The notes beneath the pieces are model-generated. The model did not search any database, was not told the DNA's origin, and worked only from the letters and a program-made list of their open reading frames with translations. A stretch of DNA of 64,000 nucleotides from Tropicibacter sp. R16_0 (GTDB lineage Bacteria; Pseudomonadota; Alphaproteobacteria; Rhodobacterales; Rhodobacteraceae), in assembly GCF_017743935.1 (NCBI RefSeq), contig NZ_JAGHRE010000010.1:62001-126000 (forward strand), read 5' to 3'. How positions within the stretch are numbered: position 1 is the first letter of the stretch; every line of letters begins with the position of its first letter. The translations under genes were made by a program, and so were the position numbers. This document shows positions 1 to 64,000 of the stretch, in pieces.

Positions 1-1506
1 CTGCAACGCCTCAAGCCGTTCCTCGGTTATCTCGAAAGCTAGCTTAAGCGGGCGCTCCACACGAATTTCCCGATGGCCAAAGTCGATGGCGTCGAAGATC
101 TTAGAGAACTCGCCCCAACCAGAACTGCCGTTCAACATGTCAGAGTAGATGCGGGTGATCTCGTCACAGGCCTCTTCAGGGATTTCCCGACGCTTGGACC
201 CGAGGGACTTCCGCATAGATTTCCAGAACCGTTCCCCGCTGGCGTCAATCAGTTGCACCTTGCCGCGCCTTGCAGTGTCCTTGCGGTTGGTCAGCAGCCA
301 TACATAGGTCTGAATGCCCGTGTTGTAGAAGAGGTCGGTGGGCAGCGCGATGATCGCCTCAACCCAGTCGTTCTCGAGCATCCAGCGGCGGATTTCACTT
401 TCGCCAGACCCTGCCCCACCCGTGAACAGCGGTGACCCATTCATGACAATGCCAATGCGCGAGCCTTGCTCGTCATGTCGCATCTTCGAGATCATGTGCT
501 GCAGGAACAGAAGTTGCCCGTCAGAGATGCGTGGCAGGCCAGCCCCGAAGCGCCCTTCTAGGCCTAGCTCTGCGGCCTCATCCTTGATCGGGTCGGCATA
601 CTTCTTCCAGTCCACGCCATAAGGCGGGTTGGAGAGCATGTAGTGGAAGGACTTGCCCTTGTGCGCGTCCTGCGTGAGCGTGTTGCCGAAGGCGATGTTC
701 TCGGGGTTGTGCCCCGTCACCAGCATGTCCGACTTACAGATGGCAAAAGACTCAGGGTTCAGTTCCTGTCCGAAGAGTTCGACGCGGATGCGTTCGTTCA
801 GCTTTTTCATCTCCATCTCGGCAATGGAGAGCATACCACCTGTGCCCGCTGCAGGGTCATATATCTGGCGGATAACACCAGAGCCTGTGAGCGCGTCCTT
901 GTCATTAATCAGCAGCAGCGAAACGATCAGGCGGATGACTTCACGGGGCGTGTAGTGTTCCCCTGCGGTCTCGTTCGAGATTTCCGAGAAGCGGCGTATG
1001 AGGTCTTCGAACAGGTAACCCATCTCAAGGTTGGAAATGGCGTTCGGGTGAAGGTCGATCTGAGATAACCTATCAAACACCTGGAACAGCAAGCCAGCAT
1101 CGTTCAGGCGCTTGAGTTGGTCGGTGAATAGGAACTTCTCGAGGAAGATGTCACGGACGTTGCCGGAAAACTTGGTGATGTAGTCGATCAGGTTCTTGTG
1201 GATGTCCTTGGCGTCCTGCCCCTTGAGCGATGCGAAGGTGAACCGCGAAAGGTTGTAGAGTTGGATGTTCTGACCAACCACGCCCGACAACAACGTGTCT
1301 CGCGCGTCATCGTCCATCTCATAGGGAAGCGACGCGGCCATATCCAACACGGCCTGTTTCGTCTCATCAAGAATGCAGTCCAAGCGACGTAGGACTACGA
1401 AGGGCAGAATGACCTTGCCATACTCCGATTGCTTGAAGTCTCCCCTGAGAAGCTCCGCGATGGACCACACAAAAGACCCTAGCGACTTGACGTCGGCTGC
1501 ACTCAT
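1..1506 (-). CDS. hsdM: Type I restriction-modification DNA methyltransferase subunit M, partial
   Basis: N6-adenine methyltransferase subunit of a type I restriction-modification complex. It modifies the recognition site and, with HsdS and HsdR, forms the restriction enzyme. The reading frame starts at the ATG at 1506 and runs open for 502 codons off the left edge, so the 3' end lies outside the window. An N-terminal HsdM helical-bundle region (about residues 1-150) is followed by SAM-binding motif I, DPAAGTGGM, at about residue 217, and the catalytic NPPY motif at about residue 293. No hsdS or hsdR is visible to the right, so partners, if present, lie to the left. The gene sits inside the integrated element bounded by the integrase and tRNA-Arg, a common location for such systems. 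Identification is firm; completeness cannot be judged. Confidence 0.93.
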   Translation of the reverse strand, partial: MSAADVKSLGSFVWSIAELLRGDFKQSEYGKVILPFVVLRRLDCILDETKQAVLDMAASLPYEMDDDARDTLLSGVVGQNIQLYNLSRFTFASLKGQDAKDIHKNLIDYITKFSGNVRDIFLEKFLFTDQLKRLNDAGLLFQVFDRLSQIDLHPNAISNLEMGYLFEDLIRRFSEISNETAGEHYTPREVIRLIVSLLLINDKDALTGSGVIRQIYDPAAGTGGMLSIAEMEMKKLNERIRVELFGQELNPESFAICKSDMLVTGHNPENIAFGNTLTQDAHKGKSFHYMLSNPPYGVDWKKYADPIKDEAAELGLEGRFGAGLPRISDGQLLFLQHMISKMRHDEQGSRIGIVMNGSPLFTGGAGSGESEIRRWMLENDWVEAIIALPTDLFYNTGIQTYVWLLTNRKDTARRGKVQLIDASGERFWKSMRKSLGSKRREIPEEACDEITRIYSDMLNGSSGWGEFSKIFDAIDFGHREIRVERPLKLAFEITEERLEALQ

Positions 1507-1690
1507 CTCTGTCCCCTTTGATAGTTGGTTGAAATCATTAACCATACAGCTAAGGGTTGCAAGTTGTTGGCTTCGCCAATGCCAGAGAAAGCGAAATGGT
1601 TTCGCCGGAAAAATCTGAGGCCCAGAGATAGATAATGCTGCACCGCGCTTCCCCCCGTGGGGGTGCGTCATCCGAAGTGTATCCAGAGAT

Positions 1691-1792
1691 TCAATAGAAG
1701 AAGATGACCATCGGCACCAGAAAGAACACCATCCAGCCCCAGCGCCGTCGAAAGGCTGCGACTACCGCACAGATAAGGAAGATCAAACTCAT
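1691..1792 (-). CDS. Possible 33-residue membrane peptide
   Basis: A short ATG-to-TGA frame encoding about 33 residues, almost all hydrophobic apart from a central Arg-rich turn (AFRRRWGW). This would give two short membrane-inserting segments flanking a basic loop. It lies between hsdM and the res-like site, where nothing else is coded. There is no clear Shine-Dalgarno sequence and I recognise no family, so it could be a chance frame. It is listed only because composition and location are suggestive of small toxin-like or membrane peptides found on islands. Confidence 0.22.
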   Translation of the reverse strand: MSLIFLICAVVAAFRRRWGWMVFFLVPMVIFFY

Positions 1793-1871
1793 GAAACCAA
1801 GATACCAACTTCCGAGTTTGTTTGTCTTGCCAATCTGATGTGAGTTTCAGCCATTCGCGTCGCGACCTTGT

Positions 1872-1991
1872 TGTCCGATTTGACCAACGATAAAGGACAC
1901 CTGCCGGTGCCCCTGAAAAGGCGTCCTAAATAAATCGTGTTGACAGTTATCGGACACATTCCTAAAAGAGTCTTAAGAGACAAACGAGACA
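1872..1991. other. Putative res site of the serine resolvase
   Basis: Directly upstream of the resolvase gene there are TGTCC/GGACA half-sites in inverted orientation. The first pair runs from TGTCCGAT at 1872 to GGACA ending at 1899, spanning exactly 28 bp, the length of a Tn3-family crossover subsite I. A second pair (CGTCC at 1922, TTATCGGACA ending at 1956) spans about 35 bp, and a third, weaker GTCTT...GAGACA pair lies at about 1969-1991. Sizes and order resemble the subsites I, II and III of Tn3/gamma-delta res. A TTGACA hexamer at 1940-1945 falls in the second subsite, consistent with resolvase autorepression. The half-site consensus is family knowledge; the assignment is inference. 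Confidence 0.6.
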
Positions 1992-2005
1992 CATAGGAAC
2001 TGAAC

Positions 2006-2560
2006 ATGTCGCACATCATCGGATACGCACGGACCAGCACAGTTGACCAAGTGGCAGGCTATGAAGCCCAGCAGCGTGATCTTGATAAGGCTGGTTGCAC
2101 CCGCATCTTCAAAGAGCAGACCAGTGGCGCTGACGCTGATCGACCAGAGCTTGCCAGAGCATTGGACTATCTGCGGGATGGTGACGTGTTCGTGGTCACG
2201 AAGATCGACCGGCTCGCACGGAACACCAAGCACCTGCTTGAAATCGTGGAGACCATCGAAACCCGCAAGGCCAGCCTTCGCATTCTTGATATGGGCCTTG
2301 ATACGGGCACCCCGAACGGCAGACTGATGCTCACCATGTTGGGAGCCATCGGGCAGTTTGAACGGGAGATGATGCTGGAACGCCAGCGGGAAGGCATCGC
2401 CAAGGCCAAAGCCGATGGGAAGTATACCGGTCGGAAGCCCATGGAAGCCGATAAGGTCCAAGCGATCAAAGATGCGAAGGCGAACGGGATGGCACCGGCC
2501 AGGATTGCTAGGGAATTTAACGTTGCGAGATCAACGGTCTATAGGGTTTTGGCCATGTGA
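2006..2560 (+). CDS. Serine recombinase / resolvase (TnpR-like)
   Basis: Small serine site-specific recombinase of 184 residues, the usual length of Tn3-type resolvases and invertases. The N-terminal catalytic domain (about 1-135) contains YARTST with the nucleophile Ser11, the IDRLAR motif and the E-helix region GQFEREM. The C-terminus (about 140-184) is a Hin-like helix-turn-helix, APARIAREFNVARSTVYRVL. The start ATG at 2006 follows AGGAAC. A res-like array of inverted half-sites lies immediately upstream (1872-1991), as in transposon resolvase genes. No transposase gene accompanies it here, so it may resolve dimers of, or invert DNA in, the island rather than serve an intact transposon. 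Confidence 0.9.
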   Translation: MSHIIGYARTSTVDQVAGYEAQQRDLDKAGCTRIFKEQTSGADADRPELARALDYLRDGDVFVVTKIDRLARNTKHLLEIVETIETRKASLRILDMGLDTGTPNGRLMLTMLGAIGQFEREMMLERQREGIAKAKADGKYTGRKPMEADKVQAIKDAKANGMAPARIAREFNVARSTVYRVLAM

Positions 2561-3197
2561 TTGGCCAATTTCTCCACACCCTTGGACAAACTTGCAGCCA
2601 ATTATCCCCAATCTATGCCCTACACGGAACCCGGACGGGCCACGCTATGGGACCTGCGAGTGGGGCTGACTGGTGCCTGAAATTCAATTCGCCCACGCAC
2701 TAGCATAGATGGAAGGTTTTTTGTCCTGAACACCTGCGACGAGCCACACCTTGCGCGACACGATAGCCTGACTTTTCTTGGAATTTTCATCAGGCGTCGA
2801 TGTTAGCGATCTGGGTGTGTCTCTTCGGAGTTGTTCGAAGGTCGCAGACCGTGGCCTGCTCATTGCTCCATTCTCTTCTTTCGTGGTTGGCCGGGAGTGT
2901 CCCTGACGGGGTGCTTCCGGTTCCGCGAGACCAGTAGCCGAGGGCGAGAACTTCGTTGATCGAAGTGCAGCGGTCAAATGGGACACGCATGTCCCTTTTG
3001 GTTTCAGCCACTTTGACATACCGTGCGGCCTGCCTTTTACGGGCTTCGACGTCGTGGGACTACATATACATTCCACTTCTTGAATATTAATGCCTTCGTC
3101 AGAGCGTCAGGGTGTCAATCAGTGGTTTTCCCAAGTTGCAGCGGTCCCGATGGAAGAGACCAAAACCCCTCAAAACCAGCATGACAAAGGATAGACC
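2561..3197. other. Intergenic stretch without a supported gene
   Basis: About 640 bp between the resolvase and the ParB-like gene. Open frames on the minus strand (2684-3076 and 2790-3011) have no recognisable domain, no convincing ribosome-binding site and a composition typical of non-coding frames. I see no tRNA, no clear terminator and no repeat longer than a few bases. It may hold control sequences for the downstream island genes. Confidence 0.5.
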
Positions 3198-4064
3198 ATG
3201 CAGAAGAAATTGATGATGATCTTGCCCCGCCAGATCACCTTCGACCCCGCGTTCAGCTACCGTGATGAACCCCGCAAGGTGAAACGGAAGGCAGGCGAAG
3301 GGGAGAAGAAACCGACCAACATCAGCGGCACCCATCTGGCCGCCCTTCGCAAGACCCTGCGGAACACCGGACAGCTTGACCCCATTCTGGTCTGGCAAGA
3401 AGCCGACGAAGCCGGTGAAGCAACCGGAAGGCTGGTCCTGCTGGATGGTCACTATCGAGTGGCTGCCTATCAAGCCGAACAGGCGCAAGGAACCATCACA
3501 GGCAATGCCATACCCGCACGGGTCTTGATCGGGCCACGTTCACTGGCCGCTCTGGCTTCCCTTCACGCCAATGCGAAGGACACCCTACCGTTGTCCCAGA
3601 CGGAGCGGCTGAACGCTGCTTGGCGGTTGGTCCGAGAATATGGAAAGTCCATCAGCATGCCAAAATTGGCGACGGCTTCCGGCGTTTCTGCCCGAACCGT
3701 GTCGTCTATGCGGAAGCAGGCCAAGGCGTTTTCTGAAGCTCTGGAGGCACCTTCAGGGGATTGGCGGGTTGACCGTCACTGGCCCGATGAAGGCGACTTC
3801 ACGCCACCTTCGGACGAAGAGAAGCAAGCCAAGATCCAAGCCATCGCGGCTGCCGTTCGGGGTGCCCTGAAAGAGCAGCGAACGCGAGATGCGGAAACCA
3901 TTGGCGATGCTCTGGCTGATGCGATGGACCAACACACCCTACGCTTGGTCTTGGACTACCTGACCGGCGAAGACAGTGAAGCAATAGCCTTGATGGCTGT
4001 CGATGATGTTGATGGTGGACGTGAAAGGGAACCCGCGATGGGTCCTGAAAGTGACTTCCGGTGA
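3198..4064 (+). CDS. ParB/Srx-fold nuclease-domain-like protein
   Basis: A 288-residue protein. Its N-terminal part looks like a ParB N-terminal domain: a segment proposing alternatives (LAALRKTLRNTGQLDPILVW) is followed by LLDGHYRVAAYQAEQ (about residues 86-100), matching the ParB GxxRxxA box with Tyr in place of the usual Arg. A later helix-turn-helix (SMPKLATASGVSARTVSSMRKQ, about 150-172) would bind DNA. The C-terminal third is acidic and unassigned. There is no ParA partner nearby, so this is probably not a partition protein; ParB-like domain proteins are common regulators or nucleases on mobile elements. The upstream context AAAGGATAGACCATG resembles that of the following island genes. 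Role is inferred only at domain level. Confidence 0.7.
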   Translation: MQKKLMMILPRQITFDPAFSYRDEPRKVKRKAGEGEKKPTNISGTHLAALRKTLRNTGQLDPILVWQEADEAGEATGRLVLLDGHYRVAAYQAEQAQGTITGNAIPARVLIGPRSLAALASLHANAKDTLPLSQTERLNAAWRLVREYGKSISMPKLATASGVSARTVSSMRKQAKAFSEALEAPSGDWRVDRHWPDEGDFTPPSDEEKQAKIQAIAAAVRGALKEQRTRDAETIGDALADAMDQHTLRLVLDYLTGEDSEAIALMAVDDVDGGREREPAMGPESDFR

Positions 4065-4142
4065 CCCAAAACCACGCACCCTACTACCACGCAAATTGCG
4101 CGGTTTTGTAATCGGCTGACTAAGCCAAACCAACACAACAAC

Positions 4143-4175
4143 AGGCCCCTGTCGGTGAACCGGCGGGGGTCTTTG
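4143..4175 (+). terminator. Probable terminator after the ParB-like gene
   Basis: A 13-bp stem with two or three wobble pairs (AGGCCCCTGTCGG with CCGGCGGGGGTCT) closes a TGAA loop and is followed by TTTGC. It lies between the ParB-like gene and the next island gene. The U-tract is short, so it may attenuate rather than terminate. Confidence 0.5.
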
Positions 4176-4197
4176 CATTTCCATGAAAGAGAAAACC

Positions 4198-4515
4198 ATG
4201 ACACCGACACAACAACGCACCCAGGACGCTTGGACCCTGACCTGCCATTGCCCTGCCCTGTCAAAGGCGGACGTGATCGCAGCAACAGGCGCGACACGCA
4301 CGACCGTCAGACGCATGCGGGCACGGAAGCGGGACATCTTGGAAGCTGGTCTGGCCCTACCATCGACGTGGACAGAAGCCCGCAACCTACCGCTTCCGGT
4401 GGATGATACAGTCGAAGTGATCGACCAGCCATCCTACGAACGGGCTTGCCAGCGCCGGGACAAGCAAACCCTTCGCACCACCATCACGAACCTGTTCAGA
4501 CGCACCGCCACATAA
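4198..4515 (+). CDS. Island protein with helix-turn-helix-like segment, unknown function
   Basis: A 105-residue basic protein I do not recognise. Residues of the form LSKADVIAATGATRTTVRRMRARKRD look like a helix-turn-helix, so DNA binding is plausible. An upstream in-frame ATG at 4183 would add five residues. I prefer 4198 because it is preceded by AAAGAGAAAACC, matching the purine-rich tract plus ACC seen before the neighbouring island genes. The C-terminus is Arg/Thr-rich. It is co-oriented with the ParB-like gene and the three genes that follow, suggesting one island regulatory or replication module. No catalytic motif is visible. Confidence 0.6.
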   Translation: MTPTQQRTQDAWTLTCHCPALSKADVIAATGATRTTVRRMRARKRDILEAGLALPSTWTEARNLPLPVDDTVEVIDQPSYERACQRRDKQTLRTTITNLFRRTAT

Positions 4516-4647
4516 ACCGTTCAGAGAGACTCACACAGCGCCGCTAGGGGGCCGCAGGTATGTCGGGGCCATCTGACACGCTTGCGGGCCTGTAGGCCTG
4601 CCCAGAGAGTCCCTGACGGTCATTCTGATACACAAGGAACATCACCA

Positions 4648-5010
4648 ATGATCACATCACACAAACGACCGGATGAAGATGCCCGTAAGGTGGGCGCTGA
4701 CAAACGCATCCGGTTCACCCGATACCTACGCCAGACCGGCTTTGGTGTCTTCGGATACATGCCCTTCCAGAACCAGCTTGACGCTTGGAAGGTGGAGCAA
4801 TTTGAACGCACCGGCAATGTGAACCCGCTCCCGTGGGTAAGCATGCGCGTCAGACCGGAAGTCACGGCCACGCTGGTCCTGCTGCAGAAGCAACATCTGG
4901 AAGCGACCGGCAAGGAAATCTCACAGTCAGAAGTCTTGTCTGCACTGGTGGCGGCAGGAGCCAAAGCCGTGTCCCGACACGAAGACTTCAACACCCAGAA
5001 CGCTGGCTAA
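4648..5010 (+). CDS. Island protein with possible ribbon-helix-helix domain
   Basis: A 120-residue protein starting at the ATG at 4648, nine bases after ACAAGGAAC. The frame is open further upstream, but the Shine-Dalgarno fixes this start. The second half, VSMRVRPEVTATLVLLQKQ followed by ISQSEVLSALVAAGAKAV, has the strand-helix-helix pattern of CopG/Arc-type DNA-binding proteins (a short beta strand, then helix, then SEVL-type second helix). The N-terminal half is basic. Not assignable to a named family by eye. It sits between the small helix-turn-helix-like protein and a 310-residue unknown, all on the plus strand. Confidence 0.6.
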   Translation: MITSHKRPDEDARKVGADKRIRFTRYLRQTGFGVFGYMPFQNQLDAWKVEQFERTGNVNPLPWVSMRVRPEVTATLVLLQKQHLEATGKEISQSEVLSALVAAGAKAVSRHEDFNTQNAG

Positions 5011-5049
5011 GACCAGCACCTACAACCACCACGAAAAGGAAAACCAACC

Positions 5050-5982
5050 ATGTGGATTCAAGCAAACGGCGAGACCAATAGCGACAGTATGTCGAACCTC
5101 GCGCCAGAAGACGCCCAGCGCGGGCCGATCATCGAAACATCTTTCCAAGGCGAAGTCCGTGGAGACCAGTTCATCCAAGGCGGGCCTTCGTCTTACCAAG
5201 CTGGTGCCCACAGCGATGCACCGGCAGGGTCCGTGATGGAAACCCTACGGGATGAAGGCAACGGCACCATTATGGCCCGTGCGGTCAAGTTGTCTGATAC
5301 CGTCGAAGTCCAAGGCATGCGGACCAGCATCGCCAATGCTCTGGCGTTGGGCGTGATCGAGCGCACCGAAACAGGCGGCTTCCGTGACGCCACCGCCGCC
5401 CCCGAAGAGGCCACCGAAAAGGCACCAGAAGGGAAAGCTGAGGCAGCCTTCAACATTGGTGAAGCGGGTGAAGCGGCAATGAGCGAGCTTGTCGGTAACA
5501 TCGACCAAGGTGGCGTCATGTCTGCCATGGACCAGCTACTGGCCGGTGTCGATGTATCGGACAACACCGTTGGGCGGCTGGCAACGGCTGCTGGGGTCGA
5601 ACCGGAACAGATGCGTGAAACCATCAACACCGTTCACACCGCCACCTATGACGCAGCCATGACCCGTCTGGAAGCACAAGGCCTGTCTGAAGAAGGACTG
5701 AGCGCCTTTGCCGAAGCTGACCCTACAGCCTTCCGAATGATGCAGGATGCTGCTCGTGATCTTCTGACGACCAACGACACCGCCGGTCTTGATGCCCTGG
5801 CCGAGACCTACACCGCTGCCCTCGACCGCTTCCAGACCGCAGAGGTCATGGGTGCCTTGACAGAAGCTGGCTACGGTTACCAGCCGGATGGCCGGGGTGG
5901 TCTGATCGTCGTCCTGAACGATGGGACAGAGGTGCCGTGGTCCGTCGCCGTCCGCCAAGGCATCATCAAGCTGTCGGCATGA
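5050..5982 (+). CDS. Unrecognised acidic island protein
   Basis: A 310-residue, Ala/Glu/Thr-rich acidic protein without a signal peptide, membrane segment or catalytic motif I recognise. The ATG at 5050 follows AAAAGGAAAACCAACC. The central region (about 120-160) is Glu/Ala/Pro-rich and low in complexity; the rest appears helical. The last 40 residues, ending with a GGLIVVLNDGTEVPWSV-type beta pattern, look like a small separate fold. The stop overlaps the next gene's start (ATGA at 5979), so the two are probably translated together. It could be a structural or regulatory element protein; no function is claimed. Confidence 0.6.
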   Translation: MWIQANGETNSDSMSNLAPEDAQRGPIIETSFQGEVRGDQFIQGGPSSYQAGAHSDAPAGSVMETLRDEGNGTIMARAVKLSDTVEVQGMRTSIANALALGVIERTETGGFRDATAAPEEATEKAPEGKAEAAFNIGEAGEAAMSELVGNIDQGGVMSAMDQLLAGVDVSDNTVGRLATAAGVEPEQMRETINTVHTATYDAAMTRLEAQGLSEEGLSAFAEADPTAFRMMQDAARDLLTTNDTAGLDALAETYTAALDRFQTAEVMGALTEAGYGYQPDGRGGLIVVLNDGTEVPWSVAVRQGIIKLSA

Positions 5983-6197
5983 CCCTTGAAGACACCCCAC
6001 GGCTGACCCGCAGGGCGAAGCAACGGCTTGCTGAAAAGATGGAGCGCAACGCTCTGGAAGACGAAGCCAAGCGGACGACGCCAGAGACCTACGCGCTGGA
6101 AGCGAAGCGGCGGTTTGAGGCGACCAAGGTGGTGTCAGGTGGTGAAGGCTTCACGACCACCAGCACCCCCGCCCAGCGCCCCTGCGGCCCGCGTTAA
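5979..6197 (+). CDS. Small basic/charged protein coupled to the preceding gene
   Basis: A 72-residue highly charged protein whose ATG overlaps the stop of the upstream 310-residue gene (ATGA), a sign of translational coupling. The first two thirds (LTRRAKQRLAEKMERNALED onward) would form one long amphipathic helix, possibly a coiled coil; the tail is Gly/Thr/Pro-rich. The stop overlaps the convergent integrase stop by four bases. No family recognised. An upstream in-frame ATG at 5937 exists but would place the start deep inside the preceding gene. Confidence 0.55.
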   Translation: MTLEDTPRLTRRAKQRLAEKMERNALEDEAKRTTPETYALEAKRRFEATKVVSGGEGFTTTSTPAQRPCGPR

Positions 6198-7567
6198 TAC
6201 CCAACCAAATGGCCGTCCTGTTGAAGCAGGGCGGTCACCTTTTCCTGTTCCTTCGCAAGCTCCTGAACCTGTAGACCGTGGTCGTATGGGTCAGAAGTTT
6301 TCGAAGGTGCAGACCATCCACCCAAGTCGTGTGTGTCATCGACGGAGAGACCCGCGCGGCGGGCAGTCGTGCGCCAAGTGTGCCGAAGACTGTGGAAGGA
6401 CAAGCGACCATCTGTGCCCCTTCCCAGCACCTTACGGCGAACCCGTGTGAACTCTTGGGACAAGCTGCTGGCATTGCCTGTCGATGGCTTCAACGAATAG
6501 GCGTGGAACAGGCGGTCATGACCACCGGCCATGGCGTCAGCACGAAGGCGCTGGATGATCGGGCGGGCAACCTCTGGCACCGGCACCACGCGCTGGGCAT
6601 TGGCTGTCTTGCCATCTGCGATGTAGAACAGCGAGCCGTCTTCGTCGGCGTCTTCAACGCGCACCTTCACAATCTCCGTAGCCCGCGCTCCGGTCACCAG
6701 AGCAAGCCGGAACACATCGCCCAAGCGGGAACCTACAGGGGCCGCAGCGAGAACCTTCTGGGTTTCGGGTGGCTGGTATTGGTCGCGCTGCTGTTCGGGC
6801 TGTTGTTTGGCACGACGGACGCCGCGTGGAAGGTCGAACGGATTGGCCGAACCATCCGGCAGCTTCTTGTGATCAAGCGCCCAGCGCCACAGACCGCGGA
6901 GCATGGTGGTCAGCTTGTCGATGGTCCCGATGGACAAGCCCTTACCTGTCTTCTTGCTGGTTTGGGCTGGTAGGTATTCGCCACGAAAGGCAATCACATC
7001 TTCGCGGCTTACGTCCGTCAGGAAGACCAGATTGGCTTCTCGCCCGATGTGGTCGGCCAGGTAGCGGATTGCCGTGTGCAAGTCGTTGATGCTGGTTTGC
7101 TTCAAGGGTGCATAGCCGAAGCCGTTGCCGGGTGCCCGGTCGGACAGATAGCGTTCGACAGCCACGGGCAGCGCTAGCGTGTTTGATAAGGCCACCTTGC
7201 GGAAGCCTTCACGACGGCGTTCAGGGGCGGCTTTGATTTCGTCGTAGATCAGATCCCGGACGAAGGCTGGACTATGACCACCGGCAGCACCACCGGACTG
7301 CAAGGCTTCGGCCCACAGTTCGGCCCGCTCTTGGCTGAACCGTTCGGACGCACGGTAGCTGGCTTCGATGGCGCGGACTTCGGCCAAGCGCATGTCGCGC
7401 AGCTTCTTGGCTGTCGGCAGGTGACGTTCACCGCCCAGAGACCTGATGATCCAAGTCCCGAACGGCTTGCCCGTCTGCGGGTCTTCGCGCCCGACCAAGG
7501 CGGCTGGTGTCTTCATGCGGAAGCGATAGGCCGTCCCTTGCCCACGTGGCTGTTCGATGTAGCGCAT
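6194..7567 (-). CDS. Tyrosine-type site-specific integrase
   Basis: Phage-type integrase of 457 residues that would catalyse insertion and excision of the island. The C-terminal catalytic domain shows the conserved set: the first Arg in TGARATEIVKV, HxxR in SFHSLRHTWR, and the Tyr nucleophile in DPYDHG. A SAM-like core-binding domain precedes it. The ATG at 7567 (MRYIEQ) is chosen because AAGGA lies nine bases upstream; the frame extends to 7642 without support. The gene is transcribed away from the adjacent tRNA-Arg, whose 3' end lies 115 bp from the start codon, the usual arrangement for tRNA-integrating islands. Confidence 0.93.
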   Translation of the reverse strand: MRYIEQPRGQGTAYRFRMKTPAALVGREDPQTGKPFGTWIIRSLGGERHLPTAKKLRDMRLAEVRAIEASYRASERFSQERAELWAEALQSGGAAGGHSPAFVRDLIYDEIKAAPERRREGFRKVALSNTLALPVAVERYLSDRAPGNGFGYAPLKQTSINDLHTAIRYLADHIGREANLVFLTDVSREDVIAFRGEYLPAQTSKKTGKGLSIGTIDKLTTMLRGLWRWALDHKKLPDGSANPFDLPRGVRRAKQQPEQQRDQYQPPETQKVLAAAPVGSRLGDVFRLALVTGARATEIVKVRVEDADEDGSLFYIADGKTANAQRVVPVPEVARPIIQRLRADAMAGGHDRLFHAYSLKPSTGNASSLSQEFTRVRRKVLGRGTDGRLSFHSLRHTWRTTARRAGLSVDDTHDLGGWSAPSKTSDPYDHGLQVQELAKEQEKVTALLQQDGHLVGY

Positions 7568-7681
7568 CGCTGGTGGTCCTTGTTGACTGAGGGCGTGGTG
7601 TCCCGATGTGGTGTAACTTTCAACACAAACCGCTACCACCACCTTCGCATATCTTCAATAAAATAAGGGGTTTTAGGTGAG

Positions 7682-7758
7682 TGGCGACCCCGGCAGGATT
7701 CGAACCTGCAACCTGCCCCTTAGGAGGGGGCTGCTCTATCCAGTTGAGCCACGGGGCC
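7682..7758 (-). tRNA. tRNA-Arg (anticodon CCT)
   Basis: A 77-nt cloverleaf read on the minus strand: the acceptor GGCCCCG pairs with CGGGGTC (one G-T pair), discriminator G, encoded CCA. The anticodon arm GCCCC/GGGGC encloses CTCCTAA, giving anticodon CCT (7722-7724), which reads AGG. The T-arm contains GGTTCGAATCC. Its 3' end faces the integrase gene, so it is the probable attB/attR target of the island. Confidence 0.95.
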
Positions 7759-7930
7759 GAGTTCGGGATAAGCAGACACCTGCAGAGCGTACAACAAGCA
7801 GTCGTTGGTTCCCTATTTTGACGTTCATCCATAATTCAATCAGATGAGCGTTGCAAACCTGCTTTCCCAACGTTTGGCGTTTGTAACCGAACCCTTTTTG
7901 ATTGCACCCCGAGCGCTTGTGTCTGAGTGA

Positions 7931-7946
7931 ATGTTCACGTTAACAT
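7931..7946. promoter_or_regulatory. LacI-family operator-like palindrome
   Basis: ATGTTCACGTTAACAT is a 16-bp palindrome with one mismatched pair and a central CG step, the usual form of LacI/GntR(LacI-family) operators. It lies 35 bp upstream of the TTG start proposed for the regulator, in the expected place for autoregulation. Confidence 0.55.
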
Positions 7947-7980
7947 CGTCTCAAATCAGAATGCTCAAAAAGGGTTCATC

Positions 7981-9006
7981 TTGACAGCAGACACAAAACG
8001 CCCGCTCACCCTTCGTGATGTCTCCGAAGCGTCAGGAGTGTCCGAGATGACCGTCAGCCGGGTGTTGCGAAACCGTGGGGATGTGTCCGATGCGACCCGC
8101 GCCCGCGTCCTCGCCGCTGCTAAAGAGTTGGGGTATGTTCCAAACAAGATCGCTGGCGCCCTGGCATCAAACCGGGTCAACCTGGTGGCGGTGATCATCC
8201 CGTCGTTGTCGAACATGGTCTTCCCCGAAGTTCTGACCGGCATCAATCAGGTTCTGGAAGACACCGAGTTGCAGCCCGTTGTTGGTGTCACCGATTACTT
8301 GCCCGAAAAAGAGGAAAAAGTGCTCTACGAGATGCTCTCGTGGCGGCCATCCGGCGTGATCATTGCCGGGCTTGAACATTCCGAGGCCGCGCGCACGATG
8401 CTGGATGCGGCCGGCATTCCCGTGGTCGAGATCATGGACACCGACGGCAAACCGGTGGATGCGATGGTGGGCATTTCGCACCGGCGCGCAGGCCGGGAAA
8501 TGGCGCAAGCCATCCTGAAAGCTGGCTATCGTCACATCGGGTTCATGGGCACCAAGATGCCGCTCGATCATCGGGCTCGCAAACGTTTCGAAGGGTTCAC
8601 CGAGGTTCTAGGTAAGAACGGGGTAGAGATCGAGGACCGCGAGTTTTATTCCGGAGGATCGGCCCTGGCCAAGGGCCGCGAGATGACCAAGACCATGTTG
8701 GATCGCTCGCCTGACTTGGATTTCCTGTATTATTCCAACGACATGATCGGGGCTGGTGGCCTGCTGTACCTGATGGATCAAGGCATCGACGTACCGGGCC
8801 AGGTGGGCCTTGCGGGCTTCAACGGGGTTGAACTGCTGCAAGGTTTGCCGCGCCAATTGGCAACCATGGATGCCTGCCGACTGGAGATCGGGCGCAAGGC
8901 GGCCGAGATTATTGCCGCCCGCCTAGAAGACCCTGAACAAGAAGTCGAAAGCCGCGTGACCCTGACCCCCAAGATCAGCTACGGCGATACGCTGAAACGG
9001 CGCTGA
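7981..9006 (+). CDS. LacI family transcriptional regulator
   Basis: A 341-residue sugar/sugar-acid-responsive repressor. The N-terminal LacI helix-turn-helix (TLRDVSEASGVSEMTVSRVL) and hinge helix (NKIAGALASNR) precede a periplasmic-binding-protein-like effector domain. The closest named relatives by pattern are the gluconate repressor GntR group. I choose TTG at 7981, seven bases after AAAAAGGG, because the alternative GTG at 7927 would place the operator-like palindrome (7931-7946) inside the coding region and add a non-conserved leader. It is followed after four bases by the YcaQ-family gene, so the two are probably cotranscribed. No obvious sugar-metabolism target is adjacent. Confidence 0.88.
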   Translation: MTADTKRPLTLRDVSEASGVSEMTVSRVLRNRGDVSDATRARVLAAAKELGYVPNKIAGALASNRVNLVAVIIPSLSNMVFPEVLTGINQVLEDTELQPVVGVTDYLPEKEEKVLYEMLSWRPSGVIIAGLEHSEAARTMLDAAGIPVVEIMDTDGKPVDAMVGISHRRAGREMAQAILKAGYRHIGFMGTKMPLDHRARKRFEGFTEVLGKNGVEIEDREFYSGGSALAKGREMTKTMLDRSPDLDFLYYSNDMIGAGGLLYLMDQGIDVPGQVGLAGFNGVELLQGLPRQLATMDACRLEIGRKAAEIIAARLEDPEQEVESRVTLTPKISYGDTLKRR

Positions 9007-9010
9007 TCCC

Positions 9011-10225
9011 ATGTCGGCCCCGGTGTTGGACAACACATCCGCCCGCGCGCTGTTTCTGGACCGTCATGCGCTAGCGGAACAGCCCGCAGGCCCGGCCAAG
9101 GGCCAACACCTGCTCGAACTGATCGAACGGTTGGGGTTTGTTCAGCTCGACAGCATCAACACTGTTGCACGCGCCCATGACATGATCCTCTATTCGCGTC
9201 GGCCGACGTATCGCCCCAAGCACCTCAAGCGCCTCTACGAATCCGACCGGGCCTTGTTCGAACATTGGACTCATGACGCCGCCGTGGTGCCGATGGCGTA
9301 CTATGCGCACTGGCATTTGCGATTTCAGCGTGACGCCGAACTCTTGCGATCACGGTACAAGAACTGGCATCGCGACGGGTTCGAACAGCGCTTCGATACC
9401 GTGCTGCAGCATATCCGCGATCACGGGCCGGTCAGCTCATCAGATGTCGGCAAGGACGAGAAGAAGGGCTCGGGCGGTTGGTGGGACTGGCACCCGTCGA
9501 AAACGGCGCTTGAATATCTGTGGCGCAGCGGCGCCCTGACGGTGATAGGGCGGGACGGGTTCCAGAAACGCTATGACCTGACCGAGCGCGTGATCGAGGA
9601 GCACCTGTGCCCCGGTGCAATCCCATGTGACGCCGAACAAACGGTGGATTGGTTGTGCAACGCAGCGCTGGACCGATTGGGATTTGCCACATCCGGAGAG
9701 TTGTCAGCCTTTTGGGACACCGTGTCGTCGGCTGAGGCCAAAGACTGGTGCGCGGCAGCCGAGCAGCGCGGCGAGATTGAAGTGATCGAGGTCGAAAGCG
9801 CCGATGGCTCCAGGCGCAAACACTTTGCCCGTCCCGGAACAGTTCAGGCCGCATCTGACGTTGCTGCACCGCCGAAACGGCTGCGCGTCCTGTCCCCGTT
9901 TGACCCGGCCTTGCGTGATCGTAAGCGGGCCGAGCGTCTGTTCGGGTTCCACTATCGGATCGAGGTCTTTGTGCCAGCGCCCAAGCGCATCTATGGCTAC
10001 TACGTCTTTCCACTTCTCGAGGGGGACAAGTTGGTTGGCCGCGTCGACATGAAGGCGCACCGCGACTGCGGCGAGTTGCGGGTTCGGGCACTTTGGCCTG
10101 AACGTGGGGTGCGTTGGTCCAAAGCCAGAACCCAAAGGCTGGAGTCTGAATTGGATCGTGTCCGCCGATTTACCGAAATGGACAGGGTGGTGTTCGCGCC
10201 CGATTGGCTGCGCGACCCCATTTGA
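9011..10225 (+). CDS. ycaQ: YcaQ-type winged-helix DNA glycosylase
   Basis: A 404-residue member of the HTH_42 (formerly DUF1006) family. E. coli YcaQ/AlkX and Streptomyces AlkZ in this family unhook alkylated bases and interstrand crosslinks. The catalytic-motif region reads FVQLDSINTVARAHDM, giving the Q-x-D motif of the YcaQ branch rather than the Q-x-Q of AlkZ (family knowledge). Tandem winged-helix segments occupy the middle; the C-terminal part contains the conserved LSPFDPALRDRKRAERLFGF and YYVFPLLEGDKLVGR stretches. It lies four bases downstream of the LacI regulator and converges on boxR. Pairing with a sugar-type repressor is odd for a repair enzyme and may be incidental. Confidence 0.9.
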   Translation: MSAPVLDNTSARALFLDRHALAEQPAGPAKGQHLLELIERLGFVQLDSINTVARAHDMILYSRRPTYRPKHLKRLYESDRALFEHWTHDAAVVPMAYYAHWHLRFQRDAELLRSRYKNWHRDGFEQRFDTVLQHIRDHGPVSSSDVGKDEKKGSGGWWDWHPSKTALEYLWRSGALTVIGRDGFQKRYDLTERVIEEHLCPGAIPCDAEQTVDWLCNAALDRLGFATSGELSAFWDTVSSAEAKDWCAAAEQRGEIEVIEVESADGSRRKHFARPGTVQAASDVAAPPKRLRVLSPFDPALRDRKRAERLFGFHYRIEVFVPAPKRIYGYYVFPLLEGDKLVGRVDMKAHRDCGELRVRALWPERGVRWSKARTQRLESELDRVRRFTEMDRVVFAPDWLRDPI

Positions 10226-10236
10226 CCCGTCAGGTG

Positions 10237-11157
10237 TCAGGCCGAAAGAAACCCTCGATCCACCACCAGATCTTTTAGTCGAGCAAAAGCCTCGTCTTCG
10301 CTCAACCCCGATGTGTCGAACTGTGCAAGTGCCTTGCCGTACAGGGCCTCGCGGCTGGTCAGAATGGATTTCAGCTGTTCCATCGCTTCGGGGTTTCCAG
10401 CCATCGGGCGTTCGTCGCCTTGCGCGCGGACCCGCTCCATGTGCTCGGCAGGAGAGGCGCGCAGCCAGATTGTGTGGAAATGACCCAGCAGGGTGTTGTA
10501 GGTCTCAGGCTCGGCCACGATGCCGCCCGCAACGGCCAGGATCATGGTCTCATGCGTGGCGATCACACGGCTCACGGCCTGCGCTTCGAGCTTGCGATAG
10601 CCCTCTTGCCCATAAAGTGCCATGACCTCGCTCACCGGCATACCGCTTTGCTCTTCGATCTCGGCGTTCAGTTCGACAAAGGGGACGTCCATTTCATCCC
10701 CCAAGCGGGCGCCCAAGGTTGATTTTCCGGCGCCTCGAAGCCCTACAAGGCAGACCCGTTTGGCCCGCAAAGCCTCAGCCGGTTCAGGGCTCAGGATGCG
10801 CAGGGCCGCCTGTTGAACATCCGCATTGGCCACACGAAACAGATCTGCCACGCGCACCGCATCCGATGTCCAGGGGTCGTCCTCGCCCACCAGCCATTCG
10901 ATACGATGATCCAAGGCCACGGCGACGCGTTGCAGCAACCCGATCGAGATATTGCCTTCACCCGCTTCAAGCTGCGCCAGATAGCGCGGCGAAACGCCTG
11001 ACATCTCGGACAGAACCCGCCGCGGAATGCCACGACGCTGCCGCGCCTCGCGGACCCGTTCACCCACGCGCACAATCAGGCCGTCGACTGAAGCCTCGGT
11101 GTGGTCGCGCGTGTCCTGTGGACTGCTTTCGCCGCGAAAGTTGGTGATTTCTGTCAT
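10237..11157 (-). CDS. boxR: BoxR/BzdR-type benzoyl-CoA-responsive regulator
   Basis: A 306-residue two-domain regulator. The N-terminal XRE-type helix-turn-helix (about residues 30-85, with RRVLSEMSGVSPRYLAQLE) is fused to a shikimate-kinase-like domain with P-loop GLRGAGKS at residues 139-146. This fusion is characteristic of BzdR/BoxR, which repress benzoate genes until benzoyl-CoA binds the kinase-like domain. It lies downstream of boxA on the same strand with its own 100-bp promoter region holding two TGCA-N6-TGC(G/T) sites, one starting 16 bp from the ATG, consistent with autoregulation. Confidence 0.93.
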   Translation of the reverse strand: MTEITNFRGESSPQDTRDHTEASVDGLIVRVGERVREARQRRGIPRRVLSEMSGVSPRYLAQLEAGEGNISIGLLQRVAVALDHRIEWLVGEDDPWTSDAVRVADLFRVANADVQQAALRILSPEPAEALRAKRVCLVGLRGAGKSTLGARLGDEMDVPFVELNAEIEEQSGMPVSEVMALYGQEGYRKLEAQAVSRVIATHETMILAVAGGIVAEPETYNTLLGHFHTIWLRASPAEHMERVRAQGDERPMAGNPEAMEQLKSILTSREALYGKALAQFDTSGLSEDEAFARLKDLVVDRGFLSA

Positions 11158-11172
11158 CAGCTCCAGCCGTTA

Positions 11173-11239
11173 TGCAAAATAGTGCGTAATTCTACGACGG
11201 CACTGCCAAATTGGCAATGCGACACAGCATTATCTTGCA
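11173..11239. promoter_or_regulatory. Two BoxR-type operators upstream of boxR
   Basis: TGCAAAATAGTGCG at 11173-11186 (plus) and TGCAAGATAATGCT read on the minus strand at 11226-11239. Both have the TGCA-N6-TGC(R/T) layout; BzdR is known to bind TGCA direct repeats. The second is identical over 14 bp to the site at 18835-18848 upstream of the benzoate-CoA ligase gene. Confidence 0.7.
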
Positions 11240-11258
11240 TCTCGCTGGATTGTGCGGG

Positions 11259-12443
11259 TCAGTAGGTTTCTACGTGGTACCGTCCGTCTTCGCGCATTTT
11301 ATCGCGGATCTCGGCCCAGTTCAAACCGATACCGCGCGCAATGTCCTTGAGCGCCTCCTCGACGCCTTGCTCCATCGCTTTGAGGCCGCAGATATAGATG
11401 TGACCCTTGGGATCCTGCAACAGTTTGCTCACCTTCTCGGCCTCAGCCCTCAGCTTGTCCTGCACATAGTGCTTGGTCTCGCCCTCCATCCGGGAGAATG
11501 CGAAATGCTTGGCCATGAAGTCATCAGGCACTTTCCCGAGGGGGCCAAAATACGGCAGCTCTTCGGGACGTCGGGCACCAAAGACCAGGGTCAGACTGTC
11601 CTTGAGCTTTGGGTTTTCACGCTGTCTGCGCATGGTGAAGGCACGGAACGGAGCTGACCCGGTGCCGGTACAGATCATCAGCAGATGCGTTTCGTGGTCA
11701 GCAGGCAGCAGGAAGGTCGCCCCAAACGGTCCGGTCAATTGAACCGTATCACCCGCTTTCAGGTCACAGACATAGTTCGAGCACACGCCGTGTTCTTCGC
11801 GTTTGACGGTCAGGGACAGGTTGTTGAAGTTGGGGCGCTCGCCGTCACGCGGGCTGGACACAGAATAGAGACGCGGCAAATGCGGTTTGCCGTCGGCGTC
11901 GGTGCCGGGTGGGATAACCCCAACGCTTTGCCCTTCGAGCACGGGAAAAGGCAGCGCGCCGAGGTCCAGGATGATGTGGCGCACGTCACTGTCGCTGTCC
12001 TGGTCCGTCAACCGATAGTTCCCCTGCACCTTTGCCTCGGCCGGTTTGCCAATGGTGTAGAGGTTGATCGTGGGTTTCGAGGCGGATGCAGGCGCCGTGG
12101 CCTTGCCGCCAGCCCCCTTGTGCGCCTCAGCCAAAAGGGCCGCCATCGCATCATCCAGCGCCTCAAGGCCGGTGTCATCCTCCGGCAGGTCTTCCTGCGG
12201 GGGGAGCTCCATCCACTCGTACTGCTCGTCGACCGAATAGGGTTCCGCCACCACACGCCATTCGTCGATAGACCCCGTTGGACAGACGGGAATGCAATCC
12301 ATGCAAAAGTTGCACTTCGAGGCGTCGACCACGACGTTCATGTCATCATGTTCGATCGCCTCTTCGGGGCAGGTCATCTCGCAGGTATAGCACCGGATGC
12401 AGATTTCCGGGTCGATCAGATGTTGTTTCAAGGGTTGGTTCAT
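11259..12443 (-). CDS. boxA: Benzoyl-CoA 2,3-epoxidase subunit A
   Basis: The reductase component that transfers electrons from NADPH to BoxB for epoxidation of benzoyl-CoA. It has 394 residues. Two 4Fe-4S ferredoxin motifs occupy the N-terminus (Cys15/18/21/25 and Cys44/47/50/54). An acidic Ala-rich linker joins them to a ferredoxin-NADP reductase module with the FAD motif RLYSVSSPR and the NADP motif GTGSAPFRAF. The ATG at 12443 overlaps the stop of a 57-residue upstream gene (ATGA); an open extension to 12536 has no ribosome-binding support. It is the last enzyme gene of the boxC-boxB-small protein-boxA run. Confidence 0.96.
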   Translation of the reverse strand: MNQPLKQHLIDPEICIRCYTCEMTCPEEAIEHDDMNVVVDASKCNFCMDCIPVCPTGSIDEWRVVAEPYSVDEQYEWMELPPQEDLPEDDTGLEALDDAMAALLAEAHKGAGGKATAPASASKPTINLYTIGKPAEAKVQGNYRLTDQDSDSDVRHIILDLGALPFPVLEGQSVGVIPPGTDADGKPHLPRLYSVSSPRDGERPNFNNLSLTVKREEHGVCSNYVCDLKAGDTVQLTGPFGATFLLPADHETHLLMICTGTGSAPFRAFTMRRQRENPKLKDSLTLVFGARRPEELPYFGPLGKVPDDFMAKHFAFSRMEGETKHYVQDKLRAEAEKVSKLLQDPKGHIYICGLKAMEQGVEEALKDIARGIGLNWAEIRDKMREDGRYHVETY

Positions 12444-12613
12444 GGGGTCGTCCCTCGCCGCAACACGATCTCGGGCAAAGTGGCTACCTCGGCCAGGGCG
12501 AAACAGACGCCCCGGCATGTGGTGCAGCCCAAACAAGGGGCATTCTGGTCGATCACGATCCGACCAACTTCGACCGTACGCCCGGTTCTGGGCGCGCTTT
12601 GTTCGACCTCCAT
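12440..12613 (-). CDS. 57-residue four-cysteine (putative Fe-S) protein of the box operon
   Basis: A small gene between boxB and boxA. The ATG at 12613 is preceded by AGGAGAAGGCC, an excellent Shine-Dalgarno, and its TGA overlaps the boxA ATG (ATGA). Both features argue for real, coupled translation. The 57-residue product carries CLGCTTCRGVC (Cys27, 30, 33, 37), the C-x2-C-x2-C-x3-C spacing of a 4Fe-4S ferredoxin half, though the last Cys is followed by Phe instead of Pro. A VEVGRIVID segment before it resembles a ferredoxin beta strand. It could be a small electron carrier or an assembly factor for BoxA/BoxB. I know of no described box component like it. Confidence 0.75.
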   Translation of the reverse strand: MEVEQSAPRTGRTVEVGRIVIDQNAPCLGCTTCRGVCFALAEVATLPEIVLRRGTTP

Positions 12614-12635
12614 GGCCTTCTCCTGGCTTGGACGA

Positions 12636-14087
12636 TTACGCCATGTGCAGTTGCACGTATTCGAAATCGCCTGGCTTGTTGTCGATGCCGACTTTCGGCG
12701 GAGAGATCCAGCTCGCGAACTTGCCGGGCTCGAAGCAGGGCTTCATCAGGGACTGGATGAAATCGCCATCCGCCTTGGTTGGCAGCCAATCCTTGACCTT
12801 GGCATCCCACTCCTCTTTCGGGATGATGTTGCCTTCGGGATCGACACTAACACTGGCAAAAACACCAATTTTGCGGTGGAACCCTTCGTGTGGCAGTGCC
12901 ATCGCAAATTCGATCCCGTTCTTTTCGATGATCTTGTTCCAGCGGCCCACACCACCTGCGGCGTCTTTCACATAGTCATCGCGCAGACGCATGTTGATCG
13001 CGGTCAGGGCGGGGACCTCTTCGGCGAGGATCGCGCCATCTTTTACCGTGCGCACAACGTAGGTGTCGTCGCTCAGCTTGTGGTCGTCCTTGATCCGCAT
13101 CTCCATGAACCGGCCCTTGATGCCCGCGTTGAACGCGTTGGCGGCGTTGGTCGACACTTCGTTTCCGAACAAGTCCAGTGACAGTGTGTAATGCAGGTTC
13201 AGCTTTTTCTGGATCGTGGGCAGGTCGATGACACCCAGATCGCGGATCTTGTCGATGTCGTAGGGATCAGTGATGCCCGCCTTGTTCATTGCCTCACACG
13301 TCGCCTGGATGGTGCGGCCAACACCGGTTTCACCAACAAACATATGGTGCGCCTCTTCGGTCAGCATGAAGCGGCAGGTACGGCTGAGCGGGTCGAACCC
13401 GGATTGCGCCAGGCTTTCCAGCTGCATCTTGCCGTCGCGGTCGGTGAAATAGGTGAACATGAAAAACGACAGCCAATCCGGCGTCTCTTCGTTAAAGGCA
13501 CCCAGCATCCGCGGCGCTTCGTCCGATCCGGACGAGCGGACCAGCATGTCGTTGGCCTCTTCCCGGCCATCGCGGCCAAAATATTTCTGCAGCAGATAGA
13601 CCATCGCCCACAGGTGCCGCCCCTCTTCGACGTTGACCTGGAACAAGTTGCGCATGTCATAAAGCGACGGTGCCGTCAGACCCAGGAACCGCTGCTGCTC
13701 GACCGAGCCCGGCTCGGTGTCGCCCTGGATCACGATCAGACGTTTGAGCATGTTGCGATACTCACCGGGTACCTCTTGCCAGGCGGGTTCGCCGTAATGC
13801 TCGCCACAGGGAATGCGGCGGTCTTCGACCTGTGGTGCCAACAGAACACCCCAACGGTATTCCGGCATCTTCACATAGTCGAACTTGGCCCACCCCTTGG
13901 GATCCACCGACACAGCGGTGCGCAGATAGACCATGCTTTCCTGAAAGTTCTGCGGGATCAGGTCGTTCCACCAGTTGATGTAACCGGGATGCCATTTCTC
14001 CAGCGCTTTCAGAACCTTCTTGTCCTGACTCAGACCCACATTGTTCGGGATCTGGGTGTCATAACTGACGTTGATCAGATCGAGCAT
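12636..14087 (-). CDS. boxB: Benzoyl-CoA 2,3-epoxidase subunit B
   Basis: Diiron oxygenase component that inserts one oxygen atom into benzoyl-CoA to give the 2,3-epoxide. It has 483 residues, the normal length. Helical-bundle iron ligand motifs are visible as EEGRHLWAM and EEAHHMFVGE (E-x-x-H pairs). The ATG at 14087 follows GGGGAGGAATGAA. It lies 36 bp downstream of boxC and is followed by the small four-cysteine gene and boxA, so the epoxidase subunits and the ring-opening enzyme are cotranscribed. Confidence 0.97.
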   Translation of the reverse strand: MLDLINVSYDTQIPNNVGLSQDKKVLKALEKWHPGYINWWNDLIPQNFQESMVYLRTAVSVDPKGWAKFDYVKMPEYRWGVLLAPQVEDRRIPCGEHYGEPAWQEVPGEYRNMLKRLIVIQGDTEPGSVEQQRFLGLTAPSLYDMRNLFQVNVEEGRHLWAMVYLLQKYFGRDGREEANDMLVRSSGSDEAPRMLGAFNEETPDWLSFFMFTYFTDRDGKMQLESLAQSGFDPLSRTCRFMLTEEAHHMFVGETGVGRTIQATCEAMNKAGITDPYDIDKIRDLGVIDLPTIQKKLNLHYTLSLDLFGNEVSTNAANAFNAGIKGRFMEMRIKDDHKLSDDTYVVRTVKDGAILAEEVPALTAINMRLRDDYVKDAAGGVGRWNKIIEKNGIEFAMALPHEGFHRKIGVFASVSVDPEGNIIPKEEWDAKVKDWLPTKADGDFIQSLMKPCFEPGKFASWISPPKVGIDNKPGDFEYVQLHMA

Positions 14088-14123
14088 TTCATTCCTCCCC
14101 AGCCGATGGCCCCGCCACCGCCG

Positions 14124-15785
14124 TTACACACGTTCCATGTTGTAGTTGCCGCGCACGCCAGTGCCATAGCGTTGCAATGCGCCGTCTTCGCCCACTGCGT
14201 TGGGGCGCTGGAAAATCCAGTTCTGCCAGGCGGTCAGCCGCCCAAAAATACGGGTTTCCATCGTCTCGGGACCGGCAAAACGCAGGTTCGCCTCCATCCC
14301 GGTCATTGCATCGGGCGAGAAGCTGGCGCGCTCTTCCATGAAGATACGCACCTCATCCTCCCAATCGATGTCATCAAAGGCGTAGGTGACCAGGCCCAAT
14401 TCCTCGGCCTCATCCGCCTCAATCGCTTCGCCGATCTGCGCCTTGGCTGCATCGACCGCTTCGGGCGACCCAAGAAAGCGGGTTTCCAGCCGCGTCAGGT
14501 CGTTCGACATCGGATAGCGCCCGAAATTGCCGTCTGTCAGCGTGATCGCCGCCAAGGGCCGATTGTCGCCTTCGAACTCTTCGAGCATCATGTAGGTCCG
14601 GTCGACGGACCACAGCAGCTCGGCCAGAACCCCAGCAAAACAAGACCCATGTTCGACCAAAGCCACCAGCGAGCGCGAGGTCATGTCGACCCGCTTCAGC
14701 ACCCGTTTCCAATAGGTCAGGATTTCATTGGCCAGCCAGTGGTCTGCATTCTCAAGCAGCAGCTTTTCATGGGCGATCAGCTTGTCCGCGTCTCCTTGTG
14801 TGGTGAAGACCACCAGCCCAAGCTCACGCTCGTTCAAGCGCAGATGCAGGATCGCATCGTCAAGCTCACGTGCAAGACGCAGCAGGTAGGCCTCTGCCCC
14901 TTGTTCGACCAAAGCATCGGTTGATGTCGGCGCTTCATCCTCTGGACCCTTAATCAGGATGATCGCGCGTCCTGCGTCCCGCTCTACTGTCACTTCGACC
15001 GTGGAATAGGTCACCGATCCATCTTCGGCGAAACTGCGGGACAGGGGTGTCAGGGTGATGCCTGCAGCAACATCCGCCTTGTCCGAGGCCTCTGCAAACT
15101 CTTTCGCGCGCTCTTGCACGGTGTCATCGAACTTCGAATTGGCGATGACCTCGTCCACAAGCTTCCAGTCCACCGCGCGTTGGCCTTTGACGCCTTCTTC
15201 GACCGAACAGAACACATCGGCCAGATCGCGGCGCACCTTGCGTTTGTCGGTCACGCGGGTCAGGCCACCAGTGCCTGGCAGAACAGCGAGTAGCGGCACT
15301 TCGGGCAGGGCCACGGACGACGAGGAATCATTCGTCAGCATGATATGGTTGCAGGCCAGTGCCAGCTCATACCCGCCCCCGGCGCAGGCGCCCTTGACGG
15401 CGGCCACGTATTTTTGCCCCGAGTCCGCCTCTGCAGCTTCAAACGTGTTGCGGGTCTCGTTGGTGAATTTACAAAAGTTCACCTTGTGCGCATGGCTCGC
15501 GCCGCCCAGCATCCGAATGTTGGCCCCGGCGCAGAACACCTTGTCCTTGGCCGATTGCATAACCACGACCTTGACCTCGGGGTGCTCAAACCGCATCCGC
15601 TGCACCACATCGGCCAATTCGATATCAACGCCCAGGTCATAAGAGTTGAGTTTCAACTCATATCCGGGAAACAGCCCCGCCGTTTCGTCCACGTCCATGA
15701 ACAGGTTCGCAACGGGCCCGTCGTATTCGACGCGCCAATGACGATAGTTTGAGGGATCGGTCTGAAAGTCGATACGTTCCGCCAT
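14124..15785 (-). CDS. boxC: Benzoyl-CoA-dihydrodiol lyase
   Basis: Ring-opening enzyme that hydrolytically cleaves 2,3-epoxybenzoyl-CoA to 3,4-didehydroadipyl-CoA semialdehyde and formate. It has 553 residues with duplicated crotonase-like folds; the first half carries FCAGANIRML and GACAGGGYELALACNHIML (oxyanion-hole/CoA-binding region). The ATG at 15785 heads the boxC-boxB-small protein-boxA unit. Its 157-bp upstream region contains several TGCA-N6-TGCA-type sites. The next pathway enzyme, the semialdehyde dehydrogenase BoxD, is not encoded in the window. Confidence 0.97.
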   Translation of the reverse strand: MAERIDFQTDPSNYRHWRVEYDGPVANLFMDVDETAGLFPGYELKLNSYDLGVDIELADVVQRMRFEHPEVKVVVMQSAKDKVFCAGANIRMLGGASHAHKVNFCKFTNETRNTFEAAEADSGQKYVAAVKGACAGGGYELALACNHIMLTNDSSSSVALPEVPLLAVLPGTGGLTRVTDKRKVRRDLADVFCSVEEGVKGQRAVDWKLVDEVIANSKFDDTVQERAKEFAEASDKADVAAGITLTPLSRSFAEDGSVTYSTVEVTVERDAGRAIILIKGPEDEAPTSTDALVEQGAEAYLLRLARELDDAILHLRLNERELGLVVFTTQGDADKLIAHEKLLLENADHWLANEILTYWKRVLKRVDMTSRSLVALVEHGSCFAGVLAELLWSVDRTYMMLEEFEGDNRPLAAITLTDGNFGRYPMSNDLTRLETRFLGSPEAVDAAKAQIGEAIEADEAEELGLVTYAFDDIDWEDEVRIFMEERASFSPDAMTGMEANLRFAGPETMETRIFGRLTAWQNWIFQRPNAVGEDGALQRYGTGVRGNYNMERV

Positions 15786-15812
15786 GCCGGTCTCCGCCTT
15801 TGTTGGTTGATG

Positions 15813-15952
15813 TGCAACATAGTACGCTAAATGATGTGCGGCAAGTTCATATTGGCATGATAATGCACAAAATGAGGTCGAAATTGCGACGAAAAGGGAG
15901 AATTCCTGGACTCGCGTGAAGATTCAAAAGCATAATACTGCACTATAATGCA
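15813..15952. promoter_or_regulatory. BoxR-type operator cluster upstream of boxC
   Basis: TGCAACATAGTACG at 15813-15826 is nearly the same as the boxR site at 11173. TGCATTATCATGCC is read on the minus strand at 15854-15867. A perfect TGCA-N6-TGCA (TGCACTATAATGCA) lies at 15939-15952, overlapping the 3' end of the DUF309 gene. Spacing suggests cooperative repression of the boxC promoter. Confidence 0.65.
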
Positions 15953-16374
15953 TCATCGCCTTCGATTCGCGCCTCCAATGCGTCCAAGCGTTCCAGCACG
16001 CTCGCAACCCGGATGCCCATGACTTCGGTCGACGCACCGTTCAGCCCCGCTCGGCAATCAACGCACAAACGGCGTACGGCCTGTGGCCGATCCATCTTTT
16101 CTTTCAGCAGCGCATTGGCCAATTGGATGACGGCCTGAACAAATCGCCGCTCGGCCGAGTTTGGCGGCAGGACCAGCCAAACCGCCTCCCACACCTCATG
16201 CGCCTCCCAAAAGCATTCGGCCTCCAGAAACGCCCAACCCGCAGTCCAAGCGTCAGAATCCGCAAGATCACAAACGGACATTCCCGGCCGTGCCGTCACC
16301 CTTAGCGCGTCATATGCCCCCTCTTCGGGGCGCGGGGTCGCGCCCGGAACATATGGAACCGCTGGCAGTTCCAC
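15943..16374 (-). CDS. DUF309 family protein
   Basis: A 143-residue protein with the DUF309 signature: FWEAHEVWEAVW followed by ERRFVQAVIQLANALLK (about residues 55-95), an all-helical domain of unknown biochemical role. It starts three bases after the alpha/beta hydrolase stop, so it is the last gene of the benzoate-CoA ligase unit. DUF309 genes are widespread and not restricted to aromatic degradation; its place here suggests a supporting role in the pathway, but the family gives no reaction. Confidence 0.85.
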   Translation of the reverse strand: MELPAVPYVPGATPRPEEGAYDALRVTARPGMSVCDLADSDAWTAGWAFLEAECFWEAHEVWEAVWLVLPPNSAERRFVQAVIQLANALLKEKMDRPQAVRRLCVDCRAGLNGASTEVMGIRVASVLERLDALEARIEGDDAL

Positions 16375-16377
16375 CGA

Positions 16378-17196
16378 TCACGCAGTTTCGACGTGCGCCG
16401 CTTCGATCCGCTCCAACCTGTCGCAGAATTCCGTCGCCGCGGCGAGCGTTTCTTCGGGAGCTTCAAGATGGGGCGAGTGGTTGCAATCCAGCTCGACTCG
16501 ATCAACGGGACAATAGGCCCGGTCAGTGATTTCATCCAGCTGTGCCATGGTGCCATATTGGTCGCCATGCCCCTGGATCGCCAGGATGGGAACCCGGATA
16601 TAGTCGATCACCTCGGCCACATTCCAATCGGCAAACCCTGGATCAAGCCAGACATCCGCCCAACCCCGAAACGCACCTTCGGGATCTAGGTGGTATTTAC
16701 TCATCCGCGTCGAAAGGTCGGTGGTATTGAACATGTCGCGCGCCTGCTGGATCTCGGCCAGCCCCATGGGTTCGGTAAAGAAATGCGGGGCCATCAAAAT
16801 CACCCCTCGCACCCGATGATCTTCGACGCTGCCCGCATAGACCGCGGCCATCGTTGCACCGTCGGAATGACCAAATAGGATGCACCGCTGAATGCCTGCC
16901 TGATCCATGATGTGTGGCAGCACTTCAAGCGGCTCTTTGGACTGGTAATCCAACCCGCGCGGCAACTGGATCGGGTCCGAGTTGCCGTAGCCCTGTCGCG
17001 AAAACACCAGCACACCGAACCCGGTGCGGGCCGAAAGCTTTTCGGGGAAATCCCGCCACAGAGCGACGCAGCCCAACCCCTCGTGCAGCAGGACGATCGT
17101 CGGCGCCTGATCCGGTGCAGGGCCGTGACAGGCGTATTCCAAGGCGATACCATTCACCTTCATCGGAAAGCTTGGGGTCAGACTCCATTCGAACAT
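16378..17196 (-). CDS. Alpha/beta hydrolase of the benzoate cluster
   Basis: A 272-residue soluble alpha/beta-hydrolase. The nucleophile elbow is GHSDGAT (Ser about residue 103), a conserved SRQGYGNSD segment precedes it, and a late His near CNHSPHLEAPE would complete the triad. It starts after AAGGGTAAAAG, three bases beyond the benzoate-CoA ligase stop. Related hydrolases occur in other box clusters. A thioesterase releasing trapped acyl-CoAs or a lactone/epoxide-derived by-product hydrolase are both plausible; the substrate cannot be read from the sequence. Confidence 0.85.
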   Translation of the reverse strand: MFEWSLTPSFPMKVNGIALEYACHGPAPDQAPTIVLLHEGLGCVALWRDFPEKLSARTGFGVLVFSRQGYGNSDPIQLPRGLDYQSKEPLEVLPHIMDQAGIQRCILFGHSDGATMAAVYAGSVEDHRVRGVILMAPHFFTEPMGLAEIQQARDMFNTTDLSTRMSKYHLDPEGAFRGWADVWLDPGFADWNVAEVIDYIRVPILAIQGHGDQYGTMAQLDEITDRAYCPVDRVELDCNHSPHLEAPEETLAAATEFCDRLERIEAAHVETA

Positions 17197-17199
17197 CTT

Positions 17200-18726
17200 T
17201 TACCCTTCGCGCAGCTTGAAACGTTGGATCTTGCCCGTTGCGGTCTTGGGCAGATCGTCAACAAAGTCGATCCACCGAGGGTATTTCCATTTCCCTACCT
17301 TGTCTTTGACAAATGTCTGCAACTCTTCGGTCAGATCATCGACCCCGTCCTGCTTGAGAACGATAAAGGCCTTGGGCTTTTCAAGATCCTGCTCGTCCCG
17401 CATTGGAACAACGGCGGCCTCCAATACGGCGGGGTGTGCGCTCAGCGCCTGCTCGACCTCGAACGGCGACACCCAGATGCCGGACACCTTGAACATGTCG
17501 TCGGTGCGCCCGCAGTACACATACCGCCCGCTTTCCGTCAGCTCATATTTGTCGCCGGTGCGGGTCCATTCTCCTTCGAATGTCGCCCGGCTTTTGTCGC
17601 GCTTGTTCCAATAGCCGTCCGCTGCTGACGCTCCGCGCACCAAAAGCTCACCCAATCCGCCGGCAGGAACGTCATTGCCATCTTCGTCGACCAACCGGAC
17701 CTCATATCCAGGCACCGGGCGACCCGACGTGCCATAGGCCACATCATCTGGCGCATTCGACAGAAAGATGTGCAGCATTTCAGTCGAACCAACACCATCC
17801 AAGATGTCGGTTCCCCAAAGACCACGCCACGCGGTTCCGATGTCTTCGGGCAAGGCCTCTCCGGCTGAAATGCAGCGCCGCAGCTTGGTGTCCGGCACAT
17901 CGCTTTGCTCGAGCAAGGCAACCGTCGCGGCATAGAGGGTGGGCACCCCACAAAACACGGTGGGTTTCTCGTCACGCAGGATCTGTACGGTCATCTCGGG
18001 CGTAGGGCGGCCATTGAACAGGATGGTTTCAGCACCCACGGACATGGGGAAGGTCATGGCGTTGCCCAATCCATAAGCAAAAAACAGCTTTGCTGCAGAA
18101 TAGACCACATCGCCTGGTTCGATCTGCAACACTTGCGCGCCATAGGTATCGGCCGTGGCCTTGAGGCTGCCGTGAACATGGCGCACCCCTTTGGGCTGTC
18201 CGGTCGACCCGGACGAATAGAGCCAGAATGCCACGTCATCCTCGGACGCATCGACCGTATCGGAAGGGGCACAATCCGCAGTGAAATCCGCATAGCTGAC
18301 GGTGCCCCGGGGCGCGTCACCAATGACGACGATATGGCTCAGATGGCTGGATGCCTTTGCAGCAGGTTCCACGATCGGCCAAAGCTCTTGGCTGACAAAC
18401 AGGATGGTCGCACGGCTGTCTTCCAGGATGGCCTCATAGACCGGGGCGGCCAGTAGGGTATTGAGGGGCACAGGGACCACGCCCGCTTTCATGCAGCCCC
18501 AAAAGATCTGCGGAAACTCGATCTGATCCAGGACAAGCATGACGGCCCGCGCCTCACGCGGGATGCCTGCACGGGTCAACGCGGTGGCCACGACACCGGC
18601 CCCTTCGGCCAAGGCACCATAGGTCAGGGACCGCTTTTCCCCAGCCGCCTCGCGAAAGGCCGACCTGTCACCGCGCCCTTCGCTGACATGACGATCCACA
18701 AAATATTGCGCTGCGTTTCCGCTCAT
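17200..18726 (-). CDS. bclA: Benzoate-CoA ligase
   Basis: AMP-forming ligase of 508 residues that activates benzoate to benzoyl-CoA, the entry step of the box pathway. ANL-family motifs are all present: P-loop YSSGSTGQPKGV, the GVGSTEM core motif, the hinge-region GRTDDMFKVSGIWVSP and the C-terminal catalytic Lys in PKTATGKIQR. AFFYAYGLGN-type sequence (LFFAYGLGNAMTFP) is typical of benzoate-CoA ligases. The start at 18726 (MSGNAAQYF) follows GGGAGGGGTGG; an open extension to 18813 is unsupported. Two TGCA-type operators lie 109-155 bp upstream. It leads a unit with the alpha/beta hydrolase and DUF309 genes. Confidence 0.95.
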   Translation of the reverse strand: MSGNAAQYFVDRHVSEGRGDRSAFREAAGEKRSLTYGALAEGAGVVATALTRAGIPREARAVMLVLDQIEFPQIFWGCMKAGVVPVPLNTLLAAPVYEAILEDSRATILFVSQELWPIVEPAAKASSHLSHIVVIGDAPRGTVSYADFTADCAPSDTVDASEDDVAFWLYSSGSTGQPKGVRHVHGSLKATADTYGAQVLQIEPGDVVYSAAKLFFAYGLGNAMTFPMSVGAETILFNGRPTPEMTVQILRDEKPTVFCGVPTLYAATVALLEQSDVPDTKLRRCISAGEALPEDIGTAWRGLWGTDILDGVGSTEMLHIFLSNAPDDVAYGTSGRPVPGYEVRLVDEDGNDVPAGGLGELLVRGASAADGYWNKRDKSRATFEGEWTRTGDKYELTESGRYVYCGRTDDMFKVSGIWVSPFEVEQALSAHPAVLEAAVVPMRDEQDLEKPKAFIVLKQDGVDDLTEELQTFVKDKVGKWKYPRWIDFVDDLPKTATGKIQRFKLREG

Positions 18727-19178
18727 CCACCCCTCCCTGACGTGATTGGCCGGAGCAGCGCGCGAGCGGCTCCTCCGATCCGACTCGCGCGCGCCTCTCC
18801 CCTGCCGCGCCATAATGCATTCGGACTCAGTATATGCAAGATAATGCTCATCACGAAAGTGGGAACTTGCACTTTATCGCATATTTTTCTGAATCCCCGC
18901 GATTGCCCGACCTGTGTCGGACACACCTGCAATCGCCAAAAACCGTGCAAAGTCACGTTGGTTGACCATTCGCATTGCGTTTCTGGGGACCGCCGATTGT
19001 GGCTGAACTGGCCGAGTAGACACATTGCGTTAAGGTCAATTCACTGATTTCATCCCCTTCACCTTGAAACGCACCCGACCACAGCCGTTCCACGATTGGC
19101 AAAGCTGCTGAGCAATATCTTTGTCCGCCGTGCGTCAGCCATGGATACATTTGATTGGACCACCCCTTGAGCACCTAC
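18727..19178. promoter_or_regulatory. Divergent control region of bclA with BoxR-type operators
   Basis: About 450 bp without a supported gene between bclA (minus) and the Nudix gene (plus). It contains ATAATGCAT at 18812-18820, TGCAAGATAATGCT at 18835-18848 (identical to the boxR-upstream site) and TGCA-N6-CGCA at 18868-18881. The part from about 18890 to 19178 holds only short frames without recognisable domains. Confidence 0.65.
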
Positions 19179-19802
19179 ATGTTTAACCAAGACCTCCTGT
19201 TGCGGGTCCAAGCCAATCTCGAGCAGTTTTCGGTACAGCCCAACACGCAAGCAGAGTTGCGAAAGGCAGCCGTTGCCATAGTGATCACGCAACATGTTGA
19301 GACGGGCGAAGGTTGTATTCTGATGACATTGAGACCCTCGAAGCTGAATCGCCATGGCGGGCAATACGCCCTTCCTGGCGGTCGTCTGGACGAAGGTGAG
19401 CACGATGTCCAAGCCGCCCTCAGAGAGTTGCACGAAGAGTTGGGGCTGGAGCTGGAGGCCGGTTCTGTTCTTGGTCAGCTCGATGTTTTCCCCACAAGGT
19501 CCGGCTTTCAAATTTCGCCAATCGTGGTTGCCACCTCGGGTCCGGTGGACCTAAGCCCCGACCCAGCAGAAGTAGAGCAGGTGTTTCATTTGCCGTTGTC
19601 AGAGCTTGACGACCCTGAGATCCCAAGGCTTGAAGAGAGCCCAAACAGTGAGCACCCGGTGCTGTCGGCATTCTTTCCGACTTTGGGCCACTACATGTAT
19701 GCGCCAACGGCCGCCATCCTGTATCAGTTCCGTGAGGCTGCGTTGCATGGACGACAAACCCGCGTCTCGCACTTTGACCAACCCACATTTGCCTGGAAAT
19801 AG
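19179..19802 (+). CDS. Nudix hydrolase, CoA-pyrophosphatase-like
   Basis: About 207 residues with a complete Nudix box: GRLDEG, then E, then RELHEELGL matching G-x5-E-x7-REUxEExGU (about residues 68-90). The RPSKLNRHGGQYALPGG stretch just before it resembles the LLTxRs-xLrxHxGqvsFPGG motif of CoA diphosphatases (NudL/PCD1), so hydrolysis of CoA or acyl-CoA is the best guess. The ATG at 19179 is chosen; TTG at 19155 in the same frame would add eight residues, and neither has a strong ribosome-binding site. It is transcribed away from bclA. Confidence 0.85.
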   Translation: MFNQDLLLRVQANLEQFSVQPNTQAELRKAAVAIVITQHVETGEGCILMTLRPSKLNRHGGQYALPGGRLDEGEHDVQAALRELHEELGLELEAGSVLGQLDVFPTRSGFQISPIVVATSGPVDLSPDPAEVEQVFHLPLSELDDPEIPRLEESPNSEHPVLSAFFPTLGHYMYAPTAAILYQFREAALHGRQTRVSHFDQPTFAWK

Positions 19803-19837
19803 CGCCCAAAGACCTTGGTGAGATCGCTGCCCGGACA

Positions 19838-19851
19838 AGCTGTATACAATT
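19838..19851. promoter_or_regulatory. GntR-type operator upstream of gntR
   Basis: AGCTGTATACAATT, a near-palindrome of the TTGTATACAA type bound by FCD-family GntR proteins. The same 14 bp occurs in reverse complement at 23275-23288 before the ThDP-enzyme gene. It lies 86 bp before the GntR start, fitting autoregulation. Confidence 0.65.
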
Positions 19852-19936
19852 CCGCATCCACTATTGTGGGCAATTCTGTTGACATTCCAAATGGCTTCAG
19901 CAAAAACAGATCAGTCAATGGAAAAGGCATCCACAG

Positions 19937-20599
19937 ATGAGCACAAGCGTTGATTTGGTCTATGAACAAGTCCGTCAGATGGCCGCCAATTTCGAGTTCA
20001 AGCCAGCCGAGCGGATCAACGAAAGCGAACTGTCCAAACAGCTGGGTGCCAGCCGAACCCCCCTGCGCGAAGCAATGAACCGGCTAACAGCCGAAGGTCT
20101 GTTAGTGTTCGAACCGGGGCGTGGGTTCTTTTGTCAGCCATTGACGCCAGAGCTGGTTGTTCATTTGTATGAGGTTCGCGAGGCATTGGAAACAGCGGCC
20201 ATTCGCGCCGCTGTCGAGCGTGCAGGCGATGATGACATTGCAGCGATCCGGCAGTTTTTGTCGGACACGGCTGAACGCTACGCCGACGGCACACCCACCA
20301 AGGAAATCGTGCGCCTGGACGAAGAGTTTCATCTGATGATCGCGGGGCTGTCCGGCAACCCCGAGTTGGTCAACATGATCAAGCTGACCTACGAACGTAT
20401 CCGTTATGTGCGCTGGATCGCGATGCGCGAGCGGATCGACATCACCCATTCAGCGCATCTGCATATCTTCGAGGCGCTGGAAAACCGCGACGCGCAAGCT
20501 GCCGAAGACCGCATGCGCACGCATATCAAGACCCATAACGCCGAGGCGACCGAGATTGTGGGCAAGGCGTACAGCAACCTTTACGTCCCTCAACACTAG
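19937..20599 (+). CDS. GntR family (FCD) transcriptional regulator
   Basis: A 220-residue regulator. The N-terminal winged helix includes ELSKQLGASRTPLREAMNRL (about 30-50). The C-terminal FCD domain is all helical with the usual metal-binding positions (Asp in VRLDEEFH and later His residues). FadR/VanR-type proteins of this kind sense carboxylic acids. It stands 25 bp before the racemase-family gene on the same strand. A matching operator sits before the oppositely oriented ThDP gene, so it likely controls both. Confidence 0.92.
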   Translation: MSTSVDLVYEQVRQMAANFEFKPAERINESELSKQLGASRTPLREAMNRLTAEGLLVFEPGRGFFCQPLTPELVVHLYEVREALETAAIRAAVERAGDDDIAAIRQFLSDTAERYADGTPTKEIVRLDEEFHLMIAGLSGNPELVNMIKLTYERIRYVRWIAMRERIDITHSAHLHIFEALENRDAQAAEDRMRTHIKTHNAEATEIVGKAYSNLYVPQH

Positions 20600-20623
20600 G
20601 CTTTTCGGGAAAGGGCCCAAGCA

Positions 20624-21379
20624 ATGGCAACCGAATTTGGTGGAAAATCCGTCTATGGCGCTGTGCTGGGCATCCTGATGCTCGAAGCCCGCTTTCCGCG
20701 CATCTATGGTGACATCGGCAACGCCACCACCTGGCCGTTTCCGGTGCAATACCGTGTGGTCAAAGGGGCCAGTCCCGACAAGGTCGTGCGCAAGGATCCG
20801 ATGCTGCTGGTCGATGATTTCATTGCCGCCGCCAATGAGCTGGTCGAAAGCGGCTGCGATGGGATCACCACCAACTGCGGGTTTCTGGCGCTGACACAGG
20901 ACCGGATCGCCAAGGCAGTACCGGTCCCGGTTGCAACATCGTCCCTGATGCAAATTCCGATGGTTCAAGCGCTGATGGGGCCTGGCAAGAAGGTCGCGGT
21001 TCTGACGATTTCCAAGACCACGCTGACCCCGGCCCATATGAAGGCTGCGGGCGTGTCGGACCTAGAAGACGTGCCAATTTTCGGAACCGATGGCGGCCGC
21101 GCCTTTACCCGTTGCATTCTGGATGATCACCCAGAAATCGACTTTGACGCTTGCCGTCAGGACATGATTGACGCAGCACGCGAGATTGTTGAGACGGACC
21201 GGGACATTGGCGCGATCGTCCTAGAATGCACCAACATGGTGCCCTACGCCCGCGACGTGCGAAAGGTCACGGGACTGCCTGTATATTCGATCTATTCCTT
21301 CGTGAACTGGTTCCATCAGGGGCTGATGCCGCAGCGGTTCCCTTTAGAGCTCGACGATCCCCGCGCGGGCCTGTTCTAA
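20624..21379 (+). CDS. Asp/Glu/hydantoin racemase-superfamily protein
   Basis: A 251-residue two-domain protein of the Asp/Glu racemase fold. The two catalytic Cys positions are present: TTNCGFLAL (about residue 86) and LECTNMVPYA (about residue 206), which together act as acid and base in cofactor-independent racemases and maleate isomerases. It is cotranscribed with the upstream GntR regulator. Relatives include aspartate racemase, maleate cis-trans isomerase and arylmalonate decarboxylase; the exact substrate is not deducible. In context, epimerisation or isomerisation of the carboxylate imported by the neighbouring TTT transporter is likely. Confidence 0.88.
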   Translation: MATEFGGKSVYGAVLGILMLEARFPRIYGDIGNATTWPFPVQYRVVKGASPDKVVRKDPMLLVDDFIAAANELVESGCDGITTNCGFLALTQDRIAKAVPVPVATSSLMQIPMVQALMGPGKKVAVLTISKTTLTPAHMKAAGVSDLEDVPIFGTDGGRAFTRCILDDHPEIDFDACRQDMIDAAREIVETDRDIGAIVLECTNMVPYARDVRKVTGLPVYSIYSFVNWFHQGLMPQRFPLELDDPRAGLF

Positions 21380-21419
21380 AGCTCGTTTCTCTGCCTGACG
21401 GCTCGAAAGGAAAAGAAAG

Positions 21420-21468
21420 CAGCGGCCGCGCCGGGGGAGTAATTCTTACTCCCCCGGCGCGGCCGCTG
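21420..21468. terminator. Perfect 23-bp hairpin between convergent genes
   Basis: Bases 21420-21442 are exactly complementary to 21446-21468, leaving a three-base loop (TTC). The stem contains a NotI-type GCGGCCGC and a run of five G. There is no T-tract on either strand. It separates the racemase-family gene from the convergent ThDP-enzyme gene, so a bidirectional terminator is the simplest role. Confidence 0.7.
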
Positions 21469-21506
21469 CCCTGCGTTCCGTGATCCGGAGATGAACAGCT
21501 TGGACG

Positions 21507-23240
21507 CTACTCAAAGTAAGGCAAGTTCTTTGCCTTCGCGGCCCGCACCCAGTTGGGCACGAAAGGGATGATCTTGTCCTGCGTCGGCACCATCATCTCG
21601 ACAAAGCTGGCGCCGTCGTGATCAAGCGCCTCTTGCAGGATCGCTTCAATCTGATCCTCGTTGGTGATCCGCGCTGTCTTGAACCCGAACGCTTCGGCCA
21701 GTTTGACATAATCCACCGCACCAAAATCGGTCGACCAAGGCTCGTCCACATCATCCAGCAGGATCGCCTCACCCCGGATCCAGCCAAAGCTATCGTTGCG
21801 ATTAAGGATGACCGTAACATTCTTGCCCGACCGGCGGATGGTCTCCATGTCACCCAACACAAAGCCAAAGGATCCGTCCCCGGTGAACGAGATGATCGGT
21901 CCATCAGAGGCATAGGACGCGCCCAGCCCTGCAGGAACAGAATAGCCCAATGCCCCCATCGAGTAGTTGGTGATGTAGCGCCGTCCCGGTTCCTTGATCG
22001 TCAACAAGGCCGAAGGGTAGATTGCACTTACCCCCGGTTCAGACGTGATGATCGCATTGGCGGGCAGGATCTTGTCCAACGCCTGGCTCAGCTTGACCGG
22101 GGAAACTGTACCCTCGGGCATCGGGATGTTGGAATTGAACACCTTGTCCAATGCCGTCATTTTGATCGGGTTCAGGTCGATCTCATCGCGGATCAGATTG
22201 GGGTGCTCGGACCTGATGATCTCAACCATGTATTCCAATGTCGCGCGCGCGTCCCCGACCAGACCCACCTTAACCGGGAACATGTTGCCAACATGCGCCT
22301 CAGCAATATCCAGATGCAGGAACGTCTTGGCTTTGGGATCACCATATAGCCGCCAATGGTCCGTGGCCGCGCTGTCGGTATTGCTACCCACGAAAAAGAT
22401 CGTGTCTGCTTCACGCACGTAAGTGTTCGAATACTCCATGCCGCCGCGCCCGCCGATCACCCGCAGCGCAAGAGGATGGTTTTCCGGGATCGTGCCTTTG
22501 CCGGGTGTCGTCGTAGCAACCGGGATCTGCAACAGCTCTGCCAAGTCCAGAACCGCCTGCGTAGCGCGCGAAATCAATGCGCCCTGCCCGCAGACGATGG
22601 CGGGTTGTTTGGCGGCCAGCAGCACATCTATGGCCTCGCGAATTTTGCCGTGATCCGCGACCGGGCGATGCGCGGGATAGCTGCCGTATTCGGGCGACGC
22701 ATAAAGGTCATCAACCTCGGCCTCTTCGTGAAAGACGTTGATCGGCACGCGAATATGTACCGGTGCCGGACGGCCTGAGGTCGCTACACGGAACGCCCGA
22801 CGCAACATGAACGGAATTTCACGTGCGTTGGTCAGGGTAAAGCTTTCCTTGCAGATGCTGTCATAGAGCGCGGTTTGATCGACGCCGGTCAGCCCGTGCT
22901 TCTTGTCCTGATTGAGCGGAATGTCCGAGCTGAAGTAGATGATCGGGACAGAGCTCAGATAGGCCTCGGTGATGCCGGGGGTACAATGGGTGACACCGGG
23001 GCTTGGCGCCTCGAGCACACAAGGTTTGCCGGTGATCTTGGCATAGGCCTCGGCCGCGTAGGCCGCTGTGCGTTCATCCCGGGTCAGCACGTATTCGATG
23101 TTCGAGTTTTCGCGCCACTCCTTGTACCAGCCGATTGTCGTCTCTCCTGGCAAGCCGAACACATGTTCGACGCCGTGCAATTCCAGCATTTTCAGGATGA
23201 TCTGAGCGCCATTCAGGGTGGCCGGTGTGGTGTTGGTCAT
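21507..23240 (-). CDS. ThDP-dependent enzyme, acetolactate-synthase-like
   Basis: A 577-residue member of the acetolactate synthase/benzoylformate decarboxylase superfamily. The N-terminal Pyr domain has the ThDP-activating Glu in LTRDERTAAYAAEAYAK (about 50-60). The C-terminal PP domain has the GDGSFGF...NRNDSFG metal/diphosphate motif. The start at 23240 is chosen over an unsupported extension to 23318; the GntR-type operator lies 35 bp upstream. It is not obviously IlvB, sulfoacetaldehyde acetyltransferase or oxalyl-CoA decarboxylase. Decarboxylation or carboligation of a 2-oxo acid derived from the imported substrate is inferred from its neighbours. Confidence 0.85.
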   Translation of the reverse strand: MTNTTPATLNGAQIILKMLELHGVEHVFGLPGETTIGWYKEWRENSNIEYVLTRDERTAAYAAEAYAKITGKPCVLEAPSPGVTHCTPGITEAYLSSVPIIYFSSDIPLNQDKKHGLTGVDQTALYDSICKESFTLTNAREIPFMLRRAFRVATSGRPAPVHIRVPINVFHEEAEVDDLYASPEYGSYPAHRPVADHGKIREAIDVLLAAKQPAIVCGQGALISRATQAVLDLAELLQIPVATTTPGKGTIPENHPLALRVIGGRGGMEYSNTYVREADTIFFVGSNTDSAATDHWRLYGDPKAKTFLHLDIAEAHVGNMFPVKVGLVGDARATLEYMVEIIRSEHPNLIRDEIDLNPIKMTALDKVFNSNIPMPEGTVSPVKLSQALDKILPANAIITSEPGVSAIYPSALLTIKEPGRRYITNYSMGALGYSVPAGLGASYASDGPIISFTGDGSFGFVLGDMETIRRSGKNVTVILNRNDSFGWIRGEAILLDDVDEPWSTDFGAVDYVKLAEAFGFKTARITNEDQIEAILQEALDHDGASFVEMMVPTQDKIIPFVPNWVRAAKAKNLPYFE

Positions 23241-23274
23241 CACAAGGGGGTCCAATCGGATCAGGGAGTCGCAA

Positions 23275-23288
23275 AATTGTATACAGCT
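23275..23288. promoter_or_regulatory. GntR-type operator upstream of the ThDP gene
   Basis: AATTGTATACAGCT, the exact reverse complement of the site at 19838-19851 upstream of the GntR gene. Its position 35 bp before the start codon would block transcription initiation, consistent with repression. Confidence 0.65.
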
Positions 23289-23350
23289 TGTAATACCATT
23301 TTCCACACAGATCAACATTCAGATTTCTGATCACCGTACTTCGCCACCAA

Positions 23351-23389
23351 AACAAAAGAGCCGCCGATCCGAAGCGGGATCGACGGCTC
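23351..23389 (-). terminator. Rho-independent terminator after the TctCBA-lyase operon
   Basis: Read on the minus strand, GAGCCGTCGATCC pairs with GGATCGGCGGCTC (one mismatch) around a CGCTTC loop and is followed by TTTTGTTTTGG. It separates the lyase gene from the ThDP gene, which has its own operator. Confidence 0.8.
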
Positions 23390-23440
23390 ACGGGGAGAGA
23401 CCCGGTCCATTTCATCTCCGGACCAGGCGAGGGAGTTCGC

Positions 23441-24523
23441 TCAAGCCGCGCCTGGCAGCTTGTTTTGCATTGCGTCACTGTTCACGGTCAGCGTGTTGAA
23501 CATCGTCTCGATCCAGGACACAGCACCTGAGGTCAGCAAAAACACCTCGGGCACGACGACCCATTCGGCAATCCAGACACCGCCCGAGCGTTCGTGCTCG
23601 TGCTGGGTCAGCTCGCCAATCTGTTCCGCCCTTTGACGACCCAAACGGGCCACGGCTTCGCCAAACTCGGACGCACGTTGATTGCATTTATGCCCCATCG
23701 AGGATGAGGCACCTTTGCCCTGTTCATACACCTCATGAACCTCGCCAATGTCCGAAGACGACAGCAGGTTCACGTTGTGCGCAATCTTGCAGAGCGTGGC
23801 ACAGAGTAGCCCCAAGGCCGCCACCACATCAGCCACACCATCGCGGGCGTTTTGCCAATGTGGGTCGGTTGTGAAGAGGCCAAGAGCATCCGCAACACCC
23901 TGTTTGACTTTCGGACCAAAGCCATCCTCATACCCGCGCAAATCACCAACCGGTCCACCGACCTGAACATTCAGGCCACGGCGCGCGGCCTCGGTCAGGG
24001 CATCCGACCGGCGGTTCAACTCGGACTGCCAGAGCGTCAGCTTGGTCGCCAACCGGATTGGAACAGCGTGCTGACCGTTGGTGCGGCCCATCATCCGTGT
24101 ATCGGGATGCGCCGAGATCAAGCGTGCCAGGCCAGTATCGATCCGCCCCAGCATGTCCTGGATGTGCTCCAGCCCGAGTTTCATCTGCAATGCCACGGCA
24201 GTGTCCATGATGTCTTGCGTGGTCGAGCAATGGTGGACATGCGCGCCATGCGCCCCAGCCTTGGACCGCAACTGTTTGACCAGACCAACAATTGGACGCC
24301 CCACCAGCATCATCTCGCGCTGGAGCTCTGCATGATCGAGATCGCAGACCGACACCGCGTTGATGGCCTCGGCCGCTTCGGCCGGGATCAGGCCCAGCTT
24401 GGCCTGTTGCCCAGCCAGAACCTGCTCGACCGTCAGCCAGGCCGACATCGTGGCGTGCTCGGACCAGATCGACCGCATATCAGCGCTGGAAAAGCAGTCG
24501 CGATAGAGGCCGAAGTCAAGCAT
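23441..24523 (-). CDS. Fumarase/aspartase-superfamily lyase
   Basis: A 360-residue member of the adenylosuccinate lyase / 3-carboxy-cis,cis-muconate cycloisomerase branch. The family signature loop reads GASSSMGHKCNQ (about residue 270; consensus GSSxMPxKxN), with its catalytic Ser. The HHCSTTQDIMDTA segment (about 97-109) corresponds to the conserved T/S-x-x-D-x-x-D/N-T region. It is shorter than full ASL proteins, lacking the C-terminal domain. It overlaps tctA by eight bases. Such lyases eliminate from succinyl-type adducts to give fumarate; with a TTT transporter and a racemase-like enzyme, an aspartate- or succinate-adduct could be the substrate. Confidence 0.85.
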   Translation of the reverse strand: MLDFGLYRDCFSSADMRSIWSEHATMSAWLTVEQVLAGQQAKLGLIPAEAAEAINAVSVCDLDHAELQREMMLVGRPIVGLVKQLRSKAGAHGAHVHHCSTTQDIMDTAVALQMKLGLEHIQDMLGRIDTGLARLISAHPDTRMMGRTNGQHAVPIRLATKLTLWQSELNRRSDALTEAARRGLNVQVGGPVGDLRGYEDGFGPKVKQGVADALGLFTTDPHWQNARDGVADVVAALGLLCATLCKIAHNVNLLSSSDIGEVHEVYEQGKGASSSMGHKCNQRASEFGEAVARLGRQRAEQIGELTQHEHERSGGVWIAEWVVVPEVFLLTSGAVSWIETMFNTLTVNSDAMQNKLPGAA

Positions 24524-26027
24524 CGCCCAAGCCCCCCTGCAATTTGCGCTCTTTCATGATCCCGCGCACCCGCAGGGCGATTGCAACAACACCCAGAAGC
24601 AGGAAACCAAGGGCGACCGGACGTTCGACAAAGATCAACGCGCCACCATCCGACATCAGCAGGGACTGGCGGAATGTCTCCTCGGCCCCTTTGGCCAGAA
24701 CAAACGAGATCACACAAGCCGCGATGTTGAAGTCGTACTTTCGCATCAACCAGCCGCCGAAACCGGCCACGGTCATCACAGTCACGTCGAACATCGATCC
24801 GCGTGCGGAATAAGATGCGACAAAGGCGGTCAGGAAGATCAGCGGATAGAGTACATTGGTCGGGATCTTGAGGATCAGCTTGGCGACCTGAGTGGCACCA
24901 AAGTAGCCGATGAAGCCATAGGCCAGAATACCCAGCATGCCGCAGGCGAAGAGTTGATAGACAAGCTCCTTGTCGGTCAAGAACAGGGTTGGACCCACCT
25001 GAATACCGTGGATCAGGAACACGCCCAGCAGGATTGCACCGATGGTCGAGCCGGGGATGCCCAACGTCAACAGCGGGGCCATCGACGGGCCGGAGACCGC
25101 GTTGTTGGCCGATTCCGGGGCGGCGACACCTTCCAGCGCGCCCTTGCCCCATTTCTCGGGGTTCTTGGCGCGGCGCTTGCCCTCTCCGTAGGAAATGAAC
25201 GCAGCGATCGCCGAACCCAGACCCGGCAGAACACCGATGCCTGCGCCGATGAAGCCCCCCCTCAAGGCATGCGGCAAACAGGGTTTGTATTCGTCCCAAG
25301 TCAGCGAGTTGCCGTCGCCTTCGCTTGCGTTTTCTTCGACGTCACCAGTGGCCTTGCGGCGCGATTCCATCTGGGCGAACACCTCACCCAGAACAAAGAC
25401 ACCGATCATCAGCGGCACCAGGCCGATCCCGTTTGACAGGTCGAAGGAGCCGAAGGTGTAGCGCTCTTCGCTGGAAATCGGGTCCAGACCGATCATTGCG
25501 ATCAGGATACCCAGCACAGCTGAGGCCAGCCCTTTGGTGATCGAGCTGCCGATGACCGAGCCAATCACGACAAAGGCGGCAAAGTAGATCGCAAAGGTCT
25601 CGGGCGGGCCCAGTTTCAGAGCAATCGCGGCGATGAAGCCGACCCCAACGACCAACAGGATATCCCCCATCAGGTCCCCGATGATCGACGAAATGGTGGC
25701 CACCTTCATCGCCTTCCCGGCCTTGCCCGCGCGGGCCAAAGGATACCCGTCGATTTGAGTGGCGGCAGAAGCTGCAGTGCCGGGAGTGTTGAACAGGATC
25801 GCAGCAATCGATCCGCCATAGCGGCCCGATTTCCCGATCACGTAAAGGAACGCCAACGCAAAGAGCGGCGGCATGTAGAATGTGATCGGCAACAGCATCG
25901 CGATCGCAGCCGAGGCCGTCAGACCCGGCGTTGCACCAACGATCATGCCGACAGCAGCCGCCAGAACGATGGCAAACAAAAGGGTCGGATCCGTGATCAC
26001 CGACAGCATTGCGGGAAAGATTTCCAT
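24516..26027 (-). CDS. tctA: Tripartite tricarboxylate transporter, large permease TctA
   Basis: A 503-residue membrane protein with about 10-12 hydrophobic segments. It contains TctA-family motifs: GATPGLTASAAIAMLLPITF near the N-terminus and GIPGSTIGAILLG in the second half. It moves an organic carboxylate across the inner membrane together with TctB and the periplasmic receptor TctC. The gene follows tctB by six bases and overlaps the lyase gene downstream. The substrate is unknown; TTT systems carry citrate, tartrate, terephthalate and many other acids. Confidence 0.95.
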   Translation of the reverse strand: MEIFPAMLSVITDPTLLFAIVLAAAVGMIVGATPGLTASAAIAMLLPITFYMPPLFALAFLYVIGKSGRYGGSIAAILFNTPGTAASAATQIDGYPLARAGKAGKAMKVATISSIIGDLMGDILLVVGVGFIAAIALKLGPPETFAIYFAAFVVIGSVIGSSITKGLASAVLGILIAMIGLDPISSEERYTFGSFDLSNGIGLVPLMIGVFVLGEVFAQMESRRKATGDVEENASEGDGNSLTWDEYKPCLPHALRGGFIGAGIGVLPGLGSAIAAFISYGEGKRRAKNPEKWGKGALEGVAAPESANNAVSGPSMAPLLTLGIPGSTIGAILLGVFLIHGIQVGPTLFLTDKELVYQLFACGMLGILAYGFIGYFGATQVAKLILKIPTNVLYPLIFLTAFVASYSARGSMFDVTVMTVAGFGGWLMRKYDFNIAACVISFVLAKGAEETFRQSLLMSDGGALIFVERPVALGFLLLGVVAIALRVRGIMKERKLQGGLGDA

Positions 26028-26033
26028 GGCCCC

Positions 26034-26498
26034 TTACCCCTTGATCCAGTCGAGCAGGTCAAAGACCTCGCCAAAGGGTGGGAACACCCCCAGCAACTCG
26101 AAGAAAATGACGTGAAACACCAGCGGGCAGATCACCACTGACAGCGCCAGACCGATCCAGTTGCGCACACCGAACATGTAGAGGACAATGGGCGCGACGA
26201 TGGCAGTTGGCAGCAGATAGCCAAACCAGCGGAACGATTGCTGATAGATCAAGGCGATCAGGAACAGGCCGATGATCTCGAATGTGGCGGCGTGATCGGT
26301 CTTGGCCTTACCCGATGCGGTCTGTTGAGATGCACCCAAGATCATCAGACCTGATAGCACGAGCAAGGCGAGGCTTGCGGAAAAGGGCACGATCCCTGCC
26401 CAGGTGTCACCGGGTGTGGCCCCGGGAACTTGCCAGGCGCCCCAAAGCGCCACCAGCGAAATCGCGGTCAGAACCAACCCTTCGGCATATGCACGCAT
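26034..26498 (-). CDS. tctB: Tripartite tricarboxylate transporter, small permease TctB
   Basis: A 154-residue protein with four predicted membrane segments, matching the TctB family in length and in the final LSVVICPLVFHVIFFELLGV-type helix. It forms the membrane pair with TctA. It lies six bases upstream of tctA and 65 bp downstream of tctC, with a hairpin in that gap that could keep transporter subunits below receptor levels. Confidence 0.92.
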   Translation of the reverse strand: MRAYAEGLVLTAISLVALWGAWQVPGATPGDTWAGIVPFSASLALLVLSGLMILGASQQTASGKAKTDHAATFEIIGLFLIALIYQQSFRWFGYLLPTAIVAPIVLYMFGVRNWIGLALSVVICPLVFHVIFFELLGVFPPFGEVFDLLDWIKG

Positions 26499-26524
26499 GG
26501 TATCCTCCGTCTTTCAGATGGAAA

Positions 26525-26554
26525 ACGACCGGGCCGATGGTGCAGCCCGGTCGT
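26525..26554 (-). terminator. Intercistronic hairpin tctC-tctB
   Basis: ACGACCGGG pairs with CCCGGTCGT around a 12-base loop, with no T-tract. Hairpins after solute-receptor genes commonly stabilise the upstream mRNA or cause partial termination, giving more receptor than permease. Confidence 0.55.
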
Positions 26555-26563
26555 GGATGGAGC

Positions 26564-27523
26564 TTACTTGCTCAGACCTTCGACCAGCGGGGCGGCGTCA
26601 GCCTTCATCGAGGTCAGCGTTGCCTTGGCATCTGCACCGTTCTGATAAACCGGACCGGTCCCGCGCGAGGCCAGCAGTTCGGCGAACTCAGGCTTGTCGG
26701 CGATCTCGGCCAGGGCGGCCTCCATCGCGGCGACAACTTCGGCGGGGGTGTCTTTCGGGGCGAACACAATCACCGGCGAGGAGACGGCGGCGAAGGGAAT
26801 ACCCAGCTCACCAAAGGCCGGCACGTCCTTCATGATCGTATCGCGGTCTTGGCTGTTGACGGCCAGAGCGCGCAGTTGCTCCTCAAACCCGGCCAGCTGT
26901 TGAACACCCAGGAAACCAAAGTCAGCCTGCGACCCGATCAGGGCGGCGCGGGTTGGTCCGCCCCCTTTGAACGGAACGTCTTGGGCTTCGATGTCGTTAT
27001 TGGCCAGGAAACCCAGACCACCGACATGGTGGAAGCCGCCACGACCCGAATGTGCCCAACGAAGGGAACCGGGGTTGGCTTTGGCCGCGTCGATCACGTC
27101 CTGCACGGACTGGAACGGGCTGTCCTTGGGCACCATCAGAGAGGTGCGGAGCTGACCAACCTGAGCGACAAACTGAAAGCTGTCCAGCGCGTCGATTTTG
27201 GTGTCACGGGTCATGGTCGACAGCAGGAACGACCCACCCGATGTCATCATCATGGTGTAGCCATCAGGACGCGCACCCACGACCGAGTTTGCACCGTTCA
27301 GACCGCCCGAGCCCGGCTTGTTCACAACGACGACGGGCACGTCCAATACGCCTTCGGCTGCGGCCGAGATCGCGCGAGCGTAGGCATCCGTGCCGCCGCC
27401 AGCCTTGTATGGCACAACCAGGTTGATGGGGCGTTTGGGCCAATCCGCAGCCAGGCTGGCAGTCGCGGAAACAGTCAGGGCGAAGGCGGCAACAACGACG
27501 CCGAGCAGGGTTCTGCGTTTCAT
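26564..27523 (-). CDS. tctC: Tripartite tricarboxylate transporter receptor TctC
   Basis: A 319-residue periplasmic binding protein of the Bug/TctC family. It has a Sec signal peptide (MKRRTLLGVVVAAF...ASLAAD, cleaved at about residue 25) followed by WPKRPINLVVPYKAGGGTDAYAR, the typical first Bug beta strand and carboxylate-binding loop. The start at 27523 follows GGGAGGACCCTC; the frame extends to 27712 without support. It is the first gene of the tctCBA-lyase operon and is divergent from a LysR regulator. Confidence 0.94.
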   Translation of the reverse strand: MKRRTLLGVVVAAFALTVSATASLAADWPKRPINLVVPYKAGGGTDAYARAISAAAEGVLDVPVVVVNKPGSGGLNGANSVVGARPDGYTMMMTSGGSFLLSTMTRDTKIDALDSFQFVAQVGQLRTSLMVPKDSPFQSVQDVIDAAKANPGSLRWAHSGRGGFHHVGGLGFLANNDIEAQDVPFKGGGPTRAALIGSQADFGFLGVQQLAGFEEQLRALAVNSQDRDTIMKDVPAFGELGIPFAAVSSPVIVFAPKDTPAEVVAAMEAALAEIADKPEFAELLASRGTGPVYQNGADAKATLTSMKADAAPLVEGLSK

Positions 27524-27570
27524 GAGGGTCCTCCCAAATAAGATCGTATTCACATTACGGGAGTTGCTTG

Positions 27571-27624
27571 TTTGCAAAAAATGCAAAGATGTTTGATACT
27601 CTTGCAAAATACGAAAGCTTTGCA
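27571..27624. promoter_or_regulatory. TGCAAA-type inverted repeats between tctC and lysR
   Basis: TTTGCA-N5-TGCAAA at 27571-27587 and TGCAAA-N10-TTTGCA at 27603-27624. These are dyads in the divergent 100-bp region and the most likely binding sites of the adjacent LysR regulator; the second abuts its start codon. Confidence 0.5.
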
Positions 27625-27625
27625 G

Positions 27626-28540
27626 ATGAACATCAAGGCTCTCCGCGCCTTTCGCACCACCCTGTCCGAGGGGTCTCTGACCGCCGCGTCCGAGATCATG
27701 CACCTGAGCCAACCCGCGATCAGTCGGCTTATCTCGGGATTGGAGGCAGAGCTCAAGCTGACGTTGTTTGACCGCAGCGGGCGGGCACTCACCCCAACAC
27801 CAGAGGGCATGTCATTTTATCGCGAGGCCGGGCGTATCTTGGACAATCTGGACGAGGTGCCCCGCATCGCCGCCGAAATCCGTGCCGGTCGATCAGAAAG
27901 CCTGCGGATCGTAACCATGCCGCGCATTGCGCAGGCCGTGACCATTCCGGCAATTGCCCGATTCATGAAGGAGCACCCCGAGGTCAACGTGAGCCTTGAC
28001 GTGCGCAGCCGCCGGGACGCAGGCAATTGGCTTGCCGGGCGCGCCTATGACATCGGGGTGGGTGCCCTGCCGGTTCAACACCCCGGTATCCGCACGCAGG
28101 CTCTGATCCGCGTACGCGGGCAAGCGGTTTTGCCATCGGGCCACCCCCTGTCCAATCGAACCGAGGTCACTGCCGAAGATCTGATTGACGAGCCTGTGAT
28201 CCGTCTGATGCACGGCCTGCTGCTGCGCGAACAACTCGATGACATCTTCAGCTCTGCCGGTGTGTCGCCCAAGCAATCGGTCGAGGTTGCCTCGTCGCAA
28301 ACCGCCTGCGGATTGGTGGCTGCCGGGGCCGGTATCACCATTGCAGACGAATTGAGCGCAGCAGAAATCCGGCCCGGGCTTATCGAGCTTGTCCCACTCA
28401 GCCCGGAACGTTGGATGACCTTTGGCACTCTTGATCCGATCGCGCAGAAATCGTTCAAAGCGCTCGAAGATTTCAAGGCGATCCTTTCGGAACATACCGC
28501 TACACTGGCCGAAAACAGCCCGACCCTTGCGGTCGCCTGA
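27626..28540 (+). CDS. LysR family regulator of the tct operon
   Basis: A 304-residue LysR-type regulator. The winged helix (MNIKALRAFRTTLSEGSLTAA...LSQPAISRLISGLE, residues 1-45) is followed by a LysR substrate domain. The start at 27626 is selected because the helix-turn-helix begins right after it; the frame is open to 27572. It is divergent from tctC, so control of carboxylate uptake by the transported acid is the natural inference. The flavodoxin-like gene follows 19 bp downstream. Confidence 0.92.
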   Translation: MNIKALRAFRTTLSEGSLTAASEIMHLSQPAISRLISGLEAELKLTLFDRSGRALTPTPEGMSFYREAGRILDNLDEVPRIAAEIRAGRSESLRIVTMPRIAQAVTIPAIARFMKEHPEVNVSLDVRSRRDAGNWLAGRAYDIGVGALPVQHPGIRTQALIRVRGQAVLPSGHPLSNRTEVTAEDLIDEPVIRLMHGLLLREQLDDIFSSAGVSPKQSVEVASSQTACGLVAAGAGITIADELSAAEIRPGLIELVPLSPERWMTFGTLDPIAQKSFKALEDFKAILSEHTATLAENSPTLAVA

Positions 28541-28559
28541 ACACCGGAGACCTGCGCAG

Positions 28560-29045
28560 ATGACATCCCTCTTGATCGTTTATCATTCGCGTACAGGCGG
28601 CAGTCGGCAGATGGCCGAAGCCGCTTATGATGCAGCGAAAGGGGAAACGCAGACCACGTTGAAAGAAGCAAGCCAAGCGGGGCCAGAGGATGTGCTGGCG
28701 GCCTCGGGTTACATCTTTTGCGCGCCGGAGAACCTGGCGACCATGTCGGGGATCATGAAGGACTTCTTTGACCGTTGTTATTATCCGGTGTTGGGCCAGA
28801 TCGAGGGGCGCGCTTATGCTCAGATGATTTGTGCCGGATCAGACGGTCAGGGCGCCGTCCGCCAGATCGCCCGCATCGCCCAAGGGTGGCGACTGAACGA
28901 GGTGCAACCCGCGATCATTCTATGCACCAACGCCCAAACCCCCGAGGCCATTTTGGCCCCGAAGGTTCTGAGCGAGGATCAACTGGCCCCGTGCCGCGAC
29001 CTGGGACAGGCACTTGGCGCAGGGCTCAGCATGGGGGTGTTCTGA
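28560..29045 (+). CDS. Flavodoxin-fold NAD(P)H/FMN protein
   Basis: A 161-residue flavodoxin-fold protein. The FMN-phosphate loop YHSRTGGSRQMAEAA is at residues 8-22; the isoalloxazine-binding loops are APENLATMSG (about 57-66) and CAGSDGQGA (about 96-104). It could be a small NAD(P)H-quinone or azo-type reductase. It follows the LysR gene closely and converges on the phosphodiesterase gene. No specific partner is evident. Confidence 0.82.
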   Translation: MTSLLIVYHSRTGGSRQMAEAAYDAAKGETQTTLKEASQAGPEDVLAASGYIFCAPENLATMSGIMKDFFDRCYYPVLGQIEGRAYAQMICAGSDGQGAVRQIARIAQGWRLNEVQPAIILCTNAQTPEAILAPKVLSEDQLAPCRDLGQALGAGLSMGVF

Positions 29046-29049
29046 TCAC

Positions 29050-29883
29050 TCACTCGGCGGCGGCAACGTCCGGCTTGGCCCAATCGTCCCATTCCGTACC
29101 TGCCGTATAAACCGGCCCGGTCCAATTGAACGGCACCTGGTGGATGATGGTGTCATCCCCGTTCACCAGCAGCACGAAGTACGCCGGTTCCATCGGTGCG
29201 CCTTGCAGCAAATCCGCCTCATGCAGATCCGGCAGCGACTGGTTGCCGGTCGACGGCACGCTGGCAAATTGAACCCCAGCATATCGCCCATGGATCGGCG
29301 CGTGGACGTGGCCAAAGTGGACATAGTCGATACGGTCTGCGAACTCTTCGAGCAGGGCGCGGAAACCAGGCCGATCCTCGGCCACCAGAGCGATCTTGTC
29401 TTCGGCAGGCAGGCCAATTTCCATCGGGTTGTGATGCAGGAAAATGCGCGCGCGATCACATCCCTCAAGCTCGGCCCGCAGCCAATCGCGGCGCTTGACG
29501 CAGAAATGACCGGCATGGGTCTTGTCGCCCACGCTATCAAGGTAGATCAGGCGGACCCCGTCGAGCGTCTCGGCATGGTTGACGAAGCCATTGGCATCAA
29601 CCGGGTGATCGACAAAGACCTTGCGGAATGTGGCGCGATCATCGTGATTGCCGATCATCAACCGCACCGGCACAGGTGCCCCCGCAACCGCCGCCTTGAG
29701 CGCTTCATACGCACCCTCTTCGCCCCAATGGGTCAGGTCGCCGGTGATGACGATACGGGCGGCATCTGCATGGTTGTTGCCGATGTCGGCCAGGGCGCGG
29801 GCGAAACGCGCGTGCGGATCAAGCCCGCCCATCTCTTCGCCGGGAAGGGTCAGGTGGATGTCCGAGATATGGATGAGTTTCAT
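29050..29883 (-). CDS. Metallophosphoesterase, GpdQ/CpdA-like phosphodiesterase
   Basis: A 277-residue calcineurin-type phosphodiesterase with all five metal motifs: HISDIH (residues 4-9), GDLTHWG, GNHDD, HHNP and GHVHAP. The length and motif set fit the class III cyclic nucleotide phosphodiesterase/GpdQ group, which hydrolyses glycerophosphodiesters as well as cyclic nucleotides. The start at 29883 is eight bases after AGGA. It is the last gene of the Ugp-type ABC operon, 57 bp after the binding-protein gene. That supports a glycerophosphodiester or related phosphodiester as the transported substrate. Confidence 0.85.
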   Translation of the reverse strand: MKLIHISDIHLTLPGEEMGGLDPHARFARALADIGNNHADAARIVITGDLTHWGEEGAYEALKAAVAGAPVPVRLMIGNHDDRATFRKVFVDHPVDANGFVNHAETLDGVRLIYLDSVGDKTHAGHFCVKRRDWLRAELEGCDRARIFLHHNPMEIGLPAEDKIALVAEDRPGFRALLEEFADRIDYVHFGHVHAPIHGRYAGVQFASVPSTGNQSLPDLHEADLLQGAPMEPAYFVLLVNGDDTIIHQVPFNWTGPVYTAGTEWDDWAKPDVAAAE

Positions 29884-29903
29884 GGAATGTCCTGAAATTG
29901 AAA

Positions 29904-29931
29904 CGGTCGCCCGCAAAATCACGGGCGACCG
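29904..29931 (-). terminator. Intercistronic hairpin after the binding-protein gene
   Basis: CGGTCGCCCG pairs perfectly with CGGGCGACCG around an eight-base loop; no T-tract. It lies between the solute-binding-protein gene and the phosphodiesterase gene, a usual place for an mRNA-stabilising or attenuating stem. Confidence 0.6.
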
Positions 29932-29940
29932 AAGATCGAG

Positions 29941-31188
29941 TTAGCCGTTGGGCAGCAGGTCGGCGACTTCTTCGACCATCTCTTGCTGCAGCTCTTTCAT
30001 GTCGGTGGCGTCGCCGGTCACGATGCGTTCGATCCCGTCATAGATCACCTGCGTGATCGCCAGGCCGTTGTCACCCGGATAGGCCAGCCAGTCACGCAGC
30101 AGCGGCAGCTGATCGACCGCAGTCTGCTTGTTGGGGTTCTGGTCATAGAAGTCGGCCAGGATCACCTCGTTCGCGGCCTTGTTGGGCGGCATGTAACCGG
30201 TGGTCTTGGCGACCTCGGCGGCGCCCTCACCGCTGGTGATGAACTTGAGCCAGGTCCAGGCCGCTTCCTGTACGCGCGGGTCGTCCGAGGTTGAGGTCAG
30301 CATCGCGGCATTGCCACCTGCGGGCAGACCCTTGGGCGTTTCGCCCATGCCGGGGAACGGGCCGGTCTTCAGCTCAAATTCACCCTGCGAGCGCTCGACG
30401 GCACCCAGAGCGGAGGTCGACCAGAACATCATGCCGATCTCACCCGCCGAGAACGAGGCCAAGGCGGCTTTCCATTCCAGGTTCTGCATTTCGCACTTGG
30501 TGAAGATTTCCTGCATCTGCTCCAGCGCGGCCAGAGCTTCGGGGCTGTCCAGCGTGACGCGTCCCTGATCAACGATGGCTTTGTCCTGGCTCCACATCAG
30601 GGCCTGCATGAACCAGTTGCCGGTGATGTTCCAACCCCAGAACATCGGGTTCTGGGTGCCGTTTGCCTTCATCGTTTCACAAGCGGCGATGACATCATCC
30701 CAAGTGGTGGGCAGTTCTTCAATGCCAACCTTTTTCAGAACATCCATGTTGTAGTACCCAACCGGCAACGAGACCGAGAATGGCAAACCGTGGACGTTGT
30801 CGCCAAAGGTCGACAGCGACAGCATGGCGTCGTGATAGCCGTCCTTGGCGAAATCGGCTTCTTTCTCGATGAAAGGCTCCAGCGACTGCGCGATGCCCTT
30901 ATCCACCAGGATCTGTTGGCGGTTCAGGCCCTGCATGGTCACGTCGGGCAGGTTGCCGGACACGGCTTCGCGCAGGATGGTGTTGGTACCGTCTTCATAG
31001 GATTCGTAAGTGGCGCGGAATTTGACCTCGATGTTCGGGTGCGCCTTTTCAAAGGCGGGCATCATCGCCTCGTACGTCACGTCGAACAGGTGGCTGTAGG
31101 GATAGGCAAACTCGACCGTGACTTTGTCTTGGGCGAAGGCGGCGCTGGCGGTCAGGGCCAGGGCCATTGCGGTGGCAGTCAGTTTCAT
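29941..31188 (-). CDS. ABC transporter substrate-binding protein, UgpB-like
   Basis: A 415-residue extracellular solute-binding protein (family 1). The signal peptide MKLTATAMALALTASAAFA precedes mature QDKVTVEF. The overall plan, including GLPAGGNAAML and TTGYMPPNKAA in the C-terminal lobe, is like UgpB-type receptors for glycerol-3-phosphate or glycerophosphodiesters. The start at 31188 is placed at the signal peptide; an unsupported extension runs to 31254. It is preceded by a 115-bp gap after the second permease gene with a small hairpin (31275-31299). Confidence 0.88.
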   Translation of the reverse strand: MKLTATAMALALTASAAFAQDKVTVEFAYPYSHLFDVTYEAMMPAFEKAHPNIEVKFRATYESYEDGTNTILREAVSGNLPDVTMQGLNRQQILVDKGIAQSLEPFIEKEADFAKDGYHDAMLSLSTFGDNVHGLPFSVSLPVGYYNMDVLKKVGIEELPTTWDDVIAACETMKANGTQNPMFWGWNITGNWFMQALMWSQDKAIVDQGRVTLDSPEALAALEQMQEIFTKCEMQNLEWKAALASFSAGEIGMMFWSTSALGAVERSQGEFELKTGPFPGMGETPKGLPAGGNAAMLTSTSDDPRVQEAAWTWLKFITSGEGAAEVAKTTGYMPPNKAANEVILADFYDQNPNKQTAVDQLPLLRDWLAYPGDNGLAITQVIYDGIERIVTGDATDMKELQQEMVEEVADLLPNG

Positions 31189-31303
31189 GAAAGATGTCCT
31201 CTCTTGCCGGGTCTTGGAGCCAGAAGTTTGCAGACGGGCGGCTCCGGGGTTCATCCCTGTTGGGATCTTGGGTTGGGCGTGTCCTGATCGGGCACGCCCG
31301 GTT

Positions 31304-32266
31304 TCATTTCATACCGCTCAGCGTGATCCCTTCGATGAAGCGCCGTTGCGCGATCAGGAAGGCAACAATAAGGGGCGTGACGATCACGGTGGCGGTGGCC
31401 ATCATCGGGCCAAAGAAACTGCCATCCCCGTCGCCTTTGAATTCGCGCAGGCCAAGCGGCGGGGTGAACAGATCGCGGTTGCCGGTCACCACGATGCGCG
31501 GCCAGAAATAGTCGTTCCAATGGGCAACGACCGAGAAGATCGCAAAGGCCAGCAAGGCCGGAATCGCGGTGGGCAGCATGACACGCCAGACGATCGCGAA
31601 CTCTCCCATCCCGTCCATGCGGGCGGCGTCGATCAGATCATCCGGCACGGTCATGAAGAACTGCCGCATCAGGAAGATGCCAAAGGCCGAGATCGTCCAG
31701 GGCACCACCAGCGCGGCATAAGTGTTCGTGAGCCCCAGCTTGGCCAGCAGGATGTAAAGCGGCAGCGCAATGGCATGCACCGGGATCAGCAGGCAAAACA
31801 GGACCAGCCCAAACACCGCCTCGCGCCCCCAGAACTTGAGCTTTGCCAAGGCATAGGCCGCAGGCAGCGCCACCACGACCTGCAACAGAAAGATCGACAC
31901 GGTGACAATCACGCCGTTGAGCAGATAGCGCAGCAGCGGCGCCTCGGTGAAGGCCTTGGAGTAGTTGAAGACCACCGGACGCATGGAACACTCGACCTCG
32001 GCCTCGGCCACCAATGCATCGCGGATCTGGCGTTCGCTTTGGCCGGGGAACCGGTCGGCAGCAGCGGCGATGTCGGCGCGGCTGGGATCACGCAGGGCAA
32101 CGCAGCGCGGATCGACCATCAGCTCTTGCCGCCCGAAAAAGCCGCCTTCGCCCCGGTCAATCTCGCCGGGAGATTTGAACGAATAGCTGACCATCATGTA
32201 GAACGGCGCGATGACGACGATCACACCCATGATCAGGATCAGATGTTTCCACCAATCGCGGGTCAT
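31304..32266 (-). CDS. ABC transporter permease, UgpE/MalG-like
   Basis: A 320-residue inner-membrane permease with six predicted helices and an EAA-type loop (DAARMDGMGEFAIVWRVMLP, about 205-224). After the first helix it carries an unusually long periplasmic stretch (about residues 30-95, Arg/Asp-rich with two Cys) where UgpE/MalG proteins normally have a shorter loop. Its ATG overlaps the stop of the other permease gene by one base (TGATG). It pairs with that permease and the UgpC-type ATPase. Confidence 0.92.
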   Translation of the reverse strand: MTRDWWKHLILIMGVIVVIAPFYMMVSYSFKSPGEIDRGEGGFFGRQELMVDPRCVALRDPSRADIAAAADRFPGQSERQIRDALVAEAEVECSMRPVVFNYSKAFTEAPLLRYLLNGVIVTVSIFLLQVVVALPAAYALAKLKFWGREAVFGLVLFCLLIPVHAIALPLYILLAKLGLTNTYAALVVPWTISAFGIFLMRQFFMTVPDDLIDAARMDGMGEFAIVWRVMLPTAIPALLAFAIFSVVAHWNDYFWPRIVVTGNRDLFTPPLGLREFKGDGDGSFFGPMMATATVIVTPLIVAFLIAQRRFIEGITLSGMK

Positions 32267-33234
32267 CAGTAGTGCACCTTTCGCTCGACCAGCCAGCGCT
32301 GGATCAGGGTGAGGAACATGACGAAGATCAGAAACAGAACGGTGATGGCCGAGCCGATGCCGATCAGGTTCTGCTGCACGCCCTTTTCAAAGATGGCGAA
32401 CATCATCACGTAGGTGGATTTGTTGGGACCGCCGCCCTGGGGCCAGAACGCCTCAATCGTGTCGAACACCTGAAAGGCGCGAATGCAGCTGATGGTGACG
32501 ACAAAGACGGTGGTGGGGCCAAGGGCCGGCCATGTGACCAGGCGGAACCGTTCCCACGCCGATTTGGCACCGTCCATTTCCGCCGCATGATAGAGCTCGC
32601 GGTGAACGCCGGTCAGCCCCGCCAGGTAAAGCACCATGTTAAAGCCAAAACCCTGCCAGATGCCGATGAAACAGATCACCCAGATCGCATAACGCTTGTC
32701 GCCCAGCCAGACAGGAAAGCCATCAGCGCAGCCCGTGGCCATGAAGGGCCAAATCACCTCGATCACCGTGCCGCAACCCATTTCAAGCGTTTGGTTGATC
32801 ATCCCGATGGACGGGTGCAGCATGAACTCCCACGCGATCGCCATCGCCAGCAGGGTTGCCATCACCGGCAGGAAATAGATGGTTTTATAGATCTCGCGGA
32901 ACCGGCCAAGCGAGTTGATCAAGAGCGCCGCGCCCAGACCCAGGCCCACCGAAATCGGGACCACCGTCACCACATAGGTGAACGTCGCGATGAACATCTT
33001 TTCATAGGTCGAGCGGGAAAACAGTCGGTCGTAATTCTTGGTTCCGATCCAATCGAAACTGTCATTCCCAAGCGAGTAGTTGGTGAAGGACAAGACCAGC
33101 GCCACCATCACCGGCAGCAACAGGATCGCCACCATCAGGATCAGAGCAGGCGCCGTCAACGACCAGGCCGCGCGACGCTCTTGCGCCTGCGCGTTGTTGG
33201 TGATCGCAGGGGGCGTTGTGTCTAGGGTTGCCAT
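32266..33234 (-). CDS. ABC transporter permease, UgpA/MalF-like
   Basis: A 322-residue permease with six or more membrane segments; LTAPALILMVAILLLPVMVAL is the first. The EAA loop reads AAEMDGAKSAWERFRLVTWPAL. A Cys-containing insertion (about residues 150-185) interrupts the middle of the protein. The start at 33234 lies one base after the ATPase stop. An extension to 33303 would overlap the ATPase gene and is rejected. Confidence 0.92.
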   Translation of the reverse strand: MATLDTTPPAITNNAQAQERRAAWSLTAPALILMVAILLLPVMVALVLSFTNYSLGNDSFDWIGTKNYDRLFSRSTYEKMFIATFTYVVTVVPISVGLGLGAALLINSLGRFREIYKTIYFLPVMATLLAMAIAWEFMLHPSIGMINQTLEMGCGTVIEVIWPFMATGCADGFPVWLGDKRYAIWVICFIGIWQGFGFNMVLYLAGLTGVHRELYHAAEMDGAKSAWERFRLVTWPALGPTTVFVVTISCIRAFQVFDTIEAFWPQGGGPNKSTYVMMFAIFEKGVQQNLIGIGSAITVLFLIFVMFLTLIQRWLVERKVHY

Positions 33235-33235
33235 C

Positions 33236-34393
33236 TTATGCCACCTCGACCGCGGTGCGAGAGGCGACCTGAATGTTGCGCACACGGTAGCCATTTCCAT
33301 CAAACACCAACGCGCCGGAGGCGTCGAACCCCAGGCTCACGGGGGCGCCTACCCGCAAGGATGCTCGCTGTGCCGGGGTGGCGCGCAGGGTGATCCGGTT
33401 TTCCAAACCTGGAACTTCGATCTGCACAAACACCTCAGACCCCAGGTTTTCTGAATGCGCCACCGTGCCATGCAGAACCGCATTCTCGGTCGCCAGATGC
33501 AGCGCTTCGGGCCGCAGCCCGAGCGACACCGCCCCGTCGATCCGGGTTGCACTACGCAGGTCCAAGCCCTGTTCGAACAGGAACAATTGCCCGTCCGTCC
33601 CCTGGCTCAGCGGTAGGATGTTTATCTTGGGCGATCCGATGAATTCGGCCACTTCGATGGTGTCGGGATCATCATAGACCACCTCGGGCGTGTCACATTG
33701 CAGGATGCGTCCGCCCATCATCACGGCGATCCGGTCGGACATGGTCATAGCCTCGACCTGATCGTGGGTCACATAGATGAAGGTTGCGTTCAGGCTGCGG
33801 TGCAACTGCGCAATCTCGACCCGTGTTTGCACCCGCAGTTTTGCGTCCAGGTTCGACAGCGGTTCATCCAACAGAAAGGCTGCAGGATCCCGCACCAGTG
33901 CACGGCCAAGGGCGACCCGCTGGCGTTGCCCGCCTGACAGTTGCCCCGGTTTGCGATCCAGAAGATGGGCGATTTCCAGACGTTCGGCGGCGGTTTGAAT
34001 GTCCTGTGCGATTTTCTCGGTCTGAGGTTTTGCACCTGGAATGAAGCGCCCCACGAAGGGCAAGCGCTGCGCCCCCGTCAGCCGCCGCATCCGCAGCGGC
34101 ACGGCGATGTTTTCGGCCACGCTCAGATGTGGGTAAAGCGCATAAGACTGGAACACCATCGACAGGTTGCGATCTGCCGCGCGCAGGCCCGCAACTGATT
34201 GCCCCGCAATCTTGATGTCGCCTGAGGTCTGCTCTTCAAGCCCTGCGACGATCCGGAGCAAGGTGGATTTGCCACAGCCCGAGGGGCCAACGAGCGAGAC
34301 GAACTCGCCATCCGCAACGTCCAGCGACACGCCTTTGAGCACCTCGACGTCGTCAAACCGTTTGGTGACGTTTTCTATATTCAACCCGGCCAA
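33236..34393 (-). CDS. ABC transporter ATP-binding protein, UgpC/MalK-like
   Basis: A 385-residue ATPase with Walker A GPSGCGKSTLL (about 35-45), signature LSGGQRQRVALGRALVRDP, Walker B FLLDEPLSNLD, the H-loop THDQ and a C-terminal TOBE/regulatory domain (from about 265). It is the first gene of the operon ATPase, two permeases, receptor, phosphodiesterase, and is divergent from a LysR gene. The region about 95-125 is longer than in MalK (GAQRLPFVGRFIPGAKP), a feature also seen in some Ugp-like ATPases. Confidence 0.94.
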   Translation of the reverse strand: MAGLNIENVTKRFDDVEVLKGVSLDVADGEFVSLVGPSGCGKSTLLRIVAGLEEQTSGDIKIAGQSVAGLRAADRNLSMVFQSYALYPHLSVAENIAVPLRMRRLTGAQRLPFVGRFIPGAKPQTEKIAQDIQTAAERLEIAHLLDRKPGQLSGGQRQRVALGRALVRDPAAFLLDEPLSNLDAKLRVQTRVEIAQLHRSLNATFIYVTHDQVEAMTMSDRIAVMMGGRILQCDTPEVVYDDPDTIEVAEFIGSPKINILPLSQGTDGQLFLFEQGLDLRSATRIDGAVSLGLRPEALHLATENAVLHGTVAHSENLGSEVFVQIEVPGLENRITLRATPAQRASLRVGAPVSLGFDASGALVFDGNGYRVRNIQVASRTAVEVA

Positions 34394-34456
34394 AGCGCTT
34401 CCCTCAGTTGTTTGGAGGCTTTCTACGCAGGCGGTCTCTCACTTTTGTGACGTCAT

Positions 34457-34471
34457 ATTAGTGAGACTAAT
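34457..34471. promoter_or_regulatory. LysR-type dyad ATTAGT-GAG-ACTAAT
   Basis: A perfect 6-bp inverted repeat with a three-base spacer in the divergent region between the ABC operon and its LysR gene. GcvA-like LysR proteins recognise CTAAT/ATTAG half-sites. A similar dyad precedes the other LysR gene at 41861. Confidence 0.55.
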
Positions 34472-34504
34472 GGTGCCTATGGCTACCCCCGAAAAGGAGG
34501 CCTC

Positions 34505-35380
34505 ATGCGCGCCAATCACCATCAATTCGTCGCCTTTGCTTATGTCGTGCGTGAAGGGAGCTTTTCTGCTGCCGCCACCCGATTGGGCGTGACGCAATCG
34601 GCGGTGACCCAGCATGTCGCCAAGCTGGAAAGGCAGGTTGGAACACCCCTGTTGTTGCGCAACCGAGACGGGGTATCACTTACCCGCACGGGGCAAGAGT
34701 TTTATGATCTGGCCGACCGGTTGGTTGCCTTGGAGACGTCTATCTCCGAGCGCCTGGAAGGGTTTGAGGCGATGGCGCGCGGGCACATCAAGATCATCGC
34801 CAACGCGCCCCTGCCCGCGCTCAAGGCGATCAGCCAGTTCCACCGCACCCACCCGGATGTCGAAATCGACTTTGCCCTGCACGCCTGGACCACCGCCTCG
34901 CGCCTGCTGCGCGAACGGCGGGCGGATGTGGGGCTGATCACCGATCCACCGCAAACAGATGATTGGGACAAGGTGGTGGTGCAAAAGGTGCGGTACGCCG
35001 CTTACATGCTGCCGAGCTCGGGTTTTGCAAAGCGAGAGATGTTGTCCTTGGCCGAGCTGGCCGGGGAAACGGTCATTCTGCCCGAAACAGGGTCGTTGAC
35101 CGAGCGAGTGGTGCGCGAAGCACAAGGCAAGTGCGGCGTCGTGTTCCCTCGCACCATCCGCATGACCACCTTTCCGTTGATGTGCGAGGCTGTGTTGCAA
35201 GGCGCGGGCATCGCCATTTTCCTGAGCAACAGCGGGCTGATCTCGCGCGGTTTGGTCGAAGTGCCGATCGTCGAGATGTCAAAAACCCACGAAACAGCCA
35301 TCGTCGCCCCAAAAGACCGCGCGCGGCTACGCTTGGTGGCAGCCTTCATCGACATCGCGGCAGCCTCAGCGCTGGACTAG
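34505..35380 (+). CDS. LysR family regulator divergent from the Ugp-type operon
   Basis: A 291-residue LysR-type regulator. The N-terminal winged helix (FVAFAYVVREGSFSAAATRLGVTQSAVTQHVAKLE, residues 9-43) is followed by a periplasmic-binding-like effector domain. The ATG at 34505 follows AAAGGAGG. It is divergent from the ABC transporter operon with a dyad between them, so it probably controls that operon in response to the imported phosphodiester or its product. Its 3' end is followed by the structured repeat at 35393. Confidence 0.92.
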   Translation: MRANHHQFVAFAYVVREGSFSAAATRLGVTQSAVTQHVAKLERQVGTPLLLRNRDGVSLTRTGQEFYDLADRLVALETSISERLEGFEAMARGHIKIIANAPLPALKAISQFHRTHPDVEIDFALHAWTTASRLLRERRADVGLITDPPQTDDWDKVVVQKVRYAAYMLPSSGFAKREMLSLAELAGETVILPETGSLTERVVREAQGKCGVVFPRTIRMTTFPLMCEAVLQGAGIAIFLSNSGLISRGLVEVPIVEMSKTHETAIVAPKDRARLRLVAAFIDIAAASALD

Positions 35381-35392
35381 AGCCCCAGAACA

Positions 35393-35498
35393 CTCCCGCC
35401 CGTCGTTGATGCCCCTGACGGGACATCGCCTCCCGTTGGGCCAGGCTCACGCGGGCTTTGCCCGCGTGAGCCTGGCCCCCCTGCCGTCCGCAGGACGC
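35393..35498. repeat. Structured intergenic repeat, copy A
   Basis: A 106-bp element nearly identical in its flanks to 42779-42883. It has three stems: CCCGTC with GACGGG; a perfect 19-bp stem (35438-35456 with 35460-35478, loop TTT); and GTCC-GCA-GGAC. The 19-bp stem differs from copy B at several positions, with both strands changed together. It lies between the convergent LysR and fatty-acid-hydroxylase-family genes. Confidence 0.85.
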
Positions 35499-35540
35499 AA
35501 GGCCGATAGGCCGCGCAGTTTGGACGCGTCGCAGGGGACC

Positions 35541-36572
35541 TCAGCCAAACATCCGTTTCTTGCGCGCTCTTGTCTCGGCGGTGGCTTCGGGTGAGCCATC
35601 ATGGAATGTTCCGAACCATCGATCCCAGGGCATCTCCTGGTTGCCGTAGTTGCATTCGTAATACCGGTGGTGCAGCTGGTGATAAAAGGTGCCCAAAGCC
35701 AGCTTGCGCTTGTCCTTGATCAACAAGTCCTCATACCCCGTATGTGTCATCGCCGCCCCTGGGCCCTGAAACACGATGTGGAAGTAAAGGTGGATCGGGT
35801 GGCTGGGCACGATCCAGTGGATGCACAGCGTCGACAGGTAGAAAAAGTGCTCGACCGGATGCATCGAAAACCCCGACCATGGCCCGATGTTCACGTTGCG
35901 GTGGTGCAGGCTGTGCACCTTCTTGTACAGAAACGGTTGGTGCAGCAAACGGTGCACCCAATAGAAATGGAACGCTGACCACATTGGCAGAATGATCAGC
36001 CAAGCCAGGAACCAAACCGGGTTTTCGGCAAATGTGATCACCGGCGCGTACCCATTGGCCATCAGCCACATGGTCACCACCTGAAATGCGGTCAACTGGA
36101 AAACGCCCGACCCCAGCGACCAGAACATGTTGTCCTTTACCTGATCGCTGAAATCCCAGAGCTTGTTGTTCTTGCCCTGATCTCTGCGTTCAAACTTGAG
36201 CTTCTTACCCTGAGCCTTACGAATGTAGAAATACCAATGCAACCCACCGGCAACCAAGAAGATCATGGCAAAGTTCACCACATAGATCTGCGCGATCCAG
36301 CCAAAGGCAAAGCTCTGCGCCACCTCCAGCGAAGGGTAGAATAAGTACCACAGCGCCACAGCAAGGATCGCCATCATCACCCGCTCACTGAGGGTCAGCC
36401 AATTGCGCGCAAGCCAGCCGATCAGAAAGGCCGGGTTGGGCGGCCATTGAAAGATCGATGGGTTCTGCAATGGCAGATCCGGGTGATAGTTCCATTCACG
36501 GCTCATATCCTCCATCTGCTCGCCCGCTGATGGGGCGGACATCTGGTCCAGGCTGGGTGTCGTATCAGTCAT
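35541..36572 (-). CDS. Fatty acid hydroxylase / sterol desaturase family membrane protein
   Basis: A 343-residue integral membrane diiron protein. The His boxes are HRLLH, HSLHH and QLHHR plus an earlier HFYWVH, embedded between four or more membrane helices, as in the FA_hydroxylase superfamily. These enzymes hydroxylate or desaturate C-H bonds of lipids, sterols or carotenoids. The ATG at 36572 follows AAAGAGGAGATGCC. It is the last gene of the six-gene operon, 27 bp after the M24 gene. In that operon it would supply a third oxygenase, but its substrate is unknown. Confidence 0.88.
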   Translation of the reverse strand: MTDTTPSLDQMSAPSAGEQMEDMSREWNYHPDLPLQNPSIFQWPPNPAFLIGWLARNWLTLSERVMMAILAVALWYLFYPSLEVAQSFAFGWIAQIYVVNFAMIFLVAGGLHWYFYIRKAQGKKLKFERRDQGKNNKLWDFSDQVKDNMFWSLGSGVFQLTAFQVVTMWLMANGYAPVITFAENPVWFLAWLIILPMWSAFHFYWVHRLLHQPFLYKKVHSLHHRNVNIGPWSGFSMHPVEHFFYLSTLCIHWIVPSHPIHLYFHIVFQGPGAAMTHTGYEDLLIKDKRKLALGTFYHQLHHRYYECNYGNQEMPWDRWFGTFHDGSPEATAETRARKKRMFG

Positions 36573-36599
36573 TTTGGCATCTCCTCTTTGGCCAAAACT

Positions 36600-37898
36600 T
36601 CAGATTTCGCGCGACAGAAGCGCGTCTTCGAACGGGTAGCGCGACAGGCAGACCGCGCCGGTTTCTGTGATCAGGTATTGGTCTTCGAGCTTGACGCCTT
36701 CGTGCCCGCCGAGCTTGCCGACATAACTTTCGACGCAGATGACCATGCCGGGCTCCAGCTCGCCATCATAGTGGAACTGCGCGTCCGCCGGGTAGTAGAT
36801 CACAGGGTATTCGTCGGCCATGCCAAGCCCGTGCATCATGCAAGGGTAGGTCTGATCGTTGTATCCGTCGGGCTGGCGATATCGCTGCTCGATCAATTCA
36901 GTGAACGAGATACCGGGACGCAACAGCGCGCCGTTATGCATGACCTCGTTGTGGGCGTATTGATAAAGGCGGCACTGCTCATCCGTCGGGCGCCCTGGCC
37001 CGCAATGGTATGCACGGCTGATGTCGGCGCCATAGCTCCACGGGCCTACCATGCCGCAGTCAAACACCACCAGATCGCCCGCCCGAATGGTGCGGCTGGA
37101 GGCCTCTTGCTGCCAAGGGTTGGTGCGTTCACCAGACGCCAGCAGGCGATAGTCGATCCACTCACCGCCGCCTTCGATGTTGGCGGCCCACATGTGGGAC
37201 CACAGCTCTTGCTCGGTGATGCCGTTGACCAGGTTGTTGCGCATCCGGGTCATGCCATCCTCGGCCACGGCAATCGTCTGGTTCATGCACAGGACTTCTT
37301 CGGGGCTTTTGATTTTGCGGGCATGCGCCAAAACCTCGCCCGCGTCGACCAAGATCAACCCGGCCTGTTCCAACGCCATATGCGGCAGGGGGGCAGTACG
37401 TTCGACGCCCACACGGGTCTCTCCCCCGCAGTGTTCATCCACCAACGCCTTCATCTGAGCGGCCCATTTGTTGCACCATTCCTGATGGCGATAGCCCGCG
37501 AACATATAGGACAACGGCAGCAGGTCATCGCGGATCTCGTCGATGGTTTCCAGCTGCGCGCCGGTTTCCCGGCCAGGCTCGCTGTCGAAATAGATCACCG
37601 GCCCCTCGGCAGGCAGAAATAGATAGCCCGCGTGAATATGCATCTGAAACAGCGTGCAGTTTCGCACGCCCGTGGCATATCTGATCGACAGCGGATCCGT
37701 CAGGATCACGGCCGCCATTCCATGCGCCTTCATCTGCTCGCGCAGCCGGTTCTGGCGATACCGCCGCATCCGGGGCACGTCGATCATGCCTTCGGTATCG
37801 GTCAGCTGCATGGGCGGCGTTTTCCACGCGGCCTGTTCCAGCGTCAGCGGCTGCGGCTTGGCGGCAAAGGCGCGTGTATAGTCTGTGGCGTCATTCAT
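36600..37898 (-). CDS. M24 family protein related to DMSP lyase DddP
   Basis: A 432-residue pita-bread-fold protein. It shares with DddP-type M24 proteins the stretch GGEWIDYRLLASGERTNPW, MHGLGMADEYP, and the metal-site motifs FDCGMVG...ADISR, CVESYVG and KLEDQYLI. From memory of DddP, the acidic residue two after the first Asp (FDTD) is Gly here (FDCG), so its metal site resembles canonical M24 peptidases more. Its ATG overlaps the stop of the hydroxylase gene (ATGA). It may be a C-S, C-N or C-O bond-cleaving enzyme or a prolidase-like hydrolase; DMSP lyase activity should not be assumed. Confidence 0.8.
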   Translation of the reverse strand: MNDATDYTRAFAAKPQPLTLEQAAWKTPPMQLTDTEGMIDVPRMRRYRQNRLREQMKAHGMAAVILTDPLSIRYATGVRNCTLFQMHIHAGYLFLPAEGPVIYFDSEPGRETGAQLETIDEIRDDLLPLSYMFAGYRHQEWCNKWAAQMKALVDEHCGGETRVGVERTAPLPHMALEQAGLILVDAGEVLAHARKIKSPEEVLCMNQTIAVAEDGMTRMRNNLVNGITEQELWSHMWAANIEGGGEWIDYRLLASGERTNPWQQEASSRTIRAGDLVVFDCGMVGPWSYGADISRAYHCGPGRPTDEQCRLYQYAHNEVMHNGALLRPGISFTELIEQRYRQPDGYNDQTYPCMMHGLGMADEYPVIYYPADAQFHYDGELEPGMVICVESYVGKLGGHEGVKLEDQYLITETGAVCLSRYPFEDALLSREI

Positions 37899-39025
37899 GG
37901 CGCTCTGATTGTCCCTGGCTTGGGGGCCGTCTGGCCGGTCTTGCGAAAGAGGGTCCGATAGGTCGAGCGCAGCTCGCCCCGATCGATGTAGCAACCGCGC
38001 AGGTGGCGATGGCCGCTGTCCGCGGAATAGGCCGCGCGGCCATGCACGATGCGGTGATTGTCAAAGACGATGCATTCGCCCGCGTTCAAGCGAAACCGCA
38101 CCAGGTAGTCTGACCGCCTAAGCCACCGCATGAAGCGAACAAAGGCAGGATAATAACGATCCAGCAGGTCCTGCGGCATGTCGAATACGTCGGCCATATG
38201 CTGCGAGACGGTCAGGCCCGAAACCGCGCCACCCGCGTCCAGCTCGATCACCCGCTGGCGCGCGCGCCAGTCAAATGCGTCGTGTTCATAGTAGAATGGG
38301 GCCGTCACGGTCGCGAGCAGCTCGAACGCCTCCGGGTATTCATTCCGAAAGTCCTCGGCCGCGGCTGCCCCGTCCAGAAACAGGCTGTCACCACCGTCGA
38401 CCGAATTGGCGCGGCAGTGCAGGAACTGCACGCCGGGCGGGGTTTCTTCGGCTGGGGTATCGGTGTGCAGCTCCAGTTCGGCGGCCGTATACGACAGGTT
38501 CACCGGATCAATATGCACCCGCACATCAAAATATGAGCCCGCTACAGAGGGTCGAACTTCGCCCAACAGGTTTGCCAGATCGGTGAGTGCTGCATCGCTG
38601 TCCGCAAGCCCCTCGACAATGGCGACACCATCTTCGATCAGCGCGCGGGCCCAATCGCAGCGACCCTGATCGCAATCCAGATCGGCGCGATTGAACCGCT
38701 GAAACACCTTGTCCGACCGCCACAGGGCTCGCGGAATCGCCGCCGCATCAGGCCGTGGCGCACCATTGGCACACCTTGCCAACCAATCCAGATCATAGCG
38801 GCTCTGATGATCCTCGCCCTGCCAGTCCACAACCAGCGCATCGCCATCGACGTGTGCCGCAGCGATCACCGGGTCGCCGTCAAGCGCGCAGATGTCAAAC
38901 ACCCGCTCTCGCGTCTCGGCGTCAAACGAACTGGGGCAATTGTCGCGCAGCCAGAAGGCGTTGAAATATGCCTCGCCATCCGGCAATGCGACCCGCAGGC
39001 CGGTGTCTGTCAGGGTGACGCTCAT
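37895..39025 (-). CDS. Gamma-butyrobetaine-hydroxylase-like Fe(II)/2-oxoglutarate dioxygenase
   Basis: A 376-residue member of the TauD/GBBH family. The iron ligands are HTD in LELHTDTPAEE (about 200) and the distal His in RIVHGRAAY; the 2-oxoglutarate Arg follows in RHLRGCY. The N-terminal domain resembles GBBH (FWLRDNCP at about 24-31), but the CPCxxC zinc site of GBBH is reduced to one Cys (NCPSSFD). It overlaps both neighbours by four bases. The family hydroxylates trimethylated amino acids such as gamma-butyrobetaine and trimethyllysine; a quaternary-ammonium or sulfonium compound is the leading guess. Confidence 0.85.
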   Translation of the reverse strand: MSVTLTDTGLRVALPDGEAYFNAFWLRDNCPSSFDAETRERVFDICALDGDPVIAAAHVDGDALVVDWQGEDHQSRYDLDWLARCANGAPRPDAAAIPRALWRSDKVFQRFNRADLDCDQGRCDWARALIEDGVAIVEGLADSDAALTDLANLLGEVRPSVAGSYFDVRVHIDPVNLSYTAAELELHTDTPAEETPPGVQFLHCRANSVDGGDSLFLDGAAAAEDFRNEYPEAFELLATVTAPFYYEHDAFDWRARQRVIELDAGGAVSGLTVSQHMADVFDMPQDLLDRYYPAFVRFMRWLRRSDYLVRFRLNAGECIVFDNHRIVHGRAAYSADSGHRHLRGCYIDRGELRSTYRTLFRKTGQTAPKPGTIRAP

Positions 39026-39861
39026 TGATGCAGGGTGCTCCACTTGTCGAGCGCCTCGCGCAGTTTGTCCTCTTCGCCTGGCAACATGCCGACCGTATGT
39101 GCCTCATCCGGGAACGCGCCAGATTGCACGTCGGTGCGGAACCCGGTCAGCGCCTTGTCGCGCTCTGCGGCCAATTGCTTGCGGATCGACAGAACATCCC
39201 CCCAGGCCTTGGCGTGGCGCGGTGGGTTTTCCACGTCGCCGCAGATGTCCTCCATGAAGGAAAAGATGATGTCGCCGCCCGAACCCGCACCAATCGAATG
39301 GGTCAGAAGCGAGGTCTTGTGATTGATCGCCTGCAGCGCCTCGACCGCGACACATTCAACCTCGACCGCTGCGGCGCCTGCATCCTCGTACCGACGCATC
39401 CACTCGAGCAGCTGCATTGCCTCTTCTGCTGTCTTGCCAAAGGTCTTCAACCCCCCTGTTAGGGTCGATTTTCGCGGCACCAGCCCCACGTGACCCTGCA
39501 CCGCCAGCCCCTCATTCGCGATCAGTTCAACAATGCCCATCCCGCGTGGCGTAAATATCGCATCGGCACCTTTCTCGGCCGCCTTCAGTGCCGCCGTCAG
39601 GCATTCTTGCGGCTCGAAATACTGACACATGGTCTGGCTGGAGGTGATGAAGGTATGCGGCGCCCCGGCACGCACGGCGTCATAGTCCAGATCGGAAATG
39701 GTGATCATGTCGATCCCCATCTCTTCGCAAGCGCGCGCCTCATCCTCGCTGATGGCCGAGACCTGGGTCATTTTCTTGCCTGCCGCCTTGTTGCGGCGCA
39801 GGCAGTCGACGGTCAGGTTCCGGCGGGCGGGTTTGCCGCCATATGTGTAGATGTTCTTCAT
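39022..39861 (-). CDS. Divergent ketopantoate hydroxymethyltransferase (PanB)-like protein
   Basis: A 279-residue PanB-fold protein. It keeps AVRAGAP, GHVGLVP (His136 of E. coli PanB), VECVAVE (Glu181) and a GAGSGGD-like IGAG motif. Aligned by eye with E. coli PanB, the metal ligand Asp84 is Ser (TFITSSQT), Lys112 and Glu114 are Phe and Pro (IFTPRG), and about 20 residues after Asp45 are missing. It therefore probably catalyses a different reaction from ketopantoate synthesis, perhaps a one-carbon or aldol step in this operon. ATGA overlaps join it to the Rieske gene upstream and the dioxygenase gene downstream. Confidence 0.82.
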   Translation of the reverse strand: MKNIYTYGGKPARRNLTVDCLRRNKAAGKKMTQVSAISEDEARACEEMGIDMITISDLDYDAVRAGAPHTFITSSQTMCQYFEPQECLTAALKAAEKGADAIFTPRGMGIVELIANEGLAVQGHVGLVPRKSTLTGGLKTFGKTAEEAMQLLEWMRRYEDAGAAAVEVECVAVEALQAINHKTSLLTHSIGAGSGGDIIFSFMEDICGDVENPPRHAKAWGDVLSIRKQLAAERDKALTGFRTDVQSGAFPDEAHTVGMLPGEEDKLREALDKWSTLHQ

Positions 39862-40976
39862 GTCTCTTCGCCCATGGCTGCAAGATAGATGTCGTGGAAA
39901 TGGCGCATCGCGTGTTCCGAGATGTCATGCGCATCCGGGTCGGTGACGTACCAACCCTGCTCGAACCCGCGCTGATGCATGCCGCGCTGCACGCTTTCGC
40001 ACAGCTCACGATCCTCGACAGACACGATGTTGGTGGACCATTCCGCCCGTTCCGCCGACCGCGCTTCCATGTCCGGATCCGTCGGTTCCGGCGTCGTCAA
40101 AGAGATCGAGCGCCGCTCGGTCAAATCCGGAGTCACCGGATCGAACCGCGAGGCATAGAAGCCACGCGCGCCGGGGAATTGGCCAAAGATCGTGTTGGGG
40201 AACAGGAACCAGAATTGACCGTCCAGAACGTCATGCTCCAGATCCAGCCGAAACGCCTGGTTCTCGGCTTTGCGTGCGGTGGGGGCATGTTGATAGGTAT
40301 AGTTCTGGTACAGCTCGAACCGGTTTTCGGCGATGTTCATCATGTCGTCGAACGAATGATGCGCCGGGCCGCAGTGGTGACATTCCAGGTAGTTGTCCAG
40401 CATCACCTTCCAGTTGGATTTGCAGGTGTAGGTGTGGCCGTATGCGCTGTCGCCCTCGATCACCAGACTGGGCAGTTCCGGAATCCGCTCCAACATCTGC
40501 GCCTCAAGCCCCGGCGCAAACTCGGCCAGGCTGAGCGCGTCATCATCCAAATTCACGAACAGGAAACCGGCTAGGGATTCGACCCTAACATTAGACAAAC
40601 AGATCTCAGACCGAACAGGAGCATCTGTTCCATCCCGCTTGGGCATCCCTCGCAAGTTGCCATCGAGCCCGAATGTCCAAGCGTGGTAGGGGCAGGTCAG
40701 AACCGCCTTTTTCCCGCTCCCCTCGACCAGTTGATGCCCCCGATGCGGGCAGACGTTGTAGAACGCGCGAACTTCCCCTTCGCGACCCCGCACTAGGAAA
40801 ATGTTCTGATCAAACAGCGACAGCGTGATGAACTGCCCCGGCTCAGCCAGTTGCGTTTCATGGCCCGCGAGTTGCCAGCTGCGCAGCATTAATTCGCGTT
40901 CGGCCTCCAGCGATTGGGCAGACGTATAGTGTCGGGCGGCAAGGGTGCGCGCCCGGGGGTTGGCGGTATCCAACAT
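39858..40976 (-). CDS. Rieske oxygenase alpha subunit, CntA/GbcA-like
   Basis: A 372-residue aromatic-ring-hydroxylating-dioxygenase-type alpha subunit. The Rieske site is CPHRGH...CPYHAW (about 74-96). The mononuclear iron site is DNYLECHHCGPAH (about 197-209) with a late Asp. Proteins of this size with NYLECxHC are typical of carnitine (CntA), glycine betaine (GbcA) and stachydrine-type monooxygenases that act on trimethylammonium groups. No reductase partner is encoded nearby. It lies 34 bp after the class II aldolase and overlaps the PanB-like gene by four bases. Confidence 0.88.
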   Translation of the reverse strand: MLDTANPRARTLAARHYTSAQSLEAERELMLRSWQLAGHETQLAEPGQFITLSLFDQNIFLVRGREGEVRAFYNVCPHRGHQLVEGSGKKAVLTCPYHAWTFGLDGNLRGMPKRDGTDAPVRSEICLSNVRVESLAGFLFVNLDDDALSLAEFAPGLEAQMLERIPELPSLVIEGDSAYGHTYTCKSNWKVMLDNYLECHHCGPAHHSFDDMMNIAENRFELYQNYTYQHAPTARKAENQAFRLDLEHDVLDGQFWFLFPNTIFGQFPGARGFYASRFDPVTPDLTERRSISLTTPEPTDPDMEARSAERAEWSTNIVSVEDRELCESVQRGMHQRGFEQGWYVTDPDAHDISEHAMRHFHDIYLAAMGEET

Positions 40977-41010
40977 GGGATGTCCTTTCTGGCTTGGCGG
41001 CTAGCGCCGC

Positions 41011-41766
41011 TTAGCTCGCGTAATCAGACCCTTCTGCGTCCAGGATCGCTTTCATTTCGCGCATGTGCGCTTCGGCCTGGCTTGGATAATCCTCAAGCTC
41101 TTGTGCGGTTTTCTCGGCAATCTCGTCGCTCAGCACCCGCAGCTTTTGGCCGGTTTGCAGGGCGCGGATATAAGTCTCGGCCGCACGTTCAAAGTAATAG
41201 AGGCGGTTGAACGCGTCCGCCGCATCGCTGCCGATCACCAGCACGCCATGGTTGCCCATGATCATGACCTTTTTCTTGGGGTCATTCAACATCGAGGCAC
41301 AGCGTTCCCCTTCGCTTTCAAAAGCCAGGCCGCCGAACTCTTCATCAATCACATAGCGGTTGTAGAAGGTGGCGGTGTTCTGGTCGATCGGTGGGATATT
41401 GCTGTCCGCCAACGAGGCCAGAACCGTGGCGTGGATCGAATGTACATGCATCACGCATCGCGCATGGGGGCAGTGACGGTGGATCGAACCATGCAGCCCC
41501 CAGGCGGTCGGGTCCGGCGCACCGGGCATATCCATCGTGTTCGGATCATTTGCATCCAGCAGCAACAAGTTCGATGCCTTCACACGACTGAAGTGCATCT
41601 GGTTCGGGTTCATCAGGAACTGCGTGCCGTCGTCATTTACGGCCAGGCTGAAGTGGTTCGCCACGGCCTCGTGCATGCTCAGTTTGACGGTCCAGCGAAA
41701 GGCCGCCGCCATATCAACCCGCTCGGACCAGTGATCCATATTGGGTCGCAGATTTGTCACGCTCAT
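41011..41766 (-). CDS. Class II aldolase/adducin family protein, operon leader
   Basis: A 251-residue class II aldolase-like protein. The zinc-binding His residues are visible in RHCPHARCVMHVHSIH (about 110-125), with a further conserved His in GNHGVLVIG. The ATG at 41766 gives a protein starting MSVTNLRPNMDHW; an open extension to 42186 overlaps the divergent LysR gene and is rejected. It is the first gene of the six-gene operon and is divergent from the GcvA-like LysR. Members cleave or form aldols or epimerise sugar phosphates; here a retro-aldol step after hydroxylation is plausible. Confidence 0.88.
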   Translation of the reverse strand: MSVTNLRPNMDHWSERVDMAAAFRWTVKLSMHEAVANHFSLAVNDDGTQFLMNPNQMHFSRVKASNLLLLDANDPNTMDMPGAPDPTAWGLHGSIHRHCPHARCVMHVHSIHATVLASLADSNIPPIDQNTATFYNRYVIDEEFGGLAFESEGERCASMLNDPKKKVMIMGNHGVLVIGSDAADAFNRLYYFERAAETYIRALQTGQKLRVLSDEIAEKTAQELEDYPSQAEAHMREMKAILDAEGSDYAS

Positions 41767-41860
41767 CGCCGATTCTCCTTGATGCCGAGGCGGTTTCCCT
41801 GGGTGACCTAGAACCTGCATCCCGGACTTGCATTTGACCAACGAAAAAAACGAAGCTATT

Positions 41861-41879
41861 CCATTAGCGTTGCTAATGG
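41861..41879. promoter_or_regulatory. LysR operator-like palindrome CCATTAGC-GTT-GCTAATGG
   Basis: A perfect 8-bp inverted repeat with a three-base spacer, seven bases before the LysR start codon. It contains the ATTAG/CTAAT half-sites known for GcvA-like regulators, and would serve for autoregulation and activation of the divergent six-gene operon. Confidence 0.65.
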
Positions 41880-41886
41880 CAGAGTT

Positions 41887-42768
41887 ATGCGTATGCAGAA
41901 ACCCCTTCCCCCTTTGGGCTGGCTTCGCACGTTCGAGGCCGCAGCGCGCCACCTGTCGTTCACCGGAGCTGCGCGAGATTTGAACATGACACAAAGCGCG
42001 GTCAGCCAGCAGATCAAATCGCTGGAGGGGCACCTGGGACGTCCACTGTTTCATCGCCGTCCCCGGGCATTGGAATTGACGGAAACCGGGATCACCTACC
42101 TGCCGGTCGTGCGCGAGGCGTTTCGCACCCTGGTCCGGGGGACTCAAGCGGTGGTCGGCGATCAGGTGAATGCGGTGCAGGTTCAATCAAACATCACCTT
42201 TGCCGTGAATTGGCTTGCGCCAAAGCTGCCCCGGTTCCGCGCGCTGCATCCGGACGTTCAACTGAACATCTTCACCGAGCTTTGGGAACCACGAGAAATG
42301 GCCGAAGGCGCAGCCGTCGAGATCCGCTATTCCCTGCGTCCTGCAGACACGGTCCGGACAGAGCTGCTGCGGACCGATCACTACTATCCGGTGTGCGCGC
42401 CAGGGTATTCTGTGACATTGGAAAATGTGCAGGATCAACCGCTCTATGATTGCTCGAACCTGTTGTCGAATTGGTCGAACTGGGCCGAAGATCAGGGTCT
42501 AAAATGGGGAAATCCACCGATCACATATGCCACCACATATATGGTCAGCCTGTCCGTGGCGATGGCCGGAGGAGGGTTGTGTCTGGCCCATGACACGATC
42601 GTACGCGGATTGATCGACGAGGGTCGCCTGATTGCCCCCTTTGCGCATCGCGCTGTCATGCCAGAGGCTTACTATCTGTTGTTGTCACCTCAAGCCGAAG
42701 AAAACCCCGGCGCCATTGCATTCACCAACTGGTTGAGGTCCGAGGTATCAGCTGAAGTTTCTCGCTGA
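41887..42768 (+). CDS. GcvA-like LysR family regulator
   Basis: A 293-residue LysR-type regulator of the GcvA subgroup, starting LPPLGWLRTFEAAARHLSFT (residues 7-26). The helix-turn-helix is ARDLNMTQSAVSQQIKSLE. The effector domain ends with a typical LLLSPQAEENPGAIAFTNWL segment. ATG at 41887 or 41893 could start it. It is divergent from the class II aldolase gene and flanked by a perfect ATTAG/CTAAT palindrome, so it very likely regulates the six-gene operon. The structured repeat copy B follows its stop. Confidence 0.93.
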   Translation: MRMQKPLPPLGWLRTFEAAARHLSFTGAARDLNMTQSAVSQQIKSLEGHLGRPLFHRRPRALELTETGITYLPVVREAFRTLVRGTQAVVGDQVNAVQVQSNITFAVNWLAPKLPRFRALHPDVQLNIFTELWEPREMAEGAAVEIRYSLRPADTVRTELLRTDHYYPVCAPGYSVTLENVQDQPLYDCSNLLSNWSNWAEDQGLKWGNPPITYATTYMVSLSVAMAGGGLCLAHDTIVRGLIDEGRLIAPFAHRAVMPEAYYLLLSPQAEENPGAIAFTNWLRSEVSAEVSR

Positions 42769-42778
42769 TCCACAAGCC

Positions 42779-42883
42779 CTCCCGCCCGTCGTCGATGTTC
42801 CTGACGGAACACCTCCTCCCGTTGGGCCGGGCAGGCGCGGGCTTTGCCCGCGCCTGCCCGGCCCCCTGCCGTCCGCAGGACGC
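42779..42883. repeat. Structured intergenic repeat, copy B
   Basis: A 105-bp second copy of the element at 35393. The flanks CTCCCGCCCGTCG and CTGCCGTCCGCAGGACG are shared. The central 19-bp stem (42824-42842 with 42846-42864, loop TTT) is perfect but differs in sequence from copy A. It also lies just after a LysR gene, between convergent genes. Confidence 0.85.
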
Positions 42884-42920
42884 GTGACCGCAAGGTCGCG
42901 CCATTTGGCAATTGTTCAAA

Positions 42921-43343
42921 CTAACTTTTGGGTTTGCTTGGCACCCAAGCATACCCGTCAGCGCACAGAATATACGCTTCGCGCAGCCCATGTGGTTTGT
43001 CTGTTGCCACTTGCAAAACCGTGGCCCCAAAAGCCTCGGCCCGTTGCACGGCCGCATCCGGGTCGCTGTCATACAGACGAATTTCCAATCCAGCTCCGCG
43101 CGGTGGGTTTTCCGGCACAAGATTCAGCAATGGGTTTGCGTGATAGGTGCCATCGCTATGCAGCTGAAACACCTGGTCGCCATAGGTCACGATGGCAAAA
43201 TCCGCTGTCACCTGATGACTGCGTATCCCGAACACTTCCGCCAGAAAGGCGCATTCAGCTTGCACATCCCGCACCAGCAGGTTCAGGCCGATCCCTTTCA
43301 GCGACCGACCGAATGCATCAGCATCCACCGTTTCATAGTCCAT
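42921..43343 (-). CDS. VOC (glyoxalase/bleomycin resistance) family protein
   Basis: A 140-residue vicinal-oxygen-chelate-fold protein with a beta-alpha-beta-beta-beta repeat: LKGIGLNLLVRDVQAECAFL begins the first module and GLEIRLYDSDPDAAVQRAE the second. Possible metal ligands are sparse, so it may be a binding rather than a catalytic member. The ATG at 43343 follows GGGGAGGCACGTC; an extension to 43397 is unsupported. It stands near arsC without clear functional linkage. Confidence 0.82.
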   Translation of the reverse strand: MDYETVDADAFGRSLKGIGLNLLVRDVQAECAFLAEVFGIRSHQVTADFAIVTYGDQVFQLHSDGTYHANPLLNLVPENPPRGAGLEIRLYDSDPDAAVQRAEAFGATVLQVATDKPHGLREAYILCADGYAWVPSKPKS

Positions 43344-43421
43344 GACGTGCCTCCCCTTCTGTTCCTCGATGAGAGCGAAAAGAGGGCCAACCCACAAGGG
43401 GATTTCAGACTGGATTACAGT

Positions 43422-43847
43422 TTATTCCGGCAACCGGTTGCCTTGTTCATCAATCAGCAGCGCACCATCCTCCTTGGACCAAGGGGCGGGCGGCCAATTG
43501 TCCAGCAGATCCAGGACTGCGCCGGACGGACGGCAGAGCTTTACCCCGTTGGCGCAGGCCACGATGGGGCGATTCACCAAGACTGGATGCGCCAGCATCG
43601 CATCAAGCAATGCGGCGTCCGAAACGGATGGATCGAGTAATCCTAGCTCTTCGGCCGGGGATTTGCTTGTGCGCAGGGCTTGGCGCGGTGTGATACCAGC
43701 AGCGGCAAACAATGCCTGCAACTGCGGGCGCGTCCAGCCGGTGTCCAAGTATTCGACAACGACCGGATCATAGCCTGCGTCGCGGATGATTTGCAGCACA
43801 TTGCGAGAGGTGCCGCAGGCGGGGTTGTGGTGAATGACGATTTCCAT
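43422..43847 (-). CDS. arsC: ArsC-family arsenate reductase (glutaredoxin type)
   Basis: A 141-residue ArsC of the R773 type. The catalytic Cys12 is in HNPACGTSRN, and the three Arg positions of the family are matched by RTSKSP, VNRPIV and LCRPSG. It reduces arsenate to arsenite using glutathione and glutaredoxin. No arsenite efflux gene or ArsR is adjacent, so it may act in general stress, as Spx/ArsC-like proteins do. Start ATG at 43847. Confidence 0.9.
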   Translation of the reverse strand: MEIVIHHNPACGTSRNVLQIIRDAGYDPVVVEYLDTGWTRPQLQALFAAAGITPRQALRTSKSPAEELGLLDPSVSDAALLDAMLAHPVLVNRPIVACANGVKLCRPSGAVLDLLDNWPPAPWSKEDGALLIDEQGNRLPE

Positions 43848-43935
43848 GGGACCCTATACCCGACCAGATGTAACCCTTTCATGATACTGCGACGGGAGGG
43901 GTTGCACAGGCGCTAACATTCGGGAAAGTTGAGCC

Positions 43936-45738
43936 ATGGAACAGACAACTTTCCCCAGCTGGCCCGAAGTGGCCCCCCGATTGATCGCCGTTGCCGCCGG
44001 GCGCGAAGCCGCTGACACTGTCATCACCGGTGGGATTTGGGTGAATGTGCACACGCGCGAAACCCTATCTGATCATTCGATTGCAATCGCCGCAGGTCGC
44101 ATCGCTTTTGTCGGCCCCGACGCCAGCCATTGCACCGGCCCCGATACGCAGATCATCGAAGCAAACGGCCGTTACATGATCCCCGGCCTGTGTGACGGGC
44201 ATATGCATATCGAAAGCGGCATGCTGACACCCGCCGAGTTTGCGCGCGCCGTGATCCCCCATGGCACCACATCAATGTTCACCGACCCGCATGAGATCGC
44301 CAACGTGTTGGGTTTGGACGGTGTCCGCATGATGCATGACGAAGCGCTGATGCAACCCGTCAACATCTTTACCCAAATGCCGTCCTGCGCACCCTCGGCG
44401 CCGGGTCTGGAAACCACCGGCTATGAAATCAGCCCTCAGGATGTGGCCGAGGCGATGACCTGGCCCGGCATCATCGGCTTGGGCGAGATGATGAACTTTC
44501 CCGGTGTGTCCAACGCAGACCCCAAGATGCTGGCCGAGATTGCGGCGACGCAAAACGCAGGCAAGACCGTGGGCGGGCATTATGCCTCGCCTGATTTGGG
44601 CCCTGCCTTTGCGGCCTATGTCGCGGGTGGTCCGGCGGATGATCACGAAGGGACGTGTGAAGCAGACGCCATCGCTCGTGTCCGTCAAGGTATGCGGTCC
44701 ATGATGCGACTTGGGTCTGCCTGGTACGACGTTGAAAGCCAGATCACAGCAGTAACGGAAAAGGGTCTGGATCCGCGCAACTTTATCCTGTGTACCGATG
44801 ATTGCCACTCCGGCACTCTGGTCAACGACGGTCATATGAACCGGGTCGTGCGGCACGCTATTGCATGCGGCTGTGATCCGTTGATTGTGCTGCAGATGGC
44901 GACGATCAACACCGCCACTCACTTTGGGTTGGAGCGGGAAATTGGCTCGATCACACCGGGGCGTCGGGCGGATGTCATCTTGACCTCCAGCCTGACCGAC
45001 CTGCCAATAGAAACCGTGATCGCACGTGGGCAGATCGTTGCAGAAAACGGCTCTATCACGGTTGATTGCCCGCATTTCAACTGGCCAGACAGTGCACGTG
45101 GCACGGTGCATTTGGGGCATGAATTGGGCGCGGTCGATTTTGAGATCAAAGCCCCCGAGGGCGCCAACTCTGTCCGTGCCAATGTCATCGGTGTTGTGGA
45201 AAATCAGGCACCGACAAAGGCGCTCAAGGCGGATTTGCCAGTGCGCGAGGGATTGGTCGAAGGGGATGGAGAGACCTGCCAGATCGCTCTGGTGGAACGA
45301 CACCGCGCCACAGGCGGCGTGACCAACGCCTTTGTCTCGGGTTTTGGTTATCAGGGGCGCATGGCCATGGCCTCGACCGTGGCGCACGACAGCCATCACA
45401 TGATCGTTGTTGGCACAGACCGGGCGCAGATGGCCCTGGCCGCCAACCGGCTGGCCGAGGTCGGCGGCGGCATCACTATCTGGCGGGACGGCGAAGAGCT
45501 GGCCTTGGTGGAATTGCCCATTGCCGGGCTCATGTCCGACAGCCCCGCCACTGACGTTGCCGCGAAAGCCGAGCAGATGGTCGCCGCAATGCAATCGTGC
45601 GGCTGTGACCTGAACAACGCTTACATGCAGCACTCTTTGCTGGCTTTGGTGGTGATCCCGGAATTGCGGATTTCGGACCTGGGCCTGATTGACGTGCGCA
45701 CCTTTGAAAAAATTGACCTACTGGACCCACTTGAATGA
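43936..45738 (+). CDS. ade: Adenine deaminase
   Basis: A 600-residue amidohydrolase-type adenine deaminase (Ade family) that converts adenine to hypoxanthine and ammonia. Metal-site motifs: GLCDGHMHIESGM (about 85-97), TSMFTDPHEIANVLG, GHYASPDLG and ILCTDDCHSGTL. The C-terminal Ade-specific domain includes MASTVAHDSHH and GGGITIW. The stop overlaps the AMP nucleosidase ATG (45735-45738), so the two purine-salvage enzymes are coupled: AMP to adenine, then adenine to hypoxanthine. Confidence 0.95.
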   Translation: MEQTTFPSWPEVAPRLIAVAAGREAADTVITGGIWVNVHTRETLSDHSIAIAAGRIAFVGPDASHCTGPDTQIIEANGRYMIPGLCDGHMHIESGMLTPAEFARAVIPHGTTSMFTDPHEIANVLGLDGVRMMHDEALMQPVNIFTQMPSCAPSAPGLETTGYEISPQDVAEAMTWPGIIGLGEMMNFPGVSNADPKMLAEIAATQNAGKTVGGHYASPDLGPAFAAYVAGGPADDHEGTCEADAIARVRQGMRSMMRLGSAWYDVESQITAVTEKGLDPRNFILCTDDCHSGTLVNDGHMNRVVRHAIACGCDPLIVLQMATINTATHFGLEREIGSITPGRRADVILTSSLTDLPIETVIARGQIVAENGSITVDCPHFNWPDSARGTVHLGHELGAVDFEIKAPEGANSVRANVIGVVENQAPTKALKADLPVREGLVEGDGETCQIALVERHRATGGVTNAFVSGFGYQGRMAMASTVAHDSHHMIVVGTDRAQMALAANRLAEVGGGITIWRDGEELALVELPIAGLMSDSPATDVAAKAEQMVAAMQSCGCDLNNAYMQHSLLALVVIPELRISDLGLIDVRTFEKIDLLDPLE

Positions 45739-47198
45739 CAGAATACGCCACCCCTGAAACCCTCGAGTCAGAAAGCTTCACCGACCCGGAGCAAGCCGTC
45801 GAGCGGTTGATCGAGCTCTATGATCAGGCGACGGCTTTCCTCTGTCAGCGGTTTTCCGAAGCGATGGTTGAAGGTGCCCCAGAGCGTCATGTCCGTGCAT
45901 TCTATCCCGAGGTGCGGATCAAGACGACCAGCTATGCGCAGGTCGACAGTCGATTGAGTTACGGGCATGTGACAAATCCCGGCACCCATGCCACGACCAT
46001 CACGCAGCCGCGTCTTTTCCGGTCTTACTTGACCCAACAGATTGCATTGTTGATCAAGAACCACGGACAGCCCGTCACCATTGGCCCGTCGGACACACCT
46101 ATCCCTGTGCATTTTGCGGTCGCAGCCAATCCGGGACTTACAGTGCCGCAAGAAGGCGCAGCGGGCTTTACCCTGCGGGATGTGTTCGACGTACCGGACC
46201 TGAGCACAACAAACGATGACATCGTGAATGGCACCCATGTGCCCAGCAACGGCACAGGCCCGCTGGCATTGTTCACAGCACAACGTATCGACTATTCGCT
46301 GGCGCGACTGTCCCACTATACAGCGACCGACCCGGGCCACTTTCAGAACCATGTTCTGTTTACGAACTATCAGTTCTACGTTTCCGAGTTCGAAGCTTAT
46401 GCCCGCACCCAGCTGGCCGACCCGAACAGCGGTTACACCAGTTTTGTCAGCACTGGAAATGTAGAGATTGCGGACGCCGAGACACCGATCGAAGCACCCG
46501 CCAAGCTGCCTCAGATGCCAACCTATCATTTGAAACGAAAGGATGGGTCAGGGATCACACTGGTCAACATCGGCGTGGGGCCATCAAACGCCAAGACCGC
46601 GACGGACCACATTGCAGTCCTGCGTCCGCACGCCTGGTTGATGGTGGGTCATTGCGCAGGCCTGCGAAACACGCAGGCACTTGGCGATTTCGTGCTGGCA
46701 CATGCCTATCTGCGCGAAGATCACGTACTGGACGACGACCTGCCCGTCTGGGTTCCGATCCCGGCCCTGGCAGAGATTCAGATCGCGTTGGAACAGGCCG
46801 TGGCCGAGGTGACGGAACTCGCTGGATACGACCTGAAGCGGGTGATGCGCACCGGCACGGTTGCCACCATCGACAACCGCAATTGGGAGCTGCGCGATCA
46901 ATCCGGCCCCGTACAACGTCTCAGCCAGTCGCGTGCCATTGCGCTGGACATGGAAAGCGCCACGATTGCCGCCAACGGTTACAGGTTCCGTGTTCCCTAT
47001 GGCACTTTGCTGTGCGTCTCGGACAAGCCGTTGCATGGCGAATTGAAGTTGCCGGGCATGGCGTCCGAGTTCTATACAACCCAGGTCAGCCGTCATCTGG
47101 CCATCGGAATTCGCGCGATGGAGGCGCTGCGCGGGATGCCTCTGGAGCGTCTACACAGCCGGAAATTGCGCTCGTTTGACGAGACAGCCTTCCTCTGA
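45735..47198 (+). CDS. amn: AMP nucleosidase
   Basis: A 487-residue AMP nucleosidase that hydrolyses AMP to adenine and ribose 5-phosphate. The N-terminal AMNp_N domain (about 1-180) is followed by a nucleoside-phosphorylase-like catalytic domain with VNIGVGPSNAKTATDHI and ALDMESATIAANGYRF (phosphorylase motif, about 405-420). Its ATG overlaps the adenine deaminase stop (ATGA). The product adenine is the substrate of the upstream enzyme, so the pair forms an AMP-to-hypoxanthine route. Confidence 0.95.
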   Translation: MTEYATPETLESESFTDPEQAVERLIELYDQATAFLCQRFSEAMVEGAPERHVRAFYPEVRIKTTSYAQVDSRLSYGHVTNPGTHATTITQPRLFRSYLTQQIALLIKNHGQPVTIGPSDTPIPVHFAVAANPGLTVPQEGAAGFTLRDVFDVPDLSTTNDDIVNGTHVPSNGTGPLALFTAQRIDYSLARLSHYTATDPGHFQNHVLFTNYQFYVSEFEAYARTQLADPNSGYTSFVSTGNVEIADAETPIEAPAKLPQMPTYHLKRKDGSGITLVNIGVGPSNAKTATDHIAVLRPHAWLMVGHCAGLRNTQALGDFVLAHAYLREDHVLDDDLPVWVPIPALAEIQIALEQAVAEVTELAGYDLKRVMRTGTVATIDNRNWELRDQSGPVQRLSQSRAIALDMESATIAANGYRFRVPYGTLLCVSDKPLHGELKLPGMASEFYTTQVSRHLAIGIRAMEALRGMPLERLHSRKLRSFDETAFL

Positions 47199-47329
47199 GC
47201 GCAAAAAACCGCCGAAAACCCCATATTTTCTTGGTTTTCGGTGCTACTATTCGTTGTGTTACCTCACAATATCCAGTTAGAGTTACGCGATGAGGCCCAA
47301 CTGATCGGGCACAGTAAGGAGACCAAGAA

Positions 47330-47617
47330 ATGGCAAAGCCTATGACCAAAACTCAGCTCGTGGCAGCACTGGCCGAGGAAATGGGTACAGATAAAAAAGC
47401 CGCTGGCGCAGCACTCGACGCCATCACCGGCCTGATTACCCGCGAAGTTTCCGGCGGTGGCGCCGTGACCCTGCCGGGCGTGGGCAAGATCTATTGCCGT
47501 GAGCGTCCCGAGCGCATGGTGCGCAACCCTGCCACCGGCGAGCAGTTCAAGAAAGAAGCCGACAAGGTCGTGAAAATGACCATCGCCAAAGCGTTGAAAG
47601 ACAGCGTGAACGGCTGA
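47330..47617 (+). CDS. HU family DNA-binding protein
   Basis: A 95-residue histone-like protein. The helical N-terminal half is MTKTQLVAALAEEMGTDKKA; the beta-arm region is shortened and modified (GVGKIYCRERPERMVRNPATGEQFK), retaining the RNPxTG signature of HU/IHF. The ATG at 47330 follows AAGGAGACCAAGAA. It stands alone, with a strong terminator 30 bp downstream. It is a nucleoid protein that bends DNA; the Cys in the arm is unusual for HU. Confidence 0.93.
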   Translation: MAKPMTKTQLVAALAEEMGTDKKAAGAALDAITGLITREVSGGGAVTLPGVGKIYCRERPERMVRNPATGEQFKKEADKVVKMTIAKALKDSVNG

Positions 47618-47644
47618 TCGTATCTTCTTGATCTGAACGGATTG

Positions 47645-47669
47645 GGGTCGCCAGATGGCGGCCCTTTTT
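47645..47669 (+). terminator. Rho-independent terminator of the HU gene
   Basis: GGGTCGCC pairs with GGCGGCCC (one wobble) around AGAT, followed immediately by TTTTTC. Position 28 bp after the HU stop. Confidence 0.9.
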
Positions 47670-47730
47670 CATTGCTTCGACCCACCAGGCGTTTCCACCG
47701 ATCACTCCGCATGGTTTGACAGGGTTGCAC

Positions 47731-47749
47731 TATGTTACGTTATAACATA
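47731..47749. promoter_or_regulatory. Zur-box-like palindrome in the CobW promoter
   Basis: TATGTTA-N5-TAACATA, a 19-bp dyad with perfect 7-bp arms, overlapping the likely -10 region (TTGACA at 47716-47721, 17-bp spacer, GTTATA). The ATGTTATAACAT-like core matches alphaproteobacterial Zur sites, and it precedes a CobW-DUF1826 pair, both commonly Zur-controlled. Confidence 0.65.
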
Positions 47750-47819
47750 TCGATGTCAGTCGTAGGCAGGTCTGGCGCTTCTCCCCGCGCCAGACACTCG
47801 ACAGAGAGGACCACTTTTG

Positions 47820-49031
47820 ATGACCGATACCCGCCTTCCCGTAACCGTCCTGTCCGGCTATTTGGGCGCAGGCAAAACAACCCTGTTGAACCGGGTTTTG
47901 AACAATCGCGACGGGCGCAGGGTTGCCGTGATTGTCAACGACATGTCCGAAGTGAACATCGACGCTGATCTGGTACGCGCGGACACTGAACTCTCGCGCA
48001 CCGATGAGACGCTTGTCGAGATGTCGAACGGTTGTATCTGCTGCACCCTGCGCGATGACCTGCTGGACGAGGTGCGACGCCTCGCTGGCGAAGGGCGTTT
48101 CGACTATCTTTTGATTGAATCGACCGGTATTTCAGAACCCCTGCCCGTCGCCGCCACCTTTGATTTCCGCGACGAGTTTGGTCAGAGCTTGTCCGACGTC
48201 TCGCGCCTAGACACGATGGTGACCGTAGTTGATGCCGTGAACCTGCTCGAAGATTACTCCAGCCACGATTTCCTGAGCGACCGTGGCGAAACCATGGGCG
48301 AAGAAGACGAACGCACATTGGTACACCTGCTCACCGACCAAATCGAGTTCGCTGATGTCGTGATCCTGAACAAGGTGGCGGATGCCGGACCTGAGCGTGT
48401 GGATGCCGCCCGCAAGATCATCCGCAGCCTCAACGCGGATGCCAAGATCATCGAAACGAACCAGTCAGACGTGCCTGCGGGCGAAATTCTGGACACTGGC
48501 CTGTTCGATTTCGAAAAGGCGCATGAACATCCGATGTGGGCAAAAGAGCTCTACGGTTTTGCCGATCACGTCCCCGAAACCGAAGAATACGGCGTCACCA
48601 GCTTTGTCTACCGGGCCCGCCAACCATTCATTCCGGAAAAAGTCCTTGAGGTTCTGAATGGCAACATGCCCGGGGTCATCCGCGCCAAAGGGCACTTCTG
48701 GATCGCAACCCGGCCCGATTGGGTCGCAGAGTTCTCGCTTGCTGGGGCTTTGTCGTCGATCCAGCCGCTTGGCACCTGGTGGGCCACTGTTCCCGAAGAT
48801 CGACGTCCCGATCATGAAAGCGCGCGCGCCTATATGCAGGCCCATTGGCAGGAACCTTGGGGGGATCGCCGTCAAGAGATCGTGTTCATCGGCAGCGGCA
48901 TCGACTGGCCCGCGCTGAAGGCCAAGCTCGATGGGGCACTGTTGCCCACCATCGCTGCGACCGGACCTCATGACCTTCCCGATCTGCCAGATCCCTTCCC
49001 GATTTGGCGCCGAGCCGAGGCCGCAGCATGA
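47820..49031 (+). CDS. CobW/COG0523 family GTP-dependent metal chaperone, probably zinc
   Basis: A 403-residue G3E GTPase. Walker [12 protein letters not shown] (residues about 11-21), the metal-binding CxCC motif in [10 protein letters not shown] (about 67), Walker B-like [13 protein letters not shown] and NKVA guanine-recognition motif are present; the CobW C-terminal domain ends at about 390. The ATG at 47820 follows GAGAGGA. The palindrome just upstream and the coupled DUF1826 gene suggest induction under zinc starvation and delivery of zinc to client enzymes (ZNG1/YciC-type role). It is not linked to cobalamin genes. Confidence 0.9.
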
Positions 49032-49681
49032 ATGTCATCCGCGAAATCGGAACCGGCATCGCATCCCGCGTTGGCGTGACGGAAACGCCCGAGGGTCTGG
49101 TCGAGTTGAGAAAACCCAATATTGGTGGCGTGATCTGGCAGCGCAAACCAACTTCGCAGTTCCAATCTTGGATCAGCACGCTTGACCCCGAGCAATTGCC
49201 CAGGACCAGGATCATTCTGCGTCCACATGCGGTACGCGATGCCATGCGCAAGGTGTGCGAGGTGTCGGGCACCCCGGACAGCGCTGAACGCGATCTGCTG
49301 GTTGATGATGTGGCGGCGATGGCGGATGTTTTTGCCAATCTCATGGGCGCCAATTGGCTGCGCCTGCGTCTTGATGTTGTGACGACAAACGCCTGTAGAC
49401 GATTTCACATCGACGCCGTCACGGCCCGTTTGGTCTGCACCTATCGAGGAACCGGCACGCAATACGGGATCTTGCGGGACGCGAACGAGCCGGATCACAT
49501 TTTCACCGCGTCAACCGGAGCGCCAATCCTACTGCGCGGAACGCTTTGGCCCAATCAGTCGAAATCACGCCTTGTTCACCGCTCTCCACCGATCGAAGGG
49601 ACCGGAGAGACACGACTGGTGCTAGTTCTTGATCCGGTCGAGGAACCGGAAAGTGAGCCAGATCACCAATACATGCATTGA
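49028..49681 (+). CDS. DUF1826 family protein
   Basis: A 217-residue soluble protein that matches DUF1826: the [23 protein letters not shown] segment (about 122-144) and late [21 protein letters not shown]. The conserved His/Asp and Cys positions could bind metal. The ATG at 49028 overlaps the CobW stop (ATGA), so the two are translated together. Co-occurrence with COG0523 GTPases is a known pattern; the function is not established. Confidence 0.88.
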
Positions 49682-49690
49682 TGTGTAGGG

Positions 49691-49720
49691 GGGTGCCCCA
49701 TCGTTTCATTCGGGGCATCC
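49691..49720. terminator. Hairpin after DUF1826
   Basis: GGGTGCCCC pairs with GGGGCATCC (one wobble) around a 12-base loop. No T-tract. A likely weak terminator between the zinc-related pair and the DMT exporter gene. Confidence 0.5.
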
Positions 49721-49824
49721 TCGTGCAACGCCAGCTCTATTGTATCAACACATACCAACGCACTTGCATGCCTGTGTGATTTGATGAACTGTCCCCTCGC
49801 TGCGTGACGGAGAGGGACAGCATC

Positions 49825-50703
49825 ATGGACATGCGCGCCATTATCATGGGGCTGACATTTGCACTGATGTGGTCGTCGGCCTTTACATCGGCGCGGATCA
49901 TCGTTGCGGACGCCTCGCCGCTTTTTTCCCTGGCTCTGCGATTTCTGATTTCCGGCGTGTTGGGCGTGCTGATTGCGCGCGCCATGGGGCAAAGCTGGCG
50001 GCTGACCCGCCCGCAGCTGTTTGCAACGATCATGTTCGGGATTTGTCAAAACGCCCTGTATTTGGGTCTGAATTTCTATGCGATGCAAACGATCGAGGCT
50101 TCGGTCGCGGCCATCATCGCCTCGACTATGCCGCTGATGGTGGCTCTGGCGAATTGGTTGATCTTCAAGGAGCGGTTGCGCCCTCTTGGCCTGATCGGCC
50201 TGCTCATGGGATTTGGCGGCGTGGCTCTGATCATGGGCGCGCGGATTTCGGGCGGCATCGACATGTTTGGCCTGATACTGTGTGTGCTGGGCGCCCTGGC
50301 GCTGACCTTTGCCACCCTGTCGGTGCGCGGCGCAACCTCGGGTGGGAACTTCATGATGGTGGTCGGCTTGCAGATGCTGGTAGGCTCGGCCGTCTTGTTT
50401 GTCGCCGCCCCGGTTTTTGAAACGATCTACATCAATCCGACGGTGCCTTTCCTGCTGGCGTTTGCTTATACCACGCTGGTTCCAGGGCTTGCAGCGACTT
50501 TGATCTGGTTCCTGCTGCTGGATCGGATCGGGGCCATCCGCGCCTCGACCTTTCACTTCTTGAACCCGGCGTTCGGCGTTGCTGTGGCCGCAGCATTGTT
50601 GGGCGAAAGTCTGGGTGTGCTGGACGGCCTAGGTGTGGCGATCACAACGCTTGGCATTCTCGCGGTACAGCTGGCACGCCAACCGGCACCAAAACCCGCC
50701 TAG
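49825..50703 (+). CDS. EamA/RhaT-type DMT superfamily transporter
   Basis: A 292-residue membrane protein with ten predicted helices in two EamA repeats. FALMWSSAFTSARIIV opens the first repeat and LSVRGATSGGNFMMVVG the second; FHFLNPAFGVAVAAALLGE is the typical last EamA motif. It exports or imports an amino acid or metabolite; substrate unknown. The ATG at 49825 follows GGAGAGGGACAG; an upstream GTG at 49804 is less likely. Its stop overlaps the convergent glutathione peroxidase stop. Confidence 0.9.
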   Translation: MDMRAIIMGLTFALMWSSAFTSARIIVADASPLFSLALRFLISGVLGVLIARAMGQSWRLTRPQLFATIMFGICQNALYLGLNFYAMQTIEASVAAIIASTMPLMVALANWLIFKERLRPLGLIGLLMGFGGVALIMGARISGGIDMFGLILCVLGALALTFATLSVRGATSGGNFMMVVGLQMLVGSAVLFVAAPVFETIYINPTVPFLLAFAYTTLVPGLAATLIWFLLLDRIGAIRASTFHFLNPAFGVAVAAALLGESLGVLDGLGVAITTLGILAVQLARQPAPKPA

Positions 50704-51221
50704 TTCAAAAGCTCTTCGATGGCACTGACGATCTTGCCAGAGTTGGGACGGGTCGCCGATCCAAATGTTGCGGCCACCGAGCCATCGGGCGCAACCAGGA
50801 CCTTGTTAAAGTTCCATCGCGGCACAAACCCTGTATCCTCTTTGACCTGACGATAGAACGGATGTGCCGATGGACCGCGAACCGATGTGATGTCGGTCAT
50901 CGGAACATCTAGGCCATAGTTAACTTCGCAGAACTGCTTTACATCCTCGCTGGTGTCCAACTCTTGATTGAAGTCGTCAGAGGGCACGGCCAGCACGATC
51001 AGGCCACGATCACGGTACCGATCATAGAGCTTTTGAAGGCCGGCGTATTGGTCGGTGTAGGCGCATTGAGATGCGGTGTTCACCACCAAAACGGGCCGAC
51101 CCTGCCACTCCTTCATAAAGAGTTGCCCCCCGTTGATCGAGTTAAACACACCGCGAACCGGGCCTGCATGAACCATGTGGCCGATAACCAGCAGCAGGCT
51201 TAGAACACCAATTCTGAACAT
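50700..51221 (-). CDS. Glutathione peroxidase family protein, periplasmic
   Basis: A 173-residue thiol peroxidase with an N-terminal signal peptide (FRIGVLSLLLVIGHMVHA) implying a periplasmic location. The peroxidatic Cys is in VVNTASQCAYTDQYAGLQ (usual NVASxCG). Further family motifs are VLAVPSDDFNQE and WNFNKVLV. The ATG at 51221 has AGGAGG six bases upstream, which is preferred over 51245. It faces msrB-msrA across a divergent region, and all three would defend against oxidants. Confidence 0.9.
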   Translation of the reverse strand: MFRIGVLSLLLVIGHMVHAGPVRGVFNSINGGQLFMKEWQGRPVLVVNTASQCAYTDQYAGLQKLYDRYRDRGLIVLAVPSDDFNQELDTSEDVKQFCEVNYGLDVPMTDITSVRGPSAHPFYRQVKEDTGFVPRWNFNKVLVAPDGSVAATFGSATRPNSGKIVSAIEELLN

Positions 51222-51359
51222 GTTGAACCTCCTGTTGCGATTCATACGTTCACTGAACCTGATTGGATGAATTGCACGTTGCTGCTATCTGAATGAAACA
51301 AATCTTTGCTTTTCATTCCACGACCCCACATACGTGTTCAAATCAGAACCGGAGGTTGC

Positions 51360-51809
51360 ATGACCAAATACATCAAAGACCCTCAGGCCATCGCCGCCCT
51401 TTCGCGTGAAGAGTTCTATGTGACCCAAAACAGCGGCACAGAACGCCCCGGAACCGGCAAACTGCTGCACAACAAGGAACCGGGAATCTACGTGGACATC
51501 GTGTCGGGTGAGCCGCTGTTTGCCTCGTCCGACAAATACGAATCCGGCTGTGGCTGGCCCAGCTTTACCAAACCCATTGAACCGGCCCATGTCCAAGAGC
51601 TTGAAGATCGGACGTTGGGCATGATCCGGACCGAGGTGCGCTCGACCCATGGCGACAGCCATCTGGGACATGTCTTTCCCGATGGCCCGTTGGATCGCGG
51701 CGGGCTGCGGTATTGCATTAACTCTGCCTCGCTCCGTTTCGTGCATCGCAACGACATGGAGGCCGAAGGCTATGGCGACTACATCAATCAAGTGGAGGAT
51801 ATCGCATGA
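51360..51809 (+). CDS. msrB: Peptide methionine-R-sulfoxide reductase
   Basis: A 149-residue Msr[10 protein letters not shown] (about 59-67), [12 protein letters not shown] and the catalytic Cys in [11 protein letters not shown] (about 121-131) are present. The structural zinc CxxC pairs of many MsrB proteins are absent, so it belongs to the zinc-free group. The ATG at 51360 follows GGAGGTTGC. The stop overlaps the msrA start by four bases, so R- and S-sulfoxide reductases are made together. Confidence 0.95.
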
Positions 51810-52318
51810 GCACTGAACGCGCCGTTCTGGCAGGTGGCTGTTTCTGGGGCATGCAGGACCTGATCCGCAAAATGCCCGGCGTCTCGGGAACCCGCGTGGG
51901 GTATACCGGCGGGGACGTTCCCAACGCCACCTATCGCAACCATGGTACCCATGCCGAAGGGATCGAGATCTTTTTTGATCCTGCGCAGATCAGCTATCGC
52001 AAGCTGCTGGAGTTCTTTTTCCAGATCCACGATCCGACCACAGTGAACCGTCAGGGCAACGATGTCGGCATGAGCTATCGGTCAGCGATCTACTATGTGG
52101 ACGAGGCACAGAAGGCGACCGCGCTGGACACCATCGCTGATGTCAATGCCAGCGGCCTGTGGCCCGGCAAGGTCGTGACCGAAGTCGAGCCTGTGGGTGA
52201 CTTCTGGGATGCCGAACCCGAGCATCAGGATTACCTGGAGCGCATTCCAAACGGTTATACTTGCCACTTTGCCCGCCCAGACTGGGTGCTGCCCAAGCGG
52301 TCAGAGGCCGCTGAATAA
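51806..52318 (+). CDS. msrA: Peptide methionine-S-sulfoxide reductase
   Basis: A 170-residue MsrA with the catalytic GGCFWGMQD motif (Cys about 11), [11 protein letters not shown] and the later [19 protein letters not shown]. It reduces the S epimer of methionine sulfoxide. It overlaps msrB (ATGA) and is followed by a strong terminator that also serves the convergent aldolase gene. Confidence 0.95.
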
Positions 52319-52324
52319 GGAAAC

Positions 52325-52352
52325 AACGCCCCGCCGAGATCGGCGGGGCGTT
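52325..52352. terminator. Bidirectional terminator msrA / class II aldolase
   Basis: AACGCCCCGCCG pairs perfectly with CGGCGGGGCGTT (12 bp) around AGAT, between convergent stop codons at 52318 and 52355. Confidence 0.8.
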
Positions 52353-52354
52353 AC

Positions 52355-53068
52355 TCAATGGGCGTAATCCGGTTCATCCCGATCCAATAGCCGCTTCATC
52401 GCTGCAAAGTGAAAGTCGATCTGCCGTTCGTCCCACATGGTTGCGGCCAGCTTTTCAGCGACATCATCTGGAAGAATGGCCAGCGGACGGCCCGAGGCCA
52501 TTGCCGTCAGCTGGTATTCGCAAGCTACCTCAAAGTTGTAGAAATCGTCGTAGGCCCGCGCCACGGTTTCCCCGACCACGGTGATCCCGTGGTGGGCCAT
52601 GACCACGATATTGCCGTTTCCAATGGTTGCTGCGATGCGCCCACCCTCACCGTCATCGAACGCCGATCCGCTGAAGTCCCCGTCGTAGGACACCCGCCCA
52701 AGGAACCGCAAAGCGTCCTGATGGCAGTTCTCAAGGCGTCCCCCTTCGATACAGCCAAGCGCTGTGGAATAGGTCGGATGGGCGTGCAAAACGCAACGCG
52801 CATGGGGAACGGTGCGATGGATGTGGGAATGGATGTAAAAGGCCGATGCCTCGATCTCTCCCTCACCTTCGACCACATTGCCGTCGTGATCAGCCAACAA
52901 CAGGTTCGATGCGGTGACCTCGGACCAATGCAAGCCGCGGGCGTTGACCAAGAAATGCCCAGCATCAACCGCCAGTGAGAAGTGATTGTCCACGCCTCTT
53001 TGCCACCCGTTTCGGGCAGCCAGCCTTAAACAAGCAGCCAAGTCGATGCGGTCCTGACGATGTTGCAT
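52355..53068 (-). CDS. Class II aldolase/adducin family protein
   Basis: A 237-residue class II aldolase-like protein, paralogous to the one at 41011. Metal-site His residues: HIHRTVPHARCVLHAHPTYS (about 93-112) and MAHHGITVVG. The ATG at 53068 (MQHRQDRIDL) is chosen over an extension to 53119. It is 89 bp downstream of the hydantoinase-family gene on the same strand, and the two may act on one substrate. The shared N-terminal phrase (VDNHFSLAVD / VANHFSLAVN) with the 41011 protein marks them as a subfamily. Confidence 0.88.
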   Translation of the reverse strand: MQHRQDRIDLAACLRLAARNGWQRGVDNHFSLAVDAGHFLVNARGLHWSEVTASNLLLADHDGNVVEGEGEIEASAFYIHSHIHRTVPHARCVLHAHPTYSTALGCIEGGRLENCHQDALRFLGRVSYDGDFSGSAFDDGEGGRIAATIGNGNIVVMAHHGITVVGETVARAYDDFYNFEVACEYQLTAMASGRPLAILPDDVAEKLAATMWDERQIDFHFAAMKRLLDRDEPDYAH

Positions 53069-53157
53069 TGCGATCCTCACTTTGATGTCAGTACAGACTG
53101 CACCAGGATCGAAAGCCAAGATTGCAGGAATCCGTCAGCCGTGTCGCTTTGAGAGCG

Positions 53158-55161
53158 CTAGCCAACTGCAACACGGGGTCGTCCGCTGGCCTCCACCGTC
53201 AGCATGCCCTCGACAAAGACATCCCGCGCTTCGACCCGCGCAGTGCGGATGTCGCGTTCGACCAATACCCGGATGTCCGCTGCGCCAGCAGCCTTTGCTG
53301 CACCTTCGGCTTCTTGGCGCAAAACAGTCTCTAACAAGGTCAATGCCGCGTCCGACTCGGTGAAATCCTGTGGCCCTGAGTCCAGATGAACCCGGTACTT
53401 GCCCTCGGACGGGGACGTCACGGTGCCGCTACGGCGGAATGTGACCCGCCCGACAACAGCCCCTACGGCATTGGCGACACCTGCGTGCTCCGGCAGGATC
53501 ATGTTGCAGCGCAAACGCTCTCCTACTGCCGGGTAATAGCTGGGCGCCGAGGCACCAAGCCCCACCACATCGACGTTCAAAGATGCATCCAATGCCAGCA
53601 AGCCGCGGTGTTTGGACAACCCCTTTTGCAGCAGAACATGTCGCGCAAGCTGTTCCGGAGAGACACCGAAATCTTCAGCCTCTTCGGCAAAAGCAGTCTC
53701 TAACAAGGTCAAAGCGGTCTGTTCGGTCAATTGATCCACGATGATCTGGGCCATGTCGCGGGGTGTCGCGGAAAGGCGGTCGCCTGTCCCAACGCGTTTG
53801 CGCGAGAAAAGCTCCAGCGCCTTTTCGGCCGCCGACCGATCCCAACTGTCCAACCGTCCCAAAACATGGCTTGCGTCCGAAGGGGTCACACCGGACACCT
53901 GTACGATCCCACGATCCACCAAGCGTCCAAGCGCACCGTGTTCCATGCGGGTTCGCAGAACCTGATCCAAAGGCACCACCCGATCCCCCAGACGTTCAAT
54001 GAGAACGGCCTCACGCTCGCCCACACCATCAATCGGAATGCCGGGCACGACCCGCGCGAAGCGGGCGTCGTGTTCGCCGGGCGTCGATGAATGCAGCTGC
54101 GTGTCCAGCACGTCATGCACCACCCCGGGCGCCTCAGACGCGATCAATGAGACGGGAACAACCCGACGCGGGCCAAGGAACACGCCGCCCGTCAAACCCT
54201 CGGTCACTACATGGACCTGACTGTCGCCACCAAGGCCGCTGGTGCGCATGGCGACCGCCTCGACCATGGTGCGGAAACCACCTACCCGCGCGCCTGCCGG
54301 GTCAATCGCGGGCTTTCCGTCCTTGATCAGAGCCACATCGGTGGTTGTGCCACCAATATCCGAGACTAACGCGTTTTCCGTATCGGTCAGCCAGCAGGCC
54401 CCAACGATCGAGGCCGCCGGGCCGCTTAAAATGGTTTCGATAGGCCGCTCGCGCGCCTGTTCTGCGCTCATCAGCGCTCCATCACCACGCACCACCATCA
54501 TCGGCGCTGTGATCCCCAGATCCACCAACGTGTCTTGCGCCCGGCCAATCAACCGGTCGATCATACCGATCAGACGTGCGTTCAACACCGCTGTTACTGC
54601 CCGCTTGGGGCCGTTCAACTTGGCCGACAGCTGGTGTGAACAGGTCACCGGAACGCCGGTGCGCTCGGTGATCATGCGAGCCGCCTCAAGCTCATGCGCG
54701 GGATTGCGAGTGGCGAATTGCGCCGCGACCGCATAGCCCGATATCCCGGTGTTGGCGTCGATGAATGCTTCAAGTGCGGCCACATCCAGTGGTGCTTTTT
54801 CACTGCCGGCATGACTGTGCCCACCCGCAATCACCAGCGCCGGATCCCCTTTCAGCGCATCAGAAAGCCCGTGCTTGTCCAGATCCTGCTCGCGAAACCC
54901 GATATAGATCAACGCGACACGCCCGCCCTGCCCCTCGACCAGGGCGTTGGTGGCCAGCGTGGTCGACAAAGAGGCCAGCGTCACCTGATCGGCGCTGACA
55001 TCCGCCTGCGCCAAAACAGACTTGATCGCCTTGCCGACCCCAATCGCCAAATCGGCCCGTGTGGTCAGCGACTTGGCCGAAGCAATGACATCCCGCTCGT
55101 CCCGGATCAGAACCGCATCCGTGTACGTCCCGCCAGTATCCACGCCCAAAGACAGCGCCAT
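53158..55161 (-). CDS. Hydantoinase/oxoprolinase family protein (HyuA-like)
   Basis: A 667-residue ATP-dependent amide-hydrolase-type subunit. The N-terminal actin-like domain starts SLGVDTGGTYTDAVLI (about 5-20); a second ATP motif is LVSDIGGTTTDVALI (about 270). HyuA proteins normally act with HyuB, which is not visible here. The ATG at 55161 is six bases after GGAGG. A 19-bp exact repeat inside the gene (53325-53343, 53694-53712) encodes ALTLLET twice. It probably opens a lactam or hydantoin ring before the adjacent aldolase-family protein acts; this is inference. Confidence 0.88.
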   Translation of the reverse strand: MALSLGVDTGGTYTDAVLIRDERDVIASAKSLTTRADLAIGVGKAIKSVLAQADVSADQVTLASLSTTLATNALVEGQGGRVALIYIGFREQDLDKHGLSDALKGDPALVIAGGHSHAGSEKAPLDVAALEAFIDANTGISGYAVAAQFATRNPAHELEAARMITERTGVPVTCSHQLSAKLNGPKRAVTAVLNARLIGMIDRLIGRAQDTLVDLGITAPMMVVRGDGALMSAEQARERPIETILSGPAASIVGACWLTDTENALVSDIGGTTTDVALIKDGKPAIDPAGARVGGFRTMVEAVAMRTSGLGGDSQVHVVTEGLTGGVFLGPRRVVPVSLIASEAPGVVHDVLDTQLHSSTPGEHDARFARVVPGIPIDGVGEREAVLIERLGDRVVPLDQVLRTRMEHGALGRLVDRGIVQVSGVTPSDASHVLGRLDSWDRSAAEKALELFSRKRVGTGDRLSATPRDMAQIIVDQLTEQTALTLLETAFAEEAEDFGVSPEQLARHVLLQKGLSKHRGLLALDASLNVDVVGLGASAPSYYPAVGERLRCNMILPEHAGVANAVGAVVGRVTFRRSGTVTSPSEGKYRVHLDSGPQDFTESDAALTLLETVLRQEAEGAAKAAGAADIRVLVERDIRTARVEARDVFVEGMLTVEASGRPRVAVG

Positions 55162-55234
55162 CTTGAACCTCCATTCGCGTCGTGACCTCACCACATAGCG
55201 AGTTCGCGCGACACGTCCTGCCTGTTTGCGTCAC

Positions 55235-56272
55235 TTATTGCAATTGTTCCACGGCCCAACGGGCGGCATCGGCCACAGTTGCATCTGCATCGTCAGTCAA
55301 ACCCTGTGCGGTTGGAATCAACGCTGCATCACCCGAGTTGCCAATCGCATAGAGGACATTGCGCACGAACCGGTCCCGCCCGATACGCTTGATCGGCGAC
55401 CCTGAAAAGAACGCCCGAAACGCGGTGTCATCCAAAGCAGCGAGTTCCGCCAAAGCCGGAGCCTTCAACTCTTCACGCGCGGCATAGCGTATGTCGCTGG
55501 CGGCCACCGCAAACTTGTTCCAGGGACACGCCGCCAGGCAATCGTCGCAGCCATAGATGCGATTGCCGAGTTTGCCCCGCAGCTCTTCGTCGACCGGGCC
55601 TTTGTGTTCGATGGTCAGATAAGAAATGCACCGCCGCGCATCCAACTGGTAGGGCGCAGGAAAAGCATCTGTTGGACACGCCGCCAAACAGGACCGACAA
55701 GAGCCGCAATGGTCGATCTCAGGTGCATCTGCGGGCAAGTCGAGTGTGCTGAAAACAGAGCCTATGAAGGCCCAATTGCCCCAATCCCGACTAACAAGGT
55801 TGGTGTGCTTGCCCTGCCACCCCAGACCAGCAGCCATGCCCAGCGCCTTTTCGGACACAGGCGCGGTATCGACAAAAACCTTCACCTCTCCACCACCCTC
55901 GTCAATCAGCCACCGGGCTAACCGCTTGAGGCGCTTTTTGACCAGATCGTGATAGTCCTTGTTCTGCGCATAGACCGAAATCGCGCCCTTGTCGGGATGG
56001 TCCAGAATGGTGCGCGGGTCATGTTCCGGCGCATAGCTTTCGGCCAGCATGATCACCGATTGCGCTTCGGGCCAAAGCTCGGCCGGGTTGCCACGCCAGT
56101 GCATCCGCTCGGCCATCCAACCCATCTGCCCGTGGTACCCGGCCTCGACAAAGGCGGCCAGGCGTTCGGGCACCTGCGGGATGTCCCACGGGCGACAAAT
56201 CCGACAGGACACGAACCCTTCGTCCAGCGCCTGCTGGATCAGTCTTTGTTTCAGATCGGGATCGGTGGTCAT
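55235..56272 (-). CDS. queG: Epoxyqueuosine reductase
   Basis: A 345-residue cobalamin- and Fe-S-dependent enzyme for the last step of queuosine tRNA modification. The two 4Fe-4S motifs are [16 protein letters not shown] (about 185-200) and [14 protein letters not shown] (about 235-248); [19 protein letters not shown] is the conserved catalytic Asp region. A C-terminal HEAT-like stretch (residues 290-345) is included. The ATG at 56272 starts MTTDPDLKQ; the longer frame to 56479 overlaps the GST gene. It follows the GST gene by 28 bp. Confidence 0.94.
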
Positions 56273-56300
56273 CGAAATTGGGCCTCTGCCCAAAGGTCTA

Positions 56301-56966
56301 TCAGAAATCCAGATCGGCGTAATGGGCCGGCGGGCGGAAGCCGGGGATCTGATCGGCCAGGATCGACCGGAACGCAGGCCGCGATTTGATCTTGGCGTAC
56401 CAATCCTTGACGATCTGGCTGCGGTTCCAGTCCACGTCCGAGATATAGTCCAACGACGACAGATGCGCGGCGGCCGCAAAATCCGCCAATGTCATTGCGT
56501 CCCCAGCCAACCAGCGACGGTGATCCAGCAACCAGGCCATGTAGTCCAGATGATACTTGATCGCCTTGGCCCCTGCCTTGACGTTGCGGCTGTCAGGATA
56601 GCCCTGACCGGTCATCTTCTTGTTGACCCGCTCGTAAAGCAGTTTCGACGTCACCTCGTGGTGGAACTTATCATCGAACCAACTGACCAGGCGGCGCACC
56701 TCATAGCGGGCGTCTGCATCCTTGGGCATCAGGGACGGTTCGGGACGGGTTTCCTCGATGTATTCACAGATGGCGGCGCTTTCGGCCATCATCTTGCCAT
56801 CCAGCTTGATCACCGGGACCTTGCCCGCCGGATTGCGGCGCAGGAAATCCGGGTCCTCTTCCCAATATCTTTCTTCGACCAACTCGACCTCGATCTTCTT
56901 TTCGGCAAGCGACAGTCGAACTTTGCGGCAGAATGGGGAAAGGGGAACGTGAAACAGGCGCGCCAT
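56301..56966 (-). CDS. Glutathione S-transferase family protein
   Basis: A 221-residue GST. The N-terminal thioredoxin-like domain has [17 protein letters not shown] (Ser/Cys active-site region, residues 7-23) and the glutathione-binding VPVIKLDG and [11 protein letters not shown]. The helical C-terminal domain contains [16 protein letters not shown]. The start at 56966 (MARLFHV) is preferred to 57002. It lies between mtgA and queG on the same strand with short gaps, in a housekeeping run. Confidence 0.92.
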
Positions 56967-57023
56967 GATGATCCAGTTGAACGAATGGTGTTGATCCAGC
57001 AATGCCCTGTGGCGTCGGGATTT

Positions 57024-57764
57024 TCAATCCTCGAAACACCTGGCCCGCCCGTCTGCGCGGATGGTGGCCGCTCCGTCGATGATCGAAGCGGTACGTCTGC
57101 GCACCTTGGCACTTGGTTTCGAGGCCGAGCGCGATTTGGGCGCAGGCAGCACCGCAGCGATGCGCGCAGCCTGCAAAGGCGTGAGCTTATCTGGCGTCAC
57201 ACCAAAGTATTCCTGGGCCGCCGCATCAACGCCGAACACGCCCTCGTCCATTTCCGCGACGTTCAGGTAGACCTCAAGAATGCGTCGCTTGGACCAGATG
57301 GCTTCTACTGCAGGCGTGATCGCGGTCTCCAACGCCTTGCGAATCCAACTGCGCCCCTGCCAGAGGAACACGTTCTTGACCACCTGCTGCGAGATGGTCG
57401 AGGCACCACGCCCGCTGCCGGAATCGATGGCCGCCCGAATCGCATCAACGTCAAAACCCCAGTGCAGGCAGAAATTTGCATCTTCGGCGGCCACGACAGA
57501 ACGAGCCATCACCGGGGCAACCTCTTCGATCGGAACCCATTGGCGATCAACCGAGCCCAAGCGGCGCTTCTCGGTCCAGATGGTATGGGTGATCGGTGGA
57601 TTTACGAATGTGTAGAGCAACACCATCGCCAGAACGACCAGGATCAGGATCGTTGTGCCACGCAGCGCAAGGAACCCAGCCCACGACAACAGCCAAGGCA
57701 GCGGTTTTATCCGTGTCTTTGCTTTGGATCTGCTCTTTTTCTTGCCTGCCGTTTTTTTGGCCAT
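57024..57764 (-). CDS. mtgA: Monofunctional peptidoglycan transglycosylase
   Basis: A 246-residue GT51 glycosyltransferase that polymerises lipid II. A Lys/Arg-rich cytoplasmic start is followed by one membrane helix (about 25-50). The catalytic Glu is in VVAAEDANFCLHWGFD, and GASTISQQVVKN and RRILEVYLNVAE are the conserved donor-site motifs. The ATG at 57764 precedes MAKKTAGKKK. Downstream of nnrS by 40 bp; the two are not functionally linked. Confidence 0.93.
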   Translation of the reverse strand: MAKKTAGKKKSRSKAKTRIKPLPWLLSWAGFLALRGTTILILVVLAMVLLYTFVNPPITHTIWTEKRRLGSVDRQWVPIEEVAPVMARSVVAAEDANFCLHWGFDVDAIRAAIDSGSGRGASTISQQVVKNVFLWQGRSWIRKALETAITPAVEAIWSKRRILEVYLNVAEMDEGVFGVDAAAQEYFGVTPDKLTPLQAARIAAVLPAPKSRSASKPSAKVRRRTASIIDGAATIRADGRARCFED

Positions 57765-57804
57765 GCCCACTCTATACTGGACCCGCGCCGATCCGACAAA
57801 TGAT

Positions 57805-58953
57805 CTAAGCGGGTTTGGAAGGGCGCAAAAGCCAAGGTCCAACCCGCAACGCAAAGACACCAAAAGCCGCCATCCACAGCGTTGCTGACAGATCCAGCAC
57901 CCAGCCGGGCAAACCCCAAAGCGACCACGCCGCGCGCAATCCTGCGGCCAGCGCCAGGGCAATCAAGGCCCCATTCATCCACGCATCCGATTTCAACGGA
58001 CGCCCGGTGTGCCCCATGCTGGCACGCAACATGACGGCCAGCGTCATTCCCCCGATGGCGGCAATCCCAATGACGTGCAGGCCTGCAGCAAAAAAGGCCC
58101 AATCGAACGGCGCTGCAGCCAGCATCAGTATCCCCAACGGGATCATGGCAAAGCATCCATGAAGCGCGAACAGGATAGGGTTGGACAACGTCCGCAGGCC
58201 GCTCCAACGACCCAAACGCACGGCTTGCAAAAAGGCAGCGATTGCCATTGGTCCAACAGAAACAAGCCCATCCGGGAAAACGACCCACAAGATCAGGGCC
58301 AAAATGCTGATCAACAGGCTGATGGCATCGAACCGTCCAAAGGTCGGTGGCAAAGGTGCATGACCTTGCTGTTTAAGCCAATTGCGGGTGAATGCAGGCG
58401 TGATCCGGCCCCCGATCAGCATCAGCAAGACCGTGATTGCAGCAAACCCGGTGCGGGTTGCGAATTCGGCGTATCCAGTCAGCGCAGCCTCAATATGAAA
58501 TCCAAGGTTCGCCAGAGCAAATACACTGACCGGGCCCACCACCATCAGGTTGCGCCAATTGCGACCTGCGACCACTTCGCGCGTCGTGATCGCCAGGACG
58601 GCAAACAGAAACAGCGCCTCGATCCCCGCCGCCGTCCATCCGCTGCCCCAAAGCATCACGGCACGGCCTGCGAACCACAGGCCCGTCAACCCCACCAACA
58701 GCGACCCGGCAACAGGCACGCGTCCGGTCCAATTGGGCACGGCCGTCAGAAGGAACCCGGTCAGCACGGCCGAAACGTAACCAAACAGCATCTCATGCAT
58801 GTGCCACATGTAGGGATCCCCATAGAGCGGCAAGTCGGCAGCGCCCCGCAAGGACATGATCCAGATCACGATGGACAGGATCGCAAACAGAGACGCGCCC
58901 AGAAACATGGGGCGAAAGCCGTAGGAGAAGAGAGGTGTTTGATGTGGGGACAT
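57805..58953 (-). CDS. nnrS: NnrS family membrane protein
   Basis: A 382-residue heme/copper membrane protein with about 12 helices, including MWHMHEMLFGYVSAVLTGF (about 48-66) with conserved His residues and GGRITPAFTRNWL. NnrS protects against nitrosative stress and is usually NO-regulated. The start is ATG 58953; TTG 58965 is possible. An FNR/NnrR-type box (59021-59034) lies 68 bp upstream, in keeping with oxygen or NO control. No denitrification genes are in the window. Confidence 0.93.
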   Translation of the reverse strand: MSPHQTPLFSYGFRPMFLGASLFAILSIVIWIMSLRGAADLPLYGDPYMWHMHEMLFGYVSAVLTGFLLTAVPNWTGRVPVAGSLLVGLTGLWFAGRAVMLWGSGWTAAGIEALFLFAVLAITTREVVAGRNWRNLMVVGPVSVFALANLGFHIEAALTGYAEFATRTGFAAITVLLMLIGGRITPAFTRNWLKQQGHAPLPPTFGRFDAISLLISILALILWVVFPDGLVSVGPMAIAAFLQAVRLGRWSGLRTLSNPILFALHGCFAMIPLGILMLAAAPFDWAFFAAGLHVIGIAAIGGMTLAVMLRASMGHTGRPLKSDAWMNGALIALALAAGLRAAWSLWGLPGWVLDLSATLWMAAFGVFALRVGPWLLRPSKPA

Positions 58954-59020
58954 GGGGCTGCACAACTTGGTCGTATTCCAGGGAACTGCCCCGACGTATC
59001 ACGCGACCCCAAAGTTGAGT

Positions 59021-59034
59021 TTGTGATAGATCAA
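59021..59034. promoter_or_regulatory. FNR/NnrR-type box upstream of nnrS
   Basis: TTGTGATAGATCAA matches TTGAT-N4-ATCAA with two differences in the left arm. Its distance from the nnrS start is compatible with activation by an FnrL- or NnrR-like protein. Confidence 0.55.
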
Positions 59035-59134
59035 TCTTTGCGCGCATGACGGCTTTGCCCGCTTTCCCCATCACAGTTGAGTTTGGTATCCAAACCCCCT
59101 ATCTCAGCCGCATACGGCGCAAAGGACATCATTC

Positions 59135-59749
59135 GTGGCAAACCACCTGTACAAGAACGACCTGCCCGACGGGCTGGATCTGGGCCCAATCGTGGCCATC
59201 GATTGCGAAACCATGGGCCTGAACCCGCATCGGGACCGCCTGTGTGTGATCCAAATGTCCGGTGGTGACGGCGACGCGCACATCGTGCAGGTCGAAAAGG
59301 GCCAGACGTCGGCGCCGAACCTGTGTGCGATGCTGGAAAACCCCGATGTGCTTAAGCTGTTCCATTTTGGCCGCTTCGACATCGCCGCGATGTACAATGC
59401 CTTTGGCGCGCTGACGGCACCGGTCTATTGCACCAAGATCGCCAGCCGTCTGGTGCGCACCTATACCGACCGCCACGGGCTGAAGAACCTGACGCAAGAG
59501 TTGATCGGCGTCGACATCTCGAAACAGCAGCAGATGAGCGATTGGGGCGCTGAAACCCTGACGCCCGCGCAACTCGACTATGCCGCGTCCGACGTGCTGC
59601 ACCTGCACCAACTGCGCGAAGAGCTGAACAAGCGCCTGGCGCGCGAAGGCCGAACCGAGATGGCACAGGCTTGTTTTGATTTTCTTCCCATGCGCGCCAA
59701 GCTGGATTTGGCGGGCTGGCCCGAAACGGATATTTTTGCACACTCATGA
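59135..59749 (+). CDS. rnd: Ribonuclease D family 3'-5' exonuclease
   Basis: A 204-residue DEDDy exonuclease without an HRDC domain, the short alphaproteobacterial form. Exo I AIDCETMGL (about 21-29), Exo II FHFGRFD (about 76-82) and Exo III YAASDVLHL (about 148-156) are present. GTG start at 59135, ten bases after AAAGGAC. Its stop overlaps the kdsD ATG (59746-59749), linking it to the LPS gene run. Confidence 0.93.
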   Translation: MANHLYKNDLPDGLDLGPIVAIDCETMGLNPHRDRLCVIQMSGGDGDAHIVQVEKGQTSAPNLCAMLENPDVLKLFHFGRFDIAAMYNAFGALTAPVYCTKIASRLVRTYTDRHGLKNLTQELIGVDISKQQQMSDWGAETLTPAQLDYAASDVLHLHQLREELNKRLAREGRTEMAQACFDFLPMRAKLDLAGWPETDIFAHS

Positions 59750-60714
59750 CCGATCCACAGTCCTTTCTCAGCACCGCCCGCCAGGTGATCACAGACGAGG
59801 CCCAAGCGCTGGAGGCCCTGGCCGAGGGTCTGGATGATCGCTTTGCACAAGCCGTTGATCTGATCCTGAACACCAAAGGTCGCGTGATCGTCAGCGGCAT
59901 CGGCAAATCAGGCCACATCGGCCACAAGATCGCCGCCACCCTGGCCAGCACAGGCACTCCGGCCTATTTCGTGCACCCGGCCGAGGCGAGCCACGGCGAT
60001 CTGGGCATGCTGTCCGAGGGCGACGTTGTTCTAGCGATTTCGAATTCGGGCGAGGCACCAGAGCTGGCGAACCTGCTGGCGTTCACGCGCCGATTCTCGA
60101 TCCCGCTGATTGGCCTGTCCAGCCGTATGGACAGCACGCTGATGAAGAACGCCGACGTACACCTGCAGATCCCGGCACGGGGCGAGGCCTGCGGATTTGG
60201 TATGGTGCCCTCGATCTCGACCACGCTGACGCTGGCGATGGGGGATGCTCTGGCGATTGCATTGATGAAATATCGTGACTTTCGGCCCGAGAATTTCCGC
60301 GAGTTCCACCCTGGCGGTAAACTCGGTGCGCGCCTGAGCAAGGTCAGCGACCTGATGCATGCAGGCGATGCCCTGCCACTGATCGCCGCCGATACGCCGA
60401 TGAGCGAGGCGTTGATCGAGATCAGCCAGAAGGGCTTTGGTGTGGTGGGCGTAACGGATGCGGACGGATCGCTGGCTGGGATCATCACCGACGGTGACTT
60501 GCGGCGGAACATGGACGGGCTGCTGGACTTGACTGCGGAACAGGTGATGACCGCTGACCCAACCACGATCACACCGGATTCCCTGGCCGAAGAGGCCGTG
60601 GCCGTGATGAACCAACGCAAGATCACCTGCCTGTTTGTCACCGACGAAGCCGCAAAAGGCCCGGCGCAAGGTCTGCTGCATATCCACGACTGCCTGCGCG
60701 TCGGTCTGGGATAA
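59746..60714 (+). CDS. kdsD: Arabinose-5-phosphate isomerase
   Basis: A 322-residue KpsF/GutQ-family isomerase making arabinose 5-phosphate for Kdo synthesis. SIS domain: SGIGKSGHIGHKIAATLASTG (about 43-63) and SNSGEAPEL. HPGGKLG ends the SIS part, and two CBS domains follow (from about 205). It overlaps rnd and precedes lptC by 12 bp, consistent with coordinated LPS core synthesis and export. Confidence 0.95.
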   Translation: MTDPQSFLSTARQVITDEAQALEALAEGLDDRFAQAVDLILNTKGRVIVSGIGKSGHIGHKIAATLASTGTPAYFVHPAEASHGDLGMLSEGDVVLAISNSGEAPELANLLAFTRRFSIPLIGLSSRMDSTLMKNADVHLQIPARGEACGFGMVPSISTTLTLAMGDALAIALMKYRDFRPENFREFHPGGKLGARLSKVSDLMHAGDALPLIAADTPMSEALIEISQKGFGVVGVTDADGSLAGIITDGDLRRNMDGLLDLTAEQVMTADPTTITPDSLAEEAVAVMNQRKITCLFVTDEAAKGPAQGLLHIHDCLRVGLG

Positions 60715-60726
60715 GGAGCCGACACG

Positions 60727-61326
60727 GTGGACGGCTATTCGCGTATGGTTCAACTGCTCAAGGTGCTGCTGCCATTGGCGGCGCTTGCGCTGTTGTCGAC
60801 CGTCTTCCTGCTGTCTCGCAGCGTCGACCCCAACGCCACCATCCCCTTTGCCGAACAGGACATGGCAGATCGGATGCGCGATCAACAAGTGACGAAACCC
60901 TATTTTTCGGGCACCACCGCCAAGGGTGAAGAGGTTCTGGTCACCGCCCTAATCGCCCGACCGGGCGGGCCAAATTCACCAGCCGAAGCAACCGAGCTGG
61001 ACGCACAGATCACTCTGGTTGATGGAAAGATCATCCGCTTGACCTCGGATCTTGGAAAAGTGGCGTTGGATCAGGACATGGCCGTCTTCTCGGGAGATGT
61101 GCGGATCACGTCCACCGATGGCACCGAAATTCGGACCGAAGTGTTGAACACTGCGCTTAGCGGGATCAAGGGATCGACCTCCGGAACGATCACCGGAACG
61201 GGCCCAATTGGCGATTTCACGGCTGGAAACATGGAAATGGGGGCAAAAAACGACGATGGACCCATTCACATGGTATTCAAAAACGGGGTGAAGCTGGTAT
61301 ACGATCCCCAAAAGCAAGAAAGATAA
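60727..61326 (+). CDS. lptC: LPS export protein LptC
   Basis: A 199-residue bitopic inner-membrane protein. One N-terminal helix (LLKVLLPLAALALLSTVFLL) is followed by a periplasmic beta-jellyroll of the LptC/OstA-like type (PYFSGTTAKGEEVLVTA onward). It links LptB2FG to LptA. GTG start preceded by AAGGAG. Sequence similarity is generally low in this family; the identification rests also on position before lptA and lptB. Confidence 0.92.
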   Translation: MDGYSRMVQLLKVLLPLAALALLSTVFLLSRSVDPNATIPFAEQDMADRMRDQQVTKPYFSGTTAKGEEVLVTALIARPGGPNSPAEATELDAQITLVDGKIIRLTSDLGKVALDQDMAVFSGDVRITSTDGTEIRTEVLNTALSGIKGSTSGTITGTGPIGDFTAGNMEMGAKNDDGPIHMVFKNGVKLVYDPQKQER

Positions 61327-61329
61327 CCT

Positions 61330-61821
61330 GTGATCTATTTTCGCGCTCTGATTTTCTGCATGCTTTCGATCCTGGGCGCGGCATCTGCCTCGGCGCAGGG
61401 TACCAACGTTGCATTCGGCGCGATCAAGGCGGACCCGTCGCTACCGGTTGAGGTCACAGCCGACACTCTGGATGTGAACCAGGAAAACGGATCAGCTGAG
61501 TTCAAGGGTAACGTATTGGTGGGACAGGGCGAAATGCGCCTGTCGGCGAAGCGTGTTCTGGTCATCTACAACCAGGAACAATCCGGCATCCAACGGATGG
61601 AGGCGACCGGAGACGTCGTATTGGTCAACGGCCCCGACGCCGCGCAAGCGCAACGCGCCGATTACACCATAGACACCGGTATCATCGTGATGACGGGGAA
61701 TGTGCTGCTGACTCAGGGGGAAAACGCCCTGACCTCGAACAAGATGACCGTGAATCTGATCACCGGAACGGCGCAGATGGTTGGCCGAGTGAAAACAATT
61801 CTGAACTCGGACAAGAATTGA
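61330..61821 (+). CDS. lptA: LPS export periplasmic protein LptA
   Basis: A 163-residue periplasmic OstA-domain protein with a signal peptide (IFCMLSILGAASASAQG). The LptA fold is seen as LPVEVTADTLDVNQENGSAEFKGNV-type repeats. GTG start three bases after lptC. The stop overlaps the lptB ATG (TGATG), so LptA and the ATPase are coupled. Confidence 0.94.
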   Translation: MIYFRALIFCMLSILGAASASAQGTNVAFGAIKADPSLPVEVTADTLDVNQENGSAEFKGNVLVGQGEMRLSAKRVLVIYNQEQSGIQRMEATGDVVLVNGPDAAQAQRADYTIDTGIIVMTGNVLLTQGENALTSNKMTVNLITGTAQMVGRVKTILNSDKN

Positions 61822-62579
61822 TGGCGAAACCGAAACTCAGCGTGACCGAGGGCTCATCCGGGCTGAAAATCGAGAAGCTGCGCAAGTCTTACAGCAAGAA
61901 GACCGTGATTCGGGACGTGTCGATGTCCTTGGACCGATCCGAGGTGGTGGCACTGCTGGGTCCAAACGGATCCGGCAAAACAACGACATTCTATTCCATC
62001 GCTGGCCTGGTGTTCCCCGAAGCGGGCTCTGTCACCATCGACGGACAAAATGTCACCACCCTGCCGATGTATCGCCGTGCACGTTTGGGCATCGGATATC
62101 TGCCGCAGGAAATGTCGATCTTTCGGGGCCTGAGTGTCGAAGACAACATCTCGGCCGTGCTGGACGTGACCGTCAAACATGCGCACAAGCGCAAGGAACG
62201 GCTGGAAGAATTGCTGTCGGATTTTTCCGTCGAGCACCTGCGCCGCGCCCCTGCGCTGGCCCTGTCGGGCGGTGAACGCCGCCGCGTTGAAATTGCCCGT
62301 TGCCTGGCTGCTGACCCCAAATACCTGCTGTTGGATGAACCTTTTGCGGGTGTTGACCCGATCAGCGTCGGCGACATCCGCCACCTTGTGGCCGACCTGA
62401 AAAAGCGCGGTATCGGCGTGCTGATCACCGACCACAATGTCCGCGAAACGCTCGAGATCGTGGATCGCGCCTATATCTTGCATGATGGTCAGGTTCTGAT
62501 GTCCGGCACCCCGGAAGAGGTCGTGGACAACGAAAACGTGCGTCGCGTGTATCTGGGCGAAAACTTCCGTATTTCATGA
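61821..62579 (+). CDS. lptB: LPS export ABC transporter ATP-binding protein LptB
   Basis: A 252-residue ABC ATPase. Walker A GPNGSGKTTTF (about 46-56), Q-loop YLPQEMSIFRGLSVEDNI, signature LSGGERRRVEIARCLA, Walker B YLLLDEPFAGVDPIS and the H-loop ITDHNVRETL are all typical LptB. It overlaps lptA by one base. In most alphaproteobacteria rpoN follows; here 255 bp of non-coding DNA separates it from hpf. Confidence 0.97.
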   Translation: MAKPKLSVTEGSSGLKIEKLRKSYSKKTVIRDVSMSLDRSEVVALLGPNGSGKTTTFYSIAGLVFPEAGSVTIDGQNVTTLPMYRRARLGIGYLPQEMSIFRGLSVEDNISAVLDVTVKHAHKRKERLEELLSDFSVEHLRRAPALALSGGERRRVEIARCLAADPKYLLLDEPFAGVDPISVGDIRHLVADLKKRGIGVLITDHNVRETLEIVDRAYILHDGQVLMSGTPEEVVDNENVRRVYLGENFRIS

Positions 62580-62834
62580 CCTTACGGCGGATGACCGCCG
62601 AAGATGGCGAAGATTCGCACAACTTCTTTGCTGCTTTCCGATTGACTCTCGGCGCGTCTCTTGCCTCAATCAGAGTATGGCAAACTTGCGGTTCGATGCT
62701 GTCCTGGTTCGCCCCTTCGTTGAGGGGACGAATGCGACGCAATCTACGCAAATGCCTAATCCAATCACCCGTTATTGACAGGCGCACCCAATCCATTGGG
62801 CGTGAATGCGGGTGAGAATTGTGAAGGAGATCAC
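62580..62834. promoter_or_regulatory. lptB-hpf intergenic region
   Basis: No gene. It holds a small stem CGGCGG-ATGA-CCGCCG just after lptB (62585-62600), a TTGACA hexamer at 62775-62780 that could be the hpf -35 box, and a palindrome CCCAAT-CC-ATTGGG at 62787-62800 between it and the start codon. rpoN, usual at this place, is absent, with no recognisable remnant. Confidence 0.5.
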
Positions 62835-63398
62835 ATGCGTTACCAAATCAGCGGAAAACAGATTGATATCGGTGAAGCCCTGCAAACACACGTGCAGACG
62901 GAACTGGGCGATGCGGTCGCAAAATATGCGGAACGCCCCACCGACGCCAATGTCGTCTTTTCCCGCTCGGCGCATGAATATGTGTGCGAAACAACCGTGC
63001 ATCTGTCGACCGGGCTGACCGCCCAGGCCAAGGCGCATGCCAATGAAATCTACGCGGCCTTCGAAGCTTGCTGCGACAAGATGGAGACTCAGCTGCGCCG
63101 CTACAAGCGCCGCCTGAAGGATCACCATAAGGATCGCTCCGAGCCGGTTGAACTCTTTGGCGCGTCCTCGTATATCCTCGCGTCGGAAGAACAGAACACC
63201 GATAGTGAGCCCGAGTCGCTTCAGCCGATTATTGTGGCCGAGATGGAGACAAAGATTCCATCGCTTTCGGTCGGCGAGGCCGTTATGCAAATGGAGCTGG
63301 CTGGCGCCCCGGTGCTGGTCTTTCGGAACGAAGGCAAGGATGGGTTGAACGTGGTGTACCGTCGCGAGGACGGAAACATCGGTTGGATCGACCCGTAG
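62835..63398 (+). CDS. hpf: Ribosome hibernation promoting factor, long form
   Basis: A 187-residue HPF. The S30AE ribosome-binding domain (about 1-100, RYQISGKQIDIGEALQTHVQ) is followed by an acidic linker (about 115-130) and the C-terminal dimerisation domain (LSVGEAVMQMELAGAPVLVF), so it would form 100S ribosome dimers. The ATG at 62835 follows AAGGAGATCAC. It stands just before ptsN. Confidence 0.95.
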   Translation: MRYQISGKQIDIGEALQTHVQTELGDAVAKYAERPTDANVVFSRSAHEYVCETTVHLSTGLTAQAKAHANEIYAAFEACCDKMETQLRRYKRRLKDHHKDRSEPVELFGASSYILASEEQNTDSEPESLQPIIVAEMETKIPSLSVGEAVMQMELAGAPVLVFRNEGKDGLNVVYRREDGNIGWIDP

Positions 63399-63470
63399 TA
63401 GGCAAGAATTATCAAATGGCCGCCCTTTGGCCCAAATGATCAGGGGGCGCCCGTGCGGAGCAAGCAAGAC

Positions 63471-63935
63471 ATGGAGCTTTCAAGCATCCTCAAGCCTGAG
63501 GCGGTTAAGGTATTTTCCGCTGCCTCGAGCAAGAAACGTCTGTTCCAGGAAATCGCCGAAGTGGCGCACACCGCTCATGGGTTTGACCCCCAATCGACGG
63601 TTGAGGCCCTGATGGAACGCGAGAGCCTGGGACCAACCGGCGTTGGACATGGTGTGGCCCTGCCACATGCGCGCCTGTCGGGTGTGGACACAGTAACCGG
63701 CGTGTTTGTCATGCTGGAAAAGCCGATGGACTTTGGGGCGGTTGATCGCCAGCCCGTCGACATCGCATTTACCCTGTTTGCCCCGGAAGAGGCCGGTGTG
63801 GAGCACCTTAAGGCGCTTGCCCTTGTGTCTCGCACCCTGCGTGAACAACCGCTCTGCACCAAGCTGCGGGCCAATTTGGACCCTACAAAGCTTTATGCGA
63901 TCTTGACCGAAGCACAGTCCGTGCAAGCGGCGTAG
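63471..63935 (+). CDS. ptsN: Nitrogen-regulatory PTS EIIA protein
   Basis: A 154-residue EIIA-Ntr. The phosphorylatable His lies in GVGHGVALPHARL (about 58-70). The protein starts MELSSILKPEAV as in other alphaproteobacterial PtsN; GTG at 63453 in the same frame would add six residues. It takes phosphate from PtsP/NPr and regulates potassium and nitrogen-related processes. A strong terminator follows. Confidence 0.94.
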   Translation: MELSSILKPEAVKVFSAASSKKRLFQEIAEVAHTAHGFDPQSTVEALMERESLGPTGVGHGVALPHARLSGVDTVTGVFVMLEKPMDFGAVDRQPVDIAFTLFAPEEAGVEHLKALALVSRTLREQPLCTKLRANLDPTKLYAILTEAQSVQAA

Positions 63936-63959
63936 GTCAAAACTCAACTGTCAGAATCG

Positions 63960-63986
63960 AAAAAGGCCCCGCGTGGGGCCTTTTTT
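63960..63986 (+). terminator. Rho-independent terminator after ptsN
   Basis: AAAAAGGCCCC pairs with GGGGCCTTTTT around GCGT and ends in a six-T tract, 25 bp after the ptsN stop. The A-rich left arm makes it usable in both directions. Confidence 0.95.
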
Positions 63987-64000
63987 GTTGGAATACTCCG

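Follow-up and report, generated by a model that had tools for sequence, protein, structure and literature searches.

A conserved four-cysteine gene between boxB and boxA of Rhodobacteraceae, most likely encoding a small metal-binding helper protein

A 57-residue frame between the benzoyl-CoA epoxidase subunit genes boxB and boxA of Tropicibacter sp. R16_0 is a real gene that is conserved and under selection, and that is linked to boxB yet separable from the box enzymes. Its product, with four cysteines in CxxCxxCxxxC spacing, is most likely a small iron–sulfur (or zinc) helper protein; from sequence we infer its expression, its metal and cluster type, its helper role and BoxB as its client. 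The reading we prefer, in which a small Fe-S protein assists BoxB, has in our estimate a probability of roughly 0.35. The window, i.e. the whole stretch of DNA analyzed (64,000 nucleotides of contig NZ_JAGHRE010000010.1), contains the following features of the operon and its flanks.

7927..9006 (plus strand): LacI-family regulator beside the AlkZ-like gene (PF00356)
9011..10225 (plus strand): AlkZ-like gene, converging on the operon (PF06224, 244 bits)
10237..11157 (minus strand): BoxR-like regulator, HTH and shikimate-kinase-like domain (NF006015, 389 bits)
11259..12443 (minus strand): boxA, benzoyl-CoA 2,3-epoxidase reductase subunit (TIGR03224, 541 bits, cut-off 459)
12440..12443 (minus strand): ATGA, 4-base overlap of the four-cysteine stop (TGA) with the boxA start (ATG)
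12440..12613 (minus strand): four-cysteine gene, 57 codons (from translation, homologues and dN/dS)
12503..12535 (minus strand): CLGCTTCRGVC, the CxxCxxCxxxC motif, residues 27-37 (from translation)
12620..12624 (minus strand): Shine-Dalgarno AGGAG, six bases 5' of the four-cysteine ATG
12636..14087 (minus strand): boxB, di-iron epoxidase subunit (TIGR03225, 903 bits, cut-off 499; solved relative 3per)
14124..15785 (minus strand): boxC, 2,3-epoxybenzoyl-CoA dihydrolase (TIGR03222, 943 bits)
15943..16374 (minus strand): DUF309 protein (PF03745, 54.8 bits)
16378..17196 (minus strand): operon alpha/beta hydrolase (PF00561)
17200..18813 (minus strand): benzoate-CoA ligase (TIGR02262, 721 bits)

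Read in the direction of transcription, the operon runs from benzoate-CoA ligase through the alpha/beta hydrolase, DUF309, boxC, boxB, the four-cysteine gene and boxA to the boxR-like regulator, and converges on the AlkZ-like and LacI-family genes. The minus-strand translation from 12613 to 12440 is MEVEQSAPRTGRTVEVGRIVIDQNAPCLGCTTCRGVCFALAEVATLPEIVLRRGTTP followed by a stop; it begins at an ATG (12613-12611), 22 bases from the boxB stop, and places its cysteines at residues 27, 30, 33 and 37. The initial annotation had described this frame, its start, its Shine-Dalgarno sequence, its overlap with boxA and its cysteine spacing, all of which proved accurate, and profile matches to boxB upstream and boxA downstream bear out its claimed position between the epoxidase subunit genes. 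Since the corresponding position in other genomes also holds homologues, the frame is more than chance, an origin that is further ruled out by peptide conservation and junction spacing. Descent from a boxA fragment or frameshift was likewise rejected, as the neighboring boxA and boxB are both complete.

The gene is common behind boxB within the family Rhodobacteraceae. A first tblastn search, in which matches above 1e-5 were discarded as noise, returned clear matches (E < 1e-5) in 8 of 61 genomes, all from the same family as the window. BoxB (TIGR03225) was found in 82/394 family genomes, of which 80 were usable (79 fetched loci plus the window, with a readable boxB 3' side; G370, an unfetched fragment, and L111, whose contig ends at boxB, were left out). 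The initial annotation had named lack of conservation at other boxB-boxA junctions as refuting its reading. Conservation held for most boxB genomes of the family, 61/80 of which carry the gene directly behind boxB; it did not hold for 17/80 without any trace, nor for the boxB loci examined outside the family. Among the 61 carriers, boxA comes next in 54, a variant gene precedes a flavodoxin gene in three, and neither boxA nor flavodoxin follows in four. Two further genomes retain only a decayed copy (L065, frameshifted; L096, judged decayed by eye from translations and lacking a profile match), and the 17 genomes without a trace have boxA (15) or a flavodoxin gene (2) behind boxB. Junction spacing agrees with these assignments: boxB and boxA lie 192-601 bases apart with the gene (53 fetched family junctions), 208 and 238 bases apart at the two decayed junctions, and 2-116 bases apart without it (15 junctions). 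Every family boxB-boxA gap of at least 192 bases thus contains the gene, be it intact or decayed, a rule confined to the family, as some equally long gaps in other groups contain nothing alike. Where boxA follows, the two frames overlap by four bases at 36/53 fetched family junctions and by one base at 3/53, and are separated by a gap at 14/53.

A genome-wide profile search of the 394 family genomes matched 83 at E ≤ 0.01. We kept 70, comprising 62 with boxB (including the frameshifted G012) and eight without, and dropped 13 whose sole matches had E-values of 4e-4 to 0.01, together with weak second matches in G020, G034 and G118. Carriage in 61/80 boxB genomes vs 8/312 boxB-less genomes corresponds to a Fisher p of 3e-45 with genomes treated as independent. 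The boxB tree was weak (17/88 inner branches starred), so that gains and losses on it cannot be counted firmly. Two BoxB residues, Lys449 and Ser459, were commoner in carriers (53/63 and 48/63) than in non-carriers (3/19 and 3/19), and tree-based pairs for such carrier-linked residues were below significance (at least five supported pairs).

Outside the family, the gene was found in none of the boxB loci examined. Among 162 genomes spanning the class, the profile detected no homologue besides the window's own. BoxB was present in 81/385 genomes of a class draw and in 35/398 genomes of a phylum draw (9 of them outside the class), and the scanned boxB loci of other families in both draws contained no homologue. 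In a set of named records that overlaps the unnamed set and represents the best 80 of at least 593 boxB matches, 34/80 boxB loci carried the gene by profile and one more (L280) by reading of the gap. These 35 carriers are titled Rhodobacteraceae, Paracoccaceae, Rhodobacterales or individual genera, including Ruegeria, Phaeobacter, Sulfitobacter, Sedimentitalea, Thalassovita, Tateyamaria, Pararhodobacter and Tropicibacter; the genera so titled we take to be members of those groups. Among the same best 80 of at least 593 matches, no boxB locus titled as another group had the gene, and rarer carriers outside the family may exist. Plasmid records gave no match for the four-cysteine protein, with no plasmid of this family among 11 boxB matches, and phage families gave none for three members of the four-cysteine family. 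The open-access literature searched, a body that mostly excludes subscription papers, yielded no report of the gene, and the accessible parts of PMC5489048, PMC9873259 and PMC10803450 do not mention it.

The peptide itself is conserved. Across 88 different aligned homologues, the second, third and fourth cysteines are invariant, whereas the first is in register (CxxCxxCxxxC) in 83 and one residue earlier (CxxxCxxCxxxC) in five; Gly35 is kept in 87/88 and Pro47 in 82/88. Free variation of the cysteine codons, which the initial annotation had named as refuting its reading, was not observed: the codons alternate between TGC and TGT at each of the four positions (83 sequences), indicating that conservation acts on the residue. 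Six homologue pairs of at least 80% identity had dN/dS values of 0.04-0.34 (window vs G003: 0.066/0.333), and more distant pairs reached 0.5-0.6 in some cases, with some dS values saturated or undefined. The first alignment had been assembled by means of the cysteine motif; when six-frame open reading frames of the same loci were later searched with the profile and no motif filter (E < 0.03), only the two motif-less halves of the frameshifted L065 copy were added. The sensitivity of the profile is incomplete, as it missed the variant copy in L280.

Loci in which boxA is displaced indicate which subunit the gene accompanies. In all four family genomes that have a standard four-cysteine gene and neither boxA nor flavodoxin behind boxB (L071, L090, L091 and L097), the four-cysteine gene occupies that place, and none of them showed another strong match when searched genome-wide with the profile. 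In two genomes (G106 and G239), boxA lies apart from boxB, among other box genes on a different contig; in these split clusters (L322 and L323) ligase, hydrolase and boxA share one contig, joined by boxC in G106, and boxB and the four-cysteine gene lie on a separate one. G416, which is 99% complete, has no detectable BoxA and keeps the gene behind boxB, and G246, also without boxA behind boxB, is only 75% complete. That the gene stays with boxB where boxA is elsewhere or missing fits a helper on the BoxB side. In three further family genomes, a flavodoxin gene takes the position of boxA and no BoxA reaches the cut-off; beside boxB they carry a variant gene in whose product the first two cysteines stand one residue further apart. 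Three Tateyamaria loci of the named set carry the variant beside boxB in the same manner.

A flavodoxin-type gene was observed directly behind boxB or behind the variant in L095, L098, L103, L100, L104, L164, L259, L268, L279-L281 and L292, identified by PF00258 in L103 and L104 and by similarity at the other loci. In flavodoxin loci L100, L104, L164, L166, L279, L281 and L292, gaps of 34-61 bases leave no room for the four-cysteine gene. None of the six family genomes tested with flavodoxin behind boxB had BoxA above cut-off, and the flavodoxin-type protein may be an electron donor of BoxB. In other families of the class (L115-L144 and L167-L218, minus L122 and L125), boxA was present in 12/80 fetched flanks, some of them short, and all nine tested genomes of other class families without a flanking boxA lacked BoxA above cut-off. 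These boxA-less loci agree with the accessible part of PMC10803450, which describes box clusters without BoxA in some bacteria.

In our preferred reading, the four-cysteine protein would consist of a helix, the CxxCxxCxxxC loop and a second helix, forming a small metal-binding protein whose bound metal is most likely a [4Fe-4S] cluster; the lone motif could bind such a cluster within one chain or between the two chains of a homodimer. The protein would be co-produced with the box enzymes, from a gene whose stop overlaps the boxA start. Its most likely job would be on the BoxB side, namely loading the di-iron site, reducing it again, or keeping BoxB functional in some other way, and the main NADPH-derived electrons are carried by BoxA rather than by the four-cysteine protein (the accessible part of PMC5489048 states that BoxA reduces BoxB with NADPH). 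The protein may serve the maturation or activation of BoxB; with no trace of the gene in 17/80 family boxB genomes and none in the boxB loci examined outside the family, BoxB cannot generally depend on it. Because the gene survives in genomes without the box enzymes, the protein would also have to have an additional client or a more general role beyond them.

Such genomes argue for the strongest alternative, in which the protein is a box-independent small Fe-S or Zn sensor or adaptor with a wider role, such as in aromatic acid uptake or response, possibly with DUF309 or a TRAP transporter; we hold this reading to be as probable as the helper on the BoxB side. The profile search identified the gene at E < 1e-10 in 8/312 boxB-less family genomes; seven copies are intact and one (G169) is frameshifted. 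The eight carrier genomes are 99-100% complete. In none of them did BoxC match at E ≤ 1e-40 or BoxA exceed its cut-off, although three showed weak partial reductase-type matches to the BoxA model at about 1e-11. In four boxB-less loci (L313, L314, L316 and L317), the gene adjoins an AlkZ-like gene with a LacI-family gene beyond, and the window counterparts of these two are 69-76% and 86-91% identical, respectively. A 63-base remnant of the boxA start persists behind the intact gene in L313 (G132; score 41 vs a maximum of 31 in 60 shuffles), indicating that boxA was lost there. The remnant search comprised 18 flank tests at nine box-less loci, of which two beat 60 shuffles; the second, upstream in L314 (32 vs 31 shuffled), was taken as chance. 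In L313 and L314, the four-cysteine gene comes immediately after a TRAP permease gene; L321 has such a permease gene upstream. L321 is the second copy of G409, whose first copy sits in a complete box operon; the second follows an aryl-CoA-ligase-like end (recognized by eye) and precedes a BoxR-like gene, with boxA and boxB absent from the fetched stretch. In L318, the box-less copy comes after genes for a TupA-like tungstate-binding protein (whose match was below cut-off) and for an HTH protein of excisionase type with similarity to the end of a molybdopterin biosynthesis protein.

Genus g290 contains both states. Two box-bearing genomes (G1144 and G1168) have the order TRAP-bcl-abh-DUF309-boxC-boxB-gene-boxA-boxR, whereas two boxB-less genomes (G292 and G1123, the latter additional to the first-set 8/312) have only TRAP-DUF309-gene between matching flanks, with a TRAP match to TIGR00786 over cut-off. 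Neither has BoxB anywhere in its genome, and the fetched 16 kb of G1123 contains no boxA or boxC. The gene and DUF309 are under purifying selection in these two boxB-less species: between G292 and G1123, the four-cysteine gene has dN 0.378 and dS 1.481 (dN/dS ~0.26) and DUF309 has dN 0.214 and dS 2.303 (dN/dS ~0.09), both with dS near saturation. When random substitution was simulated at the observed rate in 100,000 draws, 0.2% of them retained four cysteines and had no stop, and none did so with as few residue changes as the observed gene pair. A short common stretch resembling the ligase start, for which there was no control, hints at a single shared box loss. The DUF309 homologues kept with the gene in these two boxB-less species lie at L319 and L334.

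DUF309 lies upstream of boxC in 8/8 box-bearing loci compared and in 40 of 69 named loci (11 of the 80 were left out, their upstream sequence being short). By profile, the gene is present in 23/40 named loci with DUF309 and in 8/29 without (p 0.016, loci treated as independent); with L280 counted, the comparison becomes 23/40 vs 9/29 (p 0.05). The only PDB sequence match of DUF309 is 2cwy, a hypothetical protein. Against a box-independent role stand the strong association with boxB, the lack of any neighbor common to all box-less carriers, and the absence of the gene from 17/40 DUF309-bearing boxB loci of the named set. As some relatives keep the gene without the rest of the pathway, the four-cysteine protein probably has a job of its own. 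A bolder reading, which we consider improbable, envisages a new family of ~55-residue single-motif Fe-S proteins, natural half-ferredoxins of helical build, perhaps homodimers whose chains each donate the fourth cysteine to the partner's cluster. Such a protein would serve BoxB beside boxA and yet form with DUF309 a module kept after loss of the benzoyl-CoA pathway.

The nature of the metal separates the next alternative, a zinc-binding small protein such as a regulator that binds a transcription factor or RNA. The window protein stayed below the cut-offs of all Pfam and NCBIfam models (best Fer4_2, 14.4 bits vs 24.5). The best family E-values among the 88 members were 5e-4 (Pfam) and 1e-3 (NCBIfam), from which alone the other 87 are also taken to be below cut-offs; by these scores, the four-cysteine family lies outside the models searched. 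Weak Pfam matches (E ≤ 0.1) of the 88 members fell into 13 families, eight of 4Fe-4S types and five unrelated to Fe-S, and the best PDB sequence matches were the 4Fe-4S loops of PsaC, over the cysteine motif alone; matches to Fe-S families in general rest almost wholly on this motif. Two structure models (pLDDT 79 and 67, modest confidence) predict a helix from residue 11 to 21/22, the cysteine loop, and a helix at 36-52. A fold search with these modest-confidence models found no PDB match at E ≤ 0.001 (VIA best Z 2.2).

The motif shares its CxxCxxCxxxC spacing with [4Fe-4S] ferredoxins (Fer4 group, PsaC loop) in 83/88 members, the other five having CxxxCxxCxxxC, and the PsaC pattern C-[VI]-G-C-T-x-C also occurs in the family. 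The proline that follows the fourth cysteine in ferredoxins is replaced by phenylalanine in the window protein and most commonly by A, Q, R, L or W elsewhere, and is present in few members, such as those of L052 and L091. Unlike [4Fe-4S] ferredoxins, the protein has a single motif, a modeled helix before the loop, and weak family scores. A binding site of four cysteines in a short helix-loop-helix protein would also suit zinc, the near-invariant glycine gives CxxCxGxC, and one member weakly matches Anti-TRAP, whose family binds zinc. However, the CxxCxxCxxxC spacing points to 4Fe-4S loops, as do most matches below threshold, and we consider the zinc reading unlikely.

Small accessory proteins offer two functional parallels. 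PaaD is encoded in the operon of phenylacetyl-CoA epoxidase, a related di-iron CoA-ester epoxidase, and XylT-type ferredoxins, which are plant-type [2Fe-2S] proteins, re-reduce dioxygenase iron. The four-cysteine gene resembles the first in belonging, as a small accessory gene, to a di-iron epoxidase operon, and the second as a gene for a small, probably Fe-S protein beside the oxygenase that it would rescue. Neither the PaaD family nor the XylT-type [2Fe-2S] family is among the 13 Pfam families matched by the 88 members (E ≤ 0.1).

The initial annotation had proposed an extra electron carrier of the epoxidase, and a carrier dedicated to transfer between BoxA and BoxB would suit the location of the gene between the two subunit genes, the bases it shares with boxA, and a cysteine spacing like that of ferredoxins. 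As the whole story this is unlikely, given the 17/80 genomes without a trace, the absence from the boxB loci examined outside the family, and the eight boxB-less carriers, which show that the protein is not just such a carrier. A dedicated component would always accompany BoxA and BoxB and never occur without BoxB; the gene is absent or decayed in 19/80 boxB genomes (15 of which have boxB and boxA adjacent and no trace), is kept in G416, where BoxA is not detectable, and occurs without BoxB in 8/312 genomes (one frameshifted) plus G1123. BoxA already contains an N-terminal two-cluster ferredoxin domain with the same type of cysteine spacing, encoded in the same operon; in the window, its two motifs, each followed by proline, are fused to a flavin reductase, whereas the four-cysteine protein has one motif and stands alone. 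All eight cluster cysteines of BoxA are present in 56/56 carriers examined, leaving no gap for the four-cysteine protein to fill. Residue 47, a cluster cysteine in those 56 carriers, is glutamate in 3/17 non-carriers. In Azoarcus evansii, BoxA and BoxB are reported to suffice, which we also count against a dedicated carrier. That the frame is a leader, whose translation merely sets boxA expression and whose peptide is functionless, is very improbable despite the 4-base overlap at 36/53 junctions, since the peptide sequence rather than the overlap alone is conserved (a leader peptide would itself be unconserved, against a dN/dS of 0.04-0.34 in close pairs), 14/53 junctions have a gap instead, and the gene persists without boxA behind it.

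Benzoyl-CoA epoxidase has been described as two proteins, BoxA and BoxB, yet most operons of this large family of marine bacteria carry a third gene, whose product is probably metal-binding. The flavodoxin gene at the place of boxA in some related genomes suggests that electrons may reach BoxB in more ways than two proteins alone would provide. If the module of DUF309 and the four-cysteine protein were real, it would reveal a general cellular job hidden in a catabolic operon. Lineages with the box enzymes and no four-cysteine gene, and lineages with the gene and no box enzymes, open its function to direct tests by deleting the gene.
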